Assembly: GCF_905479755.1 (NCBI RefSeq)
Contig: NZ_CAJQNT010000004.1
Span: 1 to 64,000, forward strand
DNA length: 64,000 bases
DNA from: an uncultured Schumannella sp.
GTDB lineage: Bacteria; Actinomycetota; Actinomycetes; Actinomycetales; Microbacteriaceae
Direction of reading: 5' to 3'
This document shows positions 1 to 64,000 of the stretch, one piece after another; positions within the stretch are counted from its first letter, which is position 1; the number at the start of each line of letters is the position of its first letter. Below the pieces are notes generated by a model, which searched no databases, was not told the DNA's origin, and was given only the letters and a program-made list of their open reading frames with translations. Position numbers and translations under genes: made by a program.

Positions 1-230
1 AGCTCCCCGCCGGTTGAGTAGGCCGCAGGCCGTATCGAAACCGCGCCCCACCCGGGGCCTCGATACGTCGCGACGCGACTACTCGACCGCCAAGCTCCCC
101 GCCGGTTGAGTAGGCCGCAGGCCGTATCGAAACCGCGCCCCCGCGGGTTGAGTAGCCGCGAAAGCGGCGTATCGAAACCCACGTCCCCGCCGGTTGAGTA
201 GCCGCGAAAGCGGCGTATCGAAACCCACGT
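1..230 (+). repeat. Array of GGTTGAGTA..ATCGAAACC hairpin repeats (left array)
   Basis: Five units of 31-34 bp: 12-42, about 57-88 (inverted), 104-134, 146-179 and 192-225. Each has GGTTGAGTAG at one end and GTATCGAAACC at the other, so the ends can partly pair (GGTT with AACC). The centre is a small perfect stem whose sequence differs between units, for example CCGC-GAAA-GCGG and GGCC-GCA-GGCC. Pairing is kept while bases change, so a folded structure appears to be conserved. The family resembles REP/REPIN-type palindromes. Spacing is irregular and the units fold internally, so this is not a CRISPR array. Confidence 0.9.
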
Positions 231-282
231 CTCCTGTGGATCGCGCCCGCGCCCGACGCCCTCACCGCGTCATCATCCGGGG

Positions 283-570
283 ATGATGGGCGTCTACATC
301 CTGCGTTGCGGCGACGGCAGCTATTACGTCGGAAGCTCCCGCAACATCGAGCATCGGCTCTGGCAGCACTCCACCGGTGCCGGCAGCGCGTACACGGCTC
401 GGCGGCAGCCGGTCGAGCTGGTCTTCGTGCAGGAGTTCGACCGCATCGATGACGCGTACGCCCGCGAGAAGCAACTCCAGGGCTGGTCGCGGCGGAAGCG
501 TGAAGCGCTGATCGACTCGCGCTGGAATGAGCTGCCCGGGCTCAGCAGGAAGGTGTTCGGCGGCGAGTGA
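283..570 (+). CDS. Small GIY-YIG family endonuclease
   Basis: A 95-residue protein consisting of little more than one GIY-YIG nuclease fold (UPF0213/YhbQ size class). The N-terminus holds the signature as VYILRC followed about ten residues later by YYVGSS; next come the conserved Arg in RLWQH and a Glu in REKQLQGW, both positions expected in the active site. The family cleaves DNA with a divalent metal. Two in-frame ATGs (283 and 286) are possible starts, and no strong Shine-Dalgarno is visible. The gene stands alone between two repeat arrays of opposite orientation. Whether it acts on these repeats is unknown. Confidence 0.85.
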   Translation: MMGVYILRCGDGSYYVGSSRNIEHRLWQHSTGAGSAYTARRQPVELVFVQEFDRIDDAYAREKQLQGWSRRKREALIDSRWNELPGLSRKVFGGE

Positions 571-580
571 GGGCGGCCTG

Positions 581-757
581 GGTTTCGATACGCGCCCGAA
601 GGGCGCTACTCAACCCGCAGAACCCTGCGGTTTCGATACAGCGCCGCAGGCGCCTACTCAACCCGCGGAACCTTGCGGTTTCGATACGCGCCCGAAGGGC
701 GCTACTCAACCCGCAGAACCCTGCGGTTTCGATACAGCGGCGCAGGCGCTGCTCAAG
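581..757 (+). repeat. Array of GGTTTCGATA..TACTCAACC hairpin repeats (right array)
   Basis: Four units of about 35 bp at 581-615, 629-663, 677-711 and 725-757, in the opposite orientation to the left array. Units 1 and 3 are identical with the core GCGCC-CGAA-GGGCGC. Unit 2 has a GCGCCGCAGGCGC core, and unit 4 is degenerate at its right end. They are separated by 13-bp linkers of the type CGCAGAACCCTGC, which are themselves palindromic. The array starts 10 bp after the stop codon of the GIY-YIG gene. Confidence 0.9.
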
Positions 758-779
758 CGGCGAGCGGATGGGGACGCGA

Positions 780-809
780 AAGGGCCCCGGTCCGAAGACC
801 GGGGCCCTT
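780..809 (-). terminator. Hairpin terminator after the solute-binding protein gene
   Basis: Perfect 13-bp stem AAGGGCCCCGGTC / GACCGGGGCCCTT with loop CGAA, 10 bp beyond the stop codon of the 820-2085 gene. There is no U-tract, which is usual for high-GC actinobacteria. Confidence 0.85.
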
Positions 810-819
810 CCGTCACCGC

Positions 820-2085
820 TTAGTACGCGGTGTAGGTGTTGTCGTCACCGTAGATGTAGATGCCGATCGACGCCTCGGTCGGGTCGCCGACCTCGTCGAA
901 CGTGATCGGGCCGGAGACACCGTCGTAGTCGGCAACGCCGCCTCCGAGGATGATGTCGGCGCACGCCTCGAAGGTCGTGCACTTCTCTCCGTCACCGGAT
1001 CCACCGGAGACTTCCTGCAGCTTCGCCGCGACATCGGCACCCTCGGTCGAGCCGGCCGCGAGAGCGGCGAGCGAGAGGAGGATGACGGCGTCGTAGGACT
1101 CGGCCGCGTAGCTGTACTCGTCGAGCGCGTCCGAGCCCTCTTCCGCGAGGAAGGCGTCGAGTGCCGAGGTGAAGTCACCCAGGGTGTCGACGCTGAGGCC
1201 GGGCAGCGTGCCCTTGGCGCCCGTGAGGGTGCCGGCAGCGAACTCGTCACCGAAGTTGGCGAGGTTGCCGTCAACGAAGTAGAGCTTCTCCGCGGGGAAG
1301 TCGCTCACGACGTTCGGGATGATCGTCGAAACTTCGGCGAACGTGATCAGGGCGATCGCGTCGGGGTCCGCCGCGAGCACCTCCGAGATCTGCGCGTCGA
1401 AGGTCGTGTCACCCGTGTTGTAGGTCGGGGCCGCGACAACCTCGCCACCGGCGGCCTCGAAGGCCTCCGTGACGTACTTCGCGAGGCCGGTGCCGTACGA
1501 GTCGTTCAGCACGATCATGCCGAGCGTCTGGTTGCCGTCTTCCGCGATCAGGTTTCCGAGCACCTCACCCTGCAGGACGTCCGACGGGGCGGTACGGAAG
1601 TAGAGCCCGTTGTCGTCGTAGGTCGAGAAGGCGTCCGAGGTGTTGGCCGGCGAGAACTGGATCACGCCAGCACCCGTCACCTGGTCGATGAACTGAAGCG
1701 AGACACCCGAGGATGCCGCACCGAGAATCGCCGAGACGTCCTCGCCGAGGAGGCGGGGGATTTCGGTCTCGTAGGCCTTGTTGTCGGTGTCGCCCGAGTC
1801 GCCGTAGACGATCTCGAGGCTGAGGCCGGTGGTCTCGGCGTAGGCCGACACCTGGGAGGCCGCGTACGCGACGCCGGCTTCTTCCGGCGGGCCGAGGAAC
1901 GCAAGGTTACCGGTCTGCGGAAGCGCGGTACCAATCTTGAGCGTCAGGTCTCCGGCCGGGGTCGACCCCTCGTCGGTCGGGGCGCAGCCGCTGAGCACGA
2001 GGGCGGTCGTCGCCAGAATTGCGACACCACCGATCGATGCCTTCAGCGACCGTGAACGAATGGCGTGAGCCTTCGTGCTGGTCAT
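820..2085 (-). CDS. ABC transporter substrate-binding lipoprotein, branched-chain amino acid type
   Basis: Periplasmic-binding-protein-like fold type I of the LivJ/LivK or urea/amide-binding family, 421 residues. The start chosen is the ATG at 2085, because GAGGAG lies 5 nt upstream; an earlier in-frame ATG at 2133 has no such site. The N-terminus is a lipoprotein signal: Arg/Lys-rich, hydrophobic, then the lipobox LSGC with Cys34. The mature part opens with the typical LKIGTALPQTGNLAFLG. The ligand cannot be named from sequence. The C-terminus (IGIYIYGDDNTYTAY) closely matches the neighbouring paralogue at 2238-3494. No permease or ATPase genes lie nearby, so it must work with a transporter encoded elsewhere. 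Confidence 0.85.
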   Translation of the reverse strand: MTSTKAHAIRSRSLKASIGGVAILATTALVLSGCAPTDEGSTPAGDLTLKIGTALPQTGNLAFLGPPEEAGVAYAASQVSAYAETTGLSLEIVYGDSGDTDNKAYETEIPRLLGEDVSAILGAASSGVSLQFIDQVTGAGVIQFSPANTSDAFSTYDDNGLYFRTAPSDVLQGEVLGNLIAEDGNQTLGMIVLNDSYGTGLAKYVTEAFEAAGGEVVAAPTYNTGDTTFDAQISEVLAADPDAIALITFAEVSTIIPNVVSDFPAEKLYFVDGNLANFGDEFAAGTLTGAKGTLPGLSVDTLGDFTSALDAFLAEEGSDALDEYSYAAESYDAVILLSLAALAAGSTEGADVAAKLQEVSGGSGDGEKCTTFEACADIILGGGVADYDGVSGPITFDEVGDPTEASIGIYIYGDDNTYTAY

Positions 2086-2145
2086 GTTGCTCCTCATCGT
2101 GTTCAGGACAGGGCGGTGCCGCGAGAGCAGCACTGCGTGGGTTTC

Positions 2146-2174
2146 ACGCTACGGGGCGCAGCAACAACGAACAA
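2146..2174 (-). promoter_or_regulatory. Candidate promoter of the 820-2085 solute-binding gene
   Basis: Minus-strand -35 TTGTTC (2169-2174), a 17-bp spacer, then -10 TAGCGT (2146-2151), which fits the actinobacterial TAnnnT pattern. Transcription would begin near 2139, giving a leader of about 54 nt before the ATG. The -35 is weak, as expected for an activated promoter. Confidence 0.5.
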
Positions 2175-2182
2175 TTCATCAC

Positions 2183-2200
2183 TGTTACAACCGTGTAACA
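2183..2200 (-). promoter_or_regulatory. Perfect palindrome TGTTACA-N4-TGTAACA, possible GlnR-type operator
   Basis: TGTTACA ACCG TGTAACA is a perfect 7-bp inverted repeat. Read as GTTAC-N6-GTAAC it fits the published GTnAC-n6-GnAAC pattern of the nitrogen regulator GlnR. Its centre is about 52 bp upstream of the predicted start site, just outside the -35 box, which suits an activator. GlnR control of an amino-acid-type binding protein would make sense, but the regulator's identity is an inference. Confidence 0.5.
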
Positions 2201-2237
2201 CGGTCCGAATCGTTATATTCGACGAATTTCGTCGCGA

Positions 2238-3494
2238 TCAACCGATTTCGGTGCTCTTCCGGGTGAACTTGTTGTCGGAGCCGTACTGGTAGATGCCGTA
2301 GGAGCCGCGGGTCGGGTCACCGTTCTCGTCGAGATTCAGCACCCCGCTCAGGCCGTCGTAGTCGGCATCCGGTTCGGTGCGAAGCACCGAGGCGCACTCC
2401 CCGAAGCTCGTGCACTTGATGCCGCCGACGCTCGCGTCGATGAGCGCGGCGCGCAGCGCCAGGGAGTCGTCGCTCCCGGCGGTGACGGCGGCAAGCGCCG
2501 CGAGCACGGTCGCGTCGAACGCCTCGACCGAGTAGCGGTACTCGCTGACCTTGGGGTCTTCGCGCTTGATGAGGGCGCTGAACGCCTTGTCGCCGGGCGC
2601 TCCCTCGAGGATGGCGTTGGCGCCTTTCAGCGTTCCGGAGTCGAGCGACTGCGAGTAGTCGGCCATGTTGAGACTCGTGAGCCAGAGCTTCGAGCCGCCG
2701 AGCTTCGCCTTGGTGAGCGCCGTGATGTAGCTCCGCGTGACCTTGCCGTTGTCGGTGGTCGCGAGCACGACGGCGTCCGGCTCGGATGCTTGGATCTCGT
2801 CGATCACGTCGTCCACCTTGGAATCACTCGTGATGCGGATGCTGGCGACGAGTTCGCCCCCCGACTCCTCCAACGAGGTCGCCAGGGGCGACACCAGCGA
2901 CTGCCCGTAGGGGCCGTCGACGTAGATCAGTGCCACGCGCTCCTGCTCGCGCTCCGGCAGTAGCGAACCGAGCACGACGCCCTGGTGGTCGTAGCTGGCG
3001 ATGGTGCGGAACACCCAGTTGGCGGTGTCGAAGCTCGTCAGCTGGGGCGACGTCGCGGCGGGCGTGATGATCGGTATCCCCGCCTCCGCGGCGAGCGGGA
3101 GGAGGCGCAGCGTCAAGACGGAGGTCGACGGCCCGATGATCACGTCGACACCCTTGTCGACGAGTTCGGCGAAGCTCTTCTCGAGCTTCTTCTCTCCCGC
3201 GTCGGAGGAATCGCGGTGAACGACCTCGACCTTGGCGCCGAGTACACCGCCTTCGTCGTTGATCTGGCGGACAGCGGCGTTGACACCGGCGACCTGGCCG
3301 TCGCCGAGGTATTCCAGATCACCGGAGGTCGGGAACAGGGTGCCGATGCGCAGGACGCCGTCGCCGAGGGCCGTCGCGCTCGGCGTCGGGGTCGGCGTCG
3401 GCATCGCGACGCGCTCTTCGGCGCACGCCGAAAGCAGCGTGCCGGCGAGGACGAGCGCCGTCACGGCACCGAGTCGGGCGAGACCGCGCGGCAT
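2238..3494 (-). CDS. ABC transporter substrate-binding lipoprotein, paralogue of 820-2085
   Basis: A 418-residue type I periplasmic-binding-protein homologue. AAAGGAG precedes the ATG at 3494. The signal sequence ends in the lipobox LLSAC (Cys24), followed by a Thr/Pro-rich linker (TPTPTPS). The ligand-binding fold then begins with LRIGTLFPTSGDLEYLG. The last 40 residues (LDENGDPTRGSYGIYQYG) parallel the end of the downstream paralogue, so the two genes are probably an old tandem duplication. It lies 40 nt after rarD on the same strand. No cognate permease is in the window. Confidence 0.85.
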   Translation of the reverse strand: MPRGLARLGAVTALVLAGTLLSACAEERVAMPTPTPTPSATALGDGVLRIGTLFPTSGDLEYLGDGQVAGVNAAVRQINDEGGVLGAKVEVVHRDSSDAGEKKLEKSFAELVDKGVDVIIGPSTSVLTLRLLPLAAEAGIPIITPAATSPQLTSFDTANWVFRTIASYDHQGVVLGSLLPEREQERVALIYVDGPYGQSLVSPLATSLEESGGELVASIRITSDSKVDDVIDEIQASEPDAVVLATTDNGKVTRSYITALTKAKLGGSKLWLTSLNMADYSQSLDSGTLKGANAILEGAPGDKAFSALIKREDPKVSEYRYSVEAFDATVLAALAAVTAGSDDSLALRAALIDASVGGIKCTSFGECASVLRTEPDADYDGLSGVLNLDENGDPTRGSYGIYQYGSDNKFTRKSTEIG

Positions 3495-3534
3495 CCAGGC
3501 TCCTTTCGGCGAATGAGGCGACTGTACCTCGGCC

Positions 3535-4470
3535 TCAGAGCGGAGGCGGGGAGGCGCGACGGCTTGCGCGCCCCGCGCGCACCATATCGACCGAGAGGAT
3601 CAGCAGCGCCAGCCACACAAGCGCGAACCCGATCCACCGCTCCAGCGGCATCGGTTCGTGGAGGACGGCGACGCCGATCACGAACTGCAGGATCGGGGTC
3701 AGATATTGGGCGAGCCCGACCGCGACCAGGGGCAGTCGGCGCGTGCCGGCGGCGAACAGCAGCAGCGGGATGGCGGTGACGACTCCCGCGGACAGCATCG
3801 CGAGCGTGTGCCCGGCCCCGTTCTCGCCGAATTCGAGCCCCGCCACGAGTGACACGATCACGAGCTGGGCGACCGCGAGGGGCGCGATGGCGGCGGTTTC
3901 GATGGTCAGGCCGCTCAGGGCATCCACTTGCGCACCGACGCGGTTTTTGACGTAGCCGTAGAGCCCGAACGAGGTCGCGAGGACGACCGCGATGATCGGG
4001 AACGTGCCGTACCCGATGGCGATGACCAGCACCGCGATCGCCGATATCCCGACCGCGACCCACTGCGCGGGTCGCAGCTTTTCGCGCAGCACGATCACGC
4101 CGAGCAGCACGGTTCCGATGGGGTTGATGAAGTAGCCGAGTGCGGCTTCGACGACACGGTCCTCGAACACGGCCAGCACGTAGAAGAGCCAGTTGACGTA
4201 GATCAGCGCACCCGCGAACGCCATGGTGGCGACGACGCGAGGTTGGCGAAGCAGCCCGACGATCGCGCGCCACCGCCGGAGGACTGTGATCACGAGGACA
4301 CAGAAGACCAGCGAGAGCACGACCCGGAACGCGACGACTTCGAATGGCGTCGCGGGCGCGAGGAGCAGGAAGTAGAGCGGGAAGGCCCCCCAGAGCGCGT
4401 ACGCCGAGATGACGAAGACGAGCCCGGCCCCTTGGCGCCGGGGCGCACGGGACGCGGAGACGGACGACAC
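3535..4470 (-). CDS. rarD: RarD-type EamA family transporter
   Basis: A 311-residue membrane protein with about ten hydrophobic helices and the RarD opening GLVFVISAYALWGAFPLYF. The motif AALGYFINPIGTVLLGVIVLREKL at the end of the first EamA half is typical of the family. RarD proteins belong to the drug/metabolite transporter superfamily; their substrates are mostly unknown. The GTG at 4470 is preferred because TACGCT lies exactly 7 nt upstream, a leaderless -10 arrangement; a GGAGG further upstream is too distant to be a ribosome site. Confidence 0.85.
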   Translation of the reverse strand: MSSVSASRAPRRQGAGLVFVISAYALWGAFPLYFLLLAPATPFEVVAFRVVLSLVFCVLVITVLRRWRAIVGLLRQPRVVATMAFAGALIYVNWLFYVLAVFEDRVVEAALGYFINPIGTVLLGVIVLREKLRPAQWVAVGISAIAVLVIAIGYGTFPIIAVVLATSFGLYGYVKNRVGAQVDALSGLTIETAAIAPLAVAQLVIVSLVAGLEFGENGAGHTLAMLSAGVVTAIPLLLFAAGTRRLPLVAVGLAQYLTPILQFVIGVAVLHEPMPLERWIGFALVWLALLILSVDMVRAGRASRRASPPPL

Positions 4471-4477
4471 AACGGTC

Positions 4478-4483
4478 AGCGTA
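4478..4483 (-). promoter_or_regulatory. -10 box for leaderless rarD transcript
   Basis: Minus-strand TACGCT (TAnnnT) followed by 7 nt and the GTG start of rarD, so the mRNA would begin at or next to the start codon. Confidence 0.5.
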
Positions 4484-4499
4484 CGTCCTCCGGAAACGC

Positions 4500-4533
4500 G
4501 AAAGGCCCCGATGGCGGAGCCACGGGGCCTTTC
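4500..4533 (-). terminator. Terminator of groES
   Basis: Stem GAAAGGCCCCG / CGGGGCCTTTC around an inner TGGC-GGA-GCCA hairpin, 16 bp beyond the groES stop codon. It separates groES from rarD. Confidence 0.85.
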
Positions 4534-4549
4534 GGCGGATTCTCGTCGA

Positions 4550-4846
4550 CTAGGAGCCGACGACCGCGAGCACGTCGCGAGCCGACAGCACGAGGTAGTC
4601 CTCGCCGCCGTACTTCACTTCGGTGCCACCGTACTTCGAGTAGATGACCTTGTCGCCGACGGCGACGTCGAGCGGAACGCGGTTGCCGTTGTCGTCGATG
4701 CGACCCGGTCCGACTGCCACGACTTCACCCTCCTGGGGCTTCTCCTTCGCGGTGTCGGGGATCACGAGACCCGACGCGGTGACCTGCTCAGCTTCGACCT
4801 GCTTGATGACGATGCGATCCTCGAGCGGCTTGATGGAGACCGACAC
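4550..4846 (-). CDS. groES: Co-chaperonin GroES (Cpn10)
   Basis: A 98-residue GroES that caps the GroEL folding chamber. It shows the whole family: [15 protein letters not shown] at the N-terminus, the mobile loop around [17 protein letters not shown], and the [24 protein letters not shown] core. The start is the GTG at 4846, preceded by AAAGAGG; the in-frame ATG upstream would add ten residues not found in the family. It has its own promoter and CIRCE operator and ends at its own terminator, so it is monocistronic. groEL is not adjacent. Confidence 0.97.
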
Positions 4847-4872
4847 GTGTGACCTCTTTCTGAAACTCATGG

Positions 4873-4899
4873 TTGGCACACTCCCACTGAGAGTGCCAG
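4873..4899 (-). promoter_or_regulatory. CIRCE element (HrcA operator)
   Basis: TTGGCACAC-N9-GAGTGCCAG matches the CIRCE layout TTAGCACTC-N9-GAGTGCTAA with exactly 9-9-9 spacing. It lies directly downstream of the groES -10 box, where bound HrcA would block transcription. Confidence 0.88.
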
Positions 4900-4903
4900 A
4901 CCC

Positions 4904-4932
4904 ACTATAGGGCCTGATTAGCAGTCGATCAA
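4904..4932 (-). promoter_or_regulatory. groES promoter
   Basis: Minus-strand -35 TTGATC (4927-4932), a 17-bp spacer and -10 TATAGT (4904-4909). This is a near-consensus primary-sigma promoter placed immediately upstream of the CIRCE element. Confidence 0.8.
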
Positions 4933-4962
4933 CGCGAGTGCCAATCGCGGGTCTCCGCCCGG

Positions 4963-4968
4963 TAGCGT
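4963..4968 (+). promoter_or_regulatory. -10 box for leaderless methyltransferase transcript
   Basis: TAGCGT followed by 7 nt (GGGGCGC) and the ATG at 4976. The groES promoter is less than 60 bp away on the opposite strand. Confidence 0.5.
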
Positions 4969-4975
4969 GGGGCGC

Positions 4976-6151
4976 ATGGATGTCGCCGAACTGCGCGAGC
5001 TGCTGACCCCGGAGGGGTTGCGCCTGCTCGATGAGGTCGGCCCGATCGACTCCACCACCGACATCGTGAGCACCGTGGCACGGCTGCGCAAGGCGGGCCA
5101 TGCACCCGGGCGCGTGGCGGCCGTGCTCGGCCAGGCGCGACTGCGCGCCAAGGCGAGCGCGAAGTTCGGCGACTTCGCCGACCGGATGCTGTTCACCCCG
5201 GAAGGCCTGGAACAGGCGACGAGGCTGCGGGTCGCCTCGGTGCACGCGGGGCGGTTCGCGGGCGCCGGAGTCGATGTGGTGGCCGACCTCGGCTGCGGCA
5301 TCGGCGCCGACAGTCTCGCCCTGGCCGCCCTCGACCTCGGCGTGGTCGCGGTGGAGCGCGATGAGGTGACGGCCGCTCTCGCCGCCTACAACCTCGCCCC
5401 GTTCGCCTCGGCGCGGGTGGAGCACGGCGACGCGACCGAGGTCGACCTCGCGGGGGTGGGAGGCCTGTGGATCGATCCCGCGAGGCGATCCGGCGCTCGT
5501 CGCTTCACCGACCCGTCGGATTGGTCGCCTTCGCTCGACTGGGCGTTCGCGAGAGCCCGCGAGCTTCCGACGGGGATCAAGCTGGCCCCGGGCCTGGATC
5601 GCGAGCTGATTCCCGAGGACGTCGAGGCGCAATGGATCTCGGCCGATCACGAGGTGGTCGAACTGGTGCTCTGGTCGGGCGCACTCGCCCGCGACGGCGT
5701 TCGTCGCGCGGCGCTCGTGCTCGGTGCGCACGGCGCCGCCGAGCTCACCGCGCCCGGCGACAGCGCCGATGCCGAGGTGCGAGCGCTCGGCGAGTTCGTC
5801 GTGGAACCCGACGGGGCGGTCATCCGGGCGCGGCTGATCGGCGATCTCGCGCGCGCACTCGACGGCGGGATGCTCGACGAGACGATCGCCTGGATCACGA
5901 CCGACACCGCACCCGAGACCCCGTTCGGTCAGGTTTTCCGGGTGCGCGAGCGCTTCCCGCTCGACGTCAAGACGCTCAAGCGCGAACTCGCGGCGCGCAA
6001 GATCGGAACGCTCGAGATCAAGAAGCGCGGGGTCGACATCGACCCCGCCGAGTTCCGGGTGCGGCTCTCCCTTGCGGGGCCGGAGAGCGCGACCCTCATC
6101 CTCACGCGCGTCGCGGGCGAACGCGTCGCGCTCCTCGCCGAGCGCGTCTGA
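4976..6151 (+). CDS. Class I SAM-dependent methyltransferase with THUMP-like C-terminal domain
   Basis: A 391-residue protein. An N-terminal helical part (about 1-90) is followed by a Rossmann methyltransferase domain with motif [18 protein letters not shown] and the acidic motif VVAVERD. A post-I motif (EHGDATEVD) and the motif-IV-like [13 protein letters not shown] follow. The C-terminal 90 residues ([26 protein letters not shown]) match the THUMP-like domain found in this actinobacterial family, suggesting an RNA substrate, but no substrate can be named. ATG 4976 is preferred to GTG 4967 because of the -10 box 7 nt upstream. It is divergent from groES and convergent with the next gene. Confidence 0.8.
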
Positions 6152-6172
6152 GCGGACGTTCCCGAACACGAT

Positions 6173-6206
6173 GACGGCGGGGGCGGCTGCTGCCTCCCCC
6201 GCCGTC
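6173..6206. terminator. Bidirectional terminator between convergent genes
   Basis: Perfect 11-bp stem GACGGCGGGGG / CCCCCGCCGTC with a 12-nt loop, between the methyltransferase stop (6151) and the membrane protein stop (6216). Confidence 0.85.
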
Positions 6207-6215
6207 GATCAGTGC

Positions 6216-6536
6216 TTAGTAGCCGTACGTGCCGTAGCTCGCCACCAAGATGAGCGGCAGGATGATCGACACGATCACGAAGATGATGTTGATCGCGATC
6301 GCGACGAATCCGGCGATGATGCCGACGAGCCACATCCACTTCGGGGCGGCGAGTTCCTTCTTCTTGCCCATGAATCCGAGGATCACCGCGGCGAGACCGC
6401 CGAGGAATCCGAGGACCGGGATGAGCGCGAACAGGAAGCTCGCGAGCCCGACGATGAACGAGATCAGGCTCAGCGTCTGGGCCGGACCGGGCGCGGGGGC
6501 CGGGGCCGCGGGCGGGGGCGTGGTGCTGTCAGTCAT
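6216..6536 (-). CDS. Small membrane protein, DUF4190-like
   Basis: A 106-residue protein with a short Pro/Ala-rich cytoplasmic N-terminus (PPPAAPAPAPGPAQ). Two hydrophobic hairpin helices flank a basic GKKKELAAPKW turn, and the protein ends in a Gly/Tyr tail (SYGTYGY). This is the layout of DUF4190-type proteins, whose function is unknown. AAAGGAG lies upstream of the ATG at 6536; an in-frame ATG at 6578 has no such site. It sits downstream of the tsaD operon on the same strand but 108 nt away. Confidence 0.7.
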   Translation of the reverse strand: MTDSTTPPPAAPAPAPGPAQTLSLISFIVGLASFLFALIPVLGFLGGLAAVILGFMGKKKELAAPKWMWLVGIIAGFVAIAINIIFVIVSIILPLILVASYGTYGY

Positions 6537-6644
6537 GGAGGTCTCCTTTTGATATGCACTGGTGTCCCAGCGCATCAATGCTTCCAGTGCTCCCGGAGGC
6601 TGTCAACGGAACGTGCGGCGCGCCGCGACCTGCGTCAGCGCCCG

Positions 6645-7697
6645 TCAGGACTGGATCGTCGTCACCGGCAGCGTCGAATCGGCCCCGATCTGAAGGCTCG
6701 ACGGGGAATGTCCGGCCGCGATCAGTTGCGCCCCGAGCGCCGCGATCATCGCCCCATTGTCGGTGCACAGCGACAGGGGCGGGATGCGCAGCGCGACGCC
6801 CGCCTCGGCACAGCGCGCGGTTGCCACCTCGCGCAATCGTGCGTTGGCGACTACGCCACCCCCGAGCAGCAGGCGCGGGATGCCGTGAACCGCGCACGCA
6901 TCCAGCGCCTTCGTGATCAGCACGTCGACCACCGCCTCACGGAAGCTCGCGGCGACGTCGGCGATCGCCGGGTCGTCGCCGCGATCGTGGGCCGCCTCAA
7001 CGTAACGCGCAACCGAGGTCTTGAGCCCGGAGAACGAGAAGTCGTAGCGATGCTTCGCCTGATCCTTCGGCGCGGTGAGGCCGCGCGGGAACCGGATCGC
7101 GGTCGCGTCGCCGGCCGCCGCCGCACGATCGATCTGCGGGCCGCCGGGGTAGGGCAGTCCGAGCAGACGCGCGACCTTGTCGAAGGCCTCGCCGGCGGCG
7201 TCGTCGATCGTCTCGCCGAGCAGTTCGACGTCGCTCACGAGGTCGCGCACCAGCAGTAGCGAGGTGTGCCCACCCGAGACCAGCAGGGCGATGGTCGGCA
7301 GTTCGAGAGGTTCGTCGCCGGTGCCGCCGAGGAGGTCGGCGCCCACATGCCCGACGAGGTGGTTGACGGCGTAGAGCGGTCGATCGAGCGCGACCGCGAG
7401 CGCCTTCGCCGCACCGACCCCGACCATGAGCGCTCCGGCGAGCCCGGGGCCGTTGGTCACGGCGATCGCGTCGAGGTCGCCGAGGGCGACGTCCGCCTCG
7501 GCGAGCGCCGCGCGGATGGTCGGCTCGAGCGCCTCGAGGTGCGCCCGCGCGGCGATCTCCGGCACCACTCCGCCGAACCGCGCGTGCTCGTCCATCGAGG
7601 ACGCGATGACGTTGGCGAGCAGCGTCTGGCCGCGCACGATCCCGACGCCGGTTTCGTCGCAGCTGGTCTCGATGCCGAGAACGAGTGGGTCGCTCAT
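6645..7697 (-). CDS. tsaD: tRNA N6-adenosine threonylcarbamoyltransferase TsaD
   Basis: A 350-residue Kae1/TsaD protein. It transfers threonylcarbamoyl to A37 of ANN-decoding tRNAs, with TsaB and TsaE, to make t6A. Diagnostic segments are [15 protein letters not shown] near the N-terminus, the metal-binding His pair in [19 protein letters not shown], and [12 protein letters not shown] in the ATP site. The C-terminus has [14 protein letters not shown] and the metal-binding Asp in [10 protein letters not shown]. It is the last gene of the glmS operon and starts inside the rimI stop region (4-nt overlap). Confidence 0.97.
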
Positions 7698-8167
7698 GCG
7701 GGCACCACCTCGGGGTCGGTGAAGACGAGTCGCATCACGATCGCATCGACGTCGTCGGGTTGGTAATAGCGCGGGCGCACGGCGATCGCGTCGAAGCCGT
7801 GCGCGCGGTAGAGCGCCTGCGCGGCAGGGTTGTCGTCCCGCACTTCGAGAAACACCTCGCGCATCCCGCGGTCTCGGGCCTCGGCCAACAGGATGCCCAG
7901 CAGGCGGCGACCGAGTCCTCGACGTCGCGCGTGCGGCGCCACCCCGATCGTCTGAATGTCGCCCTGTTCGGTGCCTCGCGGGGCGCGGAGACCGGCGTAA
8001 CCGTCCACGGTGGTTCCGGTCTCGGCGACGACGTAGTAGCCGTGGGGCGAGGCGAGTTCCTCGGCCATCTGGCCTCGCGACCAGGCGTCGCCGGGAAAGA
8101 GCTCCGTCTCGAGATTCATGATCGCGTCGAGGTCGTCGGCGCGCGCGCGGCGCACGGTGTCGGTCAT
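7694..8167 (-). CDS. rimI: Ribosomal protein bS18-alanine N-acetyltransferase RimI
   Basis: A 157-residue single-domain GNAT enzyme. The acetyl-CoA loop appears as [17 protein letters not shown] (consensus Q/RxxGxG/A), followed by [20 protein letters not shown], the segment conserved in RimI. The family acetylates the N-terminus of S18 and possibly other proteins. It overlaps tsaB upstream and tsaD downstream by 4 nt each, so translation is coupled across tsaB-rimI-tsaD. The functional name rests on motif and position; GNAT specificity cannot be proven by sequence. Confidence 0.88.
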
Positions 8168-8808
8168 CCGGTCACCCGCTTCGGGGTCGACAGCGTGACG
8201 TCGGGCGCCCGCAAGTACAACGGCTCGGCGGCGCCAGAGCCCTCACCCCGCGCGCGCCGGGCGGCGGCCACCAGCCCGAGCGCTCCGGCGGGGATCTCGG
8301 CGGCGTCGATCCGCACGAAGTTGTTCGGCAGCCCCGCGGACGGCGGGCCGGCCTCACCCAACTCGGCCGCGAGGATGAGCGCCGGGCCCGCCAGCCGCAC
8401 GGGGAGCCCGTCCGCATCCGGCAGGTCGTAGCTCGACCACGCCAGTTCGCGTCGACGCGCATCGGTCACGACGAGGAGCGGTCGCGCCGTGCCGGCCTGC
8501 GCGGCGGCAAAGGCGACGGCGTCGTGCGAGGCGACGGGCAACACGGGACGATCGATCCCGAGGGCGAACGCGCGCGCGGCGGCGATCCCGACGCGCAGAC
8601 CCGTGAAGGGCCCCGGGCCCATGCCCGCCACGACGCCGCTCAGCTCTCTGGGGGCGATGCCCGTCTCGGCGAACACGCGCTCGATGAGCGTGCCGATCAC
8701 CTCGGCGTGACGTCGAGTATCGACGACGGTGTGCTCGGCGAGCACCCCGCGATCCGGGTCCACGAGCGCCACGCTCGTGCCCGTGGAGGTGTCGATGGCG
8801 AGAAGCAC
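8164..8808 (-). CDS. tsaB: t6A synthesis protein TsaB
   Basis: A 214-residue ASKHA-fold protein that partners TsaD and TsaE in t6A synthesis. It begins [16 protein letters not shown] and contains the family signature [19 protein letters not shown]. It lacks the metal-binding histidines of TsaD, as expected. The gene follows tsaE by 9 nt and overlaps rimI by 4 nt. Confidence 0.95.
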
Positions 8809-8817
8809 GGATCGAGC

Positions 8818-9336
8818 CTAGTTCGACGGATCCGCGTCGAGCGCAGCGTAGAGCGCGCCCTCGAGTTCGCGGCCCCGTTCGCCCACCCCGATCACCCGCA
8901 CGGCGCGCGGCTCATCGGCCAGCTCGGGGTCGGCGTCGGCATCAACGACGTCGGCGCCGCCGTGCGGCCGCTCGATCTCGATCCCCAGCCACGCCTCGAT
9001 GTCGTCGAGTTTTCCGGCGCCCCACTCGACGACGACGATCGAGCCGTCGAGATCGAGATCGAGATCGTCGACGTCGCGTCCCGAGCTCAAGCGGTAAGCG
9101 TCGACATGCACGAGGGGCACACCGCTCGCGGTGGGGTGTTCGCGTGCGAGCACGAATGTCGGGCTCGTGATGGCTCCGCGCGCGCCGAGCGCCGCGCCCA
9201 AGCCCCGCGTGAAGGTCGTCTTGCCCGCGCCGAGTTCGCCGTCCAGGCGCACCAGGTCGCCGGCCCGCAGCAGCGGCGCCAGGCGGGCGCCGAACGACTC
9301 CATCGCCTCGGCATCCGGGATGATCAGATCAAACAT
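8818..9336 (-). CDS. tsaE: t6A synthesis ATPase TsaE
   Basis: A 172-residue P-loop ATPase. The Walker A motif is GELGAGKTT, and SPTFVLARE and HVDAYRLSS follow as in the family; VVVEWGAGK corresponds to the conserved VxVIEWGE strand. It energises the TsaB-TsaD complex. It overlaps the end of alr by 8 nt. The C-terminal 30 residues extend beyond the compact family core. Confidence 0.95.
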   Translation of the reverse strand: MFDLIIPDAEAMESFGARLAPLLRAGDLVRLDGELGAGKTTFTRGLGAALGARGAITSPTFVLAREHPTASGVPLVHVDAYRLSSGRDVDDLDLDLDGSIVVVEWGAGKLDDIEAWLGIEIERPHGGADVVDADADPELADEPRAVRVIGVGERGRELEGALYAALDADPSN

Positions 9337-10444
9337 CGAGCTCCCCGACCGGTGTTCGCGTGACGCGCGGTCCGACCCGGGTCACGATCTCGTAGTTGAT
9401 GGTGCCGGCCCACTCGGCCCACTCGTCGGCGCTCGGCGCCCCCGCGGCGGGGTCGCCCCACAGCACCGCGCGGTCGCCGACCTGTACGGCGGCCTCGCCG
9501 ACATCGACCAAGAACTGGTCCATCGCGATCCGCCCGACGACCGGATACCGCACCCCCGCGATCGCGACCTCGGCCCCGCGGTTGGAGGCGCTGCGCGGCA
9601 CCCCGTCGGCGTAGCCGAGCGGAATAAGCGCGAGCGTCGTCGGCGCCGGCGTGCGATAGGTGTAGCCGTAGGACACCCCCGCTCCTTGGGGGACTCGGCG
9701 GACGGCGGCCACGCTCCCGGCCAGCTCCATCACGGGGCGAAGCCCCAGCGCGGCGATGTCGACGCTCGGATCCGGAGCCTGCCCGTACATGGCGATGCCC
9801 ACGCGCACCATGTCGAACCGCGCCTCGGGGGTCGTGATGGCCGCCTGGCTCGCCGCGAGGTGACACAACTCGGGGGCGAGGCCGGCGGCGCGCGCCAGGT
9901 CCACCGAGGCGGTGAACCGGGCTCGCTGCAGCGCATCCTCGTCGGCGCTCGTGTTGGACAGGTGAGAGAAGATTCCGCGCACGACCAGCCGGCCGGCACG
10001 TTCGAGCTCGGCCGCGCGCGCGACGAGTTCGATCCAGTCCTCGGGGGCGCAGCCGTTGCGGCTGAGGCCGGTGTCGATCTTGAGATGCACGCGTCCGCCG
10101 TCGTGTGCGGCGACCCGGTCGAGCTGGGCGAGCGAGCTGACGCCGAGATCGATGCCGGCCGCGACCGCGCCGGTCATGTCGGCCTCGGGGCCGTGAAGCC
10201 AGGCGAGCAGCGGCACGTCGAGGCCCGCCGCGCGCAGCGCGAGCGCCTCCTCGACGTCGGCGACGCCGAGCCAGTCCGCCCCGGCCTCGACCGCGGCGCG
10301 CGCCACTAGTTCGGCACCGTGTCCGTAGCCTTCCGCCTTCACGACGGCGAGCACGCGCGCGGGGGCCACGAGCTCACGCAGCACGCGGATGTTCTCGCGC
10401 ACCGCCTCGAGGTCGATGCGCGCCTCGCGCACGGGCGAGGTCAC
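9329..10444 (-). CDS. alr: Alanine racemase
   Basis: A 371-residue fold-type III PLP enzyme that interconverts L- and D-alanine for peptidoglycan. The PLP lysine lies in AVVKAEGYGHGAE near residue 34. The substrate-binding and catalytic Tyr region is GVSYGYTYRTPAPTTLALIPLGYADGVPR, and the C-terminal domain has GRIAMDQFLVDVG. It overlaps acpS by 4 nt and tsaE by 8 nt inside the glmS operon. Confidence 0.97.
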   Translation of the reverse strand: MTSPVREARIDLEAVRENIRVLRELVAPARVLAVVKAEGYGHGAELVARAAVEAGADWLGVADVEEALALRAAGLDVPLLAWLHGPEADMTGAVAAGIDLGVSSLAQLDRVAAHDGGRVHLKIDTGLSRNGCAPEDWIELVARAAELERAGRLVVRGIFSHLSNTSADEDALQRARFTASVDLARAAGLAPELCHLAASQAAITTPEARFDMVRVGIAMYGQAPDPSVDIAALGLRPVMELAGSVAAVRRVPQGAGVSYGYTYRTPAPTTLALIPLGYADGVPRSASNRGAEVAIAGVRYPVVGRIAMDQFLVDVGEAAVQVGDRAVLWGDPAAGAPSADEWAEWAGTINYEIVTRVGPRVTRTPVGELDV

Positions 10445-10812
10445 GCGGAAGCCTCGGCGATCACCTGGGCGATCGCGATGCCGGCGTCGTGCGACATCGT
10501 GAGGTGCAGCGCCGTGATGCCTCGGCGCTCCATGATCTGCGAGACGGCCCCGCCGACACGGAAGGAGGGATTGCCCTCGGTGTCGCGCACGACCTCCATG
10601 TCGTGCCAGGCGACGCCGTCCGTCTCGCCGAGCGCCTTCATGAGCGCCTCTTTCGCGGCGAAGCGCCCCGCGAGTGAGCGCAGCGGCAGCTCGCGCCCCT
10701 CGTGCACAAGTTCGCTCTCAGCGAACAAGCGGGCGCGCAGGCGCGGGGTGCGATCGACCGCCCGCTCGAAGCGGGCGAGGTCGACGATGTCGATCCCGAT
10801 CCCCGCGATCAT
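10441..10812 (-). CDS. acpS: Holo-[acyl-carrier-protein] synthase
   Basis: A 123-residue phosphopantetheinyl transferase that loads the 4'-phosphopantetheine arm on ACP. Signatures are GIGIDIVDLARFERA (Mg-binding Asp) and LAGRFAAKEALMKALG, with HLTMSHDAGIAIAQVIAE at the end. It lies 10 nt after glmS and overlaps alr. ACP and CoA supply link it to coaA, which is divergently transcribed next door. Confidence 0.96.
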   Translation of the reverse strand: MIAGIGIDIVDLARFERAVDRTPRLRARLFAESELVHEGRELPLRSLAGRFAAKEALMKALGETDGVAWHDMEVVRDTEGNPSFRVGGAVSQIMERRGITALHLTMSHDAGIAIAQVIAEASA

Positions 10813-10822
10813 CGTCTGGCGC

Positions 10823-12673
10823 CTACTCGACCGTGACCGACTTGGCCAGGTTGCGCGGCTGGTCCACGTCGAGCCCCTTGGCGCTCGCCAATTCCATGCC
10901 GAAGATGTGCAGCGGCGCGACCGCGAGCAGCGGCTCGAACATGGGAGCCGCGAGCGGGATGCGGATCACCTCATCGGCGTGCGCCACCACCTCAACGTCG
11001 CCGAGCTCGGCGATCGCGATCACCCGAGCGCCGCGCGCGCGGATCTCCTGAATGTTCGACACGACCTTCTTGTGCAACGACCCGGGGTCGCGCGGACTCG
11101 GCACCACGACGAAGACGATCTGACCCGGTTCGATCAGCGCGATCGGTCCGTGCTTGAGCTCCCCCGCGGCGAAGCCCTCGGCGTGGATGTACGCGAGCTC
11201 CTTGAGCTTCAGCGCCCCCTCGAGCGCGATCGGATACCCGACGTGGCGACCGAGGAAGAGCACCGACTGGGTGTCGCCCATCCAGCGCGCGAAGTCGGCG
11301 ATCCGCTCCGAACCGCTCGCCACGACCTCGGCGAGCTTCTCCGGCACCGCCTGCAGTTCGGCGACGTTCTCGGCGATGCCCTCCGGGCTCAGCGTGCCGC
11401 GCCGGGCGGCCAGGTCCAGCCCGAGCAGGTAGAGCGCCGTCACCTGCGCGACGAAGGCCTTCGTCGAGGCCACCGCCACCTCGGGTCCCGCGTGCGTGTA
11501 GAGCACCGCATCCGACTCGCGTGGAATCGTCGCCCCTTGCGTGTTGCAGATCGACAGCGTCCGCGCGCCGCGTTCGCGCGCGTACTTGACGGCCATCAGC
11601 GTGTCCATCGTCTCGCCCGACTGGCTCACCGACACGACGAGCGTGCGCTCATCCAGCACCGGCTCGCGGTAGCGGAACTCATGGCTCAACTCGACATCGA
11701 CGGGAACGCGCGCCCAGGCCTCGATCGCGTACTTACCGACCATTCCCGCGTAGGCGGCGGTGCCGCAGGCGATCACGATCACGCGATTGACTTCGGCGAG
11801 CATGTCGGCGAGGGGGTCCAGCTCGGGCAGTGTGACGACGCCGTCGTGCACGCGACCGAGCAGCGTCTTCTCGACCGCCTCCGGCTCTTCGCTGATCTCC
11901 TTCTTCATGAAGCTCGACCAGCCGCCCTTTTCGGCCGCGGACGCGTCCCACGAGATCTCGAACTCCTTCGCCTCCACCGGCGCGCCCGCGAAATCGGTGA
12001 CGACCACCGAATCCGGTCGGATCGTCACGACCTCGTCCTGCCCGATCTCCATCGCCCGACGCGTGTGCTCGACGAAGGCCGCGACGTCGGAGCCGAGGAA
12101 GTTCTCGCCGTCGCCGAGCCCGATCACGAGCGGCGAGTTGCGGCGAGCGCCGACCACCACGCCGGGCTCGTCCTGGTGCACCACCAGCAGGGTGAAGGCG
12201 CCCTCGAGGCGAACCGCGACCGCGCGCAGCGCCGCCGTCAGGTCGCCGGTCTCGCGGTAGGCGCGTCCGACCAGAAGAGCGGCGACCTCGGAGTCGGTCT
12301 CACTCGTGAAGGAATCTCCCGCATCCAGCAGCTCCTGCTTCAGCTCGGAGAAGTTCTCGATGATGCCGTTGTGGATCAGCGCCAGCTTGCCGTCGTCACC
12401 GAGGTGCGGATGCGCGTTGCCGTCGGTGGGCCCGCCGTGCGTCGCCCAGCGCGTGTGGCCGATGCCGGTGTGACCATCGCTGAGGTTCGCCGCCTCGAGG
12501 TCGTCGACGAGCACGCCGAGCTTGCCCGCGCGCTTGCGCGTGCCCAGCACCCCCGCGTCGTCGAGCACCGCGACGCCCGCGGAGTCGTACCCGCGATACT
12601 CGAGCCGCTTCAGGCCGCCCAGCAGCACCTTGACACTGCTACCCGGCCCGACGTACCCCACGATGCCACACAT
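10823..12673 (-). CDS. glmS: Glutamine--fructose-6-phosphate aminotransferase (isomerizing)
   Basis: A 616-residue enzyme that makes glucosamine-6-phosphate for cell wall synthesis. It starts MCGIVGYVG, so Cys2 becomes the N-terminal nucleophile of the glutaminase domain; the next motif is [18 protein letters not shown]. Two SIS sugar-isomerase domains follow ([24 protein letters not shown]), and it ends [13 protein letters not shown] as in the family. This fixes the start at 12673, with a TAGAAT box 7 nt upstream and no Shine-Dalgarno. It heads a seven-gene operon running to tsaD. Confidence 0.98.
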
Positions 12674-12680
12674 GCTGTCG

Positions 12681-12686
12681 ATTCTA
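12681..12686 (-). promoter_or_regulatory. -10 box for leaderless glmS operon
   Basis: Minus-strand TAGAAT, separated by 7 nt from the glmS ATG at 12673. It occupies the place where the -35 box of the divergent coaA promoter would be. Confidence 0.65.
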
Positions 12687-12703
12687 GGCGGGCGAAGCGG
12701 CAC

Positions 12704-12709
12704 TATCCT
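12704..12709 (+). promoter_or_regulatory. -10 box for leaderless coaA
   Basis: TATCCT followed by GAGGGGG and the ATG at 12717. It lies exactly 17 bp from the glmS -10 box on the other strand. Confidence 0.6.
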
Positions 12710-12716
12710 GAGGGGG

Positions 12717-13664
12717 ATGTCCGACGCCCATTCCTCCGGCAACGGGGCGACTCCGTTCCTGGAGCTCGATCGCGGGGACTGGGCCGCTCTCGCGCCGCGC
12801 ACCTCGCAGCCGTTCCGCCCCGACGAGCTCGCGAAGATCGCCGGAATCGGCGAGCGCCTCGATGTGGCCGAAGTCGCCGAGGTCTACGCGCCGCTCAGCG
12901 GGCTGCTGAACCTGTACGCCACGAATTCGCGCTCGCTGCGCACCGACGTCGCCGGATTCCTGCGCCAGACCCCGCAGCACACCCCGTTCGTAATCGGGGT
13001 CGCCGGTTCGGTCGCGGTCGGCAAGTCGACCACCGCGCGATTGCTTCGCGAGCTACTCGCCGGTTGGGTGGGCACTCCCCGCGTCGAACTCGTGACCACC
13101 GACGGGTTCCTCTACCCGAACGCCGAACTCGAACGCCGCGGCCTATTGCGTCGCAAAGGGTTCCCCGAGAGCTACGACCGGCGCGCGCTGCTGCGCTTCG
13201 TCTCCCTCGTGAAGAGCGGAGTGGCCGAGGTTCACGCCCCCGTCTACTCGCACCTCGTCTACGACATCGTCGCCGGCGAGCAGATCACCGTGCGGCGCCC
13301 CGACGTGCTGATCGTGGAGGGGCTCAACGTGCTACAGCCACCCTCCGGCGGCGCCCGCCTCGCCGTGAGCGACCTGTTCGACTTCTCGGTCTACGTGGAT
13401 GCCCGCACCGCCGACATCGAGCGCTGGTACGTCGAGCGCTTCCTGCGGTTGCAACGCGGCGCGTTCGCCGACCCCGACTCTTACTTCCACCGCTACGCCG
13501 ACCTCGCCGAGGACGAGGCCGTGGCGACGGCCCGCTCGATCTGGGCCGAGATCAATGGTCCGAACCTCGAACACAACGTGCTGCCGACGCGCGCGCGCGC
13601 CGACCTGGTGCTGCGCAAGGCCGCCGATCACACCGTGTCGAGCGTGCTGCTGCGCAAGATCTAG
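12717..13664 (+). CDS. coaA: Type I pantothenate kinase
   Basis: A 315-residue bacterial PanK-I, the first step of coenzyme A synthesis. The Walker A motif is [12 protein letters not shown] near residue 100. [28 protein letters not shown] is the family's conserved substrate segment, and IVEGLNVLQ follows. The C-terminal region has [22 protein letters not shown]. The start at 12717 is chosen because of the -10 box 7 nt upstream and the family length. Its stop interlocks with the stop of the convergent gene. Confidence 0.96.
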
Positions 13665-14101
13665 GCCTCGAAGGGCTCCAGCACGAAGATCGGGATCACG
13701 CGGTCCGTCTTGGTCGCGTATTCCGCATAGTCGGGCCAGGTGGCGACGGCGCGCTGCCACCAGAGTGCGCGCTCCTCGCCGCTCACCTCACGGGCGCGAT
13801 AGTCCTTTTTGACCGGACCGTCCTGCAGCTCGACATGCGGGGTCTTCACGATGTTCCAGTACCAGACCGGATGCTTCGGGGCGCCCCCCAGGGAGGCCAC
13901 CACCGCGTAGGAGCCCTCGTGCTCGATCCGCATGAGCGCGGTCTTGCGGAGCATCCCCGACTTGGCCCCCACGGTCGTCAGCACGATCACCGGCCGACCG
14001 CGCAGCTCGTTCGCGTCGGTCCCGCCCGATCGCTCGTAGCGCTCGGCCTGCTCGCGCGCCCACTCTGAGGTGCTCGGTGCGTACTCGCCGGTCAGGGGCA
14101 T
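13661..14101 (-). CDS. Deazaflavin (F420)-dependent nitroreductase-family oxidoreductase
   Basis: A 146-residue split-barrel protein of the DUF385/Ddn family. Features are [47 protein letters not shown], the usual F420-binding core, then [21 protein letters not shown]. The substrate is unknown. AGGAGGAATC directly precedes the ATG at 14101. It follows glmM by 28 nt and overlaps coaA tail-to-tail: both stop codons use the same CTAG (13661-13664). Confidence 0.85.
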
Positions 14102-14129
14102 GATTCCTCCTCGTCGGGCGACGCGGAGT

Positions 14130-15503
14130 TCAGTCGTCGGCGCCCAGGCTCGTGCGGACAACCTCGGCGAGTTGTTCCGCAATCCGTTCCGCGGTGGCCT
14201 GTTCGGCCGCCTCCACCATGACACGAACCAGGGGTTCGGTGCCGGAGGGACGCAACAGGACCCGCCCGGTCTCACCGAGTTCCGCCTCCGCGGCGGCCAC
14301 CGCATCCGCGATGGCGGCGTCGGCGCCAAGGCCGCGGTGGTTGACGCCACGCACGTTGATGAGCACCTGGGGGAACACCGTCATCACCCGCGCCAGTTCG
14401 GCGAGCGTCTTGCCGCTGCGCGCCATTTCGGCGGCCAGTTGCAGTCCGGTGAGGATGCCGTCGCCCGTGGTCGCATGGTGGCGGAAGATGACGTGGCCCG
14501 ACTGCTCGCCGCCGAGCGACAGCCCGCGTGCGCTGAGCTCTTCGAGCACGTAGCGGTCGCCGACGGCTGTCTCGATCATGGTGATGCCGCGCTCGCGCAT
14601 CGCGACGCGCAACCCGAGGTTGCTCATCACCGTCGCCACCAGGGTGTCGTCGGCGAGTTCACCGCGCTCGTGCATCGCGGTGGCGAGGATCGCCATGATC
14701 TGGTCGCCGTCGACGACGTTCCCGTCGGCGTCGACCGCGAGGCAGCGATCGGCGTCGCCGTCGTGCGCGATCCCGATGTCGGCGCCGTGCTCGCGCACCG
14801 CCGCCGCGACCGTCTCCAGGTAGGTGGAGCCGACGCCGTCGTTGATGTTGAGGCCGTCGGGGTCGCTGCCGATCACCGTGACCTGGGCGCCCGCATCCGC
14901 GAACACCCGGGGTGAAATGCCGGCCGCCGCGCCGTGGGCGCAGTCGATGACGACGTGCAGACCGTTCAGCCGGGTGGTGCCGAGCGTGCCGAGCAGATGC
15001 ACGACGTAGCGGTCTTCCGCGTCGGCGAACCGGCGGATGCGTCCGACCCCGCCGCCGGTGGGCGTCAGCTTGGGGCGGTCGAGCGCTCGCTCGATGCGGT
15101 CTTCGACCTCGTCGGGAAGCTTCACTCCCCCGAGCGCGAAGAACTTGATGCCGTTGTCGGCCGCCGGGTTGTGCGAGGCCGACACCATGACACCGAAGTC
15201 GGCGCCGACGTCGTCGACCAGAAACGCGCAGGCTGGCGTCGGAATGACGCCCGCGTCGAGCACGTCGATGCCCGAACTGGCGAGCCCCGCGGCGACGGCC
15301 GCGCCGATGAACTCGCCCGAGACGCGCGGATCGCGCGCGAGGACGGCTTTCGAGCGCAGACCCTGCGCTTTCAGCTCGTCCGCGTGCCGCCCCTGGGTGA
15401 GGACGACCGCGGCGGCCTGAGCGAGGCCGAGGGCGAGCCCGGCGGTGATCACCTCACCGTTGGCAAGCCCTCGGACCCCGTCAGTACCGAAGAGACGCGA
15501 CAT
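14130..15503 (-). CDS. glmM: Phosphoglucosamine mutase
   Basis: A 457-residue alpha-D-phosphohexomutase that converts glucosamine-6-phosphate to the 1-phosphate. It starts [16 protein letters not shown]. The phosphoserine lies in [17 protein letters not shown], the metal loop is DGDADRC, the sugar loop is [10 protein letters not shown], and the phosphate-binding loop is [28 protein letters not shown] precedes the ATG. It lies 21 nt downstream of rpsI, a common actinobacterial rplM-rpsI-glmM transcription unit. Its substrate is the product of the nearby GlmS. Confidence 0.97.
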
Positions 15504-15524
15504 CGCGTTCCTCCCGAAGTGGGA

Positions 15525-16013
15525 TTAACGCTTCGAGAACTGCGACGCCTTGCGGGCCTTCTTGAGACCGGCCTTCTTGCGCTCGATGACGCGCGCGTCG
15601 CGGGTCAGGAAGCCCGCCTTCTTGAGCGCCGGGCGGTTGTTGTCGCGGTCGATCTCGTTGAGCGCGCGAGCGATCGCGAGACGCAGCGCACCGGCCTGAC
15701 CCGAGGGGCCACCGCCGGTGATCTTCGCGATCACGTCGTAGCTGCCGAGGAGCTCGAGGACCTTGAACGGGTCGTTGATGAGCTGCTGGTGGAGCTTGTT
15801 CGGGAAGTACTCCTCGAACGTGCGTCCGTTGACCGTGAACGAGCCGCCGCCGGGAACGAGGCGCACGCGCGCGATCGCTTCCTTGCGTCGGCCGACGGCC
15901 GCGCCGGGAACGTTGAGGGGTGCGCGCACGGGGGCCGCAGCCGCCTCGGCAGGGGTCTCGGTGCTGTAGCTCTGGGCGAGCTCCGGGGCCAGGGAATCTT
16001 CGATCTTCGCCAT
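15525..16013 (-). CDS. rpsI: Small subunit ribosomal protein uS9
   Basis: A 162-residue S9. The family core begins at about residue 40 ([17 protein letters not shown]) and ends with the conserved [11 protein letters not shown], whose C-terminal Arg reaches the P-site tRNA. The first 35 residues are an Ala/Pro/Glu-rich extension seen in actinobacterial S9. It lies 34 nt downstream of rplM. Confidence 0.97.
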
Positions 16014-16047
16014 GGTGTCGTGAATCCTTGAAATCGTCCGGCCGGCG

Positions 16048-16494
16048 CTACTGCGCGACCTGGGTCAGGGTGTAGGTCTTGGGCTGCTGCGCGGCGTGCG
16101 GGTGCTCGGCACCGGCGTAGACCTTCAGCTTCTTGATCTGGGCGCGGCCCAGCGAGTTCTTCGGAAGCATTCCGCGGATGGCCTTCTCCACGGCGCGCGT
16201 GGGGTGCTTCTCGAGCATCTCCACGTAGGTCGTCGCGGTGAGGCCGCCCGGGTAGCCCGAGTGGCGGTAGGCCAACTTCTTCTCGAGCTTCTGGCCGGTG
16301 AGGGCCACCTTCTCGGCGTTGACGATGATCACGAAGTCACCCATGTCCATGTGCGGAGCAAAGGTGGGCTTGTGCTTGCCACGAAGGATCGCGGCGGCGT
16401 GGCTGGCAAGACGTCCGAGCACGATGTCGGTCGCGTCGATGACGACCCACTCGCGCTTGATGTCCGCCGGCGTGGGGCTGAACGTACGCGTCAC
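16048..16494 (-). CDS. rplM: Large subunit ribosomal protein uL13
   Basis: A 148-residue L13 with [44 protein letters not shown] and [13 protein letters not shown]. The start is the GTG at 16494 ([15 protein letters not shown]), matching family length; an upstream in-frame ATG at 16533 would add 13 unrelated residues. The weak ribosome site is AGAAAG. It is the first gene of rplM-rpsI-glmM. Confidence 0.96.
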
Positions 16495-16616
16495 GGAATG
16501 ACTGCTTTCTGTCGAGGTGTTCGTGAATCCCACTCCGGTGTGCGTTCCTCGTGGATCACGGGGAACCCAGCGGTGGAGGGCTCAATTGTGGCCGCGGGTG
16601 CAGACACAACTTCGTA

Positions 16617-16646
16617 AGAGTAGTCGATCTCGCCCGGCGCGGTCAA
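16617..16646 (-). promoter_or_regulatory. rplM operon promoter
   Basis: Minus-strand -35 TTGACC (16641-16646), an 18-bp spacer and -10 TACTCT (16617-16622). The leader would be about 115 nt. Confidence 0.6.
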
Positions 16647-16658
16647 ACCGTGGGGCTG

Positions 16659-17558
16659 TCACTCCTCGAGCGCGCGCCGGGCGCGCGTCTGCTCGGCGCG
16701 CGCCGCCAGCTCCGCCTCGTCGGGGTAGCCCACCTCCACGAGCGTGAGCCCGTGGGCGGGGAGCACCTTGAACGCCGAGGTTCGGGTCGCGGCGTCGCGG
16801 AGGTCGACGAGCTCCGCCGTCTCGAGCTTGTGCGCGCCGGATGCGGTGGCGGCCCCCACCAGAGCGCGCACCATGCTGTGGCAGAACGCGTCCGCTCGCA
16901 CCTCGGCGACGATGACGCCGTGCTCGTCACGGCGCCACTCGAACTGCTGGAGCGTGCGAATGGTGGTCGCCCCCGGGCGCGGTTTGCAGAAGCTCGCGAA
17001 GTCGCGCAGGCCGAGGAGCATGCGTGCGGCCTCGTTCATCCGCTCCACGTCGAGTTCGTCGAGCGTCCACAGGGTCGAGCGCCGTAGGCGCGGGTCTTTC
17101 GCGGCGAGCAGATCGGCGATGCGGTACTCGTAGCGTCGCCAGCTCGCCGAGAACCGCGCATCGAAACCGGGGGCCGCGGGGGTCGCCCGCGCGACGTACA
17201 GGTCTCCCGCGGCACCCGCGAGCCCGTTGAGGCGCCGCACGAGCGAGGAGATCGCCACCGCGGGGTCGTCGGTCGAGCGGACCCCGCGCCGGGCGACGCG
17301 CAACCGGCCGAGTTGCGCCGGCGTGAGCTCGAGATGCGCCACCTGCCCCGTGGCGTGCACCCCCACGTCGGTGCGCCCCGCGACGACCAGGGTCGGCGCA
17401 GGCAGGTGCCGAGAGAACAGCGTCGCGAGGGCAGCCTCGAGCTCCCCCTGCACCGTGCGGAGCCCGGGCTGCTTGGCCCAGCCGTGAAAGTCGGTGCCGT
17501 CGTAGGCGAGATCCAGGCGCACGCGCACGGAGGGCGCGGAGGCATCCGGGAAATTCAC
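16659..17558 (-). CDS. truA: tRNA pseudouridine(38-40) synthase TruA
   Basis: A 299-residue pseudouridine synthase acting on the tRNA anticodon arm. It starts VRVRLDLAYDGTDFHGWAKQPG; the catalytic Asp lies in VVAGRTDVGVHATGQVAH, and RRYEYRI and FCHSMVRALVGA are also conserved. The GTG at 17558 is preferred: TAGACT lies 6 nt upstream and no Shine-Dalgarno is present. Actinobacterial truA often follows rplQ, but here a GNAT gene and a terminator lie between them. Confidence 0.96.
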   Translation of the reverse strand: MNFPDASAPSVRVRLDLAYDGTDFHGWAKQPGLRTVQGELEAALATLFSRHLPAPTLVVAGRTDVGVHATGQVAHLELTPAQLGRLRVARRGVRSTDDPAVAISSLVRRLNGLAGAAGDLYVARATPAAPGFDARFSASWRRYEYRIADLLAAKDPRLRRSTLWTLDELDVERMNEAARMLLGLRDFASFCKPRPGATTIRTLQQFEWRRDEHGVIVAEVRADAFCHSMVRALVGAATASGAHKLETAELVDLRDAATRTSAFKVLPAHGLTLVEVGYPDEAELAARAEQTRARRALEE

Positions 17559-17564
17559 CCTGAG

Positions 17565-17570
17565 AGTCTA
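17565..17570 (-). promoter_or_regulatory. -10 box for leaderless truA
   Basis: Minus-strand TAGACT, 6 nt before the GTG start of truA. Confidence 0.5.
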
Positions 17571-17609
17571 GGCCGCGCCCGCTTCCGCGCGGTCAACCCT
17601 GCAGTGCGG

Positions 17610-18629
17610 CTAGACCTCCTCGACGTGCGCCACCGAGCGCGAGGTCGCGGTGAAGCCCATCCCCGTGTACAGCCCCAACGCACCGCTCGGGTTCTCGCTG
17701 TCGACGTCGAGCGCAATCCTTTCGTGCCCGGCGGCTCGCGCGGCGCGCATCACCTCGGCGAGTAGCACCGGCGCGACTCCCCGTCGGCGCCAGTCACGCA
17801 CGACACCGACGAGCCCGATGTAGCCGCCGACGTAGCCCTGTCGTGCGAAGTCGTCGGGGTTGACTTCCGTTGTGACGAAGCCGATCACGCGATCGCCGTC
17901 CCACGCCAGCAGGGACAGCTCCGGCGCACGCGTCGGCAGGTTCCAGCCCGACTCCCACTGCTCCGCCGTCGTCGGTTGGCTCCCCCAGTGGTCGCGAAAC
18001 GCGTCGTTCTTGGCCTCGCGCACCGCGTCACGATCCTCGTCGCGCGGAACGGCGAGCCGCAGACCCTCGGGAACCTCGAGGTCGGGGATGGGCTCGGTGA
18101 GGTCCCGTCGAAGCTGCGAGAACCAGCGCACGAGCGGCATGCCGGCGCGTTCGAACAGGCGCGAGGCATCCGGCGCGCGCTCCTCGGTGTACGCCATGAT
18201 CCATCCGGGCATCGCCTCGTCGGAGCCGGCAAGCTGCTGACGCGCCCGCTGGCGCTGCCAGGCGAGCAGCTGACGGCCGAGACCCCGGCCGCGGTGCTCC
18301 GGGTGCACCCCGCCGAACAGGATGGACCGCACGATCGTTTCGGGGTCCGGCGGCGCGAGCACGTGACCAAACGCCACGAACCCGTCGGCGCTCTCGCCGA
18401 TCAGGGTGTCGCGTTTCAGATCGACCCAGGGATGCGCGAACTCCTCGGCGACCTCCTCGAGGGTCTCGACCCATTCCGGATGGTCGGCCGCCGCGAGGGC
18501 GCCGTAAAAGTCGACCACGGCGCGCACGTCGTCGTGCGTCGCGGGGCGCCAGGTGATGCCTGCGCTATCGGCGGGCGGCCGTGGTTCGTCGACCGCCCCG
18601 AGGCGGTCACGCAGCGAACTGCTCGTCAT
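17610..18629 (-). CDS. Tandem GNAT-domain acetyltransferase
   Basis: A 339-residue protein with two GNAT folds. The first (about 25-170) has the acetyl-CoA loop GGVHPEHRGRGLGRQLLAW. The second (about 190-339) has GLVGVVRDWRRRGVAPVLLAE and ends in LDVDSENPSGALGLYTGMGF. This two-domain layout resembles mycothiol synthase (MshD), and many actinobacteria also have relatives of unknown substrate; the sequence does not decide between them. The ATG at 18629 is chosen because TACATT lies 6 nt upstream. Confidence 0.8.
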   Translation of the reverse strand: MTSSSLRDRLGAVDEPRPPADSAGITWRPATHDDVRAVVDFYGALAAADHPEWVETLEEVAEEFAHPWVDLKRDTLIGESADGFVAFGHVLAPPDPETIVRSILFGGVHPEHRGRGLGRQLLAWQRQRARQQLAGSDEAMPGWIMAYTEERAPDASRLFERAGMPLVRWFSQLRRDLTEPIPDLEVPEGLRLAVPRDEDRDAVREAKNDAFRDHWGSQPTTAEQWESGWNLPTRAPELSLLAWDGDRVIGFVTTEVNPDDFARQGYVGGYIGLVGVVRDWRRRGVAPVLLAEVMRAARAAGHERIALDVDSENPSGALGLYTGMGFTATSRSVAHVEEV

Positions 18630-18635
18630 GGCTCG

Positions 18636-18641
18636 AATGTA
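18636..18641 (-). promoter_or_regulatory. -10 box for leaderless GNAT gene
   Basis: Minus-strand TACATT, 6 nt before the ATG at 18629. Confidence 0.5.
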
Positions 18642-18670
18642 CTCGCGCGGCGGTGCCACGGCGAGACAAC

Positions 18671-18696
18671 AATGGGGGCCCCGCGGGGCCCCCATT
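18671..18696 (-). terminator. Terminator after rplQ
   Basis: A perfect palindrome with arms AATGGGGGCCCC / GGGGCCCCCATT, 18 bp beyond the rplQ stop. It ends the secY-to-rplQ transcription unit. Confidence 0.88.
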
Positions 18697-18714
18697 GCGT
18701 GTCGAAACGTTCGA

Positions 18715-19236
18715 CTACTTCTCGTCGCTCTCCGCGGCAGCATCCTCAACGGGCGCGTCCTCGGCGGGAGCATCCGCCGCGGCGGCCTCCTCAACGGGGG
18801 CCTCCTCAACGGGGGCTTCCTCAACGGGCGCCTCCGCCTTGGCGGGCGCGGCCTTCGCCGGCTTGGCCTTCTTGGTGACGGGCTCAAGAACGAGCTCGAT
18901 CACGGCCATCGGCGCGTTGTCGCCCTTGCGGTAGCCGGTCTTCGTGATGCGGGTGTAGCCGCCCTCACGCTCGGCAACGAGCGGCGCGATCTCGGTGAAG
19001 AGCTCGTGCACGACCCCCTTGTCCGAGATGATCGACAGCACGCGACGGCGCGCGTGCAGGTCGCCGCGCTTGGCGAACGTGATGAGACGCTCCGCGAGCG
19101 GACGCAGGCGCTTGGCCTTCGTCTCGGTCGTCTGGATGCTCTTGTGAGTGAAGAGCGCCGCCGCGAGGTTCGCGAGGAGCAGACGCTCGTGGGCGGGTCC
19201 GCCTCCGAGGCGGGGTCCCTTCGTGGGCTTAGGCAT
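18715..19236 (-). CDS. rplQ: Large subunit ribosomal protein bL17
   Basis: A 173-residue L17. The family domain occupies about residues 1-118 ([24 protein letters not shown] through [13 protein letters not shown]). The remaining 55 residues form an Ala/Glu/Pro-rich acidic tail with three APVEE repeats, encoded by near-identical 15-bp units (about 18784-18829). It is the last gene of the alpha operon and lies 48 nt after rpoA. Confidence 0.97.
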
Positions 19237-19284
19237 GTCGTTTTTCCTTGGTTTCCTAGCTCAGAAGCGGCGGGGCGGCCGGCT

Positions 19285-20277
19285 TTAGAGGTTCTCTTCC
19301 TCGTCGTATCCGCCGTAGAAGTGTGCGCCGTCAAAGCCGGGCACGCTGTCCTTGAGCGAAAGGCCCATCTCAACGAGCTTGTCCTTCACCTCATCGACCG
19401 ACTTCTGGCCGAAGTTGCGAATGTTCATCAGCTGCGTCTCGGAGAGCGCCACGAGCTCACTCACCGTGTTGATGCCCTCGCGCTTGAGGCAGTTGTAGCT
19501 GCGCACCGACAGGTCGAGGTCCTCGATCGGCATGCTGAGCTCGCTCGAGAGAACGGCTTCGGCCGGGGCCGGGCCGATCTCGATGCCCTCGGCCGCGGTG
19601 TTCAGCTCGCGAGCGAGGCCGAACAGCTCGGTGAGGGTGCGACCGGCCGACGCGATCGCGTCGCGCGGGCTGATCGCCGGCTTCGTCTCGACGTCGACGA
19701 CCAGGCGGTCGAAGTCGGTGCGCTCACCGGCACGCGTGGCCTCCACGCGGTAGGTGACCTTGAGCACGGGCGAGTAGATCGAGTCGATCGGGATCTGGCC
19801 CGCTTCGCTGAACTCGCTGCGGTTCTGGGTCGCCGAGACGTAGCCGCGGCCGCGCTCGATGGTGAGTTCGAGGTCGAACTTCGCCTTGTCGTTGAGCGTC
19901 GCGATGACGAGCTCGGGGTTGTGGATCTCAACCCCGGCCGGCGCCGAGATGTCGGCGGCCGTGACCTGGCCGGCACCCTGCTTGCGCAGGTACGCCGTGA
20001 TCGGCTCGTCGTGCTCGCTCGAGACGACGAGGTTCTTGATGTTCAGAACGATCTCGACGACGTCTTCCTTCACACCGGGAACGGTGGAGAACTCGTGCTG
20101 GATGCCGTCGAGACGGATGCTCGTGACCGCAGCACCCGGGATCGACGAGAGCAGCGTGCGACGCAGCGAGTTGCCGAGCGTGTAGCCGAAGCCGGGCTCG
20201 AGGGGCTCGATGATGAAGCGCGAACGGAACTCCGAGATGTTCTCCTCGGACAGAGTGGGACGCTGTGCAATCAGCAC
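19285..20277 (-). CDS. rpoA: DNA-directed RNA polymerase subunit alpha
   Basis: A 330-residue alpha subunit that nucleates RNA polymerase assembly. The N-terminal domain has [31 protein letters not shown]. The C-terminal DNA- and activator-binding domain has [22 protein letters not shown]. The start is the GTG at 20277 with AAAGGAAA upstream. The 185-bp gap between rpsK and rpoA holds no gene. Confidence 0.97.
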
Positions 20278-20462
20278 GGTGGTGTTTCCTTTCGGCGAGA
20301 GCGTCCGCCATATGACGCTCACGGGAAGACGGCGGGTGGCTGGTCCGCCGGGTTATTGAATTGTCAGAACTGCGCCGCGGTTCCGCGGGTGTGTCGGGTG
20401 CGCTCCGCGCGCGAAGCGCACCCAACCACGCCACGTGACCTTGTCAGCGCGGCGTCTGAGAG

Positions 20463-20861
20463 TTAGACGCGGCGACGCTTCGGCGGACGAACACCGTTGT
20501 GAGCCTGGGGCGTCACATCGTTGATCGTGCCGACCTCGAGGCCCGCCGACTGCAGCGAACGGATCGCGGTCTCGCGACCCGAACCCGGGCCCTTGACGAA
20601 GACGTCGACCTTCTTCATGCCGTTCTCCTGCGCCTTGCGCGCGGCGGCCTCGGCGGCCATCCCGGCCGCGTACGGGGTCGACTTGCGCGAGCCCTTGAAG
20701 CCGACGTCGCCGCCGGAGGCCCAGGCGATGACCGCACCCGAGGGGTCGGTGATCGAGACGATGGTGTTGTTGAACGTCGACTTGATGTGGGCCTGGCCCA
20801 CGGCGATGTTCTTCTTTTCCTTGCGGCGGGGCTTGCGCGCGGCCGACTTCGGGGTAGCCAT
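20463..20861 (-). CDS. rpsK: Small subunit ribosomal protein uS11
   Basis: A 132-residue S11 of the 30S platform. Conserved parts are [56 protein letters not shown] and the C-terminal [11 protein letters not shown]. Its ATG shares one base with the rpsM stop codon (TAATG), so the two are translationally coupled. Confidence 0.98.
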
Positions 20862-21241
20862 TACTTCTTGCCTGCCTTCTTCTTACCGGCGACGGTGCGC
20901 TTCGGGCCCTTGCGGGTGCGGGCGTTGGTCTTGGTGCGCTGTCCGCGCACGGGAAGGCCGCGACGGTGGCGGATGCCTTCGTACGAGCCGATCTCGACCT
21001 TGCGGCGGATGTCGGCCTGCACCTCGCGGCGCAGGTCACCCTCAACCTTGTAGGTGCCCTCGATGTAGTCGCGAAGGGCGACGAGCTGGTCGTCGGTCAG
21101 ATCCTTCACGCGGATGTCACCGGAGATTCCGGTTTCCTTGAGCGTGGCGAGGGCGCGCGTGCGGCCCACACCGTAGATGTACGTCAGTGCGACCTCCACG
21201 CGCTTTTCGCGCGGGATGTCGACGCCGGCGAGACGTGCCAT
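20861..21241 (-). CDS. rpsM: Small subunit ribosomal protein uS13
   Basis: A 126-residue S13 of the 30S head. It starts [25 protein letters not shown] and contains [22 protein letters not shown]. It ends in the usual Lys-rich tail that contacts tRNA. It lies between rpmJ and rpsK. Confidence 0.98.
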
Positions 21242-21369
21242 GGTGGCTTCTCCTGGGAGTCATTCGGAGGTGTGACACACCGTCGGTGCCCGGGCCTCCG
21301 ACCCGGGGTGTCCCCTCTTCGCGAGGTTCTGACGGCGCTAGTTCAGATATTCAGTTGTGAAGCTGGCTG

Positions 21370-21486
21370 CTAGCCCTGGCGCTGCTTGTGACGCGGGTTG
21401 GACTTGCAGATGACCATGACGCGACCGTTGCGGCGAATGACCTTGCAGTGGTCGCAGATGGGCTTGACGCTGGGGTTGACCTTCAT
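21370..21486 (-). CDS. rpmJ: Large subunit ribosomal protein bL36
   Basis: A 38-residue L36. It begins [19 protein letters not shown] and ends NPRHKQRQG. The zinc ligands are present (two Cys in CDHC, a third Cys in VICKSN and a His), so this is the zinc-binding form. It lies between infA and rpsM. Confidence 0.97.
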
Positions 21487-21552
21487 TGTTCTCTCTCGCT
21501 GTCATCGTGCACGGACGCCGTCAGGCGCCCGGCCGTTACTTTCCAGCAGTAC

Positions 21553-21774
21553 CTACTTGTAGCGGTAAACGATTCGGCCGCGAGTCAGGTCGTAGGGGCT
21601 CAGCTCTACGATCACTCGATCCTCGGGGAGGATACGAATGTAGTGCTGACGCATCTTGCCCGAAATGTGGGCGAGAACCTTGTGTCCGTTGCTCAGCTCA
21701 ACGCGAAACATCGCGTTGGGAAGAGCTTCGACCACCGATCCCTCGATCTCGATGACTCCGTCTTTCTTGGCCAT
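21553..21774 (-). CDS. infA: Translation initiation factor IF-1
   Basis: A 73-residue OB-fold protein that binds the 30S A site. The whole family pattern is visible: [64 protein letters not shown] and YRYK. GAGAGG lies just upstream of the ATG. Confidence 0.98.
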
Positions 21775-21862
21775 AACCTCTCAAGCGCTCACGTGTGTAC
21801 TACTGGTCGTGCGGTGGATGGGTGATGCAGGCACGCCCGAAGGCACACGGCACCAAAGATCG

Positions 21863-21868
21863 AGCCTA
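21863..21868 (-). promoter_or_regulatory. Possible -10 box upstream of infA
   Basis: Minus-strand TAGGCT in the 155-bp adk-infA gap; no convincing -35 box. It may start a separate infA transcript within the secY-rplQ unit. Confidence 0.3.
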
Positions 21869-21929
21869 GCCCATTCGGGGCGGTTTCGCCACACGCCGAC
21901 ACGGATGCCGGGCGCAGCGGGGTTGTGCG

Positions 21930-22514
21930 CTACGCCGCGCCCAGATCGCGCGCGTCGAGCGCGGCGAAGATGCGGGCGGTGACGTCGTCGATCTCGCCGA
22001 GCCCGTCGACCTCGATCAGCAGACCGCGCTCGTGGAACATCTCGAGCAACGGCGCCGTCTCGCGCTGGTACACCTCTTGGCGGTGACGGATGGCCTCTTC
22101 CGAGTCATCCACGCGACCCTGCTCGACCGAGCGCTGGCGCAACCGCCGGACGACCTCTTCCTGGTCGGCGGCAAGCCGCACGACGCCGTCGAGGGCGTGA
22201 CCGTGCGAGGCCAGTAGCTCGTCGAGGTAGCGCACCTGGTCGGGAGTGCGCGGGTAGCCGTCGAGCAGGAACCCGCCCTGGGCATCCGCCTCGTTGAGTC
22301 GATCGGTGACGAGGGCGTTGGTGAGCGAGTCCGGAACGTAGTCACCGGAGTCGACGATCGCCTTCACCTGCTTGCCGAGTTCGGTCTCGTTCGCGATGTT
22401 GAACCGGAAGATGTCGCCCGTCGAAATGGTCGGGATCCGGTACTTCTCCGCAATGCGCGCCGCCTGAGTACCCTTGCCGGCCCCCGGGGGGCCGACGATC
22501 AGCAATCGGGTCAC
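21930..22514 (-). CDS. adk: Adenylate kinase
   Basis: A 194-residue kinase interconverting ATP + AMP and 2 ADP. The P-loop is [24 protein letters not shown] and [11 protein letters not shown] follow. The lid segment is the short form without zinc cysteines. The GTG start overlaps the secY stop by 4 nt (GTGA). Confidence 0.97.
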
Positions 22515-23833
22515 TTCAACAGCCCCTCATAGTGGCGCTGCTGAAGCTGCGAGTCGATCTGCTTGACCGTCTCGAGGCCGACACCGACCATGATCAGGAT
22601 GCTCGTGCCACCGAACGGGAAGTTCTGGTTGGCGCCCACGAGCACGAGCGCGATAAGCGGGATCAGGGCAACGAGACCGAGGTAGACGGAGCCCGGCAGC
22701 GTGACGCGCGTCAGCACGTAGTCGAGGTACTCCGCGGTCGGACGACCGGCGCGGATGCCGGGGATGAACCCGCCGTACTTCTTCATGTTGTCGGCGACCT
22801 CGTCCGGGTTGAACGTGATCGCGACGTAGAAGTAGGTGAACCCGACGATGAGCAGGAAGTACGTGAGCATGTACAGCGGGTGGTCCCCCGCGGTCAGCGT
22901 GTCGGAGATCCAGCTCACCCAGGCGGCGGGCGCTTCGCCCGAGGCCGGCTGGTTGAACTGAGCGATGAGCGCCGGGAGGTACAGCAACGACGAGGCGAAG
23001 ATGACCGGGACGACGCCCGCCATGTTGACCTTGATCGGGATGTACGTGTTGTTGCCGCCGTAGGTGCGTCGACCGACCATGCGCTTCGCGTACTGCACCG
23101 GGATCCGTCGCTGCGACTGCTCGACGAAGATGACCGCCACCATGATGAGCACGCCGATGGCAAGCACCAGGATGAAGATCTCGATGCCCTTGGTCGTCGC
23201 GATGACGCCGAGCGAGGTCGGGAAGGTCGCCGCGATCGAGGTGAAGATCAGCAGCGACATGCCGTTGCCGATGCCGCGCTCGGTGACGAGCTCACCCATC
23301 CACATGATGACGCCGGTGCCGGCGGTCATCGTGATGACCATGAGCAGAATCGCGTACCAGGCGTCGTTCGCGATGAGGTCGGAGCACTCCGCGACCGACC
23401 CCGTCGGGAACAGCGCACCCGAGCGTGCGACCGTGATGAGGGTGGTCGACTGCAGAACGCCGAGCGCGATCGTCAGGTAGCGCGTGTACTGCGTGAGCTT
23501 CGCCTGGCCCGACTGGCCCTCCTTGTAGAGGGTGTCGAAGTGGGGGATGACCACGCGCAGCAGCTGCACGATGATCGACGCCGTGATGTACGGCATGATT
23601 CCGAGCGCAAAGATCGACAGCTGCAGGAGAGCCCCGCCGCTGAACAGGTTGACCAGGTCGTACAGGCTCCCCGCGGTGGAGTTCCCCGCAAGACAGGCTT
23701 GGACGTTCTCGAACTGCACGAACGGCGCTGGGATGAACGACCCCAGGCGGAAGAGCGCGACGATGCCGAGTGTGAACCCGATTTTGCGACGCAGGTCGGG
23801 CGTGCGGAAGATCCGCGCGACGGCACTGAACAC
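22511..23833 (-). CDS. secY: Preprotein translocase subunit SecY
   Basis: A 440-residue, ten-helix channel protein. It opens [31 protein letters not shown], has the conserved [16 protein letters not shown], and carries the cytosolic loop [16 protein letters not shown] that contacts the ribosome or SecA. The GTG start has GGAGGCGTC upstream. A terminator separates it from rplO, so secY and adk start a new transcription unit rather than ending the spc operon. Confidence 0.97.
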
Positions 23834-23881
23834 GACGCCTCCAGAAGTTTTTGGGACAGTGCGACCTTACCCGGTCGCAGA

Positions 23882-23914
23882 GACGGCGGCTCCCCACATC
23901 GGGGAGCCGCCGTC
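23882..23914 (-). terminator. Terminator after rplO, before secY
   Basis: Perfect 14-bp stem GACGGCGGCTCCCC / GGGGAGCCGCCGTC with a 5-nt loop, 5 bp beyond the rplO stop codon. It lies between two gene blocks that are one operon in many bacteria. Confidence 0.88.
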
Positions 23915-23919
23915 AGAAA

Positions 23920-24705
23920 CTACTTGACCGAACCGCCGGCGGCGACGATCTTCTGCTCCGCGGAGCTCGAGACCTTGTCAACCGACACGTTCAACTTGAC
24001 GGCGATGTCGCCGCCACCGAGGACCTTGACCTTCTCGTTCTTGCGAACGGCGCCCTTGGCCACGAGGTCGACGACGGTCACGTCGCCGCCCTTCGGGTAG
24101 AGCTCGGCAAGCTTCTCGAGGTTGACGACCTGGTACTCGACGCGGAACGGGTTCTTGAACCCGCGCAGCTTCGGCGCACGCATGATCGAGTTGAGGTTTC
24201 CGCCCTCGAGCCCGGCCGCCACCTGGTAGCGAGCCTTCGTGCCCTTGGTTCCGCGGCCCGCGGTCTTACCCTTCGAGCCCTCACCGCGACCCACGCGAGT
24301 CTTGGCCTTCTTGGCACCCGCCGCCGGGCGGAGGTGGTGCGCCTTGAGGATCTGCGGGCGCGCCTCGGAGGGCGCCGCAGCCTTCTTGGCGGCCGGCTTC
24401 GCGGCGGCCTTCGCCGCCGGAGCCTTCTCGGCCGGAGCCGACTCAGCAGCGGCCGGAGCCTTGGCAGCCGTCGACTTGGCCGGAGCCTTCTTCGCGGGCG
24501 CCTTCTCGGCGGCCGGCTTGTCGGCAGCGGCCTTGGCCGGAGCCTTGGCAGCCGTCGACTTCGCAGCCGTCGTCTTAGCCGGAGCCTTCTTGGCCGGAGC
24601 CTTCTCGGCGGCCGGCTTGTCGGCAGCGGCCTTCGCCGGAGCCTTCTTCGCCGGAGCCTTCTTGGGAGCCGCCGCAGCGGTCTCCTTCTTGTCTTCCTCA
24701 GCCAT
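23920..24705 (-). CDS. rplO: Large subunit ribosomal protein uL15 with long Lys/Ala/Pro-rich N-terminal extension
   Basis: A 261-residue protein. The L15 family part starts near residue 117 ([30 protein letters not shown]) and reaches the C-terminus ([21 protein letters not shown]). The first 115 residues are an added low-complexity, histone-H1-like region made of [19 protein letters not shown] and similar blocks. Residues 22-44 and 55-77 are identical, a 33-codon internal duplication. Typical L15 is about 145-150 residues. The ATG overlaps the rpmD stop (TAATG). The extension may be disordered and bind rRNA or DNA; that is inference. Confidence 0.95.
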
Positions 24706-24890
24706 TAGTCAATCTCCTCGACCTTCACGAGGTGGGCGACCGTGCGGACGTAGCCGCGGTTGGCCTGGGTGTCCTCACGCACGACGACGTCGCCGATGCG
24801 CTTGAGGCCCAAGCTCCGCAGCGTGTCGCGCTGGTTCTGCTTCTCGCTGATAACGGACTTGATCTGGGTCACCTTGAGGCGCGCAGCCAT
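24705..24890 (-). CDS. rpmD: Large subunit ribosomal protein uL30
   Basis: A 61-residue L30. It begins [20 protein letters not shown], continues [21 protein letters not shown] and ends [13 protein letters not shown]. Two adjacent ATGs (24893 and 24890) overlap the rpsE stop; the second gives the usual length. It is short and lies between rpsE and rplO, coupled to both. Confidence 0.95.
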
Positions 24891-25609
24891 CATGAACCTG
24901 CCTTTGCACTTGCCGCGGCCCGAGCGTCGGCCTCGGCGCGCACGAGGCGCTCCGGGGCAACGGCTTCGAAGTCGAGGCCACGACGTGCGGCGACGGCACG
25001 CGGCTCTTCGAGCTGCTGCAGCGCCGCGACGGTCGCGTGAACGATGTTGATCGTGTTCGACGAGCCGAGCGACTTGCTCAGGACGTCGTGGATACCGGCG
25101 CACTCGAGCACCGCGCGAACCGGACCACCGGCGATAACACCGGTACCGGGGCCCGCGGGACGCAGCAGCACGACACCGGCAGCGGCCTCACCCTGCACCG
25201 GGTGCGGGATGGTGGCGCCGGTACGCGGAACGCGGAAGAAGTTCTTCTTCGCCTCCTCGACACCCTTGCTGATCGCGAGCGGCACTTCGCGCGCCTTGCC
25301 GTAGCCGACGCCGACCATGCCGTTGCCGTCACCCACGACGACGAGCGCCGTGAAGCTGAAGCGACGGCCGCCCTTGACGACCTTCGACACGCGGTTGATC
25401 GTCACGACGCGCTCGAGGAACTGGCTCTCCTCGCGGCCGCCACGTGCTCCGCGGTCGTTGCGCGGGCTGCGCTCACGGCCGCCGCGACGAGCCTCGCGAG
25501 GCTCGGTCGACGGCGCCGTGCCGGCGGCCGTCTCCACGACCTTGCCAGCGGCGACAGTCGTGTCGTCGGTTGCGTTGATCTTGTCCTGGTTTTCCGTAGC
25601 CTCGGTCAC
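24890..25609 (-). CDS. rpsE: Small subunit ribosomal protein uS5
   Basis: A 239-residue S5. The dsRBD-like core starts near residue 63 ([23 protein letters not shown]). It contains [25 protein letters not shown] and [26 protein letters not shown]. The first 62 residues form a charged, disordered-looking extension ([20 protein letters not shown]). The start overlaps the rplR stop by 4 nt. Confidence 0.97.
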
Positions 25610-25980
25610 AGCTCCAGCCCTCCCTCGCGAGCGCCCTCGGCGATCGCGGCCACGCGTCCTGCGTAGCGGTTGCCACCGCGGTCGAACACGACCGCGGCAA
25701 TGCCGGCCTTCTTGGCACGTTCGGCGACGAGTTCGCCGACCTTGCGGGCCTTTGCGGTCTTGTCGCCATCGAAGGCGCGCAGGTCAGCTTCGAGAGTCGA
25801 AGCCGACGCCACGGTGTGGCCCTTGCTGTCATCCACGACCTGCACGAAGACGTGACGGGCCGAGCGGGTGACGACGAGTCGCGGACGCTCTTCCGTGCCG
25901 ACGATGCGCTTGCGCACACGGGTATGACGACGGGCGCGCTGCGCGGACTTCGAATCCGAACGCTTGACGATTCCAGCCAT
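25606..25980 (-). CDS. rplR: Large subunit ribosomal protein uL18
   Basis: A 124-residue L18, a 5S rRNA binder of the central protuberance. Conserved parts are [40 protein letters not shown] and [30 protein letters not shown]. The ATG at 25980 is chosen; a GTG two codons upstream at 25986 overlaps the rplF stop and is also possible. Confidence 0.96.
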
Positions 25981-25982
25981 GA

Positions 25983-26519
25983 TCACTTACCACTCTTTCC
26001 GGCCTTGCGACGAACAACCTCGCCGGCGTAACGCACACCCTTGCCCTTGTAGGGCTCGGGCTTGCGCAGCTTGCGAATGTTCGCCGCGACCTCGCCAACG
26101 GCTTGCTTATCGATGCCCTTGACGGTCAGCTTGTTGTTGCCCTCGACCTCGAACGAGATGCCGGCGGGCGGGTCCACGGTGATCGAGTGCGAGTAGCCGA
26201 GAGCGAACTCGACCGAGCTGCCCTTCGACGCCACGCGGTAACCGGTGCCGACGACCTCGAGGCTCTTGGAGTAGCCCTCGGTCACGCCGACGATCTGGTT
26301 GGCGATCAGCGTGCGGGTGAGCCCGTGCAGCGAACGCGACTCGCGCTCGTCGTCCGGACGGGTGACGAGCACCTGACCCTCTTCGAGCTTGACCTCGATC
26401 GGGCTCTTGACGGTGAGCGACAGCTCGCCCTTCGGTCCCTTGACGGCGACGGCCTGGCCGTCGATCGTCACGGTCACGCCGGCGGGCACGTCGATGGGAA
26501 GACGTCCAATACGCGACAT
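25983..26519 (-). CDS. rplF: Large subunit ribosomal protein uL6
   Basis: A 178-residue L6 with two related halves: [20 protein letters not shown] at the start, and the second-half motif [18 protein letters not shown] visible as [18 protein letters not shown]. It binds 23S rRNA near the factor-binding site. It lies 6 nt downstream of rpsH. Confidence 0.97.
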
Positions 26520-26525
26520 GTCAGA

Positions 26526-26924
26526 TCACCACACGTAGGCGAGGACTTCCCCACCCACGCCCTTCTTGGTCGCCTCGCGGTCCGTGAGGAGCCCCGAGGA
26601 GGTGGACAGGATGGCCACGCCGAGTCCGCCGAGGACGTGAGGGATCTCCGTCGACTTGGCGTACACGCGAAGGCCAGGCTTCGACACGCGCTTGATGCCC
26701 GCGATCGACCGCTCGCGGTTGGGGCCGTACTTGAGGTCGATCGTGAGCGTCGAGCCCACGCGTGCCTCTTCGACCTTCCAACCGGCGATGTAGCCCTCCT
26801 TCTGGAGGATCTCGGCGATGTGGGTCTTGAGCTTGCTGTTCGGCAGCGAAACCGTGTCGTGGTACGCACGGTTCGCGTTGCGCAGACGGGTCAGCATGTC
26901 CGCGACCGGGTCTGTCATCGTCAT
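26526..26924 (-). CDS. rpsH: Small subunit ribosomal protein uS8
   Basis: A 132-residue S8. It begins [23 protein letters not shown] and ends [36 protein letters not shown], the family's RNA-binding C-terminus. AAGGAAA lies 8 nt upstream of the ATG at 26924. The gap to rplE is 109 nt and does not contain rpsN. Confidence 0.97.
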
Positions 26925-27033
26925 GGTGTGTGTTTCCTTCGTTCAGCCGGTTTCGACATCCGCTAGCTCCTCAAGAGCACTGACCGGATGCCGACCTGGT
27001 TGATGGTCGGCGGGGCGGTTGCCCCGTCGGGTG
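26925..27033 (-). other. rplE-rpsH gap lacking rpsN, with hairpins and a degenerate repeat
   Basis: A 109-bp stretch where many bacteria carry the 61-codon rpsN. It is too short for that gene. It has stems CGGGGC-AACC-GCCCCG and GCCGACC-N8-GGTCGGC (minus-strand reading). The segment 26947-26987 starts CCGGTTTCGAC and ends ACTGACCGG, partly resembling the GGTTTCGATA..TACTCAACC repeats at the window start. Confidence 0.5.
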
Positions 27034-27618
27034 TTACTGGGCGTTCTCCGCCGACTTGAACGGGAAGCCGAGCGCGCGCAGCAGGGCGCGACCCTCGTCA
27101 TCCGTCTTGGCGGTGGTGACGACCGTGATGTCGAATCCGCGGACGCGGTCGATCTTGTCCTGATCGATCTCGTGGAACATGCTCTGCTCCGAGAGACCGA
27201 AGGTGTAGTTGCCGTTGCCGTCGAACTGCTTGGGGCTGAGGCCACGGAAGTCGCGGATGCGCGGAAGCGCGAGCGACAGCAGACGGTCCAGGAACTCCCA
27301 GGCGCGGTCGCCGCGCAGCGTCACGTGGGCGCCGATCGGCATGCCCTCACGCAGCTTGAACTGCGCGATGGACTTGCGCGCCAGCGTCACCTGCGGCTTC
27401 TGGCCCGTGATGAGCGTGAGGTCCTTGATGGCCCCCTCGATCACCTTCGAGTCGCGCGCAGCTTCACCGACGCCGGTGTTCACCACGATCTTGACAAGAC
27501 CAGGAACCTGGTGCGGGTTGGTGTACCCGAACTCTTCGCTGAGAGTCTTGACAATCTCGGTGCGGTACTTCGACTTGAGTCGGGGCTGGATTGTGCCAGC
27601 CTCAGTCGTCGCGGCCAT
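27034..27618 (-). CDS. rplE: Large subunit ribosomal protein uL5
   Basis: A 194-residue L5, a 5S rRNA binder. Conserved parts are [62 protein letters not shown] and [25 protein letters not shown]. Its ATG shares a base with the rplX stop. Confidence 0.97.
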
Positions 27619-27980
27619 CAGATCACTTCTCCGGACTTCTTCGCGTAGCGCACGCGAACGGTCTTCTTGACGCCGTCCTTCTCGACGGTCTCCTCACGGA
27701 AACCGACGCGGGTCGGCGTCTTGGTCTTGGGGTCGACGAGCGCCACATTCGAGATGTGGATCGGCGCCTCGTGCGTCTCGATGCCGCCGGTCTTGGTGCC
27801 GCGCTGCGACTGCCCGACCTTGACGTGCTTCGTGACGTAGTTGACGCCCTCGACGATGACGCGGTTCTTCTCGGAGAGAACCTCGATCACGCGACCCTGC
27901 TTGCCCCGGTCACCGCCGCGGTCCTGCGAGGGACCACTAATGATCTGGACGAGGTCGCCCTTCTTGATGTTGCGGCCCAT
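27618..27980 (-). CDS. rplX: Large subunit ribosomal protein uL24
   Basis: A 120-residue L24 with the KOW motif near the N-terminus ([12 protein letters not shown] followed by [16 protein letters not shown]). [36 protein letters not shown] is the usual central segment. It initiates 50S assembly. It lies 2 nt from rplN and overlaps rplE by one base. Confidence 0.97.
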
Positions 27981-27982
27981 GG

Positions 27983-28351
27983 TTAGAGCACCTCCGGCGC
28001 GAGCGAGATGATCTTCATGAACTTCTTGTCGCGCAGTTCGCGGCCGACCGGTCCGAAGATGCGGGTCCCACGGGGGTCCCCATCAGCCTTCAGGATGACG
28101 GCGGCGTTCTCGTCAAATTTGATGTAGGAGCCATCGGGACGACGCGTCTGCTTGATCGTGCGCACGATGACGGCCTTGACGACGTCGCCCTTCTTGACGT
28201 TGCCGCCCGGGATCGCGTCCTTGACGGTCGCGACGATGACATCGCCGAGACCGGCATAGCGACGGCCTGAACCACCGAGCACGCGAATCGTCAGGAGCTC
28301 CTTGGCGCCGGTGTTGTCGGCGACCTTGACTCGAGATTCTTGCTGCAGCAT
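27983..28351 (-). CDS. rplN: Large subunit ribosomal protein uL14
   Basis: A 122-residue L14. The signature is [46 protein letters not shown], with the C-terminus [20 protein letters not shown]. It forms an inter-subunit bridge. It follows rpsQ by 3 nt, so the spc genes continue directly from the S10 genes here. Confidence 0.98.
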
Positions 28352-28354
28352 GGC

Positions 28355-28672
28355 CTACTTCGCCTTCTCGTTGATCTCGACCAGACGCCAGCGCTTGGTG
28401 GCGCTCAGCGGGCGAGTCTCCGTGATCGTGACGAGGTCGCCGATGCCGGCGGTGTTGTTCTCGTCGTGAGCCTTGATCTTCGAGGTGCGGCGGATGACCT
28501 TGCCGTAAAGCGGGTGCTTCACGCGGTCTTCGACCTCAACCACGATGGTCTTGTTCATCTTGTCGCTCGTCACGTAGCCGCGGCGAACCTTGCGGTAGCC
28601 ACGCGCGCTCTCGTCGCGAACGTCGTGGGCGGCGGATTCGTGTCCGGCCTCGGCCTTCTTGACCTGTGCCAT
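28355..28672 (-). CDS. rpsQ: Small subunit ribosomal protein uS17
   Basis: A 105-residue S17. The OB-fold core runs from [23 protein letters not shown] to [24 protein letters not shown]. The first 25 residues extend beyond the family core. Its start overlaps the rpmC stop by one base. Confidence 0.97.
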
Positions 28673-29007
28673 TACTTGCTCGCCTCCTCGGCGGTGTCAG
28701 CAGCCTCGGCCTCGGGAGCCTCAGCGGCCTCCGACTTCTTGGCGGACTTTTTGGGCGCCTTCGCGGGAACCTCGAGCGGCGCGGGCGTGGCCCGGATGCC
28801 GAGCTCGCGCTCACGGATGACGGTGTAGATGCGAGCGATGTCGCGCTTCACGGCACGCAAGCGTCCGTGGCTTTCGAGCTGACCGGTGGCCGACTGGAAG
28901 CGCAGGTTGAACAGCTCTTCCTTGGCCTTCTTCAGCTCTTCGACGAGTCGCTCGTCTTCGTAGGTGTCGAGCTCGATCGGGGCGAGCTCCTTGGATCCGA
29001 CGGCCAT
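28672..29007 (-). CDS. rpmC: Large subunit ribosomal protein uL29
   Basis: A 111-residue L29. The two-helix family part is about residues 14-75 ([46 protein letters not shown]). The final 35 residues are an added Lys/Ala/Glu-rich tail ([20 protein letters not shown]). Typical L29 is 60-70 residues. L29 lines the exit of the peptide tunnel, so the tail should project near SecY or the trigger factor site; that is inference. Confidence 0.96.
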
Positions 29008-29426
29008 TACGCGTCGCCCTCCTCGCGCTTGATGATGCGTGCCTTGAGGGGCAGCTTGTGAATTGCACGGAGCAGCGCCTCGCGGGCGAGCTCCTCGTCA
29101 ACGCCGGCGACCTCGAAGAGGACGCGACCCGGCTTGACGTTGGCGACCCACCACTCCGGCGAACCCTTACCGGAACCCATGCGGGTTTCGGCCGGCTTCT
29201 TCGTCAGCGGACGGTCGGGGTAGATGTTGATCCACACCTTTCCACCACGCTTGATGTGACGGGTCATCGCGATACGAGCGGACTCGATCTGACGGTTGGT
29301 GACGTACGCGGGAGTCAGCGCCTGGATCCCGTAGTCACCGAACGACACCTTGGTGCCACCGGTGGCCTGGCCGTCACGGCCGGGGTGGTGCTGCTTGCGG
29401 TACTTGACCTTGCGGGGAATAAGCAT
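29007..29426 (-). CDS. rplP: Large subunit ribosomal protein uL16
   Basis: A 139-residue L16. It starts [24 protein letters not shown] and contains [49 protein letters not shown], the region near the A-site tRNA. It overlaps rpmC by one base. Confidence 0.98.
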
Positions 29427-29428
29427 GA

Positions 29429-30190
29429 TTACGCCTCGGCTCCTGCGGTGGCGGGCGCGGCTTCGGCACGGGGGCCACGGCCGCGCGGGCCGCCGTCACG
29501 ACGCTCGGGGCGCGACGACTTCTGAGCCGCCTGCTCACGAGCAAGTTCCTTGTTGGTGATGTCACCCTTGTAGATCCACACCTTGACGCCGATGCGGCCA
29601 AAGGTGGTGCGGGCCTCGTAGAAGCCGTAGTCGATGTTCGCGCGCAGCGTGTGCAGCGGCACACGACCCTCGCGGTAGAACTCCGAGCGGCTCATTTCGG
29701 CGCCACCCAGACGACCCGACACCTGGATGCGAACACCCTTGGCGCCGGCGCGCTGAGCGCCCTGCAGACCCTTGCGCATCGCGCGACGGAAGGCGACACG
29801 AGCAGACAGCTGCTCGGCGATTCCCTGCGCGACCAGCTGAGCCTCGGCCTCGGGGTTCTTGACCTCGAGGATGTTGAGCTGGATCTGCTTCTTGGTGAGC
29901 TTTTCGAGGTCGGCGCGGATGCGCTCGGCCTCGGCGCCGCGACGACCGATCACGATGCCGGGACGCGCGGTGTGGATGTCCACACGCACACGGTCACGGG
30001 TGCGCTCGATCTCGATGCGAGCAACACCAGCGCGGTCCAGGCTCGTCTTGAGCAGGTTGCGGATCTTGATGTCCTCGGCCACGAAGTCGGCGTAACGCTG
30101 ACCGGGCTTGGTCGAGTCGGCGAACCACCGCGACACGTGGTCGGTGGTGATGCCGAGACGGAAACCGTACGGGTTGACCTTCTGGCCCAT
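29429..30190 (-). CDS. rpsC: Small subunit ribosomal protein uS3
   Basis: A 253-residue S3 with the KH domain ([32 protein letters not shown]). The mRNA-entry C-terminal domain includes [32 protein letters not shown] and [23 protein letters not shown]. The last 35 residues are a Arg/Gly/Ala-rich tail common in actinobacteria. It lies 2 nt before rplP. Confidence 0.97.
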
Positions 30191-30588
30191 TACTTCTTCC
30201 CTGCCTTCTGCGTCGGCGCGGCGTTCGAGACGAGCTCGTCCGGCGTCGCCAGCACGACGGTGATGTGGCTCGTGCGCTTCAGGATCTTGAAGGCGCGGCC
30301 CTGGGCACGCGGCCGGAAGCGCTTGAGCGTCGTTCCCTCGTCGACGTAGGCCTTGGCGATGACCAGGTCCTGCTCGTCGAGGAAGGTGTTCGAGGCATCC
30401 GCCTTGACACGTGCGTTCGCCATGGCCGAGGCCACGAGCTTGTAGATCGGCTCGCTGGCGCTCTGCGGGGCGAACTTCAGGATGGCAAGAGCCTCCTGAG
30501 CCTGCTTGCCGCGGATCAAATCCACCATGCGGCGGGCCTTCATCGGGGTAACGCGAATGTGCTTCACGCGGGCGATCGACTCAACCAT
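30190..30588 (-). CDS. rplV: Large subunit ribosomal protein uL22
   Basis: A 132-residue L22 whose hairpin lines the peptide tunnel. It shows [79 protein letters not shown]. No tunnel-loop insertion or deletion associated with macrolide resistance is evident. It overlaps its neighbours by single bases. Confidence 0.97.
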
Positions 30589-30869
30589 CAGCGACGCCGT
30601 CCCTTCTTGTCATCCTTCTCGTGCCCGCGGAACGTCCGCGTGGGCGCGAATTCGCCGAGCTTGTGCCCGACCATGGTCTCGGTCACGAAGACCGGGATGT
30701 GCTTGCGACCGTCGTGCACGGCGATGGTGTGTCCCAGCATGGCGGGGACGATCATCGAACGGCGCGACCAGGTCTTGATCACGTTCTTGGAGCCAGCATC
30801 GTTCTGAACCTGAACCTTGCGGAACAGGTGGTCGTCGACGAAGGGACCCTTCTTGAGACTGCGCGGCAT
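30588..30869 (-). CDS. rpsS: Small subunit ribosomal protein uS19
   Basis: A 93-residue S19 of the 30S head. It begins [20 protein letters not shown], contains [52 protein letters not shown] and ends in a basic tail. Confidence 0.98.
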
Positions 30870-30881
30870 CTTCTTCTACCT

Positions 30882-31721
30882 CTACTTGCGCTTCTTGCCG
30901 ACGGTACGACGACGGACGATGAGCTTGTCGCTTTCCTTGTTCGGACGGCGCGTACGGCCCTCCTTCTGACCCCACGGGCTGACCGGGTGGCGTCCACCGG
31001 AGGTCTTGCCCTCACCACCACCGTGCGGGTGGTCGATCGGGTTCATGGCGACACCACGGACGGTCGGGCGAACGCCCTTCCAGCGCAGACGGCCGGCCTT
31101 GCCCCAGTTGATGTTCGACTGCTCGGCGTTGCCGACCTCGCCGATCGTCGCGCGGCAGCGCAGGTCGACGTTGCGGATCTCACCCGAGGGCAGACGCAGC
31201 TGGGCGTAGGGGCCGTCCTTGGCGACGAGACGGACCGAGGCACCAGCCGAACGGGCCATCTTCGCTCCGCCACCGGGGCGCAGCTCGATCGCGTGAATGA
31301 CGGTACCGACCGGGATGTTCTTCAGCGGCAGGTTGTTGCCGGGCTTGATGTCAGCCGACGGACCCGACTCGACGATGTCACCCTGCGACAGCTTGTTCGG
31401 CGCGAGGATGTAGCGCTTGGTGCCGTCCACGAAGTGCAGCAGCGCGATGCGCGCGGTGCGGTTCGGGTCGTACTCGATGTGCGCGACCTTCGCGTCGACG
31501 CCGTCCTTGTCATTGCGACGGAAGTCGATGAGTCGGTACTGACGCTTGTGACCGCCACCGATGTGACGCGTCGTGATGCGTCCGGTGTTGTTGCGGCCAC
31601 CCGTCTTGGGCAGCGGGCGAACGAGCGACTTCTCGGGCGTCGAGCGCGTGATCTCCGCGAAATCGGCGACCGACGAGCCACGACGACCGGGAGTCGTCGG
31701 CTTGTACTTGCGAATTGCCAT
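30882..31721 (-). CDS. rplB: Large subunit ribosomal protein uL2
   Basis: A 279-residue L2, essential near the peptidyl transferase centre. It begins [20 protein letters not shown] and carries the functional motif [28 protein letters not shown] with its conserved His. It ends [10 protein letters not shown]. It lies 17 nt from rplW. Confidence 0.98.
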
Positions 31722-31738
31722 GATGGTCTCCTGAGGTC

Positions 31739-32038
31739 CTAGCCGACAGCCGTGAAGATGTCGATCGAACCGGACTTGAGGGTGACGATCGCGCGCTTGG
31801 TGTCCTTGCGCTTACCGGCACCGAAACGCGTACGACGGGTCTTGCCGTTGCGGTTGAGGGTGTTCACCGAAGCGACCTTCACGTTGAAGATCTTTTCGAT
31901 CGCGAGCTTGATCTCGGTCTTGTTCGAGCGGGGGTCCACCTCGAAGGTGTACTTCCCGTCATCGATCAGGCTGTAGCTCTTCTCGCTCACGACGGGCGCG
32001 AGGATGATGTCGCGCGGGTCCTTGTTGTAGCCGCTCAT
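31739..32038 (-). CDS. rplW: Large subunit ribosomal protein uL23
   Basis: A 99-residue L23 at the peptide exit, docking site for trigger factor and SRP. Conserved features are [46 protein letters not shown] and [20 protein letters not shown]. It overlaps the rplD stop by 4 nt. Confidence 0.97.
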
Positions 32039-32688
32039 GCGCTGGCCTCTTCCTTGTTCGACTTCGAGGCGACGAACGACTCGAAGGCACCCTTGGTGAA
32101 GACGATGTCGTCGCTGACGACCACGTCGTAGGCGTTGAGCTGGTCGGCGAACAGCACGTGCACGTTGCCGAGGTTCCGGACGCTCTTCGCGCTGACCTCG
32201 TCGCTGCGCTCCAGCACGACGAGCACGTTCTTGCTCGTCGCGACCTGCGTCAGCAGAGCGATCGCGGTCTTCGTGCTGGGCACCTCGGCCAGGCCGAAGC
32301 TCTCCACGACGTGAAGACGCTCGCCGCGCGCGCGGTCCGAGATGACGCCGAGCAGAGCCGCGGCGATCATCTTCTTGGGGGTGCGCTGCGAGTAGTCACG
32401 CGGGACCGGTCCGTGGACGATGCCACCACCGCGGTGCTGCGGCATGCGGATCGAGCCCTGACGGGCACGACCGGTGCCCTTCTGCTTGAACGGCTTGGTG
32501 CCGGAACCCGACACCTCGCCGCGACCCTTGACCTTGTGCGTTCCCTGGCGGGCGGCCGCGAGCTGCGCGGTCACCACCTGGTGGATCAGCGGGACGTTGG
32601 TCTGGACGTCGAAGATCGAAGCGGGCAGCTCGACCGAGCCGGACTTCTTTCCCTTCGCGTCGATGACGTCGACAGTGGCGTTAGCCAT
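32035..32688 (-). CDS. rplD: Large subunit ribosomal protein uL4
   Basis: A 217-residue L4. The tunnel loop is [48 protein letters not shown], and the C-terminal half ends [16 protein letters not shown]. The ATG at 32688 is used; a GTG at 32697 overlapping the rplC stop (GTGA) is also possible. No E. coli-type S10 leader hairpin for L4 autoregulation was identified. Confidence 0.95.
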
Positions 32689-32693
32689 GGCGA

Positions 32694-33344
32694 TCACGCA
32701 CCCTTCACGGCGTTGCGGACGAACACGATGCGGCCACGCGCGCCGGGAACGGCGCCCTTGACCAGCAGGAGGCCCTTTTCGGCATCCACGGCGTGGACCT
32801 TGAGGCCCTGGACGGTGACGCGGTCGCCACCCATCCGACCGGCCATGCGCATGCCCTTGAAGACGCGGCTGGGCGTCGAGGACGCACCGATCGAGCCGGG
32901 CTTGCGGTGGTTGCGGTGCGCACCGTGCGAGGCGGAGACGCCCTTGAAGTTGTGGCGCTTCATGACACCGGCGAAGCCCTTGCCCTTGCTCGTGCCGACG
33001 ACGTCGACGAACTGGCCGGCTTCGAAGATGTCCACGGCGAGCTCCTGGCCCGGGGTGTACTCGGCAGCGTCGGCCGTCCGAACCTCGGTCAGGTGGCGGC
33101 GCGGCGTGACGCCGGCCTTCTCGAAGTGGCCAGCGGCGGGCTTGTTGACCTTGCGGGGGTCGATCTGCCCGTAGGCGATCTGAACCGCGGCGTAGCCGTC
33201 CTTCTCCACCGAGCGGACCTGGGTCACGACATTCGGGGAGATCTGGACGACGGTCACCGGAACGAGCTTGTTGTTCTCATCCCAGACCTGGGTCATGCCG
33301 AGCTTGGTGCCGAGCAGACCCTTGGTCGTCTTGACTGCAGACAT
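32694..33344 (-). CDS. rplC: Large subunit ribosomal protein uL3
   Basis: A 216-residue L3. It starts [27 protein letters not shown]. The loop near the peptidyl transferase centre is [46 protein letters not shown]. It lies 37 nt after rpsJ. Confidence 0.98.
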
Positions 33345-33381
33345 TGGAGTTTCCTTGATTTCTGAGCGCCAGTCGCGGGGA

Positions 33382-33690
33382 CTAGAGCTTGATCTCGATG
33401 TTGACGTCGGCGGGGAGGTCCAGGCGCATGAGCGAGTCGACCGCCTTGGGAGTGGGGTCGATGATGTCGATCAAACGCTTGTGGGTGCGCTTCTCGAAGT
33501 GCTCGCGGCTGTCCTTGTACTTGTGGGGAGAACGGATCACGGTGACCACGTTCTTCTCCGTCGGAAGCGGAACCGGGCCGACCACGGTGGCACCCGCACG
33601 GGTGACCGTGTCAACGATCTTGCGCGCCGAGGCGTCGAGGCCAGCGTGGTCGTACGACTTCAGCCGGATGCGGATCTTCTGTCCCGCCAT
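33382..33690 (-). CDS. rpsJ: Small subunit ribosomal protein uS10
   Basis: A 102-residue S10 (also NusE in transcription antitermination). It has [65 protein letters not shown] and the terminal [11 protein letters not shown]. The start is the ATG at 33690; an upstream ATG at 33714 would add eight residues foreign to the family. It is the first gene of the S10-spc block. Confidence 0.97.
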
Positions 33691-34113
33691 GTGCATCTCT
33701 CTTCTCTGTCTCACACCTCGCGTTGCGAGGCATCGCGCAACAACGTCCGGTTCTTCACGAACCTTTCGTGCTGACGCACCACTGTTCTTCTGTCAATCCC
33801 GGCCACTCGCTGGCGAGCGCGCGCGAACGCACGGATTCCCAGCAAGGATTGGATTCGATTGAAGCTTTGTTCTGCTCCCCGCGGCCTAGCCTGCGTCAGA
33901 ACCGTAGTTCCGGCGGCTATGCACTGCCTGGCAGTGATCCGCGCACCGAAGCGCGGAATGTCGAACTAGAAGAGTTTGCCACACCCCGGCATTTGCTGCA
34001 ACCCGGGCGTGTCGTGCTTATTGGCGACGCCGCCGCTCCTGCGGCGTCGCGCGCTCCGCGCGTGCGAAAGGCCCGGCGCAGCGGGTGCACCGGGCCTTCG
34101 GAGAGCGGGCCGA
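33691..34113 (-). other. Upstream region of the S10 operon, no gene
   Basis: About 420 bp without a credible gene on either strand. It contains a TTGACA on the minus strand (33791-33796) but no matching -10 at 16-18 bp, so the S10 promoter is not assigned. Two GC-rich stems lie in the distal part: GACGCCGC / GCGGCGTC (34026-34048) and the terminator at 34068-34098. The length leaves room for a long S10 mRNA leader. Confidence 0.6.
34068..34098 (-). terminator. Terminator after the MT0933-like gene
   Basis: Stem AAGGCCCGG / CCGGGCCTT with a 13-nt loop, 15 bp beyond the stop codon at 34114. Confidence 0.8.
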
Positions 34114-34329
34114 CTAGTCGTTGCCGACCGCGTCGTCGGCCGCGTCGCGCGCATCCGAGATCTGGTCGCTGAACTTGCCGCCGGTGACGTCATCGACGAC
34201 GTCCTCCAGCTTGTCGAGGACGTTGTCGCTGATGTCCTCGGCCTGGTCGCTGTCGAGCGCATCCTTGACCTGATCGCTCTCGAGGAAGTCCTTGGCCTTG
34301 TCGCCGATGTCGCCGAGATCGAATCCCAT
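34114..34329 (-). CDS. Small acidic protein, MT0933-like antitoxin family (orphan)
   Basis: A 71-residue, strongly acidic, helical protein: GFDLGDIGDKAKDFLESDQ at the start and VVDDVTGGKFSDQISDA near the end. The pattern of a short helix, then DxVTGGKFxDQI, resembles the MT0933/Rv0909 putative antitoxin family, which is widespread in actinobacteria and often has no toxin. No toxin candidate is adjacent. GGAGGACTC precedes the ATG. A perfect 8-bp hairpin lies just upstream and a terminator just downstream, so it is a single-gene unit. The stress or toxin-antitoxin role is unproven. Confidence 0.65.
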   Translation of the reverse strand: MGFDLGDIGDKAKDFLESDQVKDALDSDQAEDISDNVLDKLEDVVDDVTGGKFSDQISDARDAADDAVGND

Positions 34330-34345
34330 GAGTCCTCCGTCCGGT

Positions 34346-34364
34346 CGCGGAGAAGCTCTCCGCG
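34346..34364 (-). other. Perfect hairpin in the leader of the MT0933-like gene
   Basis: CGCGGAGA-AGC-TCTCCGCG, 8-bp arms and a 3-nt loop, a few bases upstream of the ribosome-binding site of the gene starting at 34329. It could modulate translation or be an operator. Confidence 0.5.
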
Positions 34365-34434
34365 CGTCCTTCCATTCTTCGGTCTCGCCACGATGCCGGC
34401 AACCCTCACGGCCGAGATGCGTCCGCGAACACCA

Positions 34435-34466
34435 AACGGGGCCGAGCCGTGCGGCTCGACCCCGTT
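34435..34466 (-). terminator. Terminator after tuf
   Basis: Stem AACGGGG-C-CGAGCC / GGCTCG-A-CCCCGTT with loop GTGC and one C/A mismatch, 19 bp beyond the tuf stop codon. Confidence 0.85.
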
Positions 34467-34485
34467 CGGGAAAGTACGAAAGTAC

Positions 34486-35679
34486 TTACTTGTTGATCTT
34501 CGTGACCTTGCCGGCGCCCACGGTACGGCCACCCTCACGGATGGCGAAGCCGAGGCCCTCCTCCATGGCGATGGGCTGGATCAGCTCAACCGTCATGTCG
34601 GTGGTGTCGCCGGGCATGACCATCTCGGTGCCCTCGGGCAGCGTGATGACGCCGGTGACGTCGGTGGTGCGGAAGTAGAACTGCGGGCGGTAGTTGCCGT
34701 AGAACGGGTTGTGACGCCCACCCTCGTCCTTGGACAGGATGTACGCCGTGCCCTCGAAGTTGGTGTGCGGCGTGACCGAACCCGGCTTCACGACGACCTG
34801 GCCGCGCTCGACGTCTTCGCGCTTGGTACCGCGAAGGAGCAGACCACAGTTCTCGCCGGCCCAGGCCTCGTCGAGCTGCTTGTGGAACATCTCGATACCG
34901 GTGACCGTGGTCTTCTGCGTCGGGCGGATGCCGACGATCTCGACCTCGGAGTTGATCGCGAGGGTGCCGCGCTCGGCGCGACCCGTCACGACGGTTCCAC
35001 GACCGGTGATGGTGAAGACGTCCTCGATGGGCATGAGGAACGGCTTGTCCTTGTCACGCACCGGGTCGGGGATGTTGTCGTCAACGGCCTGCATGAGCTC
35101 GACGATCTTCTCGCTCCACTCGGCGTCGCCCTCGAGAGCCTTGAGGCCCGAGACGCGCACGACCGGCGCGTTGTCGCCGTCGAAGTCCTGGCTGGAGAGG
35201 AGCTCGCGCACCTCGAGCTCGACGAGCTCGAGGATTTCCTCGTCGTCGACCATGTCGGACTTGTTGAGCGCGACCAGCAGGTACGGCACGCCGACCTGCT
35301 TGGCGAGCAGCACGTGCTCGCGCGTCTGCGCCATCGGGCCGTCGGTCGCCGCAACCACGAGGATCGCGCCGTCCATCTGGGCCGCACCGGTGATCATGTT
35401 CTTGATGTAGTCGGCGTGACCGGGGGCGTCGACGTGCGCGTAGTGGCGCTTCGGGGTCTCGTACTCGACGTGCGAGATGTTGATCGTGATACCACGCTGG
35501 CGCTCTTCCGGCGCCGAGTCGATCGAGGCGAAGTCGCGCAGCTTGTTGACATCCGAGGGGTACTTCTCTGCGAGCACCTTCGAGATGGCAGCGGTGAGCG
35601 TCGTCTTTCCGTGGTCGACGTGACCGATCGTTCCGATGTTGACGTGCGGCTTGGTCCGCTCGAACTTGGCCTTAGCCAC
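34486..35679 (-). CDS. tuf: Elongation factor Tu
   Basis: A 397-residue EF-Tu that carries aminoacyl-tRNA to the ribosome. GTPase motifs: [10 protein letters not shown] (G1), [11 protein letters not shown] (G2), DAPGHADY (G3), NKSDMVD (G4) and SGLKALEG (G5). Domains 2 and 3 follow, with the kirromycin-site region intact by eye. The GTG start at 35679 has GAGGAGG upstream. It follows fusA by 107 nt and has its own terminator. Confidence 0.98.
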
Positions 35680-35786
35680 TTGGGTCCTCCTCAGGACTCG
35701 GCGCGGGACCCGGATGGTTTCCGGATGCTCCGCTGTTTGGGTACTTGGTTACTTTAGTGGGGTTCGCAGACGAGAGACCTGAAAGG

Positions 35787-37901
35787 TCACTCGCCCTTGC
35801 TCTTCTGGACGATCTCGTCGGCCACGGCCTTGGGGACCTCAGCGTAGGAGTCGAACGTCATCGAGTACACCGCGCGACCGGAGGTCTTCGAGCGCAGGTC
35901 GCCAACGTATCCGAACATCTCGGACAGCGGAACCTTTGCCGACACGACCTTCACGCCGGTGGCGTCCTCCATGGACTGGATCTGACCGCGCCGCGAGTTG
36001 AGGTCGCCGATGACGTCGCCCATGTACTCCTCGGGCGTACGCACCTCGACCGCCATCAGCGGCTCGAGCAGAACGGGACTCGCCTTGCGCGCGGCCTCCT
36101 TGTAGGCCATCGATCCGGCGATCTTGAACGCCATCTCCGAAGAGTCGACGTCGTGCGAGGCACCGTCGAGCAGCGTCGCCTTGACGCCCACCGTCGGGAA
36201 GCCGGCGAGCACGCCGACCTGCATCGCATCCTGGATTCCGTGATCCACCGAGGGGATGTACTCGCGCGGAACGCGACCACCCGTCACGGCGTTCTCGAAT
36301 TCGTAGGTCGTCTCGGGAGTGACCTCGAGCGGCTCGAGCTTGATCTGGATCTTCGCGAACTGACCCGATCCACCCGTCTGCTTCTTGTGGGTGTAGTCGA
36401 ACTTCTCGATCGTCTTGCGAATGGTCTCGCGGTAGGCGACCTGCGGCTTGCCCACGTTGGCCTCGACGTTGAACTCCCGCTTCATGCGGTCGACCAGGAT
36501 GTCGAGGTGGAGCTCGCCCATTCCCTTGATGACGGTCTGACCCGTCTCCTGGTTCTGCTCGGTGCGGAACGTCGGGTCTTCCTCGGCGAGCTTCTGGATG
36601 GCCGTTCCCAGCTTCTCCTGGTCCGCCTTGGTCTTGGGCTCGATCGCGACCTCGATGACCGGCTCGGGGAAGGTCATCGACTCGAGGACGACCTGCTCCT
36701 GCATGTCGGAGAGGGTGTCACCGGTGGTGGTGTCCTTCAGACCGATCACGGCGTAGATGTGGCCGGCGCTGACGCTGTCGACCGGGTTCTCCTTGTTGGC
36801 GTGCATCTGGAAGATCTTCCCGATGCGCTCCTTCTTGCCCTTGGTCGAGTTGGCAACCTGCGAACCGGACTCGATCGTGCCCGAGTAGACGCGGATGTAG
36901 GTGAGGCGGCCGAAGAACGGGTGCACCGCAACCTTGAACGCGAGCGCCGAGAACGGCTCGCTCGAGGACGGCTTGCGAACGATCTCCTTCTCCTCGTCAC
37001 GCGGGTCGTGCGCGATCATGTCGGGCACATCCAGCGGGCTGGGGAGGTAGTCCACCACCGCGTCGAGCATCGGCTGCACGCCGCGGTTCTTGAACGCGGA
37101 ACCGCACAGCACCGGGTAGAGCTCGCTCGCGATCGTCATCTTGCGGATCGCGCCCTTGATCTCGGCGACGGTGAGCTCTTCGCCCGCGAAGAACTTCTCG
37201 AGCAGCGCGTCGTCGCTTTCGGCGACGGTCTCGAGCAGCAGCTGGCGGTACTCGTTGGCCTTGTCGACCAGGTCGGCCGGGATCTCTTCGATCTCGTACT
37301 TGGCGCCCATCTGGACGTCACCCTTGGAGTCGCCACGCCAGGTCAGCGCGCGCATCTCGACCAGGTCGACGACACCTTCGAAGGTGTTCTCGAAACCGAT
37401 CGGGATCTGCAGCACGAGCGGCTTGGCGCCGAGGCGCTTGATGATCGTGTCGACCGTGTAGTAGAAGTCGGCGCCGAGCTTGTCCATCTTGTTGACGAAG
37501 CAGATGCGCGGAACGTCGTACTTGTCGGCCTGACGCCACACGGTCTCCGACTGGGGCTCAACGCCCTCCTTGCCGTCGAACACCGCGACCGCGCCGTCGA
37601 GGACGCGGAGCGAACGCTCCACCTCGACGGTGAAGTCGACGTGACCGGGGGTGTCGATGATGTTGATCTGGTGCTTGTCCCAGAAACACGTCGTCGCCGC
37701 CGAGGTGATGGTGATGCCGCGCTCTTGCTCCTGCGCCATCCAGTCCATGGTGGCCGCGCCGTCGTGGACTTCACCGATCTTGTGGGTGATGCCCGTGTAG
37801 AACAGGATGCGCTCGGTCGTCGTGGTCTTTCCCGCATCGATGTGAGCCATGATGCCGATGTTGCGGACCTTCGTCAGGTCGGTGAGCACGTCCTGTGCCA
37901 C
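35787..37901 (-). CDS. fusA: Elongation factor G
   Basis: A 704-residue translocase GTPase. The G1 motif is [20 protein letters not shown]3 is [37 protein letters not shown], and G4 is NKMDKLG. Domain IV, with [38 protein letters not shown], is the tRNA-mimic part. The GTG start has AGGA upstream. It is separated from rpsG by a 113-bp gap holding a long hairpin of two repeat units. Confidence 0.98.
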
Positions 37902-37938
37902 GGGCAGTTCCTATCGTTAGAAGTGAATGTTGTTCGCC

Positions 37939-38005
37939 GGTCGAGGAGGCGCGACGCGCGGGATCGAAACCGGAGTCCCGATCCGCGCTCGCGCGCTCCT
38001 CGACC
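37939..38005 (-). repeat. Two inverted repeat units forming a long hairpin between rpsG and fusA
   Basis: The left unit runs GGTCGAGGAGGC..GATCGAAACC (37939-37971). The right unit is its near-perfect inverse, ending GCGCGCTCCTCGACC (about 37977-38005). The arms can form a stem of about 28 bp with few mismatches and a loop around AAACCGGAGTCC. The unit ends (GGT.GAG and ATCGAAACC) match the family at 1-757, so this is a diverged double copy of it inside the str operon mRNA. Confidence 0.85.
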
Positions 38006-38014
38006 GACTGCGTG

Positions 38015-38485
38015 CTACCAGCGGTAGTGCGCGAAGGCCTTGTTCGCTTCGGCCATCTTGTGAGTGTCTTCGCGGCGCTTGACGGCCGCGCCGAGACCAT
38101 TCGACGCGTCGAGGATCTCGTTGGTCAGGCGCTCGGTCATCGTCTTTTCACGACGCGACTTGGCGTAGCTGGTCAACCAGCGCAGCGCGAGAGTGTTCGC
38201 GCGGTGCGGCTTGACCTCGACCGGAACCTGGTACGTCGATCCACCGACACGACGGCTCTTGACCTCGAGGGTCGGGCGCACGTTGTCGAGCGCCTTCTTG
38301 AGAACCTGGACGGCATCCTGACCGGACTTCTGAGCGACACCGTCGAGCGCGCCGTACACGATGCGCTGAGCGAGGTCCTTCTTTCCGTCGAGGAGGATCT
38401 TGTTGACGAGCTGGCTGACGACCTGCGCGCCGTACACCGGATCGGCGACGACGGGACGCTTCGGGGCGGGACCCTTACGAGGCAT
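38015..38485 (-). CDS. rpsG: Small subunit ribosomal protein uS7
   Basis: A 156-residue S7 that organises the 30S head and contacts the E-site tRNA. It begins [19 protein letters not shown] and contains [46 protein letters not shown] and [15 protein letters not shown]. Its ATG shares a base with the rpsL stop. Confidence 0.98.
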
Positions 38486-38859
38486 TACTTCTTGTCCTTC
38501 TTCGCGCCGTAGCGGCTACGCGCCTGCTGACGGTTCTTGACGGCCTGGGTGTCGAGCGCGCCGCGCACGATCTTGTAGCGCACGCCGGGGAGGTCCTTCA
38601 CACGACCGCCGCGGACGAGCACCATCGAGTGCTCCTGCAGGTTGTGGCCCTCGCCGGGAATGTAGGCGGTGACCTCGGTGCCGTTGGAAAGCTTGACGCG
38701 AGCGACCTTGCGAAGCGCCGAGTTCGGCTTCTTCGGGGTGGTCGTGTAGACGCGGGTGCAAACCCCGCGCTGCTGGGGATTGGCCTTCAGCGCCGGCGCC
38801 TTGGTCTTGACGACCTTCGGCGTCCGGCCCTTGCGGACCAGCTGTTGAATGGTGGGCAA
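38485..38859 (-). CDS. rpsL: Small subunit ribosomal protein uS12
   Basis: A 124-residue S12 of the decoding centre. It has [35 protein letters not shown] and [33 protein letters not shown]. Lysines at the two streptomycin-resistance positions (K43 and K88 in E. coli numbering) are wild type. The start is TTG (38857-38859) with GAGGAG upstream. It heads the rpsL-rpsG-fusA-tuf unit. Confidence 0.97.
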
Positions 38860-39046
38860 AAGTGCTCCTCAATAATCGCTGCACGGTGACAGCGGCTGAT
38901 GGGTGGTAAATCGTCCATCGGGATCCATCCGCAACCCGGAACCGACTCGCGTGTGTGTGATGGATATGCCGTGGGGGCCACCCGCGTCGAATCTCTTCGA
39001 CGGGCGTGACCCTCGTGGTGTGCTCGACTCATCCGACCCCCGCCTC

Positions 39047-39064
39047 GCGCAACCGCAGTTGCGC
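39047..39064 (-). other. Perfect hairpin in the rpsL mRNA leader
   Basis: GCGCAAC-CGCA-GTTGCGC: 7-bp arms and a 4-nt loop, about 35-50 nt downstream of the predicted transcription start. Confidence 0.6.
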
Positions 39065-39104
39065 AGACACGGGGAATCGTGTGCACAGAGCACACACGCA
39101 CTCG

Positions 39105-39133
39105 ATGATAGTCGGGTGAGTAATGCGGCGCAA
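39105..39133 (-). promoter_or_regulatory. Candidate str (rpsL) operon promoter
   Basis: Minus-strand -35 TTGCGC (39128-39133), a 17-bp spacer and -10 TATCAT (39105-39110). The -10 is good; the -35 keeps only the TTG. Confidence 0.5.
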
Positions 39134-39165
39134 TGTCGCGCCGGACTTCGCGCCGCCTCCCCCGA

Positions 39166-39870
39166 CTATGGCGTGGGCGTCGGGGACGGCGTCGCCGTCG
39201 CGCTTTCGGTCGGCTCCGGGGCGGGCGTCTCCTCGACCTTCGGCGCGTCCGGATCATAGCTCGGATCGTGCATGACGAAGATGTAGGCCGTGATCGTGCC
39301 GCTGGGAGCGCCCGAGTAGCCGCCGACGAACGCGACGTTCGTGACCAGGATCACGCGCGTGCTCCGCTGGAGCGCGCCGACGAAGTCCACCACCTCGTTC
39401 GGCTTGTTCTGCAAGGTGATGCTGACCGGCACGACGTACAGCGCTTCGGCGGCACGTCCGGTCAGCGCGGGAGCCGCCGCGGCCGACCCCTCCGGGATCG
39501 TGACGGCGCTGCCGTCGTCGTTGGTCCCGTAGAGCCGAGGCTGACCCGTGGTGATCCCCGTGATCAGCACCTCGACATCGTCCGCCGTTCGCGAGAGCTG
39601 GGCGTAGAAGGCCTCGATATCGGAGCTCGCGGGCAGCGTCTCGCGCAGCTCCTCGAGCTCCAGACGGTACTCATCCACGTTGTCGAACTTCGCGCGCAGC
39701 TCCACGAGCGTCGCCTCTTGCGCCAGATTCGTCGCCTCGGCCGCCTCGCGCTGCTCGTCGGCGTCGCGTGCGACCGCCAGCAGCGGAGCGACGCCGAGCA
39801 ACCAGCCGAGACCCAGCACGGCGACGATGATCACGGCGGTCATCAACCCCCAGAGTCGTTGGGCATTCAC
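39166..39870 (-). CDS. pilO: Type IV pilus inner-membrane alignment protein, PilO-like
   Basis: A 234-residue bitopic protein: a short cytoplasmic N-terminus, one membrane helix (about 9-30) and a predicted coiled coil (about 35-80). A ferredoxin-like domain follows (about 80-205), as in PilO. It ends in a Pro/Thr-rich tail (PKVEETPAPEPTESATATPS) that PilO of Gram-negative bacteria does not have. PilO and PilN form the scaffold linking PilM to the pilus machine. Sequence identity to known PilO is not obvious; the call rests on architecture and position as last gene of pilM-pilN-pilO. It overlaps pilN by 4 nt. Confidence 0.75.
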   Translation of the reverse strand: MNAQRLWGLMTAVIIVAVLGLGWLLGVAPLLAVARDADEQREAAEATNLAQEATLVELRAKFDNVDEYRLELEELRETLPASSDIEAFYAQLSRTADDVEVLITGITTGQPRLYGTNDDGSAVTIPEGSAAAAPALTGRAAEALYVVPVSITLQNKPNEVVDFVGALQRSTRVILVTNVAFVGGYSGAPSGTITAYIFVMHDPSYDPDAPKVEETPAPEPTESATATPSPTPTP

Positions 39871-40625
39871 GGTGTCGCCTCCTCGGTCGGTTCGGCAGAC
39901 GGATCCTCGGAACCGTCGGTCTCCTCGGTTTCCTCGGTCGCGTCGCCGTCGGCCGACTCCTCGTCCGTGGTTTCCGCGAAACGGTGCGTCAACGCCTCAG
40001 CGTTCAGCGTCACCACGACACTGGTCATGTACACGTGGTCCCCGTCGTCGTACTCGGTGCTCGCAATCCACGACGAGGCGTAGCCGGTCATCGTGTGCAG
40101 CCGATCGGCGATCTCCGCGGCGGTGATGATTTTCTTCGACTGGACAACGACCGAGACCGAGATCAGTCCGTCAACGTTGTCGATGTCGGTGGTCGTCGCG
40201 ACGATCCCGTCCCACGGCGCCGGCGCCGCGATGACGCCCGCGTCGATGCTCGACTCCGAGGCGAGTCGCCGGGAGACCTCGGAGTAGATACTGGCCCAGT
40301 CCGCTTCGGTCGCCGTCACCACCAGCTGCGCCGCCTTGGTCGCCTCGACGAGGTCGGCAACCGCCGCCGCCTCCGCGTAGGTCAACTGCTCCGCCAGCAA
40401 CGCGTCCGTCTTCGCCTGCGCGTCCGCGAGCGCGACCTGAGAGGCCACCGATTGCGTGAACGCGAAGGTCACCCCGCCCGCGACCACCACGACGGCGAGC
40501 ACCATGAGCAGGACCATGATCCGCCGCGACTCCCGCACCTTGGCGCGTTCGCGCACCATCGGGGGAAGGAGCTGAACGCTCGGCTCACCGGAAAGCACCA
40601 GCTTCTTGTTCGTCGTGCCGCTCAT
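39867..40625 (-). CDS. pilN: Type IV pilus inner-membrane protein, PilN-like
   Basis: A 252-residue bitopic protein. Its cytoplasmic N-terminus holds VQLLPPMVRERAKVRE, matching the NLLP-type motif with which PilN binds PilM. A membrane helix (about 36-60), a coiled coil (60-115) and a globular region follow. The last 35 residues are Glu/Thr/Asp-rich (TEETDGSEDPSAEPTEEATP). Such a tail and that of PilO may reach into the thick wall; this is inference. It overlaps pilM and pilO by 4 nt each. Confidence 0.8.
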   Translation of the reverse strand: MSGTTNKKLVLSGEPSVQLLPPMVRERAKVRESRRIMVLLMVLAVVVVAGGVTFAFTQSVASQVALADAQAKTDALLAEQLTYAEAAAVADLVEATKAAQLVVTATEADWASIYSEVSRRLASESSIDAGVIAAPAPWDGIVATTTDIDNVDGLISVSVVVQSKKIITAAEIADRLHTMTGYASSWIASTEYDDGDHVYMTSVVVTLNAEALTHRFAETTDEESADGDATEETEETDGSEDPSAEPTEEATP

Positions 40626-41665
40626 CGGTGACTCCCTCGTGCCAGACCGAACGCGACGACGAAGCGGTCGTTCTCGGCGGCCGTGCGCCGCTCACGCACC
40701 TTCGACGCCACCCGCTCCAACGGTTCGGCGAGCGCGACCGGCAGCCCGGTGAGGTCAGCGAGCGCGTTCGGGACGCCGGACATCAGCGCTCCGCCGCCCG
40801 ACAGCAGGATTCGGCTGACCGGCTCGTTCGGCTTCGCGTTGGCGTAATAGCTCAAGGTGTTGCGCACGCTCGACAGCAGCTCCCCCACGACCTCGTAGAT
40901 GATCTCGATGGCGGGCCGGTCCTCGGGACGCAGCATGGCCGCACCCATCCCCAGGGATCGCTTGGTCTGCTCGGCGCGTTCCGGCGCCCACTGCAGTCGG
41001 GTCGCGAGCGCACGGGTGATGTCGTCGGCGCCGTTCGGAATGATGCGCACGAACTGCGGCACCCCATCCTCGACCACCACGACGTTGGTCGTGTTCGCGC
41101 CGAGCGAGACCACGACTTCGCGCCCTCGCGAGGTGCGCTGCGGCGTCATCGCCCGCACCAGCGCGAAGGGAATGAGATCAACGTGGATCGGGTCGAGTCC
41201 GGCGCTGATCGCGGCCGTCACGTTAGCGTTCACGGCCTCTTTGACCGCTGCGACGAGCAGCCCGGACACCTCGGCATTGGACTCCGACTCCGACTCCGCG
41301 ATCGGGTAGTAATCGAGGACGGCCTCGGCGACCGGCACCGGCAGCAGATCCTGGACGAGGAACGGTAGCGACTCGCGGATCTGGTCCAACGGCGCCCGCG
41401 GGACCACGAGGTCACGCGCGAACACGCGCGTACCGCCGATTCCGAGGATCACCCGCTTCGAGCTAAACCGACCGGTGGCCCACAGCCGGCGGAGCGCGGT
41501 CGCGACCGTCGCGACCTCGATCACTTCGCCGCGCCGCACCGAGGTGTCGGGCACCGGGACTTCATGCGCGCGCACCAGCACGGGCTTCGCGGTGTCGAAG
41601 TCCCGCACCTCGACGGCGCGAATCGACGCACTGCCGATGTCGACGCCGACCACTGTGCCACTCAT
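40622..41665 (-). CDS. pilM: Type IV pilus actin-like assembly protein PilM
   Basis: A 347-residue actin-fold ATPase. Phosphate-1 motif GVDIGSASIRAVEVRD starts the protein; VVSLGANTTNVVVVEDGVPQFVRIIP corresponds to phosphate 2, and ILLSGGGALMSGVPNALADLTGLPV to the adenosine motif. PilM is a cytoplasmic ring component that binds PilN and PilB. It lies 25 nt after pilD and overlaps pilN by 4 nt. Confidence 0.92.
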   Translation of the reverse strand: MSGTVVGVDIGSASIRAVEVRDFDTAKPVLVRAHEVPVPDTSVRRGEVIEVATVATALRRLWATGRFSSKRVILGIGGTRVFARDLVVPRAPLDQIRESLPFLVQDLLPVPVAEAVLDYYPIAESESESNAEVSGLLVAAVKEAVNANVTAAISAGLDPIHVDLIPFALVRAMTPQRTSRGREVVVSLGANTTNVVVVEDGVPQFVRIIPNGADDITRALATRLQWAPERAEQTKRSLGMGAAMLRPEDRPAIEIIYEVVGELLSSVRNTLSYYANAKPNEPVSRILLSGGGALMSGVPNALADLTGLPVALAEPLERVASKVRERRTAAENDRFVVAFGLARGSHR

Positions 41666-41690
41666 CGCTGTCTCCCTGTGTTTCGTCGCT

Positions 41691-42512
41691 CTAGAGCGCT
41701 AGTCCGAATAGTCCGAGGTAGCCATGGAAGATCGCGGGACCACCGAGGATTCCCACCCACGCACCGAGGAGCATCCACGGCCCGAACGCTATCGCAGCCT
41801 TGCGCCCGCGCCCGGCCAACATGAGCGCAATGCCGAAGATGCCACCGGCGAGGAACCCCGCGACGATGCCGACGCCGAGAGTCGGCCAGCCGAGGAAGCC
41901 CAAGAACAGGCCCAGGGCGCCCGCGAGTTTGACATCGCCGAAGCCCATTCCGCCGGGCCAGGCGAGCGCGAGCGCGAAGTACAGGCCACCCCAGATCACG
42001 AGCCCCAGCCCGGCAGTGGCCAGCGCGCCCCAGTCGCCCCTCAGCGCCGCGACCGTCGTGAGCAGAAGCCCGCCGACGGCGTAGGCCGGCAACACCAGCA
42101 CATTCGGGAGGCGTCGGGTGTCGAGATCGATGAGCGCCAAGGCAATGCTGATCGCCGCAAGATAGAGATAGGCAATGAACTGCACGATCCCTGCGGCGAG
42201 CGCGGCCGGCGAGGTCGCGTCGACGATGTCGGGGGCGAAGACCCACGCCACGACGGCGAAGAACACCGCGGTCGCGAGTTCGACGAGCGGGTAGCGCGGC
42301 GAGATCGCCGCCTGGCAGTCGCGACACCGACCGCGGAGCACCAGCCAGGAGACGACGGGGATGTTGTCGTACGGCCGAATCGCGTGACCGCACGCGCCGC
42401 ACGCGCTCGGCGGCGACACGATGGACCGACGGGCCGGCACGCGATAGACGACGACATTCAGGAACGATCCGATCAGCGCCCCGAACGCACCTGCCACGAG
42501 CGAGATCGTCAA
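41691..42512 (-). CDS. pilD: Prepilin peptidase / N-methyltransferase (A24 family)
   Basis: A 273-residue polytopic aspartic protease that cleaves prepilins after Gly and methylates the new N-terminus. The cytoplasmic loop has two CxxC pairs (Cys38/Cys41 and Cys63/Cys66) after SFLNVVVYRVP. The catalytic aspartates are in LIDLDTRRLPN and GFGDVKLAGALG. It has about eight membrane helices. The start is TTG at 42512, overlapping the stop of the PilX-like gene (TTGA). Its substrates are encoded immediately upstream. Confidence 0.95.
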   Translation of the reverse strand: MTISLVAGAFGALIGSFLNVVVYRVPARRSIVSPPSACGACGHAIRPYDNIPVVSWLVLRGRCRDCQAAISPRYPLVELATAVFFAVVAWVFAPDIVDATSPAALAAGIVQFIAYLYLAAISIALALIDLDTRRLPNVLVLPAYAVGGLLLTTVAALRGDWGALATAGLGLVIWGGLYFALALAWPGGMGFGDVKLAGALGLFLGFLGWPTLGVGIVAGFLAGGIFGIALMLAGRGRKAAIAFGPWMLLGAWVGILGGPAIFHGYLGLFGLAL

Positions 42513-44284
42513 TTGCCGACGCTCACGTTTCGAGACGAGACCACGGTGCGATCGAGTTCAGTCGCGGAGACGGTCGTCTCTTGGCCCGTGTTCAAGTCGA
42601 CGCCGGGAAGCCCGACCGCGACGTATCCGAGGGTCGCCCCTCCGGAGATCCCCGCCTGGCCCGAGAACACCTGGCCCCGGAAGGTCGTGCTGGACCCGAG
42701 CGACACGTCGCACGGGGTGTACATCATGACGCTCAGGTTGGTGCTGAAGCTGAACCCGCCGGAGATGCTGTACGAGTTGTTGCCGCTCGTGCACGTGGGC
42801 TGATCGTTGTCGGTCTCGTCGGGAGTGACCAACCACAGCCGCTTGGCGCTGCTCGCGGTGAACCCGCCGCCGCCGCTCAGGCTCAGCTTGTTGGTGAAAA
42901 TCGCGGTGTCGGCCGTCAGGGTCACCACGTCGCTTCCCCCGATCGAGATGCCCTTCGAGCACCCGAGCGCGTTGATGAGGACCTTGCTGCCGGCGGCGCT
43001 GTTGATCGCGGAAACCACCTGAGAGTACGAGCACGACGATCCCGTGATGGTCTTGACGGTGAAGCCGTCCCACTCGCTCGGGTCGTAGTCGAAGTCAACC
43101 CAGTCGGGCACGAGCGGCGCCGTGGGCGCCGACGGATTCGTCGCGTACGGGCTCGAGTTCGCCGAGCTCGAGGCCACCGTCGTGGTGCCGCCGACGAGGC
43201 CGCTCGAGTTCCTCGGCTGCGACAGCGACGCCGTACGAAGGTTCTTCTCGATCTTCGAACCCCAGTCGAGGGTGGTCGCACCGTAGACCCAGGCGTGGCC
43301 CTTCACGAGGCCGCCACTCTTGAACGTCAGCGTGCCCGCGGTGAGGTTGCCGCCGACCGTTCCCGAGTTCTTGAAGTTCGCGAGGCCGGTGACCTGCACA
43401 TTTCCGGCGACGGTGCCGCCGTTGGAGAAGTCGATGCTTGCCGCCGAGACGTTGCCGCCGACCGTCGCTCCGCCCGACATGCTGACGTCGTTGGTGACCC
43501 ACACGCTCCCGCCGACCGAACTACCTCCCGTGATCGAGATGGCGGTCGCCACGGCGTTGCCGCCGATGTCTGGGCCACCCGGCATGGTGATGACGCCGGT
43601 CGCCCACGCATTCCCCGTGATCAGGCATCCGCCGGCGACTTTCAGGTCACCGTTGGCGACGACGATATCGGTTTCGCCGTCGGCGCCACCCGTGCAGTCC
43701 ACGTCGCCGGTCTTGATCAAGATCGCGGGGTTCGAGCCGTCGACACCGACCAAGGAGCCGCCGCCGGAGAACCCGGTCGCGCTGAACGCGTAGACGGCCG
43801 GCCCGGTCGCGTTGATCTGGGCCGACGTCGTCGCGTTCGACAGCACCACTTCGAGATGGCTGGAGTCGTGAGCCGAGTTGCCCGCGACGCCTTCGGCCGA
43901 GGCATACCCCGTCGAGAGGATGCGCACCTGAGTGGTGAGGCTCGCCGGGCATCCTCGCGTCCAGCCGGAGCCGAGCGGCACCCAGATCGTCGCCAGGTAG
44001 CTCGGAGTCGCGCCCGACGCACTCGCGTACTGGTTGCCCGAGGCGGAGCAGGTGCCAGCGACCAGACCGGCCCTCGCCGCGGCGACGCCCGCCTCCGCGG
44101 CCGCCTGCGACTGGACGTTGGCTCGGGCGCTCGACGTCACGCCGGTCGCCGTCACCACCGAGCTGGCAACAAGCGTCGACAGCAGCAACGACACGGCGAG
44201 CAGCGCCATCACGGACGCCATCGCCGCGCCGCGCTCCTCATCGCGCCACGCGGCCAGCCGAGAATTCACACGAGTCAAAAGCAT
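42509..44284 (-). CDS. PilX-like pilus protein with large beta-helix, polymer-forming-type domain
   Basis: A 591-residue protein. The N-terminus is PilX-like: a short basic segment, ERGAAM, one long hydrophobic helix (about 22-46) and AAAEAGVAAARAGL, the pattern of PilX N-terminal domains of minor pilus components. Residues about 190-345 are dominated by Gly/Thr/Val repeats roughly every 18 residues (SSVGGSVWV, ATVGGNVSA, GTVAGNVQV, GTVGGNLTA), which predict a right- or left-handed beta-helix like bactofilins. A Ser/Thr-rich C-terminal part (about 350-591) has three or four cysteines that could form disulfides outside the cell. It could be a tip adhesin; that is inference. It overlaps pilW-like by 10 nt and pilD by 3 nt. 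Confidence 0.7.
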   Translation of the reverse strand: MLLTRVNSRLAAWRDEERGAAMASVMALLAVSLLLSTLVASSVVTATGVTSSARANVQSQAAAEAGVAAARAGLVAGTCSASGNQYASASGATPSYLATIWVPLGSGWTRGCPASLTTQVRILSTGYASAEGVAGNSAHDSSHLEVVLSNATTSAQINATGPAVYAFSATGFSGGGSLVGVDGSNPAILIKTGDVDCTGGADGETDIVVANGDLKVAGGCLITGNAWATGVITMPGGPDIGGNAVATAISITGGSSVGGSVWVTNDVSMSGGATVGGNVSAASIDFSNGGTVAGNVQVTGLANFKNSGTVGGNLTAGTLTFKSGGLVKGHAWVYGATTLDWGSKIEKNLRTASLSQPRNSSGLVGGTTTVASSSANSSPYATNPSAPTAPLVPDWVDFDYDPSEWDGFTVKTITGSSCSYSQVVSAINSAAGSKVLINALGCSKGISIGGSDVVTLTADTAIFTNKLSLSGGGGFTASSAKRLWLVTPDETDNDQPTCTSGNNSYSISGGFSFSTNLSVMMYTPCDVSLGSSTTFRGQVFSGQAGISGGATLGYVAVGLPGVDLNTGQETTVSATELDRTVVSSRNVSVGN

Positions 44285-44844
44285 GATGCGTCCTCCGATA
44301 CACCCAGCAGCGATGTCGTCGTGAAGTCCATCTGAACGGGACTTGTCCCCGTCACGGCAACGAGAAAACCGACCTCAACGCTGGATCCGGATCGCGTGAA
44401 CACCGTGCTCCCCGAGCTCGGCGTCACGCCGTCGACCAACAGCGTCCAACTGGCGAGCTCTGCGGCATCGGGAACCGTGATCTTGGTCCCGTCCGCGGTC
44501 TGGGTCATCCAGATCTTGCCGCCATCAGAGCTCGAGTAGAACCAACCCCGGCAGTGCCACGTGAGCGTGGTGCCCGCGCCAGCCACCTTGGCGACGAGCA
44601 GCTGATCGCTGCCGGACGCCTCCAGGTTCAGCGCCGAGGCGTTGCGCACCCCGGAGTCGATGCTGTCGGCGGTCGCCTGCGCCATGCTTGTCGCCGAGGT
44701 CGAGGTCGTCACCTGCGCCTGGGCGTTCGTGATGCTGATCATCACGCCGCCGAGCGCGAGAGAGACGAGCGAGAAGATAGCCGCTGCGGCGATCATCTCG
44801 GTCAGGGTGAAGCCGTCATCACGGCGAAGGCGGAGTCGGATCAT
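44275..44844 (-). CDS. Minor pilin, PilW-like (type IV prepilin N-terminus)
   Basis: A 189-residue prepilin. The leader is MIRLRLRRDDG, cleavage is predicted after Gly11, and the mature protein starts FTLTEMIAAAAIFSLVSLALGG with the required Glu5. A globular domain follows (about 50-189) with two cysteines. It probably helps start pilus assembly together with the PilV- and PilX-like proteins. Its start overlaps the end of the upstream prepilin gene by 4 nt. Confidence 0.85.
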   Translation of the reverse strand: MIRLRLRRDDGFTLTEMIAAAAIFSLVSLALGGVMISITNAQAQVTTSTSATSMAQATADSIDSGVRNASALNLEASGSDQLLVAKVAGAGTTLTWHCRGWFYSSSDGGKIWMTQTADGTKITVPDAAELASWTLLVDGVTPSSGSTVFTRSGSSVEVGFLVAVTGTSPVQMDFTTTSLLGVSEDASCF

Positions 44845-45272
44845 GTCGTCACGTACACCAGAGTCGCCGCCGAGACGACCGTCTCGCCGGAGTCCATGCG
44901 CGTCGCGGTCACGTTCGCCTTGACCGTCCCGACGGCGGACGTCGGACAGGCATCGATCACGGTGGTAATGCGGATCGTGACGCCGCGCGGGTCGACCGTG
45001 TCGGCCTCGCCGGCGAGCACCTGAACCGCGTCACAATACGGACCCGCATCTTGAACCAGAGCCAGTTGCTCGTTGACGAGCTGATTGGCGGTCGCGAGCG
45101 ACGTGTTCTCGGCGGAAAGTTTGAGTCCCTGCACGAGCAGGGGAATGAAGGCGAGCGAGAGCGCTGCCAACACGAACATCGAGACGACGATCTCCACCAG
45201 GCCGAAGCCCTGGTCGTCGCCGGTGGTGTTTCCGGTGCCGAGACGAGTCTCGGTGCGAGTTGCGTTGTCCAT
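44841..45272 (-). CDS. Minor pilin, PilV-like (type IV prepilin N-terminus)
   Basis: A 143-residue prepilin. A long leader ends GDDQG, and the mature N-terminus would be FGLVEIVVSMFVLAALSLAFIPLL with Glu5. The body resembles PilV: ENTSLATANQLVNEQLALVQDAG and a cysteine pair. The ATG at 45272 is preceded by a purine run (GAGGGGGG). It follows pilA after a terminator-like hairpin, so expression is probably lower than that of pilA. Confidence 0.82.
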   Translation of the reverse strand: MDNATRTETRLGTGNTTGDDQGFGLVEIVVSMFVLAALSLAFIPLLVQGLKLSAENTSLATANQLVNEQLALVQDAGPYCDAVQVLAGEADTVDPRGVTIRITTVIDACPTSAVGTVKANVTATRMDSGETVVSAATLVYVTT

Positions 45273-45307
45273 GCGATCGAGCCCCCCTCTCGGATCGTGA
45301 TGCTGAT

Positions 45308-45344
45308 GCTGTGGGGCGCCGGAGATCCTCCGACGCCCCACAGC
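45308..45344 (-). terminator. Hairpin after pilA (terminator or attenuator)
   Basis: Outer stem GCTGTGGGGCG / CGCCCCACAGC and inner stem CGGAG-ATC-CTCCG, 12 bp beyond the pilA stop codon. It probably stops most transcripts and makes pilA more abundant than the minor pilins. Confidence 0.82.
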
Positions 45345-45355
45345 GTGGTCGGGAC

Positions 45356-45778
45356 TTAGCCGACGGAGCACGCGGTGGTGCTCACCGCAGCGCTCTCAGA
45401 GATGTAGTACGTGGTGCCGGTGGCCGAGGCGGCCGAGATGCAGAAGTCCGACGAGGTCGAACCCGCGGTGATCGCGATCGTGCCGACACCGGACGACGCG
45501 ACGTAGCCGTAGGTGGCCAGATCGCCGGCAGCCGGCGTCGCGGCGCTCGGGTTCGCGGTGAAGTACGACACGAGCGCCACCTTGGCGACCCCGAGGTCCG
45601 ACTTCGCCGCGGCGTCCTTGGCCTGGTCCTGCTGACCGATGAACACCGGAACGGCGATCGCGGTCAGGATTCCGATGATGAGGACGACGACGAGGAGCTC
45701 GATGAGCGTGAAGCCCTTTTCGTCGTTCTTGATCGCGTCGCGCTTCGCGGCGATCGACTTGTGAATTGCAGACATCAT
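45356..45778 (-). CDS. pilA: Major type IV pilin PilA
   Basis: A 140-residue prepilin. The leader ends NDEKG, and the mature pilin starts FTLIELLVVVLIIGILTAIAVPVF with Glu5, a textbook class III signal. The alpha1 helix is followed by a small Ala/Thr/Ser-rich globular domain with two cysteines near the C-terminus (SDFCISAA and TTACSVG), likely a disulfide. Two adjacent ATGs are possible starts. A strong hairpin after it and a 150-bp region before it suggest its own promoter and level control. Confidence 0.93.
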   Translation of the reverse strand: MMSAIHKSIAAKRDAIKNDEKGFTLIELLVVVLIIGILTAIAVPVFIGQQDQAKDAAAKSDLGVAKVALVSYFTANPSAATPAAGDLATYGYVASSGVGTIAITAGSTSSDFCISAASATGTTYYISESAAVSTTACSVG

Positions 45779-45797
45779 TTCTTTGCCATCCTGTTCG

Positions 45798-45866
45798 AGT
45801 TATCGAGATTTGGATGGGCGGCCCCCCATGGTGCTTGACCCCCCACAACAATGTTCAGTTATCGAG
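45798..45866 (-). promoter_or_regulatory. Direct repeats AGTTATCGAG upstream of pilA
   Basis: The 10-bp sequence AGTTATCGAG occurs at 45798-45807 and again at 45857-45866 in the same orientation (CTCGATAACT on the pilA strand), 59 bp apart, in the 150-bp pilC-pilA gap. The spacing is between five and six helical turns. These could be binding sites for a regulator of pilin expression. No convincing -35/-10 pair was found. Confidence 0.4.
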
Positions 45867-45911
45867 TTCGCCTCCGGAATCCCGCGAACGGGGGGAGACT
45901 GGTCGAATCCC

Positions 45912-45929
45912 GGCCCCAGTACGGGGGCC
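45912..45929 (-). other. Hairpin at the end of pilC
   Basis: GGCCCC-AGTACG-GGGGCC touches the pilC stop codon (45929-45931). It could terminate or process the pilB-pilT-pilC transcript before pilA. Confidence 0.45.
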
Positions 45930-47164
45930 TACGACGCGCCGATCTGGTCGTACAGCGCGAACATCGGCATGTAGAGCGCCAGGATGATGCCGCCGATGAT
46001 GACGCCGATGAAGGCGATCATGAGCGGCTCGATGAGTGCCGTGAGCTGTTCGGTCATCGACTGGACCTCGTCTTCGTAGAAGTCCGCGATCTTGCCCAGC
46101 ATCTGCTCCATCGACCCCGAGTCCTCGCCGACGGCGACCATCTGGACCACCATCGGCGGAAACACCGCCTCCTGCCCCATCGGGCCGGACACCGACTTGC
46201 CCGAGCGGACCGAGTCCTGGATCTTGCGCAGCGCCTCCTCGATCACCCAGTTGCCCGAGGTGTCGCCGACGATCGCGAGCGACTGAAGAATCGGAACCCC
46301 TGACCGCGTCATCGTGGCGAAGTTGCGCGCGAAGCGGGCGATCGCCACCTTGCGGAAGAGCTCGCCGAACACCGGGATCTTGAGACGCCACGGGTCGACG
46401 ACCGAGCGCACCTTGTCTTCATACTTGTTCTTGCTCCACCACCAGGCACCCGCACCGCCGGCCGCGAGCACGATCGGCAGAATCCAGTACATGTTCTCGG
46501 ACAGCACGACGAGAATCTGCGTCGGAAGCGGCAGCTCTCCCCCGAGGTCGGCGAACATCGTCTTGAAAACCGGAACAACGAACAGCAGCATTCCGATCAC
46601 GGCCACGATCGCCATCACGAGGACGACGACCGGGTACGTCATGGCCGACTTGATCGTCTGACGCAGCTGCACGTCCTTTTCGAAGGTGTGGGCGGTCGAC
46701 TCGAGGGACTGATCGAGGAAGCCGCCCGTCTCGCCTGCGCGCACCAGGTGGATCATGAGCGGCGGGAACACCCGGCCCTGGCGTGCGAGGGCGTCCGAGA
46801 ACGAACTCCCGGTCTCGACCTGCTGGCGCACGGCGCCGAGCGAGCGCGCGAGCGCCTTGTTATCGGTCTGCTCCGACAGGATGGTGAGCGCTTTCAACAG
46901 CGACAGACCTGCCGCGATCATGGTGGCCAACTGGCGCGACATGACCGCGAGATCCTTCAGATTGATCTTCTTGTCGCGACTGCCGAAGCTCAGCTCCATC
47001 TGGAGGCCGGTTGCCGCGGCGGACTGGCTGATCTCGATCGGCGCGATCGACATCGTGCGCAGACGGCTCACCACCGCGGCTTCGCTCGGGGCTTCGACGC
47101 GTCCCTTGACGAGCTTGCCCGCGGCGTCGCGACCCTTGTACGCGTAGGTCAATGTGTTCGACAT
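45929..47164 (-). CDS. pilC: Type IV pilus inner-membrane platform protein PilC (GspF family)
   Basis: A 411-residue polytopic protein with the two repeated GspF domains (about 70-195 and 275-400). The start of the first is LAVMSRQLATMIAAGLSLLKAL, that of the second IARFARNFATMTRSGVPILQSL. Three long hydrophobic helices are present, and it ends LIEPLMIAFIGVIIGGIILALYMPMF. PilC couples the PilB/PilT motors to pilin insertion. GGAAGG precedes the ATG at 47164. It follows pilT by 16 nt. Confidence 0.94.
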   Translation of the reverse strand: MSNTLTYAYKGRDAAGKLVKGRVEAPSEAAVVSRLRTMSIAPIEISQSAAATGLQMELSFGSRDKKINLKDLAVMSRQLATMIAAGLSLLKALTILSEQTDNKALARSLGAVRQQVETGSSFSDALARQGRVFPPLMIHLVRAGETGGFLDQSLESTAHTFEKDVQLRQTIKSAMTYPVVVLVMAIVAVIGMLLFVVPVFKTMFADLGGELPLPTQILVVLSENMYWILPIVLAAGGAGAWWWSKNKYEDKVRSVVDPWRLKIPVFGELFRKVAIARFARNFATMTRSGVPILQSLAIVGDTSGNWVIEEALRKIQDSVRSGKSVSGPMGQEAVFPPMVVQMVAVGEDSGSMEQMLGKIADFYEDEVQSMTEQLTALIEPLMIAFIGVIIGGIILALYMPMFALYDQIGAS

Positions 47165-47180
47165 GTCTGGTCCTTCCGAG

Positions 47181-48893
47181 TCACATCTGGCTCGAGAACG
47201 TCGGGGCGCCCGCGTCGGCTTCACCCGAACGGTTGACGAGCCGCTTGAAGTCTTCGAGATCTTGAGCCTTCTCGACCGCGGCGCCGAAACTGACCTGGCC
47301 GGTGTTGACGAGTTCAGCGAGATGCTGGTCCATCGTGTGCATCCCGAGCCCGCGGCCCGCCTGCAGCGCCGAGCGCACCTGGTAGGTCTTGCCCTCGCGG
47401 ATGAGGTTGGCGATCGCCGAGGTCGTCACCAGAAGTTCGGTGGCCACCGCGCGCCCGGTTCCACTCGCGCGCTTGACGAGCGTCTGACACACGACGCCCT
47501 GAAGCGTGCTCGCCAATTGGGCCCGCACCTGCGCCTGCTGATGCGGCGGGAACACGTCGATCACACGGTCGATCGTCTGCGCGGCGTCCTGCGTGTGCAA
47601 GGTCGCGAAGACGAGGTGGCCGGTCTCGGCCGCGGTGAGCGCGACCGAGATCGTCTCCAGGTCTCGCAGCTCACCGATGAGGATCACATCGGGGTCTTGA
47701 CGCAGCACGTGCTTCAAGGCACTCCCGAAGTCGTGCGTGTCGTGACCGACCTCGCGCTGATTGACGAGCGAACGCCGGTTGCGATGCAAGAACTCGATCG
47801 GGTCTTCGACCGTCACGATGTGGTCCGTGCGCGTCTGGTTCACGAGATCGATGAGCGCCGCGAGCGTCGTCGACTTCCCCGATCCGGTAGGCCCGGTCAC
47901 GAGCACGAGCCCGCGGGGGAGCTTGGCGAAGTCGCCAACCTTGTCGGGGACCCCGAGCTGAGCCAACTGCTTGATCTCGGTCGGGATGAGTCGGAACGCC
48001 GCTCCGATGGCGCCGCGCTGCTGGTAGAAGTTGACGCGGAACCGCGCATTGGCCGACAGGGTGAACGCGAAGTCGAGTTCGAGCACCCGCTCGAACTGCT
48101 CGGTTTGCGCGTCGGTGAGCAGCGATCGCAGGGCCTCGGAGACCCGGACGCGATCCCAGACTTCGGCGTTCTCGACCGGCCGGAGCGCCCCGTCGATGCG
48201 GAGCATCGGCGGACTGCCGGCGGAGACGTGGAGGTCGGACGCACCGAGCATGAGGACCTGCTGCATCGCCGAGATCAGGTCGGCGTCGACCGTCTGCCGC
48301 GCGGCAGCGGTGAACTCGTCGTCGATGAACGCGGGAGCGTCCGGCAGCAGCGCCGAGTTCAGGCTCGGGGCCTCCTGGAATTCCGGAACCGGAAGAGCGG
48401 CAGCCTGCGGAGCCGGCGTGAACCCGGGCATGGCACCCGAGGCGGGCTCGAAGCCGGGCGTCGACTCAGGAGCGGGCGTGTAGCCCGGAGGCGCAGCGGC
48501 CGTCCTCGCCTCCGGGGGCGCGGACATCGCCGCGGGCGCCGGGGTGAATCCGGGAAGCGGCGGCGCGAAGCCCGAGGCCCCGGGCTCCATCGGGCCGGTC
48601 GGGGCTCCGACCGACGCGGTTCCGGGCGGCGGAACCGGGGCGCCACCCTGGCTCGCCCCGTGCGGGGCTGCCGCGGCCGGCGCGGGGCCTGCGGTCGGCG
48701 CCGGGGCCGACAAGTACGATGCGACAGGCGCGTCCGCGGGGGGCGGGAGTTGCGAGTAGTCGATCGTTGTCGGCCCCGACATCTGGTTCGGCACCGCGCC
48801 GTGCCGAGGCTGCGTCGCCCCGCCGGCTCCGGGTGCGCCGAATGGCGGCGCGCCCTCGTCAGTGACCGGAAGTTCGTAAATGGGCTTGTCCAT
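47181..48893 (-). CDS. pilT: Pilus retraction ATPase PilT with long Pro/Ala-rich N-terminal extension
   Basis: A 570-residue protein. The PilT core starts near residue 204 (DADLISAMQQVLMLGASDLHVSAG). Motifs: Walker A GPTGSGKSTTLAAL, Asp box TVEDPIEFLH, Walker B LIGELRDLETI and His box TGHLVFATLHT. The first 200 residues are Pro/Ala/Gly-rich, with repeated PGFTPAP-type units about 20 residues apart. Usual PilT is about 350 residues. AAGGAGG precedes the ATG at 48893. The extension may be a flexible tether or binding region; this is inference. Confidence 0.92.
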   Translation of the reverse strand: MDKPIYELPVTDEGAPPFGAPGAGGATQPRHGAVPNQMSGPTTIDYSQLPPPADAPVASYLSAPAPTAGPAPAAAAPHGASQGGAPVPPPGTASVGAPTGPMEPGASGFAPPLPGFTPAPAAMSAPPEARTAAAPPGYTPAPESTPGFEPASGAMPGFTPAPQAAALPVPEFQEAPSLNSALLPDAPAFIDDEFTAAARQTVDADLISAMQQVLMLGASDLHVSAGSPPMLRIDGALRPVENAEVWDRVRVSEALRSLLTDAQTEQFERVLELDFAFTLSANARFRVNFYQQRGAIGAAFRLIPTEIKQLAQLGVPDKVGDFAKLPRGLVLVTGPTGSGKSTTLAALIDLVNQTRTDHIVTVEDPIEFLHRNRRSLVNQREVGHDTHDFGSALKHVLRQDPDVILIGELRDLETISVALTAAETGHLVFATLHTQDAAQTIDRVIDVFPPHQQAQVRAQLASTLQGVVCQTLVKRASGTGRAVATELLVTTSAIANLIREGKTYQVRSALQAGRGLGMHTMDQHLAELVNTGQVSFGAAVEKAQDLEDFKRLVNRSGEADAGAPTFSSQM

Positions 48894-48925
48894 GGCCCCT
48901 CCTTTTCGCACGCGAGCTCGTCGCC

Positions 48926-50590
48926 TCAGGCAACGACTCGCAGAATCTCTTCGATGGAAGTGAGGCCGAGTTGCACCTTGGCCCACCCGTCTTGGCGAAG
49001 CGTGATCATGCCCTGCTGCTCGGCGGTGCGGCCGATCTCGGCAGCCGACGCCCGCGACACGGCGAGGCGTTCGATCTCTTCGGTGACCGGCATCACTTCG
49101 TGCAGGCCGATTCGCCCCCGGTAGCCGGTCTTCGAGCATGCCGCGCAGCCGACCGCGCGGTACAGGGTCGGCGCCCCGGCCATCGGGTTGAAGCCGAAGC
49201 GCATGTGCTCGAGCTCCGCCGCGTCGTGCTGGTACGGCTCTTTGCAACGGTCGCACAGGCGACGAGCCAGTCGTTGCGCGACGACGCAGTCGATCGCGGA
49301 GCCGACGAGGAACGGTTCGATCTCCATCTCGATGAGTCGGGTGATGGCGCTCGGGGCGTCATTCGTGTGCAGCGTCGACAGGACGAGGTGGCCGGTGAGC
49401 GAGGCCTCGATCGCAATCTGTGCGGTCTCGTGGTCACGGATCTCACCGATGAGCACCACGTCGGGGTCCGATCGCAGGATCGACCGCAGTGCGCTCGCGA
49501 AGGTCAGTCCGGCCTTCGGGTTGACCTGCACCTGGTTGATGCCGGCAAGACGGTACTCGACCGGATCCTCGACGGTGATCACGTTGATCTCCGGCCGCGA
49601 AACCTCATTGAGCGTCGTGTAGAGCGTCGTCGACTTTCCGGAGCCGGTCGGCCCCGTGACCAGAATCATTCCGTAGGGCTTGGTGTACGACCTCTTGTAC
49701 ACCTCGGCGTTGCGGCCGAGCAGACGCAGCTGGTCCATGCCGAGCCCCGTCGACGAGTTGTCGAGGATACGCATGACGACCTTTTCGCCGTACACCGTGG
49801 GCAGCGTCGCGACGCGCAGGTCGATGCGCCGGCCGGAGTGCATGACCGACATCCGGCCGTCCTGCGGCTTGCGCCGCTCGGCGATGTCGATATCGGACAT
49901 GATCTTGAGTCGCGAGATCACGCCGTTCTGGATGTTCTTGGGCGCCCGATTCATCTCGTGCAGCACGCCGTCGATGCGGTAGCGAACGTTGAGATCGTTC
50001 TCGGCCGGCTCGATGTGGATGTCGGAGGCGTGATCCTGAATCGCCTGGCTGATCAACAGATTCACGAACCGCACGATCGGCGCATCGTCTTCGACCGGCT
50101 CGTTGACCGCGACATCGGTCGACGAGCTCGACTCCTCAACGATCGCGGTGCTCAACTCGTCGAGTTCGCCGTCGGAGCGCACGAAACGATCGAGGGCAGC
50201 GGCCAGATCGGAGGCTTCGGCCATGACCGGCCGCACCTGCATCCGCACCGCGGCGCGCACATCGTCGATCGCGAGGACGTTGCTCGGGTCGGACATCGCC
50301 AGCAGCAGGCGGTCGGCGTCACGACCGATCGGCAGGACGTTGTATCGGCGCAGAACGGGGATCGGCACGAGCGCAACGGCGGCACGGTCGACCGGATACT
50401 CGGTCAGGTCCACGAACGGCAGCCCGAGCTGCGCCGCGCGGGCCGAGGCCACCTGGCTCTCGGTCACGATGCCGCTGTCGATGAGCTCGCGGACGTGCTG
50501 ATCATCACGCGCGGGATCGCCGGTCACCTGATCCAGGCTCTGGATCGGCATCAGCCCACGGATGATGAGAATCTCGGAAAGGGAGGCCAT
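48926..50590 (-). CDS. pilB: Pilus assembly ATPase PilB (GspE family)
   Basis: A 554-residue assembly motor. The N-terminal MshEN-type domain (about 1-150) contains LGLPFVDL and PIPVLRRYNVLPIGRD. The ATPase core has Walker A GPTGSGKSTTLYTTL, Asp box TVEDPVEYRL, Walker B LIGEIRDHETA and TGHLVLSTLHTNDA. Two CxxC pairs (CDRC and CAAC) form the zinc site typical of assembly ATPases. The gene is preceded by AGGGGG and opens the pil operon on this strand. It lies 131 nt after the membrane-protein gene at 50722. Confidence 0.95.
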   Translation of the reverse strand: MASLSEILIIRGLMPIQSLDQVTGDPARDDQHVRELIDSGIVTESQVASARAAQLGLPFVDLTEYPVDRAAVALVPIPVLRRYNVLPIGRDADRLLLAMSDPSNVLAIDDVRAAVRMQVRPVMAEASDLAAALDRFVRSDGELDELSTAIVEESSSSTDVAVNEPVEDDAPIVRFVNLLISQAIQDHASDIHIEPAENDLNVRYRIDGVLHEMNRAPKNIQNGVISRLKIMSDIDIAERRKPQDGRMSVMHSGRRIDLRVATLPTVYGEKVVMRILDNSSTGLGMDQLRLLGRNAEVYKRSYTKPYGMILVTGPTGSGKSTTLYTTLNEVSRPEINVITVEDPVEYRLAGINQVQVNPKAGLTFASALRSILRSDPDVVLIGEIRDHETAQIAIEASLTGHLVLSTLHTNDAPSAITRLIEMEIEPFLVGSAIDCVVAQRLARRLCDRCKEPYQHDAAELEHMRFGFNPMAGAPTLYRAVGCAACSKTGYRGRIGLHEVMPVTEEIERLAVSRASAAEIGRTAEQQGMITLRQDGWAKVQLGLTSIEEILRVVA

Positions 50591-50721
50591 GTCACCCCCT
50601 ACGGGCTCACTGCTCTGGTCGTTCCCCCCGAATCGGCCAGTGCCAGAGCGGATGCGACGCCGGAAGTTCTCCGACTCGTCTGCTCTGTGGTCGTCAGGCT
50701 ATCCCGGGCATCCGAGCGGTA

Positions 50722-51135
50722 CTAGTCCCGCGTCCGGGGGGCCCGGACGGTCGCGAGCCCCCAGGCGAGCGCGGTCGTCGGCGGCGCCAGGAGGGCGGCG
50801 GTGACGACGAATACGCTCGTCGCCTGCTCGATCAGCAGCCCGAAATCAACGACGAACGCCGTCGCGACGATCGCCAGGTACACCCCCACCCCCGCCGCCC
50901 CCATCGCGAGCCACGGTTTCGTGGCTCGGACGGCCAACGCCGTGAGCAGCCAGAGGTATCCGCCGGCCCCGGCGAGGGCGAGGAAGGCGTAGGCGGGACC
51001 GACCGGTCGCATGACCGGTTCACGGTCAAGCGCGAACGCCAGCACCCCGATCGCCGCGAATGTGCTCGCTGCCCACAAGACCGTCGTGAGCAGCGCCAGG
51101 AAGAACTCAGGTCGAGCTGGCCGCGGCCCGCTCAC
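50722..51135 (-). CDS. Small membrane protein of unknown function
   Basis: A 137-residue protein with four predicted membrane helices (about 10-33, 45-65, 75-98 and 103-125) and a short basic tail. I do not recognise a family. The GTG at 51135 lies inside the end of the upstream gene (29-nt overlap in another frame), so the two are translationally linked. It lies between that gene and pilB on the same strand and may be transcribed with the pilus genes. Confidence 0.6.
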   Translation of the reverse strand: MSGPRPARPEFFLALLTTVLWAASTFAAIGVLAFALDREPVMRPVGPAYAFLALAGAGGYLWLLTALAVRATKPWLAMGAAGVGVYLAIVATAFVVDFGLLIEQATSVFVVTAALLAPPTTALAWGLATVRAPRTRD

Positions 51136-51889
51136 GCTCCGCCTTCTTCTCGGCGAGTTCGAGCTCGAAGGCGGCGCGACGCTCGAGGTTGCGCGCTTTC
51201 ACGCGCCGACCACGTGCGGCGACGGCCAGACCGATCCAGATCGACACCTCACGCGCCGCAAGCGCCGCGATGATGACCCGCGGATCCAGCGCCAGCGCCA
51301 CGAACGCATCGCTCGCCTCGCTGGGCGACATCAACACGACGTTGTCGACCACCAGCAGCAGGCCGATCGATCCGAAGTAGGTCGCGGCGCCCACGATGAG
51401 ACTCACCACGATGTGCACCCACCAGCCGGCGCGGTTGAGCACCAGCACGGCGAGCAGGAAGCTCAGGGCGAAGAACAGCACCGGAATCCAGAGCGCAGCA
51501 CCGCTCAGGAAGGCGGAGAACGTCGCAGCGACGAACTCCGAGGGCTCGGTGGCGAAAATCAGGATGAAGACGGCGAGCGCGTACACGAGCGCGTAGACCA
51601 CGGCGCCCAACAGCGCCAGCGCCGCGCCCGCGACGCGATTGCCGCGGTTCCTTGGCGGGGCGGGCGTCTCGACGAAGACGACGCGAGCCGGAGCCTCGCC
51701 CCCGCTTTCTGCGGGTTCGGCGACCTCGACCTCCGCCTCGGCCGCGGTCTCGACGTCGGTCAACGGTTCGACCTCGTCGGCGCCGGCGAGACCGTCACGG
51801 TCGAGTTCGACGGCGTCAGACAACGTCTTCTCGGCGCCGTCCGCCGCGGTCGGCGTTGAGCGCTTCTGTCCTTCGGAGTCGTCAGCCAT
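51107..51889 (-). CDS. Membrane protein with acidic N-terminal domain, unknown function
   Basis: A 260-residue protein. The first 80 residues are acidic and disordered-looking (VELDRDGLAGADEVEPLTDVETAAEAEVEVAEPAE). Four hydrophobic helices follow (about 88-225). A charged coiled-coil C-terminus closes it (RNLERRAAFELELAEKKAERERAAASS). No family is recognised. AAGGAG lies 6 nt before the ATG at 51889. It is followed with overlap by another small membrane protein and then by pilB. Confidence 0.65.
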   Translation of the reverse strand: MADDSEGQKRSTPTAADGAEKTLSDAVELDRDGLAGADEVEPLTDVETAAEAEVEVAEPAESGGEAPARVVFVETPAPPRNRGNRVAGAALALLGAVVYALVYALAVFILIFATEPSEFVAATFSAFLSGAALWIPVLFFALSFLLAVLVLNRAGWWVHIVVSLIVGAATYFGSIGLLLVVDNVVLMSPSEASDAFVALALDPRVIIAALAAREVSIWIGLAVAARGRRVKARNLERRAAFELELAEKKAERERAAASST

Positions 51890-51966
51890 GGAGGTCTCCT
51901 TCACGTCTCGGGGTCACTCTACCAAGTTGACCCCCAGGCGCGACGGGCGGGTTTCCTCCGGGTGGC

Positions 51967-52317
51967 CTAGACCGGAACGGCGCCGAGAAAGTTGCCTCGC
52001 AACAGCGCCTGGTCAACGACCGAGCGCGCGGTTGATCGGAGTTCGGTGCGATACGCGTCGACGAGGTGCAGCGTCGCCTCGCGGTCGGGCGAGGTCGCGA
52101 TGTACGTCTCAACCGCCGAGTCCAGGACCTCTTCGATCGGCGCGAGCAGTCGGTGCAGGGCCCCGTGCGGCCACACCGCGGCACCCAGTTCGGACACCAG
52201 GTCGGAGGTCGCGCATCCGCGGCACATCACTCCGCCGGTCACGGCGTCGAAGGCGTCCCCGGCGGACGCACTCCACTCATCGGCAATCGTCGAGATGAGG
52301 TCGCGGTGCACAATCAT
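51967..52317 (-). CDS. Hypothetical soluble protein
   Basis: A 116-residue, mostly helical, soluble protein of unknown family: IVHRDLISTIADEWSASAGDAF at the start, one CxxC (MCRGCATSD) near residue 33 and no signal or membrane segment. AGGGGAG precedes the ATG at 52317. It is divergent from the response regulator gene at 52534 with a 216-bp region between. Function is not assignable. Confidence 0.5.
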   Translation of the reverse strand: MIVHRDLISTIADEWSASAGDAFDAVTGGVMCRGCATSDLVSELGAAVWPHGALHRLLAPIEEVLDSAVETYIATSPDREATLHLVDAYRTELRSTARSVVDQALLRGNFLGAVPV

Positions 52318-52417
52318 GTCTGCTCCCCTGAGCGCGGGCGAATTAGTCAAGCTTTGTGACTAACAGTGTGGGCGACACAGACCGTTCGCCCCAGTCGTCG
52401 CTTTCCTGACACCCGTT

Positions 52418-52447
52418 TGGGGGACAAAATCGGCTCGGCGTCCCCCA
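52418..52447. promoter_or_regulatory. Inverted repeat TGGGGGAC-N14-GTCCCCCA between divergent genes
   Basis: Perfect 8-bp arms 14 nt apart, in the region between the hypothetical gene (minus, start 52317) and the response regulator gene (plus, start 52534). A TAGGCT (52477-52482) downstream could be the -10 of the regulator gene. Centre-to-centre arm spacing is 22 bp, about two helical turns, which suits a dimeric regulator. Confidence 0.4.
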
Positions 52448-52533
52448 GGATGCGGACGGCCGAACCCCGTGGCCGGTAGGCTCAAACCGACTTCGAGCGC
52501 CACACCGATCGGGATGCCAAGGGAGAGACGCGG

Positions 52534-53196
52534 ATGGACGCCCCGCTCCGCCCCGTGCGCCTGGCGCACGTCGACGATCACGAGGCGATGCGCCGCGGGC
52601 TCGCCGCGATCCTCGACGATCACCCCGACTTCCGCCTGGTCGTGTCCGCCGCGACGATCGAGCCGGTGCTCGAGGCATCGGCCGAGATCGATCTCGTCGT
52701 CCTCGACATCCGCCTCGCCGACGGTTCGGGCATCACGAGCAACCTGAATCGACTCCACGCCGCCGGCCTGCCCGCGCTGTGCTTCACGGGAGCGGAGGAC
52801 GCCGACGGGGTGCGCGACGCGGCCGCCGCCGGCGCGCTCGGGATCGTCCGCAAGACCGACACCTCCGACGTGCTGCTCGCCGCGCTTCGCGCCGCCGCCA
52901 GTGGCGACGCCGTTGCGACCATCGAGTGGGCCGCGGCGATCGACGCCGACCCGCGACTCAGCGACGCCCGACTGAGCCCCAAGGAGCGCGAAGTCCTCGC
53001 CCTCTACGCCTCGGGCGAGAAGTCCGTAAGCGTGGCATACGCCGCCGGCCTGTCCGAGAAGACGGTCGCCGAATACGTTCGCCGGATTCGGATGAAGTAC
53101 GCGGCCGTCGGGCGGCCGGCCGCCTCCCGCGTCGACCTCTACAAGCGCGCGGTCGAAGACGGCTACGTCGCGGGGCCGGGCGCGAGGCGCGAGTGA
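52534..53196 (+). CDS. NarL/FixJ-type response regulator
   Basis: A 220-residue two-domain regulator. The receiver domain has the acidic pair Asp14/Asp15 (AHVDDHEAMRRG), the phosphoacceptor Asp58 in VVLDIRLADGSG, Thr in LCFTGAED and the Lys in IVRKTDTSD. The HTH domain is LuxR-like (LSPKEREVLALYASGEKSVSVAYAAGLSEKTVAEYVRRIRMKY), although the usual second half is shortened. AGGGAGA lies upstream of the ATG. Its stop overlaps the kinase start (GTGA). Confidence 0.88.
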   Translation: MDAPLRPVRLAHVDDHEAMRRGLAAILDDHPDFRLVVSAATIEPVLEASAEIDLVVLDIRLADGSGITSNLNRLHAAGLPALCFTGAEDADGVRDAAAAGALGIVRKTDTSDVLLAALRAAASGDAVATIEWAAAIDADPRLSDARLSPKEREVLALYASGEKSVSVAYAAGLSEKTVAEYVRRIRMKYAAVGRPAASRVDLYKRAVEDGYVAGPGARRE

Positions 53197-54350
53197 CGGC
53201 GGACAGCGCCGAGTTGCGGCTGGTCCGCAGCATGGCGGTCGTCGTGGCGATCGGCGCGGCACTGTATGCGCTCCTCGCGATCGGGTCGATCCGGGTGCAA
53301 CAGGACTTTGCTCCGGCCTGGTGGACCGTGGCTGCCGCGATCGCGGTGTTCGAACTTCCCGTCCTCGCCGCGCTCGCCATGCCGGTCGCCTCGCTTCGGG
53401 CGGCGCGCATCCTGCTCGCGGTTGCAGGCACCGGCTACCTCGCCGCGGCTTTCAGTTCCTTGTTCCTCGTCGACCCGCTCCCCGTTCCCGAAACGCAGTG
53501 GGTGCTCAACAACACCGCCGCCGCGACCTCGGCGGTCGCCCTCGCGGCGCCACGCAGCCTCGGCTGGATGTACAACGCCCTGATTTCGATCATCGTGATC
53601 GCCTCGCGCACGCGGGGCCCGGACATGAGCGGCTTCGTCGCCGGGATCCAGGACGGCCTGTACTCGTTCATGTTCTGCGCCGTCTTCATCGCCTTGGCCC
53701 ACTTCACGATCGACCGGGCGCGGCTGGTCGACGAGGAGACCCGCGCCGTCACCCGCCATGCCGCCGTCGTCGCGGCGGCGCACGCGCGCTCTCGCGAGCG
53801 CCAGCGCATCGACGCCGTCCTGCACGACAGCGTGTTATCGGTGTTGATGCTCGCATCGCGCGGCGGCGACAGCAGCGCGGAGTTGCGCGCGCAGGCCGGG
53901 AGCGCCCTCGCCGAACTCACCGCGGGGGTGCACGAGTCCGACGCGGCGGAAGACGCGCCCGTCGATCTCCGTCGCGCACTGCGCGCCCGACTCGATCGGG
54001 TGAATCCGCGGATCCCGCTGCTCTTCCCCGCCGAGGTGCCCGGCGTCCCCCCTGCCGTCGCCGACGCGCTCGCCGACGCCGCCGCCGAGGCGGCGCGCAA
54101 CTCCCTCCGCCACGCGCACCTCAACCATGCGCTCCCCACCGTGCGCGTCCGGGTCGACCACGATCGTCTGATCGTGTCGATCGACGATGACGGCGTCGGC
54201 TTCGACCCCGAGGACGTTCCGGCGGAGCGACTCGGGCTCCGCGCGAGCATCGTGGGACGACTCGAGTCACGCCCCGATACGACGGCCCGAATTCGATCGG
54301 CGCCGGGTCGGGGGACGCAAATCGAGCTCGAGTGGACGGTGACGTCGTGA
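53193..54350 (+). CDS. Membrane sensor histidine kinase, NarX/LiaS type
   Basis: A 385-residue kinase. Five or six membrane helices occupy about residues 12-172. The HisKA_3 phosphoacceptor segment is SRERQRIDAVLHDSVLSVLM with His211. The ATP-binding domain has the N box EAARNSLRHA (Asn303), the G1 box DDDGVGFD and the G2 box GRGTQIELEW. No extracytoplasmic sensor domain is evident, so it may sense membrane stress or a small ligand. The GTG start overlaps the response regulator stop, and its own stop overlaps the next gene. Confidence 0.88.
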   Translation: MTADSAELRLVRSMAVVVAIGAALYALLAIGSIRVQQDFAPAWWTVAAAIAVFELPVLAALAMPVASLRAARILLAVAGTGYLAAAFSSLFLVDPLPVPETQWVLNNTAAATSAVALAAPRSLGWMYNALISIIVIASRTRGPDMSGFVAGIQDGLYSFMFCAVFIALAHFTIDRARLVDEETRAVTRHAAVVAAAHARSRERQRIDAVLHDSVLSVLMLASRGGDSSAELRAQAGSALAELTAGVHESDAAEDAPVDLRRALRARLDRVNPRIPLLFPAEVPGVPPAVADALADAAAEAARNSLRHAHLNHALPTVRVRVDHDRLIVSIDDDGVGFDPEDVPAERLGLRASIVGRLESRPDTTARIRSAPGRGTQIELEWTVTS

Positions 54351-55384
54351 GCTGGATCCCGGTCCGCGCCCTCGACCTGCCGCGCGGCCCGACGCGCGCG
54401 GTGAGCCTCATCGTGATCGCCGTCACCGCGGTGCTCGGCCTCACGTCACTCCCGCCCGACTCCCCCTGGCCGACCCTGGTCGGTCTTGCGCTGTTCACGA
54501 GTGTGCTCGTGATGACCACCTCGACGCGAGGGGTCACACTGCCGTTGCGGCATGCGGTCATCGCGACGGCCACGCCCACAGCGCTCGTGCTCCTCGTGTC
54601 GTGGCCGATCGTTCGCACCGGGCACTCGATGTGGCACCTCGGCGCCTCCGCGTTTTTGCTGCTCGCGGTCGCGCTGCGCGGTCGGCTCGGCACCGCGTGG
54701 ATCGGAATGCTCAGCATGACTCTCGCCGCGCTTCTCTGGGGCGCGCTGTCGCACTTCGGAGTCGCGACCATGGCGGCGATCATGATTCGCCAGGTGGCGA
54801 TCCTGGTGATCGGCACGGTCTTCATCGTCGCCGTCGGCCGCGTGAGTGACGAACTGGATGCGCTCGGCGCCTCGAACAGCCGGCTCGCGGCCGCGGCGGC
54901 GGCCGCCAACGCGGCCGAACACGAACGCCGCGCGCGCGTGCGCTGGGCCTACGGCATCGCCGCCCCGTCGCTGCGCGCGATCGCGCGCGAGCCCCGCATC
55001 ACCCCGGAGGTGCGCGGCGAGGCCGCCCTAGCCGAGGCCGAACTGCGCGACGGCCTGCGCGCGCGCACCCTCGCCGGGGAGCCTGTGAGCTCCTCAGCCC
55101 GTCGCGCCCGCCAGCGCGGGATCGAGGTGGTACTGCTGGACGACCGCGCCACCGACCTTTCGCGCGCCGTCGCCGACCGCCTCCGCGCCCGCATCGCGGC
55201 CGAACTGGACGCGACCGACTCGGGGCGCGTCGTCGTCCGGCTCCCGCCCGAGACCGGCACGACCCTCGCCACCGTGCTCGTCGACAACTCCGACCCGCGC
55301 CGCCTCGTGCTGACCCGCGACAACCTCGAAACGACGACGACCCCGCCGCACCGAAGTGCGAGCGGGGCCGTCGAACTCGACTGA
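54347..55384 (+). CDS. Kinase-like membrane protein without catalytic motifs, third gene of the two-component operon
   Basis: A 345-residue protein that starts at GTG 54347, overlapping the kinase stop by 4 nt. Five or so membrane helices (about 15-160) precede a cytoplasmic Ala-rich helix (residues 165-190) with the look of a linker/dimerisation coil. A domain of about 150 residues follows (GIAAPSLRAIAREPRITPEVR to LVLTRDNLETT). Layout parallels the kinase before it, but there is no phosphoacceptor His, N box or G boxes. It may be a degenerate kinase that regulates the pair; that is inference. I do not recognise a named family. The last codons contain a strong hairpin. Confidence 0.6.
   Translation: MSWIPVRALDLPRGPTRAVSLIVIAVTAVLGLTSLPPDSPWPTLVGLALFTSVLVMTTSTRGVTLPLRHAVIATATPTALVLLVSWPIVRTGHSMWHLGASAFLLLAVALRGRLGTAWIGMLSMTLAALLWGALSHFGVATMAAIMIRQVAILVIGTVFIVAVGRVSDELDALGASNSRLAAAAAAANAAEHERRARVRWAYGIAAPSLRAIAREPRITPEVRGEAALAEAELRDGLRARTLAGEPVSSSARRARQRGIEVVLLDDRATDLSRAVADRLRARIAAELDATDSGRVVVRLPPETGTTLATVLVDNSDPRRLVLTRDNLETTTTPPHRSASGAVELD
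55338..55370. terminator. Hairpin inside the 3' end of the kinase-like gene, shared with rpoC end
   Basis: Stem CGCAC-CGAA-GTGCG extended by CCCCGC / GCGGGG with a bulged A, 25 bp before the rpoC stop codon on the other strand. It lies between convergent genes and could stop transcription from both sides. Confidence 0.6.
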
Positions 55385-55394
55385 CGAACGAGAC

Positions 55395-59267
<3,873 letters not shown>

Positions 59268-59316
59268 GTGTGTGTCTCTCTCGCTAGTTCTCTATAAACC
59301 TGTGTACGGGCCCGGA

Positions 59317-62811
<3,495 letters not shown>

Positions 62812-62826
62812 GGAAAACAACCTCCG

Positions 62827-62844
62827 TGAGACGAAAGAGTCTCA
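62827..62844 (-). other. Hairpin next to the rpoB ribosome-binding site
   Basis: TGAGAC-GAAAGA-GTCTCA, a perfect 6-bp stem one base upstream of CGGAGG in the rpoB leader. It may keep the ribosome site exposed or take part in control. Confidence 0.5.
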
Positions 62845-62976
62845 TTCTGTGTCGGTAGTGGAGAGAACGCCCCATGCCCATGAATCAATAACCCCGCCGC
62901 TATACTCGGGGTCTCTCTCCGGGCGCGCCAGCCGACCGCAATATGACGGCGTGAGAGTGTGGGAGCGCAAAGGTCA

Positions 62977-63006
62977 ACTATATGTCCCAGCTCCGCGACA
63001 TGTCCA
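62977..63006 (-). promoter_or_regulatory. rpoB promoter
   Basis: Minus-strand -35 TGGACA (63001-63006), an 18-bp spacer and -10 TATAGT (62977-62982). The predicted leader is about 160 nt. Confidence 0.65.
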
Positions 63007-63014
63007 GTAATTCC

Positions 63015-63043
63015 TTGACTTGATCTGAGAATGGGTCTATAAG
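63015..63043 (+). promoter_or_regulatory. Promoter of the spermidine-synthase-like gene
   Basis: -35 TTGACT (63015-63020), a 17-bp spacer and -10 TATAAG (63038-63043). It is back to back with the rpoB promoter; the two -35 boxes are 8 bp apart. Confidence 0.8.
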
Positions 63044-63067
63044 CGCGCGGAAAGGCAGTCTGAAACG

Positions 63068-63922
63068 GTGGATTCCGAGCCCTCCCGCTCGTTGCGCAGC
63101 GGCCTCCATGCGGAGGTGCGCGCCGATCGTCACGTGCCCGGCTCGTTCGAACTCGTGGTCGACGGCACGCCGCAGTCGCACGTCGATCTGGGTGATCCGA
63201 CGCACCTCTTCTATGAGTACGTGCGCCGGATGGGTCACGTGATCGACCAGTTGCCGAGCGGTCCGCTGACGGCGGTGCACCTCGGCGCGGGCGCGCTGAC
63301 CCTGCCGCGCTATGTCGAGGCGACGAGGCCCGGATCGCGGCAGCAGGTCGTCGAGCTGGAACCGGAGCTGATCGAACTGGTGCGCGAGGCGCTGCCGTTC
63401 CCGCGCGGCGCCTCGATCCGGATGCGCTACGGCGATGCCCGGGAGGTGCTCGGCAAGCTCCCCGCGGGGTTGCACGGTGCGGTCGACCTGCTCGTGGTCG
63501 ATGTGTTCGGCGGGGCGCGCATCCCGGCGCACGTGACGAGCCTCGAGTTCTACCAGGAGTGCGCCGCCCTGCTCGGCCCCGACGGGGTGCTGCTGGTGAA
63601 CGCGGCGGACGGGGCCGGCGGCGCGTTCGCGCGCGGGCAGGCCGCGACGCTCGGCGTCGCCTACGCGGATGTCGCCGTGCTCGCGGAGTCGGCGGTGCTA
63701 CGCGGGCGACGCTTCGGCAATTTCGTGCTGGTCGCGTCGAAGGGCGAGTTGCCGTTGGACTGGATGCCGCGGCTGCTGGCGGGCGGGCCGCATCCGGCGG
63801 CGCTCGTGCACGGGCGCGCCCTGCGGGACTGGGTCGCCGGGGCGGCGATCGTGACCGACCAGACCGCCATTCCCTCCCCCGCCCCGAACAAGAGCGTCTT
63901 TGCACCGCGCGGCGGCGCCTGA
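63068..63922 (+). CDS. Spermidine-synthase-like SAM-dependent enzyme
   Basis: A 284-residue protein with the SpeE-type Rossmann fold. It has AVHLGAGALTLPRYVEATRPGSRQQVVELEPELIELV (motif I and the acidic end of strand 2), MRYGDAREVLGKLP, and DLLVVDVFGGARIPAHVTSLEFYQECAALLGPDGVLLVN. The classic GGGDG of aminopropyltransferases reads LGAGAL here, so polyamine synthesis is uncertain and a methyltransferase role is equally possible. The GTG at 63068 is preceded by AAAGGCAG. It lies downstream of its own strong promoter. Confidence 0.75.
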   Translation: MDSEPSRSLRSGLHAEVRADRHVPGSFELVVDGTPQSHVDLGDPTHLFYEYVRRMGHVIDQLPSGPLTAVHLGAGALTLPRYVEATRPGSRQQVVELEPELIELVREALPFPRGASIRMRYGDAREVLGKLPAGLHGAVDLLVVDVFGGARIPAHVTSLEFYQECAALLGPDGVLLVNAADGAGGAFARGQAATLGVAYADVAVLAESAVLRGRRFGNFVLVASKGELPLDWMPRLLAGGPHPAALVHGRALRDWVAGAAIVTDQTAIPSPAPNKSVFAPRGGA

Positions 63923-63935
63923 CGGACCCCCGGCG

Positions 63936-63941
63936 TAGCCT
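63936..63941 (+). promoter_or_regulatory. -10 box for leaderless gene at window end
   Basis: TAGCCT, followed by 6 nt and the ATG at 63948. Confidence 0.45.
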
Positions 63942-63947
63942 CGGATC

Positions 63948-64000
63948 ATGCTTCGAGGTTCGACGACGGTGCGACGCACGTCGGGCACCCCGGCGGGTGC
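63948..64000 (+). CDS. Start of a gene that leaves the window
   Basis: Only 17 codons are visible (MLRGSTTVRRTSGTPAG). The call rests on the TAnnnT box 6 nt upstream of the ATG, the arrangement seen at several other starts here. No family can be inferred. Confidence 0.4.
   Translation, partial: MLRGSTTVRRTSGTPAG

Follow-up and report, generated by a model that had tools for sequence, protein, structure and literature searches.

A small GIY-YIG nuclease that very probably recognizes the inverted hairpin repeats surrounding its gene

The Ssn family, said to have been described in 2025 in Nature Communications, reportedly comprises GIY-YIG nucleases that cut single strands at specific sites and are paired with dispersed palindromes, the NTS repeats, in Neisseria meningitidis. 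The Ssn homologues are said to have a different cognate sequence each, and the Ssn of N. meningitidis reportedly limits or channels transformation or recombination. A second described arrangement is the REPtron, in which a Y1 HUH transposase gene (RAYT or TnpAREP) is flanked by inverted palindromes that are also dispersed in the genome (PMC3733652, PMC3116915). For the CGTC-tagged REPs, including dRS3 of Neisseria, no dedicated transposase has been found (PMC3733652).

Here, we analyzed a stretch of 64,000 nucleotides (the window), in which a small GIY-YIG gene stands between two arrays of hairpin repeats. We read the locus as an Ssn-like pair of nuclease and target, with recognition through the GAG/TCGA base of the hairpin and through residue 90 of the protein, followed by cutting; the probability of this reading is roughly 0.75.

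The gene, its repeats, and its site

The GIY-YIG open reading frame (283-570, plus strand) encodes 95 residues and is flanked on both sides by hairpin-repeat arrays in the window sequence. The left array in the window comprises five units, four on the plus strand (12-42, 104-134, 146-179, and 192-225) and one on the minus strand (56-88). The unit at 12-42, which belongs to the T-A dialect, reads GGTTGAGTAG-stem-CGTATCGAAACC and is repeated with the same sequence at 104-134; the sole left unit in the opposite orientation reads GGTCGAGTAG..GTATCGAGGCC. The right array in the window comprises four units, all on the minus strand (581-615, 629-663, 677-711, and 725-758), the last of them decayed (GCTTGAGCAG). 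The coordinates confirm the first-pass annotation, which had described a lone 95-residue GIY-YIG gene with five hairpin units to the left and four to the right, mostly inverted.

The encoded protein is UPF0213-like. It matched PF01541 (E = 1.6e-18, 67 bits), and the catalytic-type residues Y, Y, R, H, and E (Glu62) are invariant or almost so among homologues, which extend to many phyla. The AlphaFold model is a confident GIY-YIG fold (pLDDT 92), with UPF0213 structures and Slx1 as the nearest structures by fold; the closest solved structures by sequence are the UPF0213 entries 1zg2 (E = 9.8e-13) and 1ywl (8e-10). The dN/dS ratio ranged from 0.03 to 0.18 in 11 close homologue pairs, which indicates that the protein is under strong purifying selection. 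Assignment to the group I intron homing endonucleases (TIGR01453) was rejected, with a score of 21.8 bits against a cut-off of 56.05. In a divergent nuclease clade (L160, L163, L166, L168, L169, L171, L172, and L173), flanking repeats are mostly absent and several members carry EHTVQGWLR; this clade may have a different role.

The general repeat unit can be written NNNY-GAG-X-stem-Y'-TCGA-R-NNN, with the outer stem paired. When the pattern left the positions free, the X-Y' pair covaried (T-A 146, G-C 47, mixed 0), as did the outer pair (C-G 105, T-A 85, mismatched 3). In DNA folding, the inner stem alone was clear, and the z-scores were weak for short units; an Rfam search returned no match at the gathering score. 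GTAG stands directly before the stem in this dialect, and GGAG replaces it in relatives. Genome-wide counts, which rest on pattern searches, gave 39 copies of the exact repeat form in the 2.53-Mb genome (G000, 54 contigs) versus 0 for a reversed-pattern control, and 66 matches to a relaxed pattern versus 1 for the control. No second true array was found elsewhere in the 64 kb; the other relaxed-pattern matches are scattered, with several mismatches each, and we read them as chance.

Window position 1 is base 1 of its contig (G000:C4) and hence a contig edge. Another contig of the genome, C31, ends in 88 bases (42572-42659, L204) that are identical to window positions 1-88. This overlap falls within the array, and the break in the assembly is probably due to the repeats. 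C31 holds three further left units, directly after the livF stop codon; given these units and the contig edge, the true left array probably comprises eight or more units. If C31 and C4 are joined, livF lies to the left, and the module stands between convergent livF and livK. In nine relatives lacking the nuclease, livF and livK are 77 to 459 bp apart, compared with about 950 bp here. We regard the gene and its inverted arrays as a single module that came to lie between livF and livK. Its right-hand boundary is an inverted repeat just 3' of livK (777-812, minus strand), which is probably the livK terminator; similar hairpins are present in the empty livF-livK sites of relatives. A genome of the same genus (G001) has no nuclease gene and no repeats except for one relaxed match. 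A plasmid or phage origin was considered and rejected, as only remote homologues were found. Beyond the boundary, two neighboring livK-like substrate-binding genes, approximately 36% identical, occupy positions 820-3494 on the minus strand.

Gene and repeats across related genomes

In 400 genomes of the family, covering 85 genera, a homologue was found in 92 genomes from 34 genera. The copy number reaches four per genome, and a few copies contain stop codons. Using a relaxed pattern that covers four dialects, we counted at least ten repeat copies in 88 of the 400 genomes. These repeat-rich genomes comprised 61 of the 92 with a homologue versus 27 of the 308 without one (Fisher p = 8e-28, odds ratio 20.5). 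The odds ratio was 14 when stratified within genera, and it is solely through this stratification that the association tests account for phylogeny. Gene presence and repeat number are thus correlated, and the outcome that the first-pass annotation would have taken as a refutation, repeats being just as common in relatives lacking a homologue, did not occur. Many gene-bearing genomes scored as repeat-poor because their dialects, for example CCCTGAGCCTGTCGAAGGG, lie outside the pattern. The repeat-rich genomes without a homologue include G068 (675 copies), G342, G407, G413, and G250, and the existence of 27 such genomes implies that the repeats can outlast the nuclease or exist, and perhaps move, without it. 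Hidden GIY-YIG genes in these genomes were also considered; the candidates were weak matches, with no comparable flanking repeats in the regions checked. No Y1 transposase (PF01797, RAYT) was found in G000 or in 29 additional genomes, of which nearly all are rich in repeats, while the profile scored in E. coli and four other controls.

The expectation that homologues would usually be flanked by repeats was borne out. Inverted hairpins flank 91 of 110 homologue loci versus 0 of 121 control windows, where a locus was scored as flanked if generic units occurred both upstream and downstream of the gene or if its two flanks aligned strongly in inverted orientation, and the controls were judged by the same alignment score. 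Within 700 bp, the repeat density was 3.0 per kb at homologues and 0.05 per kb at uvrC loci. Within 250 bp, 133 units on the plus strand and 35 on the minus strand were counted upstream, versus 60 and 141 downstream, respectively.

The repeat dialect differs from locus to locus, and paralogues within one genome often have different dialects. According to four genome-wide counts in 59 genomes, the dialect of the flanks almost always dominates the genome as a whole. Single-class flanks matched it in 15 of 15 cases for T/T-A, in 14 of 14 for C/T-A, and in the majority of G-C genomes. One exception is G368. In G203, one nuclease is surrounded by the T-A dialect and another by the G-C dialect, with 84 and 55 dispersed copies, respectively. 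Dialects also cluster on the nuclease tree, as the outer base requires 9 changes compared with 23.2 in shuffles (lowest 16).

Three groups of homologues deserve separate description. In the clade of L119, L124, L130, L133, and L134, the repeat core seems altered, and the units of L119 and L133 read GTCACGAG, not GTCTCGAG. Eight homologues from three genera (L091, L097, L099, L106, L107, L137, L147, and L153) share common flanking DNA at a chromosomal site that adjoins parA and, in the loci read that far, rsmG and parB, with parS-like sites beside it; the repeat dialects differ among these eight. The Rhizobiales homologues L270, L271, L272, L281, L287, L290, and L296 have CCTTCGAGG..CCTCAGGATGAGG palindromes on both sides, most of them after CGTC.

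Residue 90 and the repeat base pair

One alignment column stands out, namely residue 90 of the 95-residue frame (residue 89 of the 94-residue form), which sits just past the last predicted helix. In the window, this residue is a lysine encoded at 550-552 on the plus strand (Lys89 when numbered from the ATG at 286). When at least two flank units of one class were required, Lys90 occurred at 60 of 60 loci with T-A repeats and at 0 of 73 loci with other repeats. Sixteen of the 60 belong to named genomes of five phyla that were scanned separately, and the pairing of lysine with T-A holds in Actinomycetota, Chloroflexota, Calditrichota, Bacteroidota, and Ignavibacteriota. The G-C repeats go with Arg (23 loci) or, in Bacteroidota, with Ala (6 loci), and the C-G repeats go with Asn, Cys, Ser, Thr, Gly, Arg, and others.

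This column accounts for 100% of the split between T-A and other repeats, versus 48% for the next column. When only the nearest unit per side was used and both sides agreed, Lys went with T-A in 48 of 48 cases, and residue 90 differed in all 14 same-genome paralogue pairs with unlike tags. On well-supported branches, three independent pairs were obtained, all agreeing in nearly every draw (12 pairs on all branches); although the pattern is clean, it thus reflects a modest number of well-supported evolutionary events. No single alignment column explained the base of the outer arm.

These results indicate that each nuclease would recognize its own repeat dialect. Since the residue tracks the base pair, the dialects match, and the repeats flank the gene, the nuclease very probably recognizes both the flanking and the dispersed repeats, judging from sequence comparison. 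The earlier suggestion of a GIY-YIG enzyme paired with this repeat family is consequently supported by co-occurrence, flanking, and the correlation between residue and base pair.

Proposed mechanism, alternatives, and known systems

In the proposed mechanism, the small GIY-YIG protein would recognize the repeats, both those beside its gene and those elsewhere in the genome, most likely in the form of folded single strands. The target would be a hairpin with GAG at one side of its base and TCGA at the opposite side. The C-terminal residue 90 would help to read the pair just inside this motif, Lys reading T-A and Arg reading G-C, and the protein would cut at the motif. Cutting, followed by templated repair, may keep or spread the repeats. 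The genome comparison shows gene-repeat pairing, matched dialects, a residue-base correlation, purifying selection, and an empty site in relatives, whereas cleavage and single-strand specificity are suggested by the fold and by what is reported of the Ssn family. A mobile or selfish module would account for the layout and the patchy distribution, but that the enzyme may spread the repeats is an inference. A broader reading, in which a bacteria-wide GIY-YIG family reads the surrounding repeats by a code at residue 90 (T-A by Lys, G-C by Arg, and C-G mostly by small or polar residues) and also spreads REP-like repeats without a known transposase, is speculative and, in our view, rather doubtful.

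Several alternatives concern what the nuclease does with its repeats. It may multiply them selfishly in the manner of REPINs, by nicking the hairpins and provoking their copying in repair, as proposed for RAYTs. This possibility, which was raised in the first-pass annotation and which we hold tentatively and with the odds somewhat against it, is compatible with recognition of the repeats by the nuclease. It fits the patchy distribution (92 of 400 genomes), the multiple copies per genome (up to four), the stop-containing copies in some genomes, the absence of the module at the same site in relatives, the tie between repeat number and gene presence, and the matched dialects. However, we know of no strand-transfer or joining activity in GIY-YIG nucleases, neither an intermediate nor a new insertion was observed, gene-free repeat-rich genomes exist, and, among relatives, many homologues have been inherited at a single site. 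Slightly less probable is a role in host policing, in which the nuclease would cut single-stranded DNA bearing the repeats and thereby limit or channel transformation or recombination, as reported for the Neisseria Ssn. The strong purifying selection (dN/dS 0.03-0.18) and the recognition of chromosomal repeats would agree with it, but a host function alone leaves the inverted flanking arrays unexplained. Alternatively, the substrate of the nuclease might be RNA or its own locus, as in autoregulatory cutting of a transcript hairpin, with the dispersed copies as by-products. The arrays are indeed densest right beside the gene; nevertheless, the dialect match covers hundreds of dispersed copies, and the related GIY-YIG domains of UvrC, Slx1, and homing enzymes act on DNA, so we consider such action improbable.

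Two further explanations would deny the nuclease any part in the association. The repeats could be ordinary REPs moved by a RAYT, among which the GIY-YIG gene landed as a passenger, and GTAG directly before the stem does recall the GTAG-tagged REPs (PMC3733652). Nevertheless, no Y1_Tnp domain was found in G000 or the 29 genomes, nearly all repeat-rich, while the controls scored, and in relatives the switch from GTAG to GGAG accompanies a change of the nuclease residue; this explanation is close to refuted. Even less credible is that the repeats are bidirectional terminators associated with the gene by chance. The site between convergent livF and livK would suit terminators, but neither the 91 of 110 flanked loci against 0 of 121 controls nor the residue-base correlation would be expected from them.

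Read as a nuclease-and-target pair, the locus ties a specific enzyme to a very common class of actinobacterial palindromes, which occur in genomes that lack a RAYT. With the residue code, the pairing becomes testable by single substitutions, and targets would be predictable from sequence. The pair also offers a test case for the origin and persistence of REP-like repeats that lack a transposase.

Compared with the known systems, the locus resembles Ssn, as that family is reported, in having a stand-alone small GIY-YIG domain with its catalytic residues, a cognate palindromic repeat at high copy in the host genome, with copies close to the gene, and homologues whose cognate sequences differ. 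The repeat sequence differs from that of Ssn and the host is actinobacterial. In the respects that can be tested, the locus would belong to the Ssn kind, with single-strand cleavage assigned by analogy. The first-pass annotation had taken a nuclease of this fold in such a role to be new, a claim that is not supported, as the Ssn family reportedly provides a precedent from 2025. To our knowledge, the Ssn work does not include a residue-to-base-pair code that spans five phyla, and we believe that the residue-90 recognition code is the new part.

The locus shares with REPtrons a gene flanked by inverted, genomically dispersed palindromes and, in this dialect, GTAG just ahead of the stem, yet the tag is GTAG or GGAG, varying with the nuclease, and the enzyme is a GIY-YIG nuclease instead of the Y1 HUH transposase that defines REPtrons (PMC3733652, PMC3116915). 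The UPF0213 proteins (PDB 1zg2 and 1ywl) are similar in both sequence and fold; they are structural-genomics entries, and neither a function nor repeats are given in the entries listed. The CGTC-tagged REPs differ in sequence from the window repeats (PMC3733652). The repeats at the Rhizobiales loci bear CGTC and in this respect resemble them, and our results suggest that GIY-YIG partners are worth seeking for the CGTC REPs.
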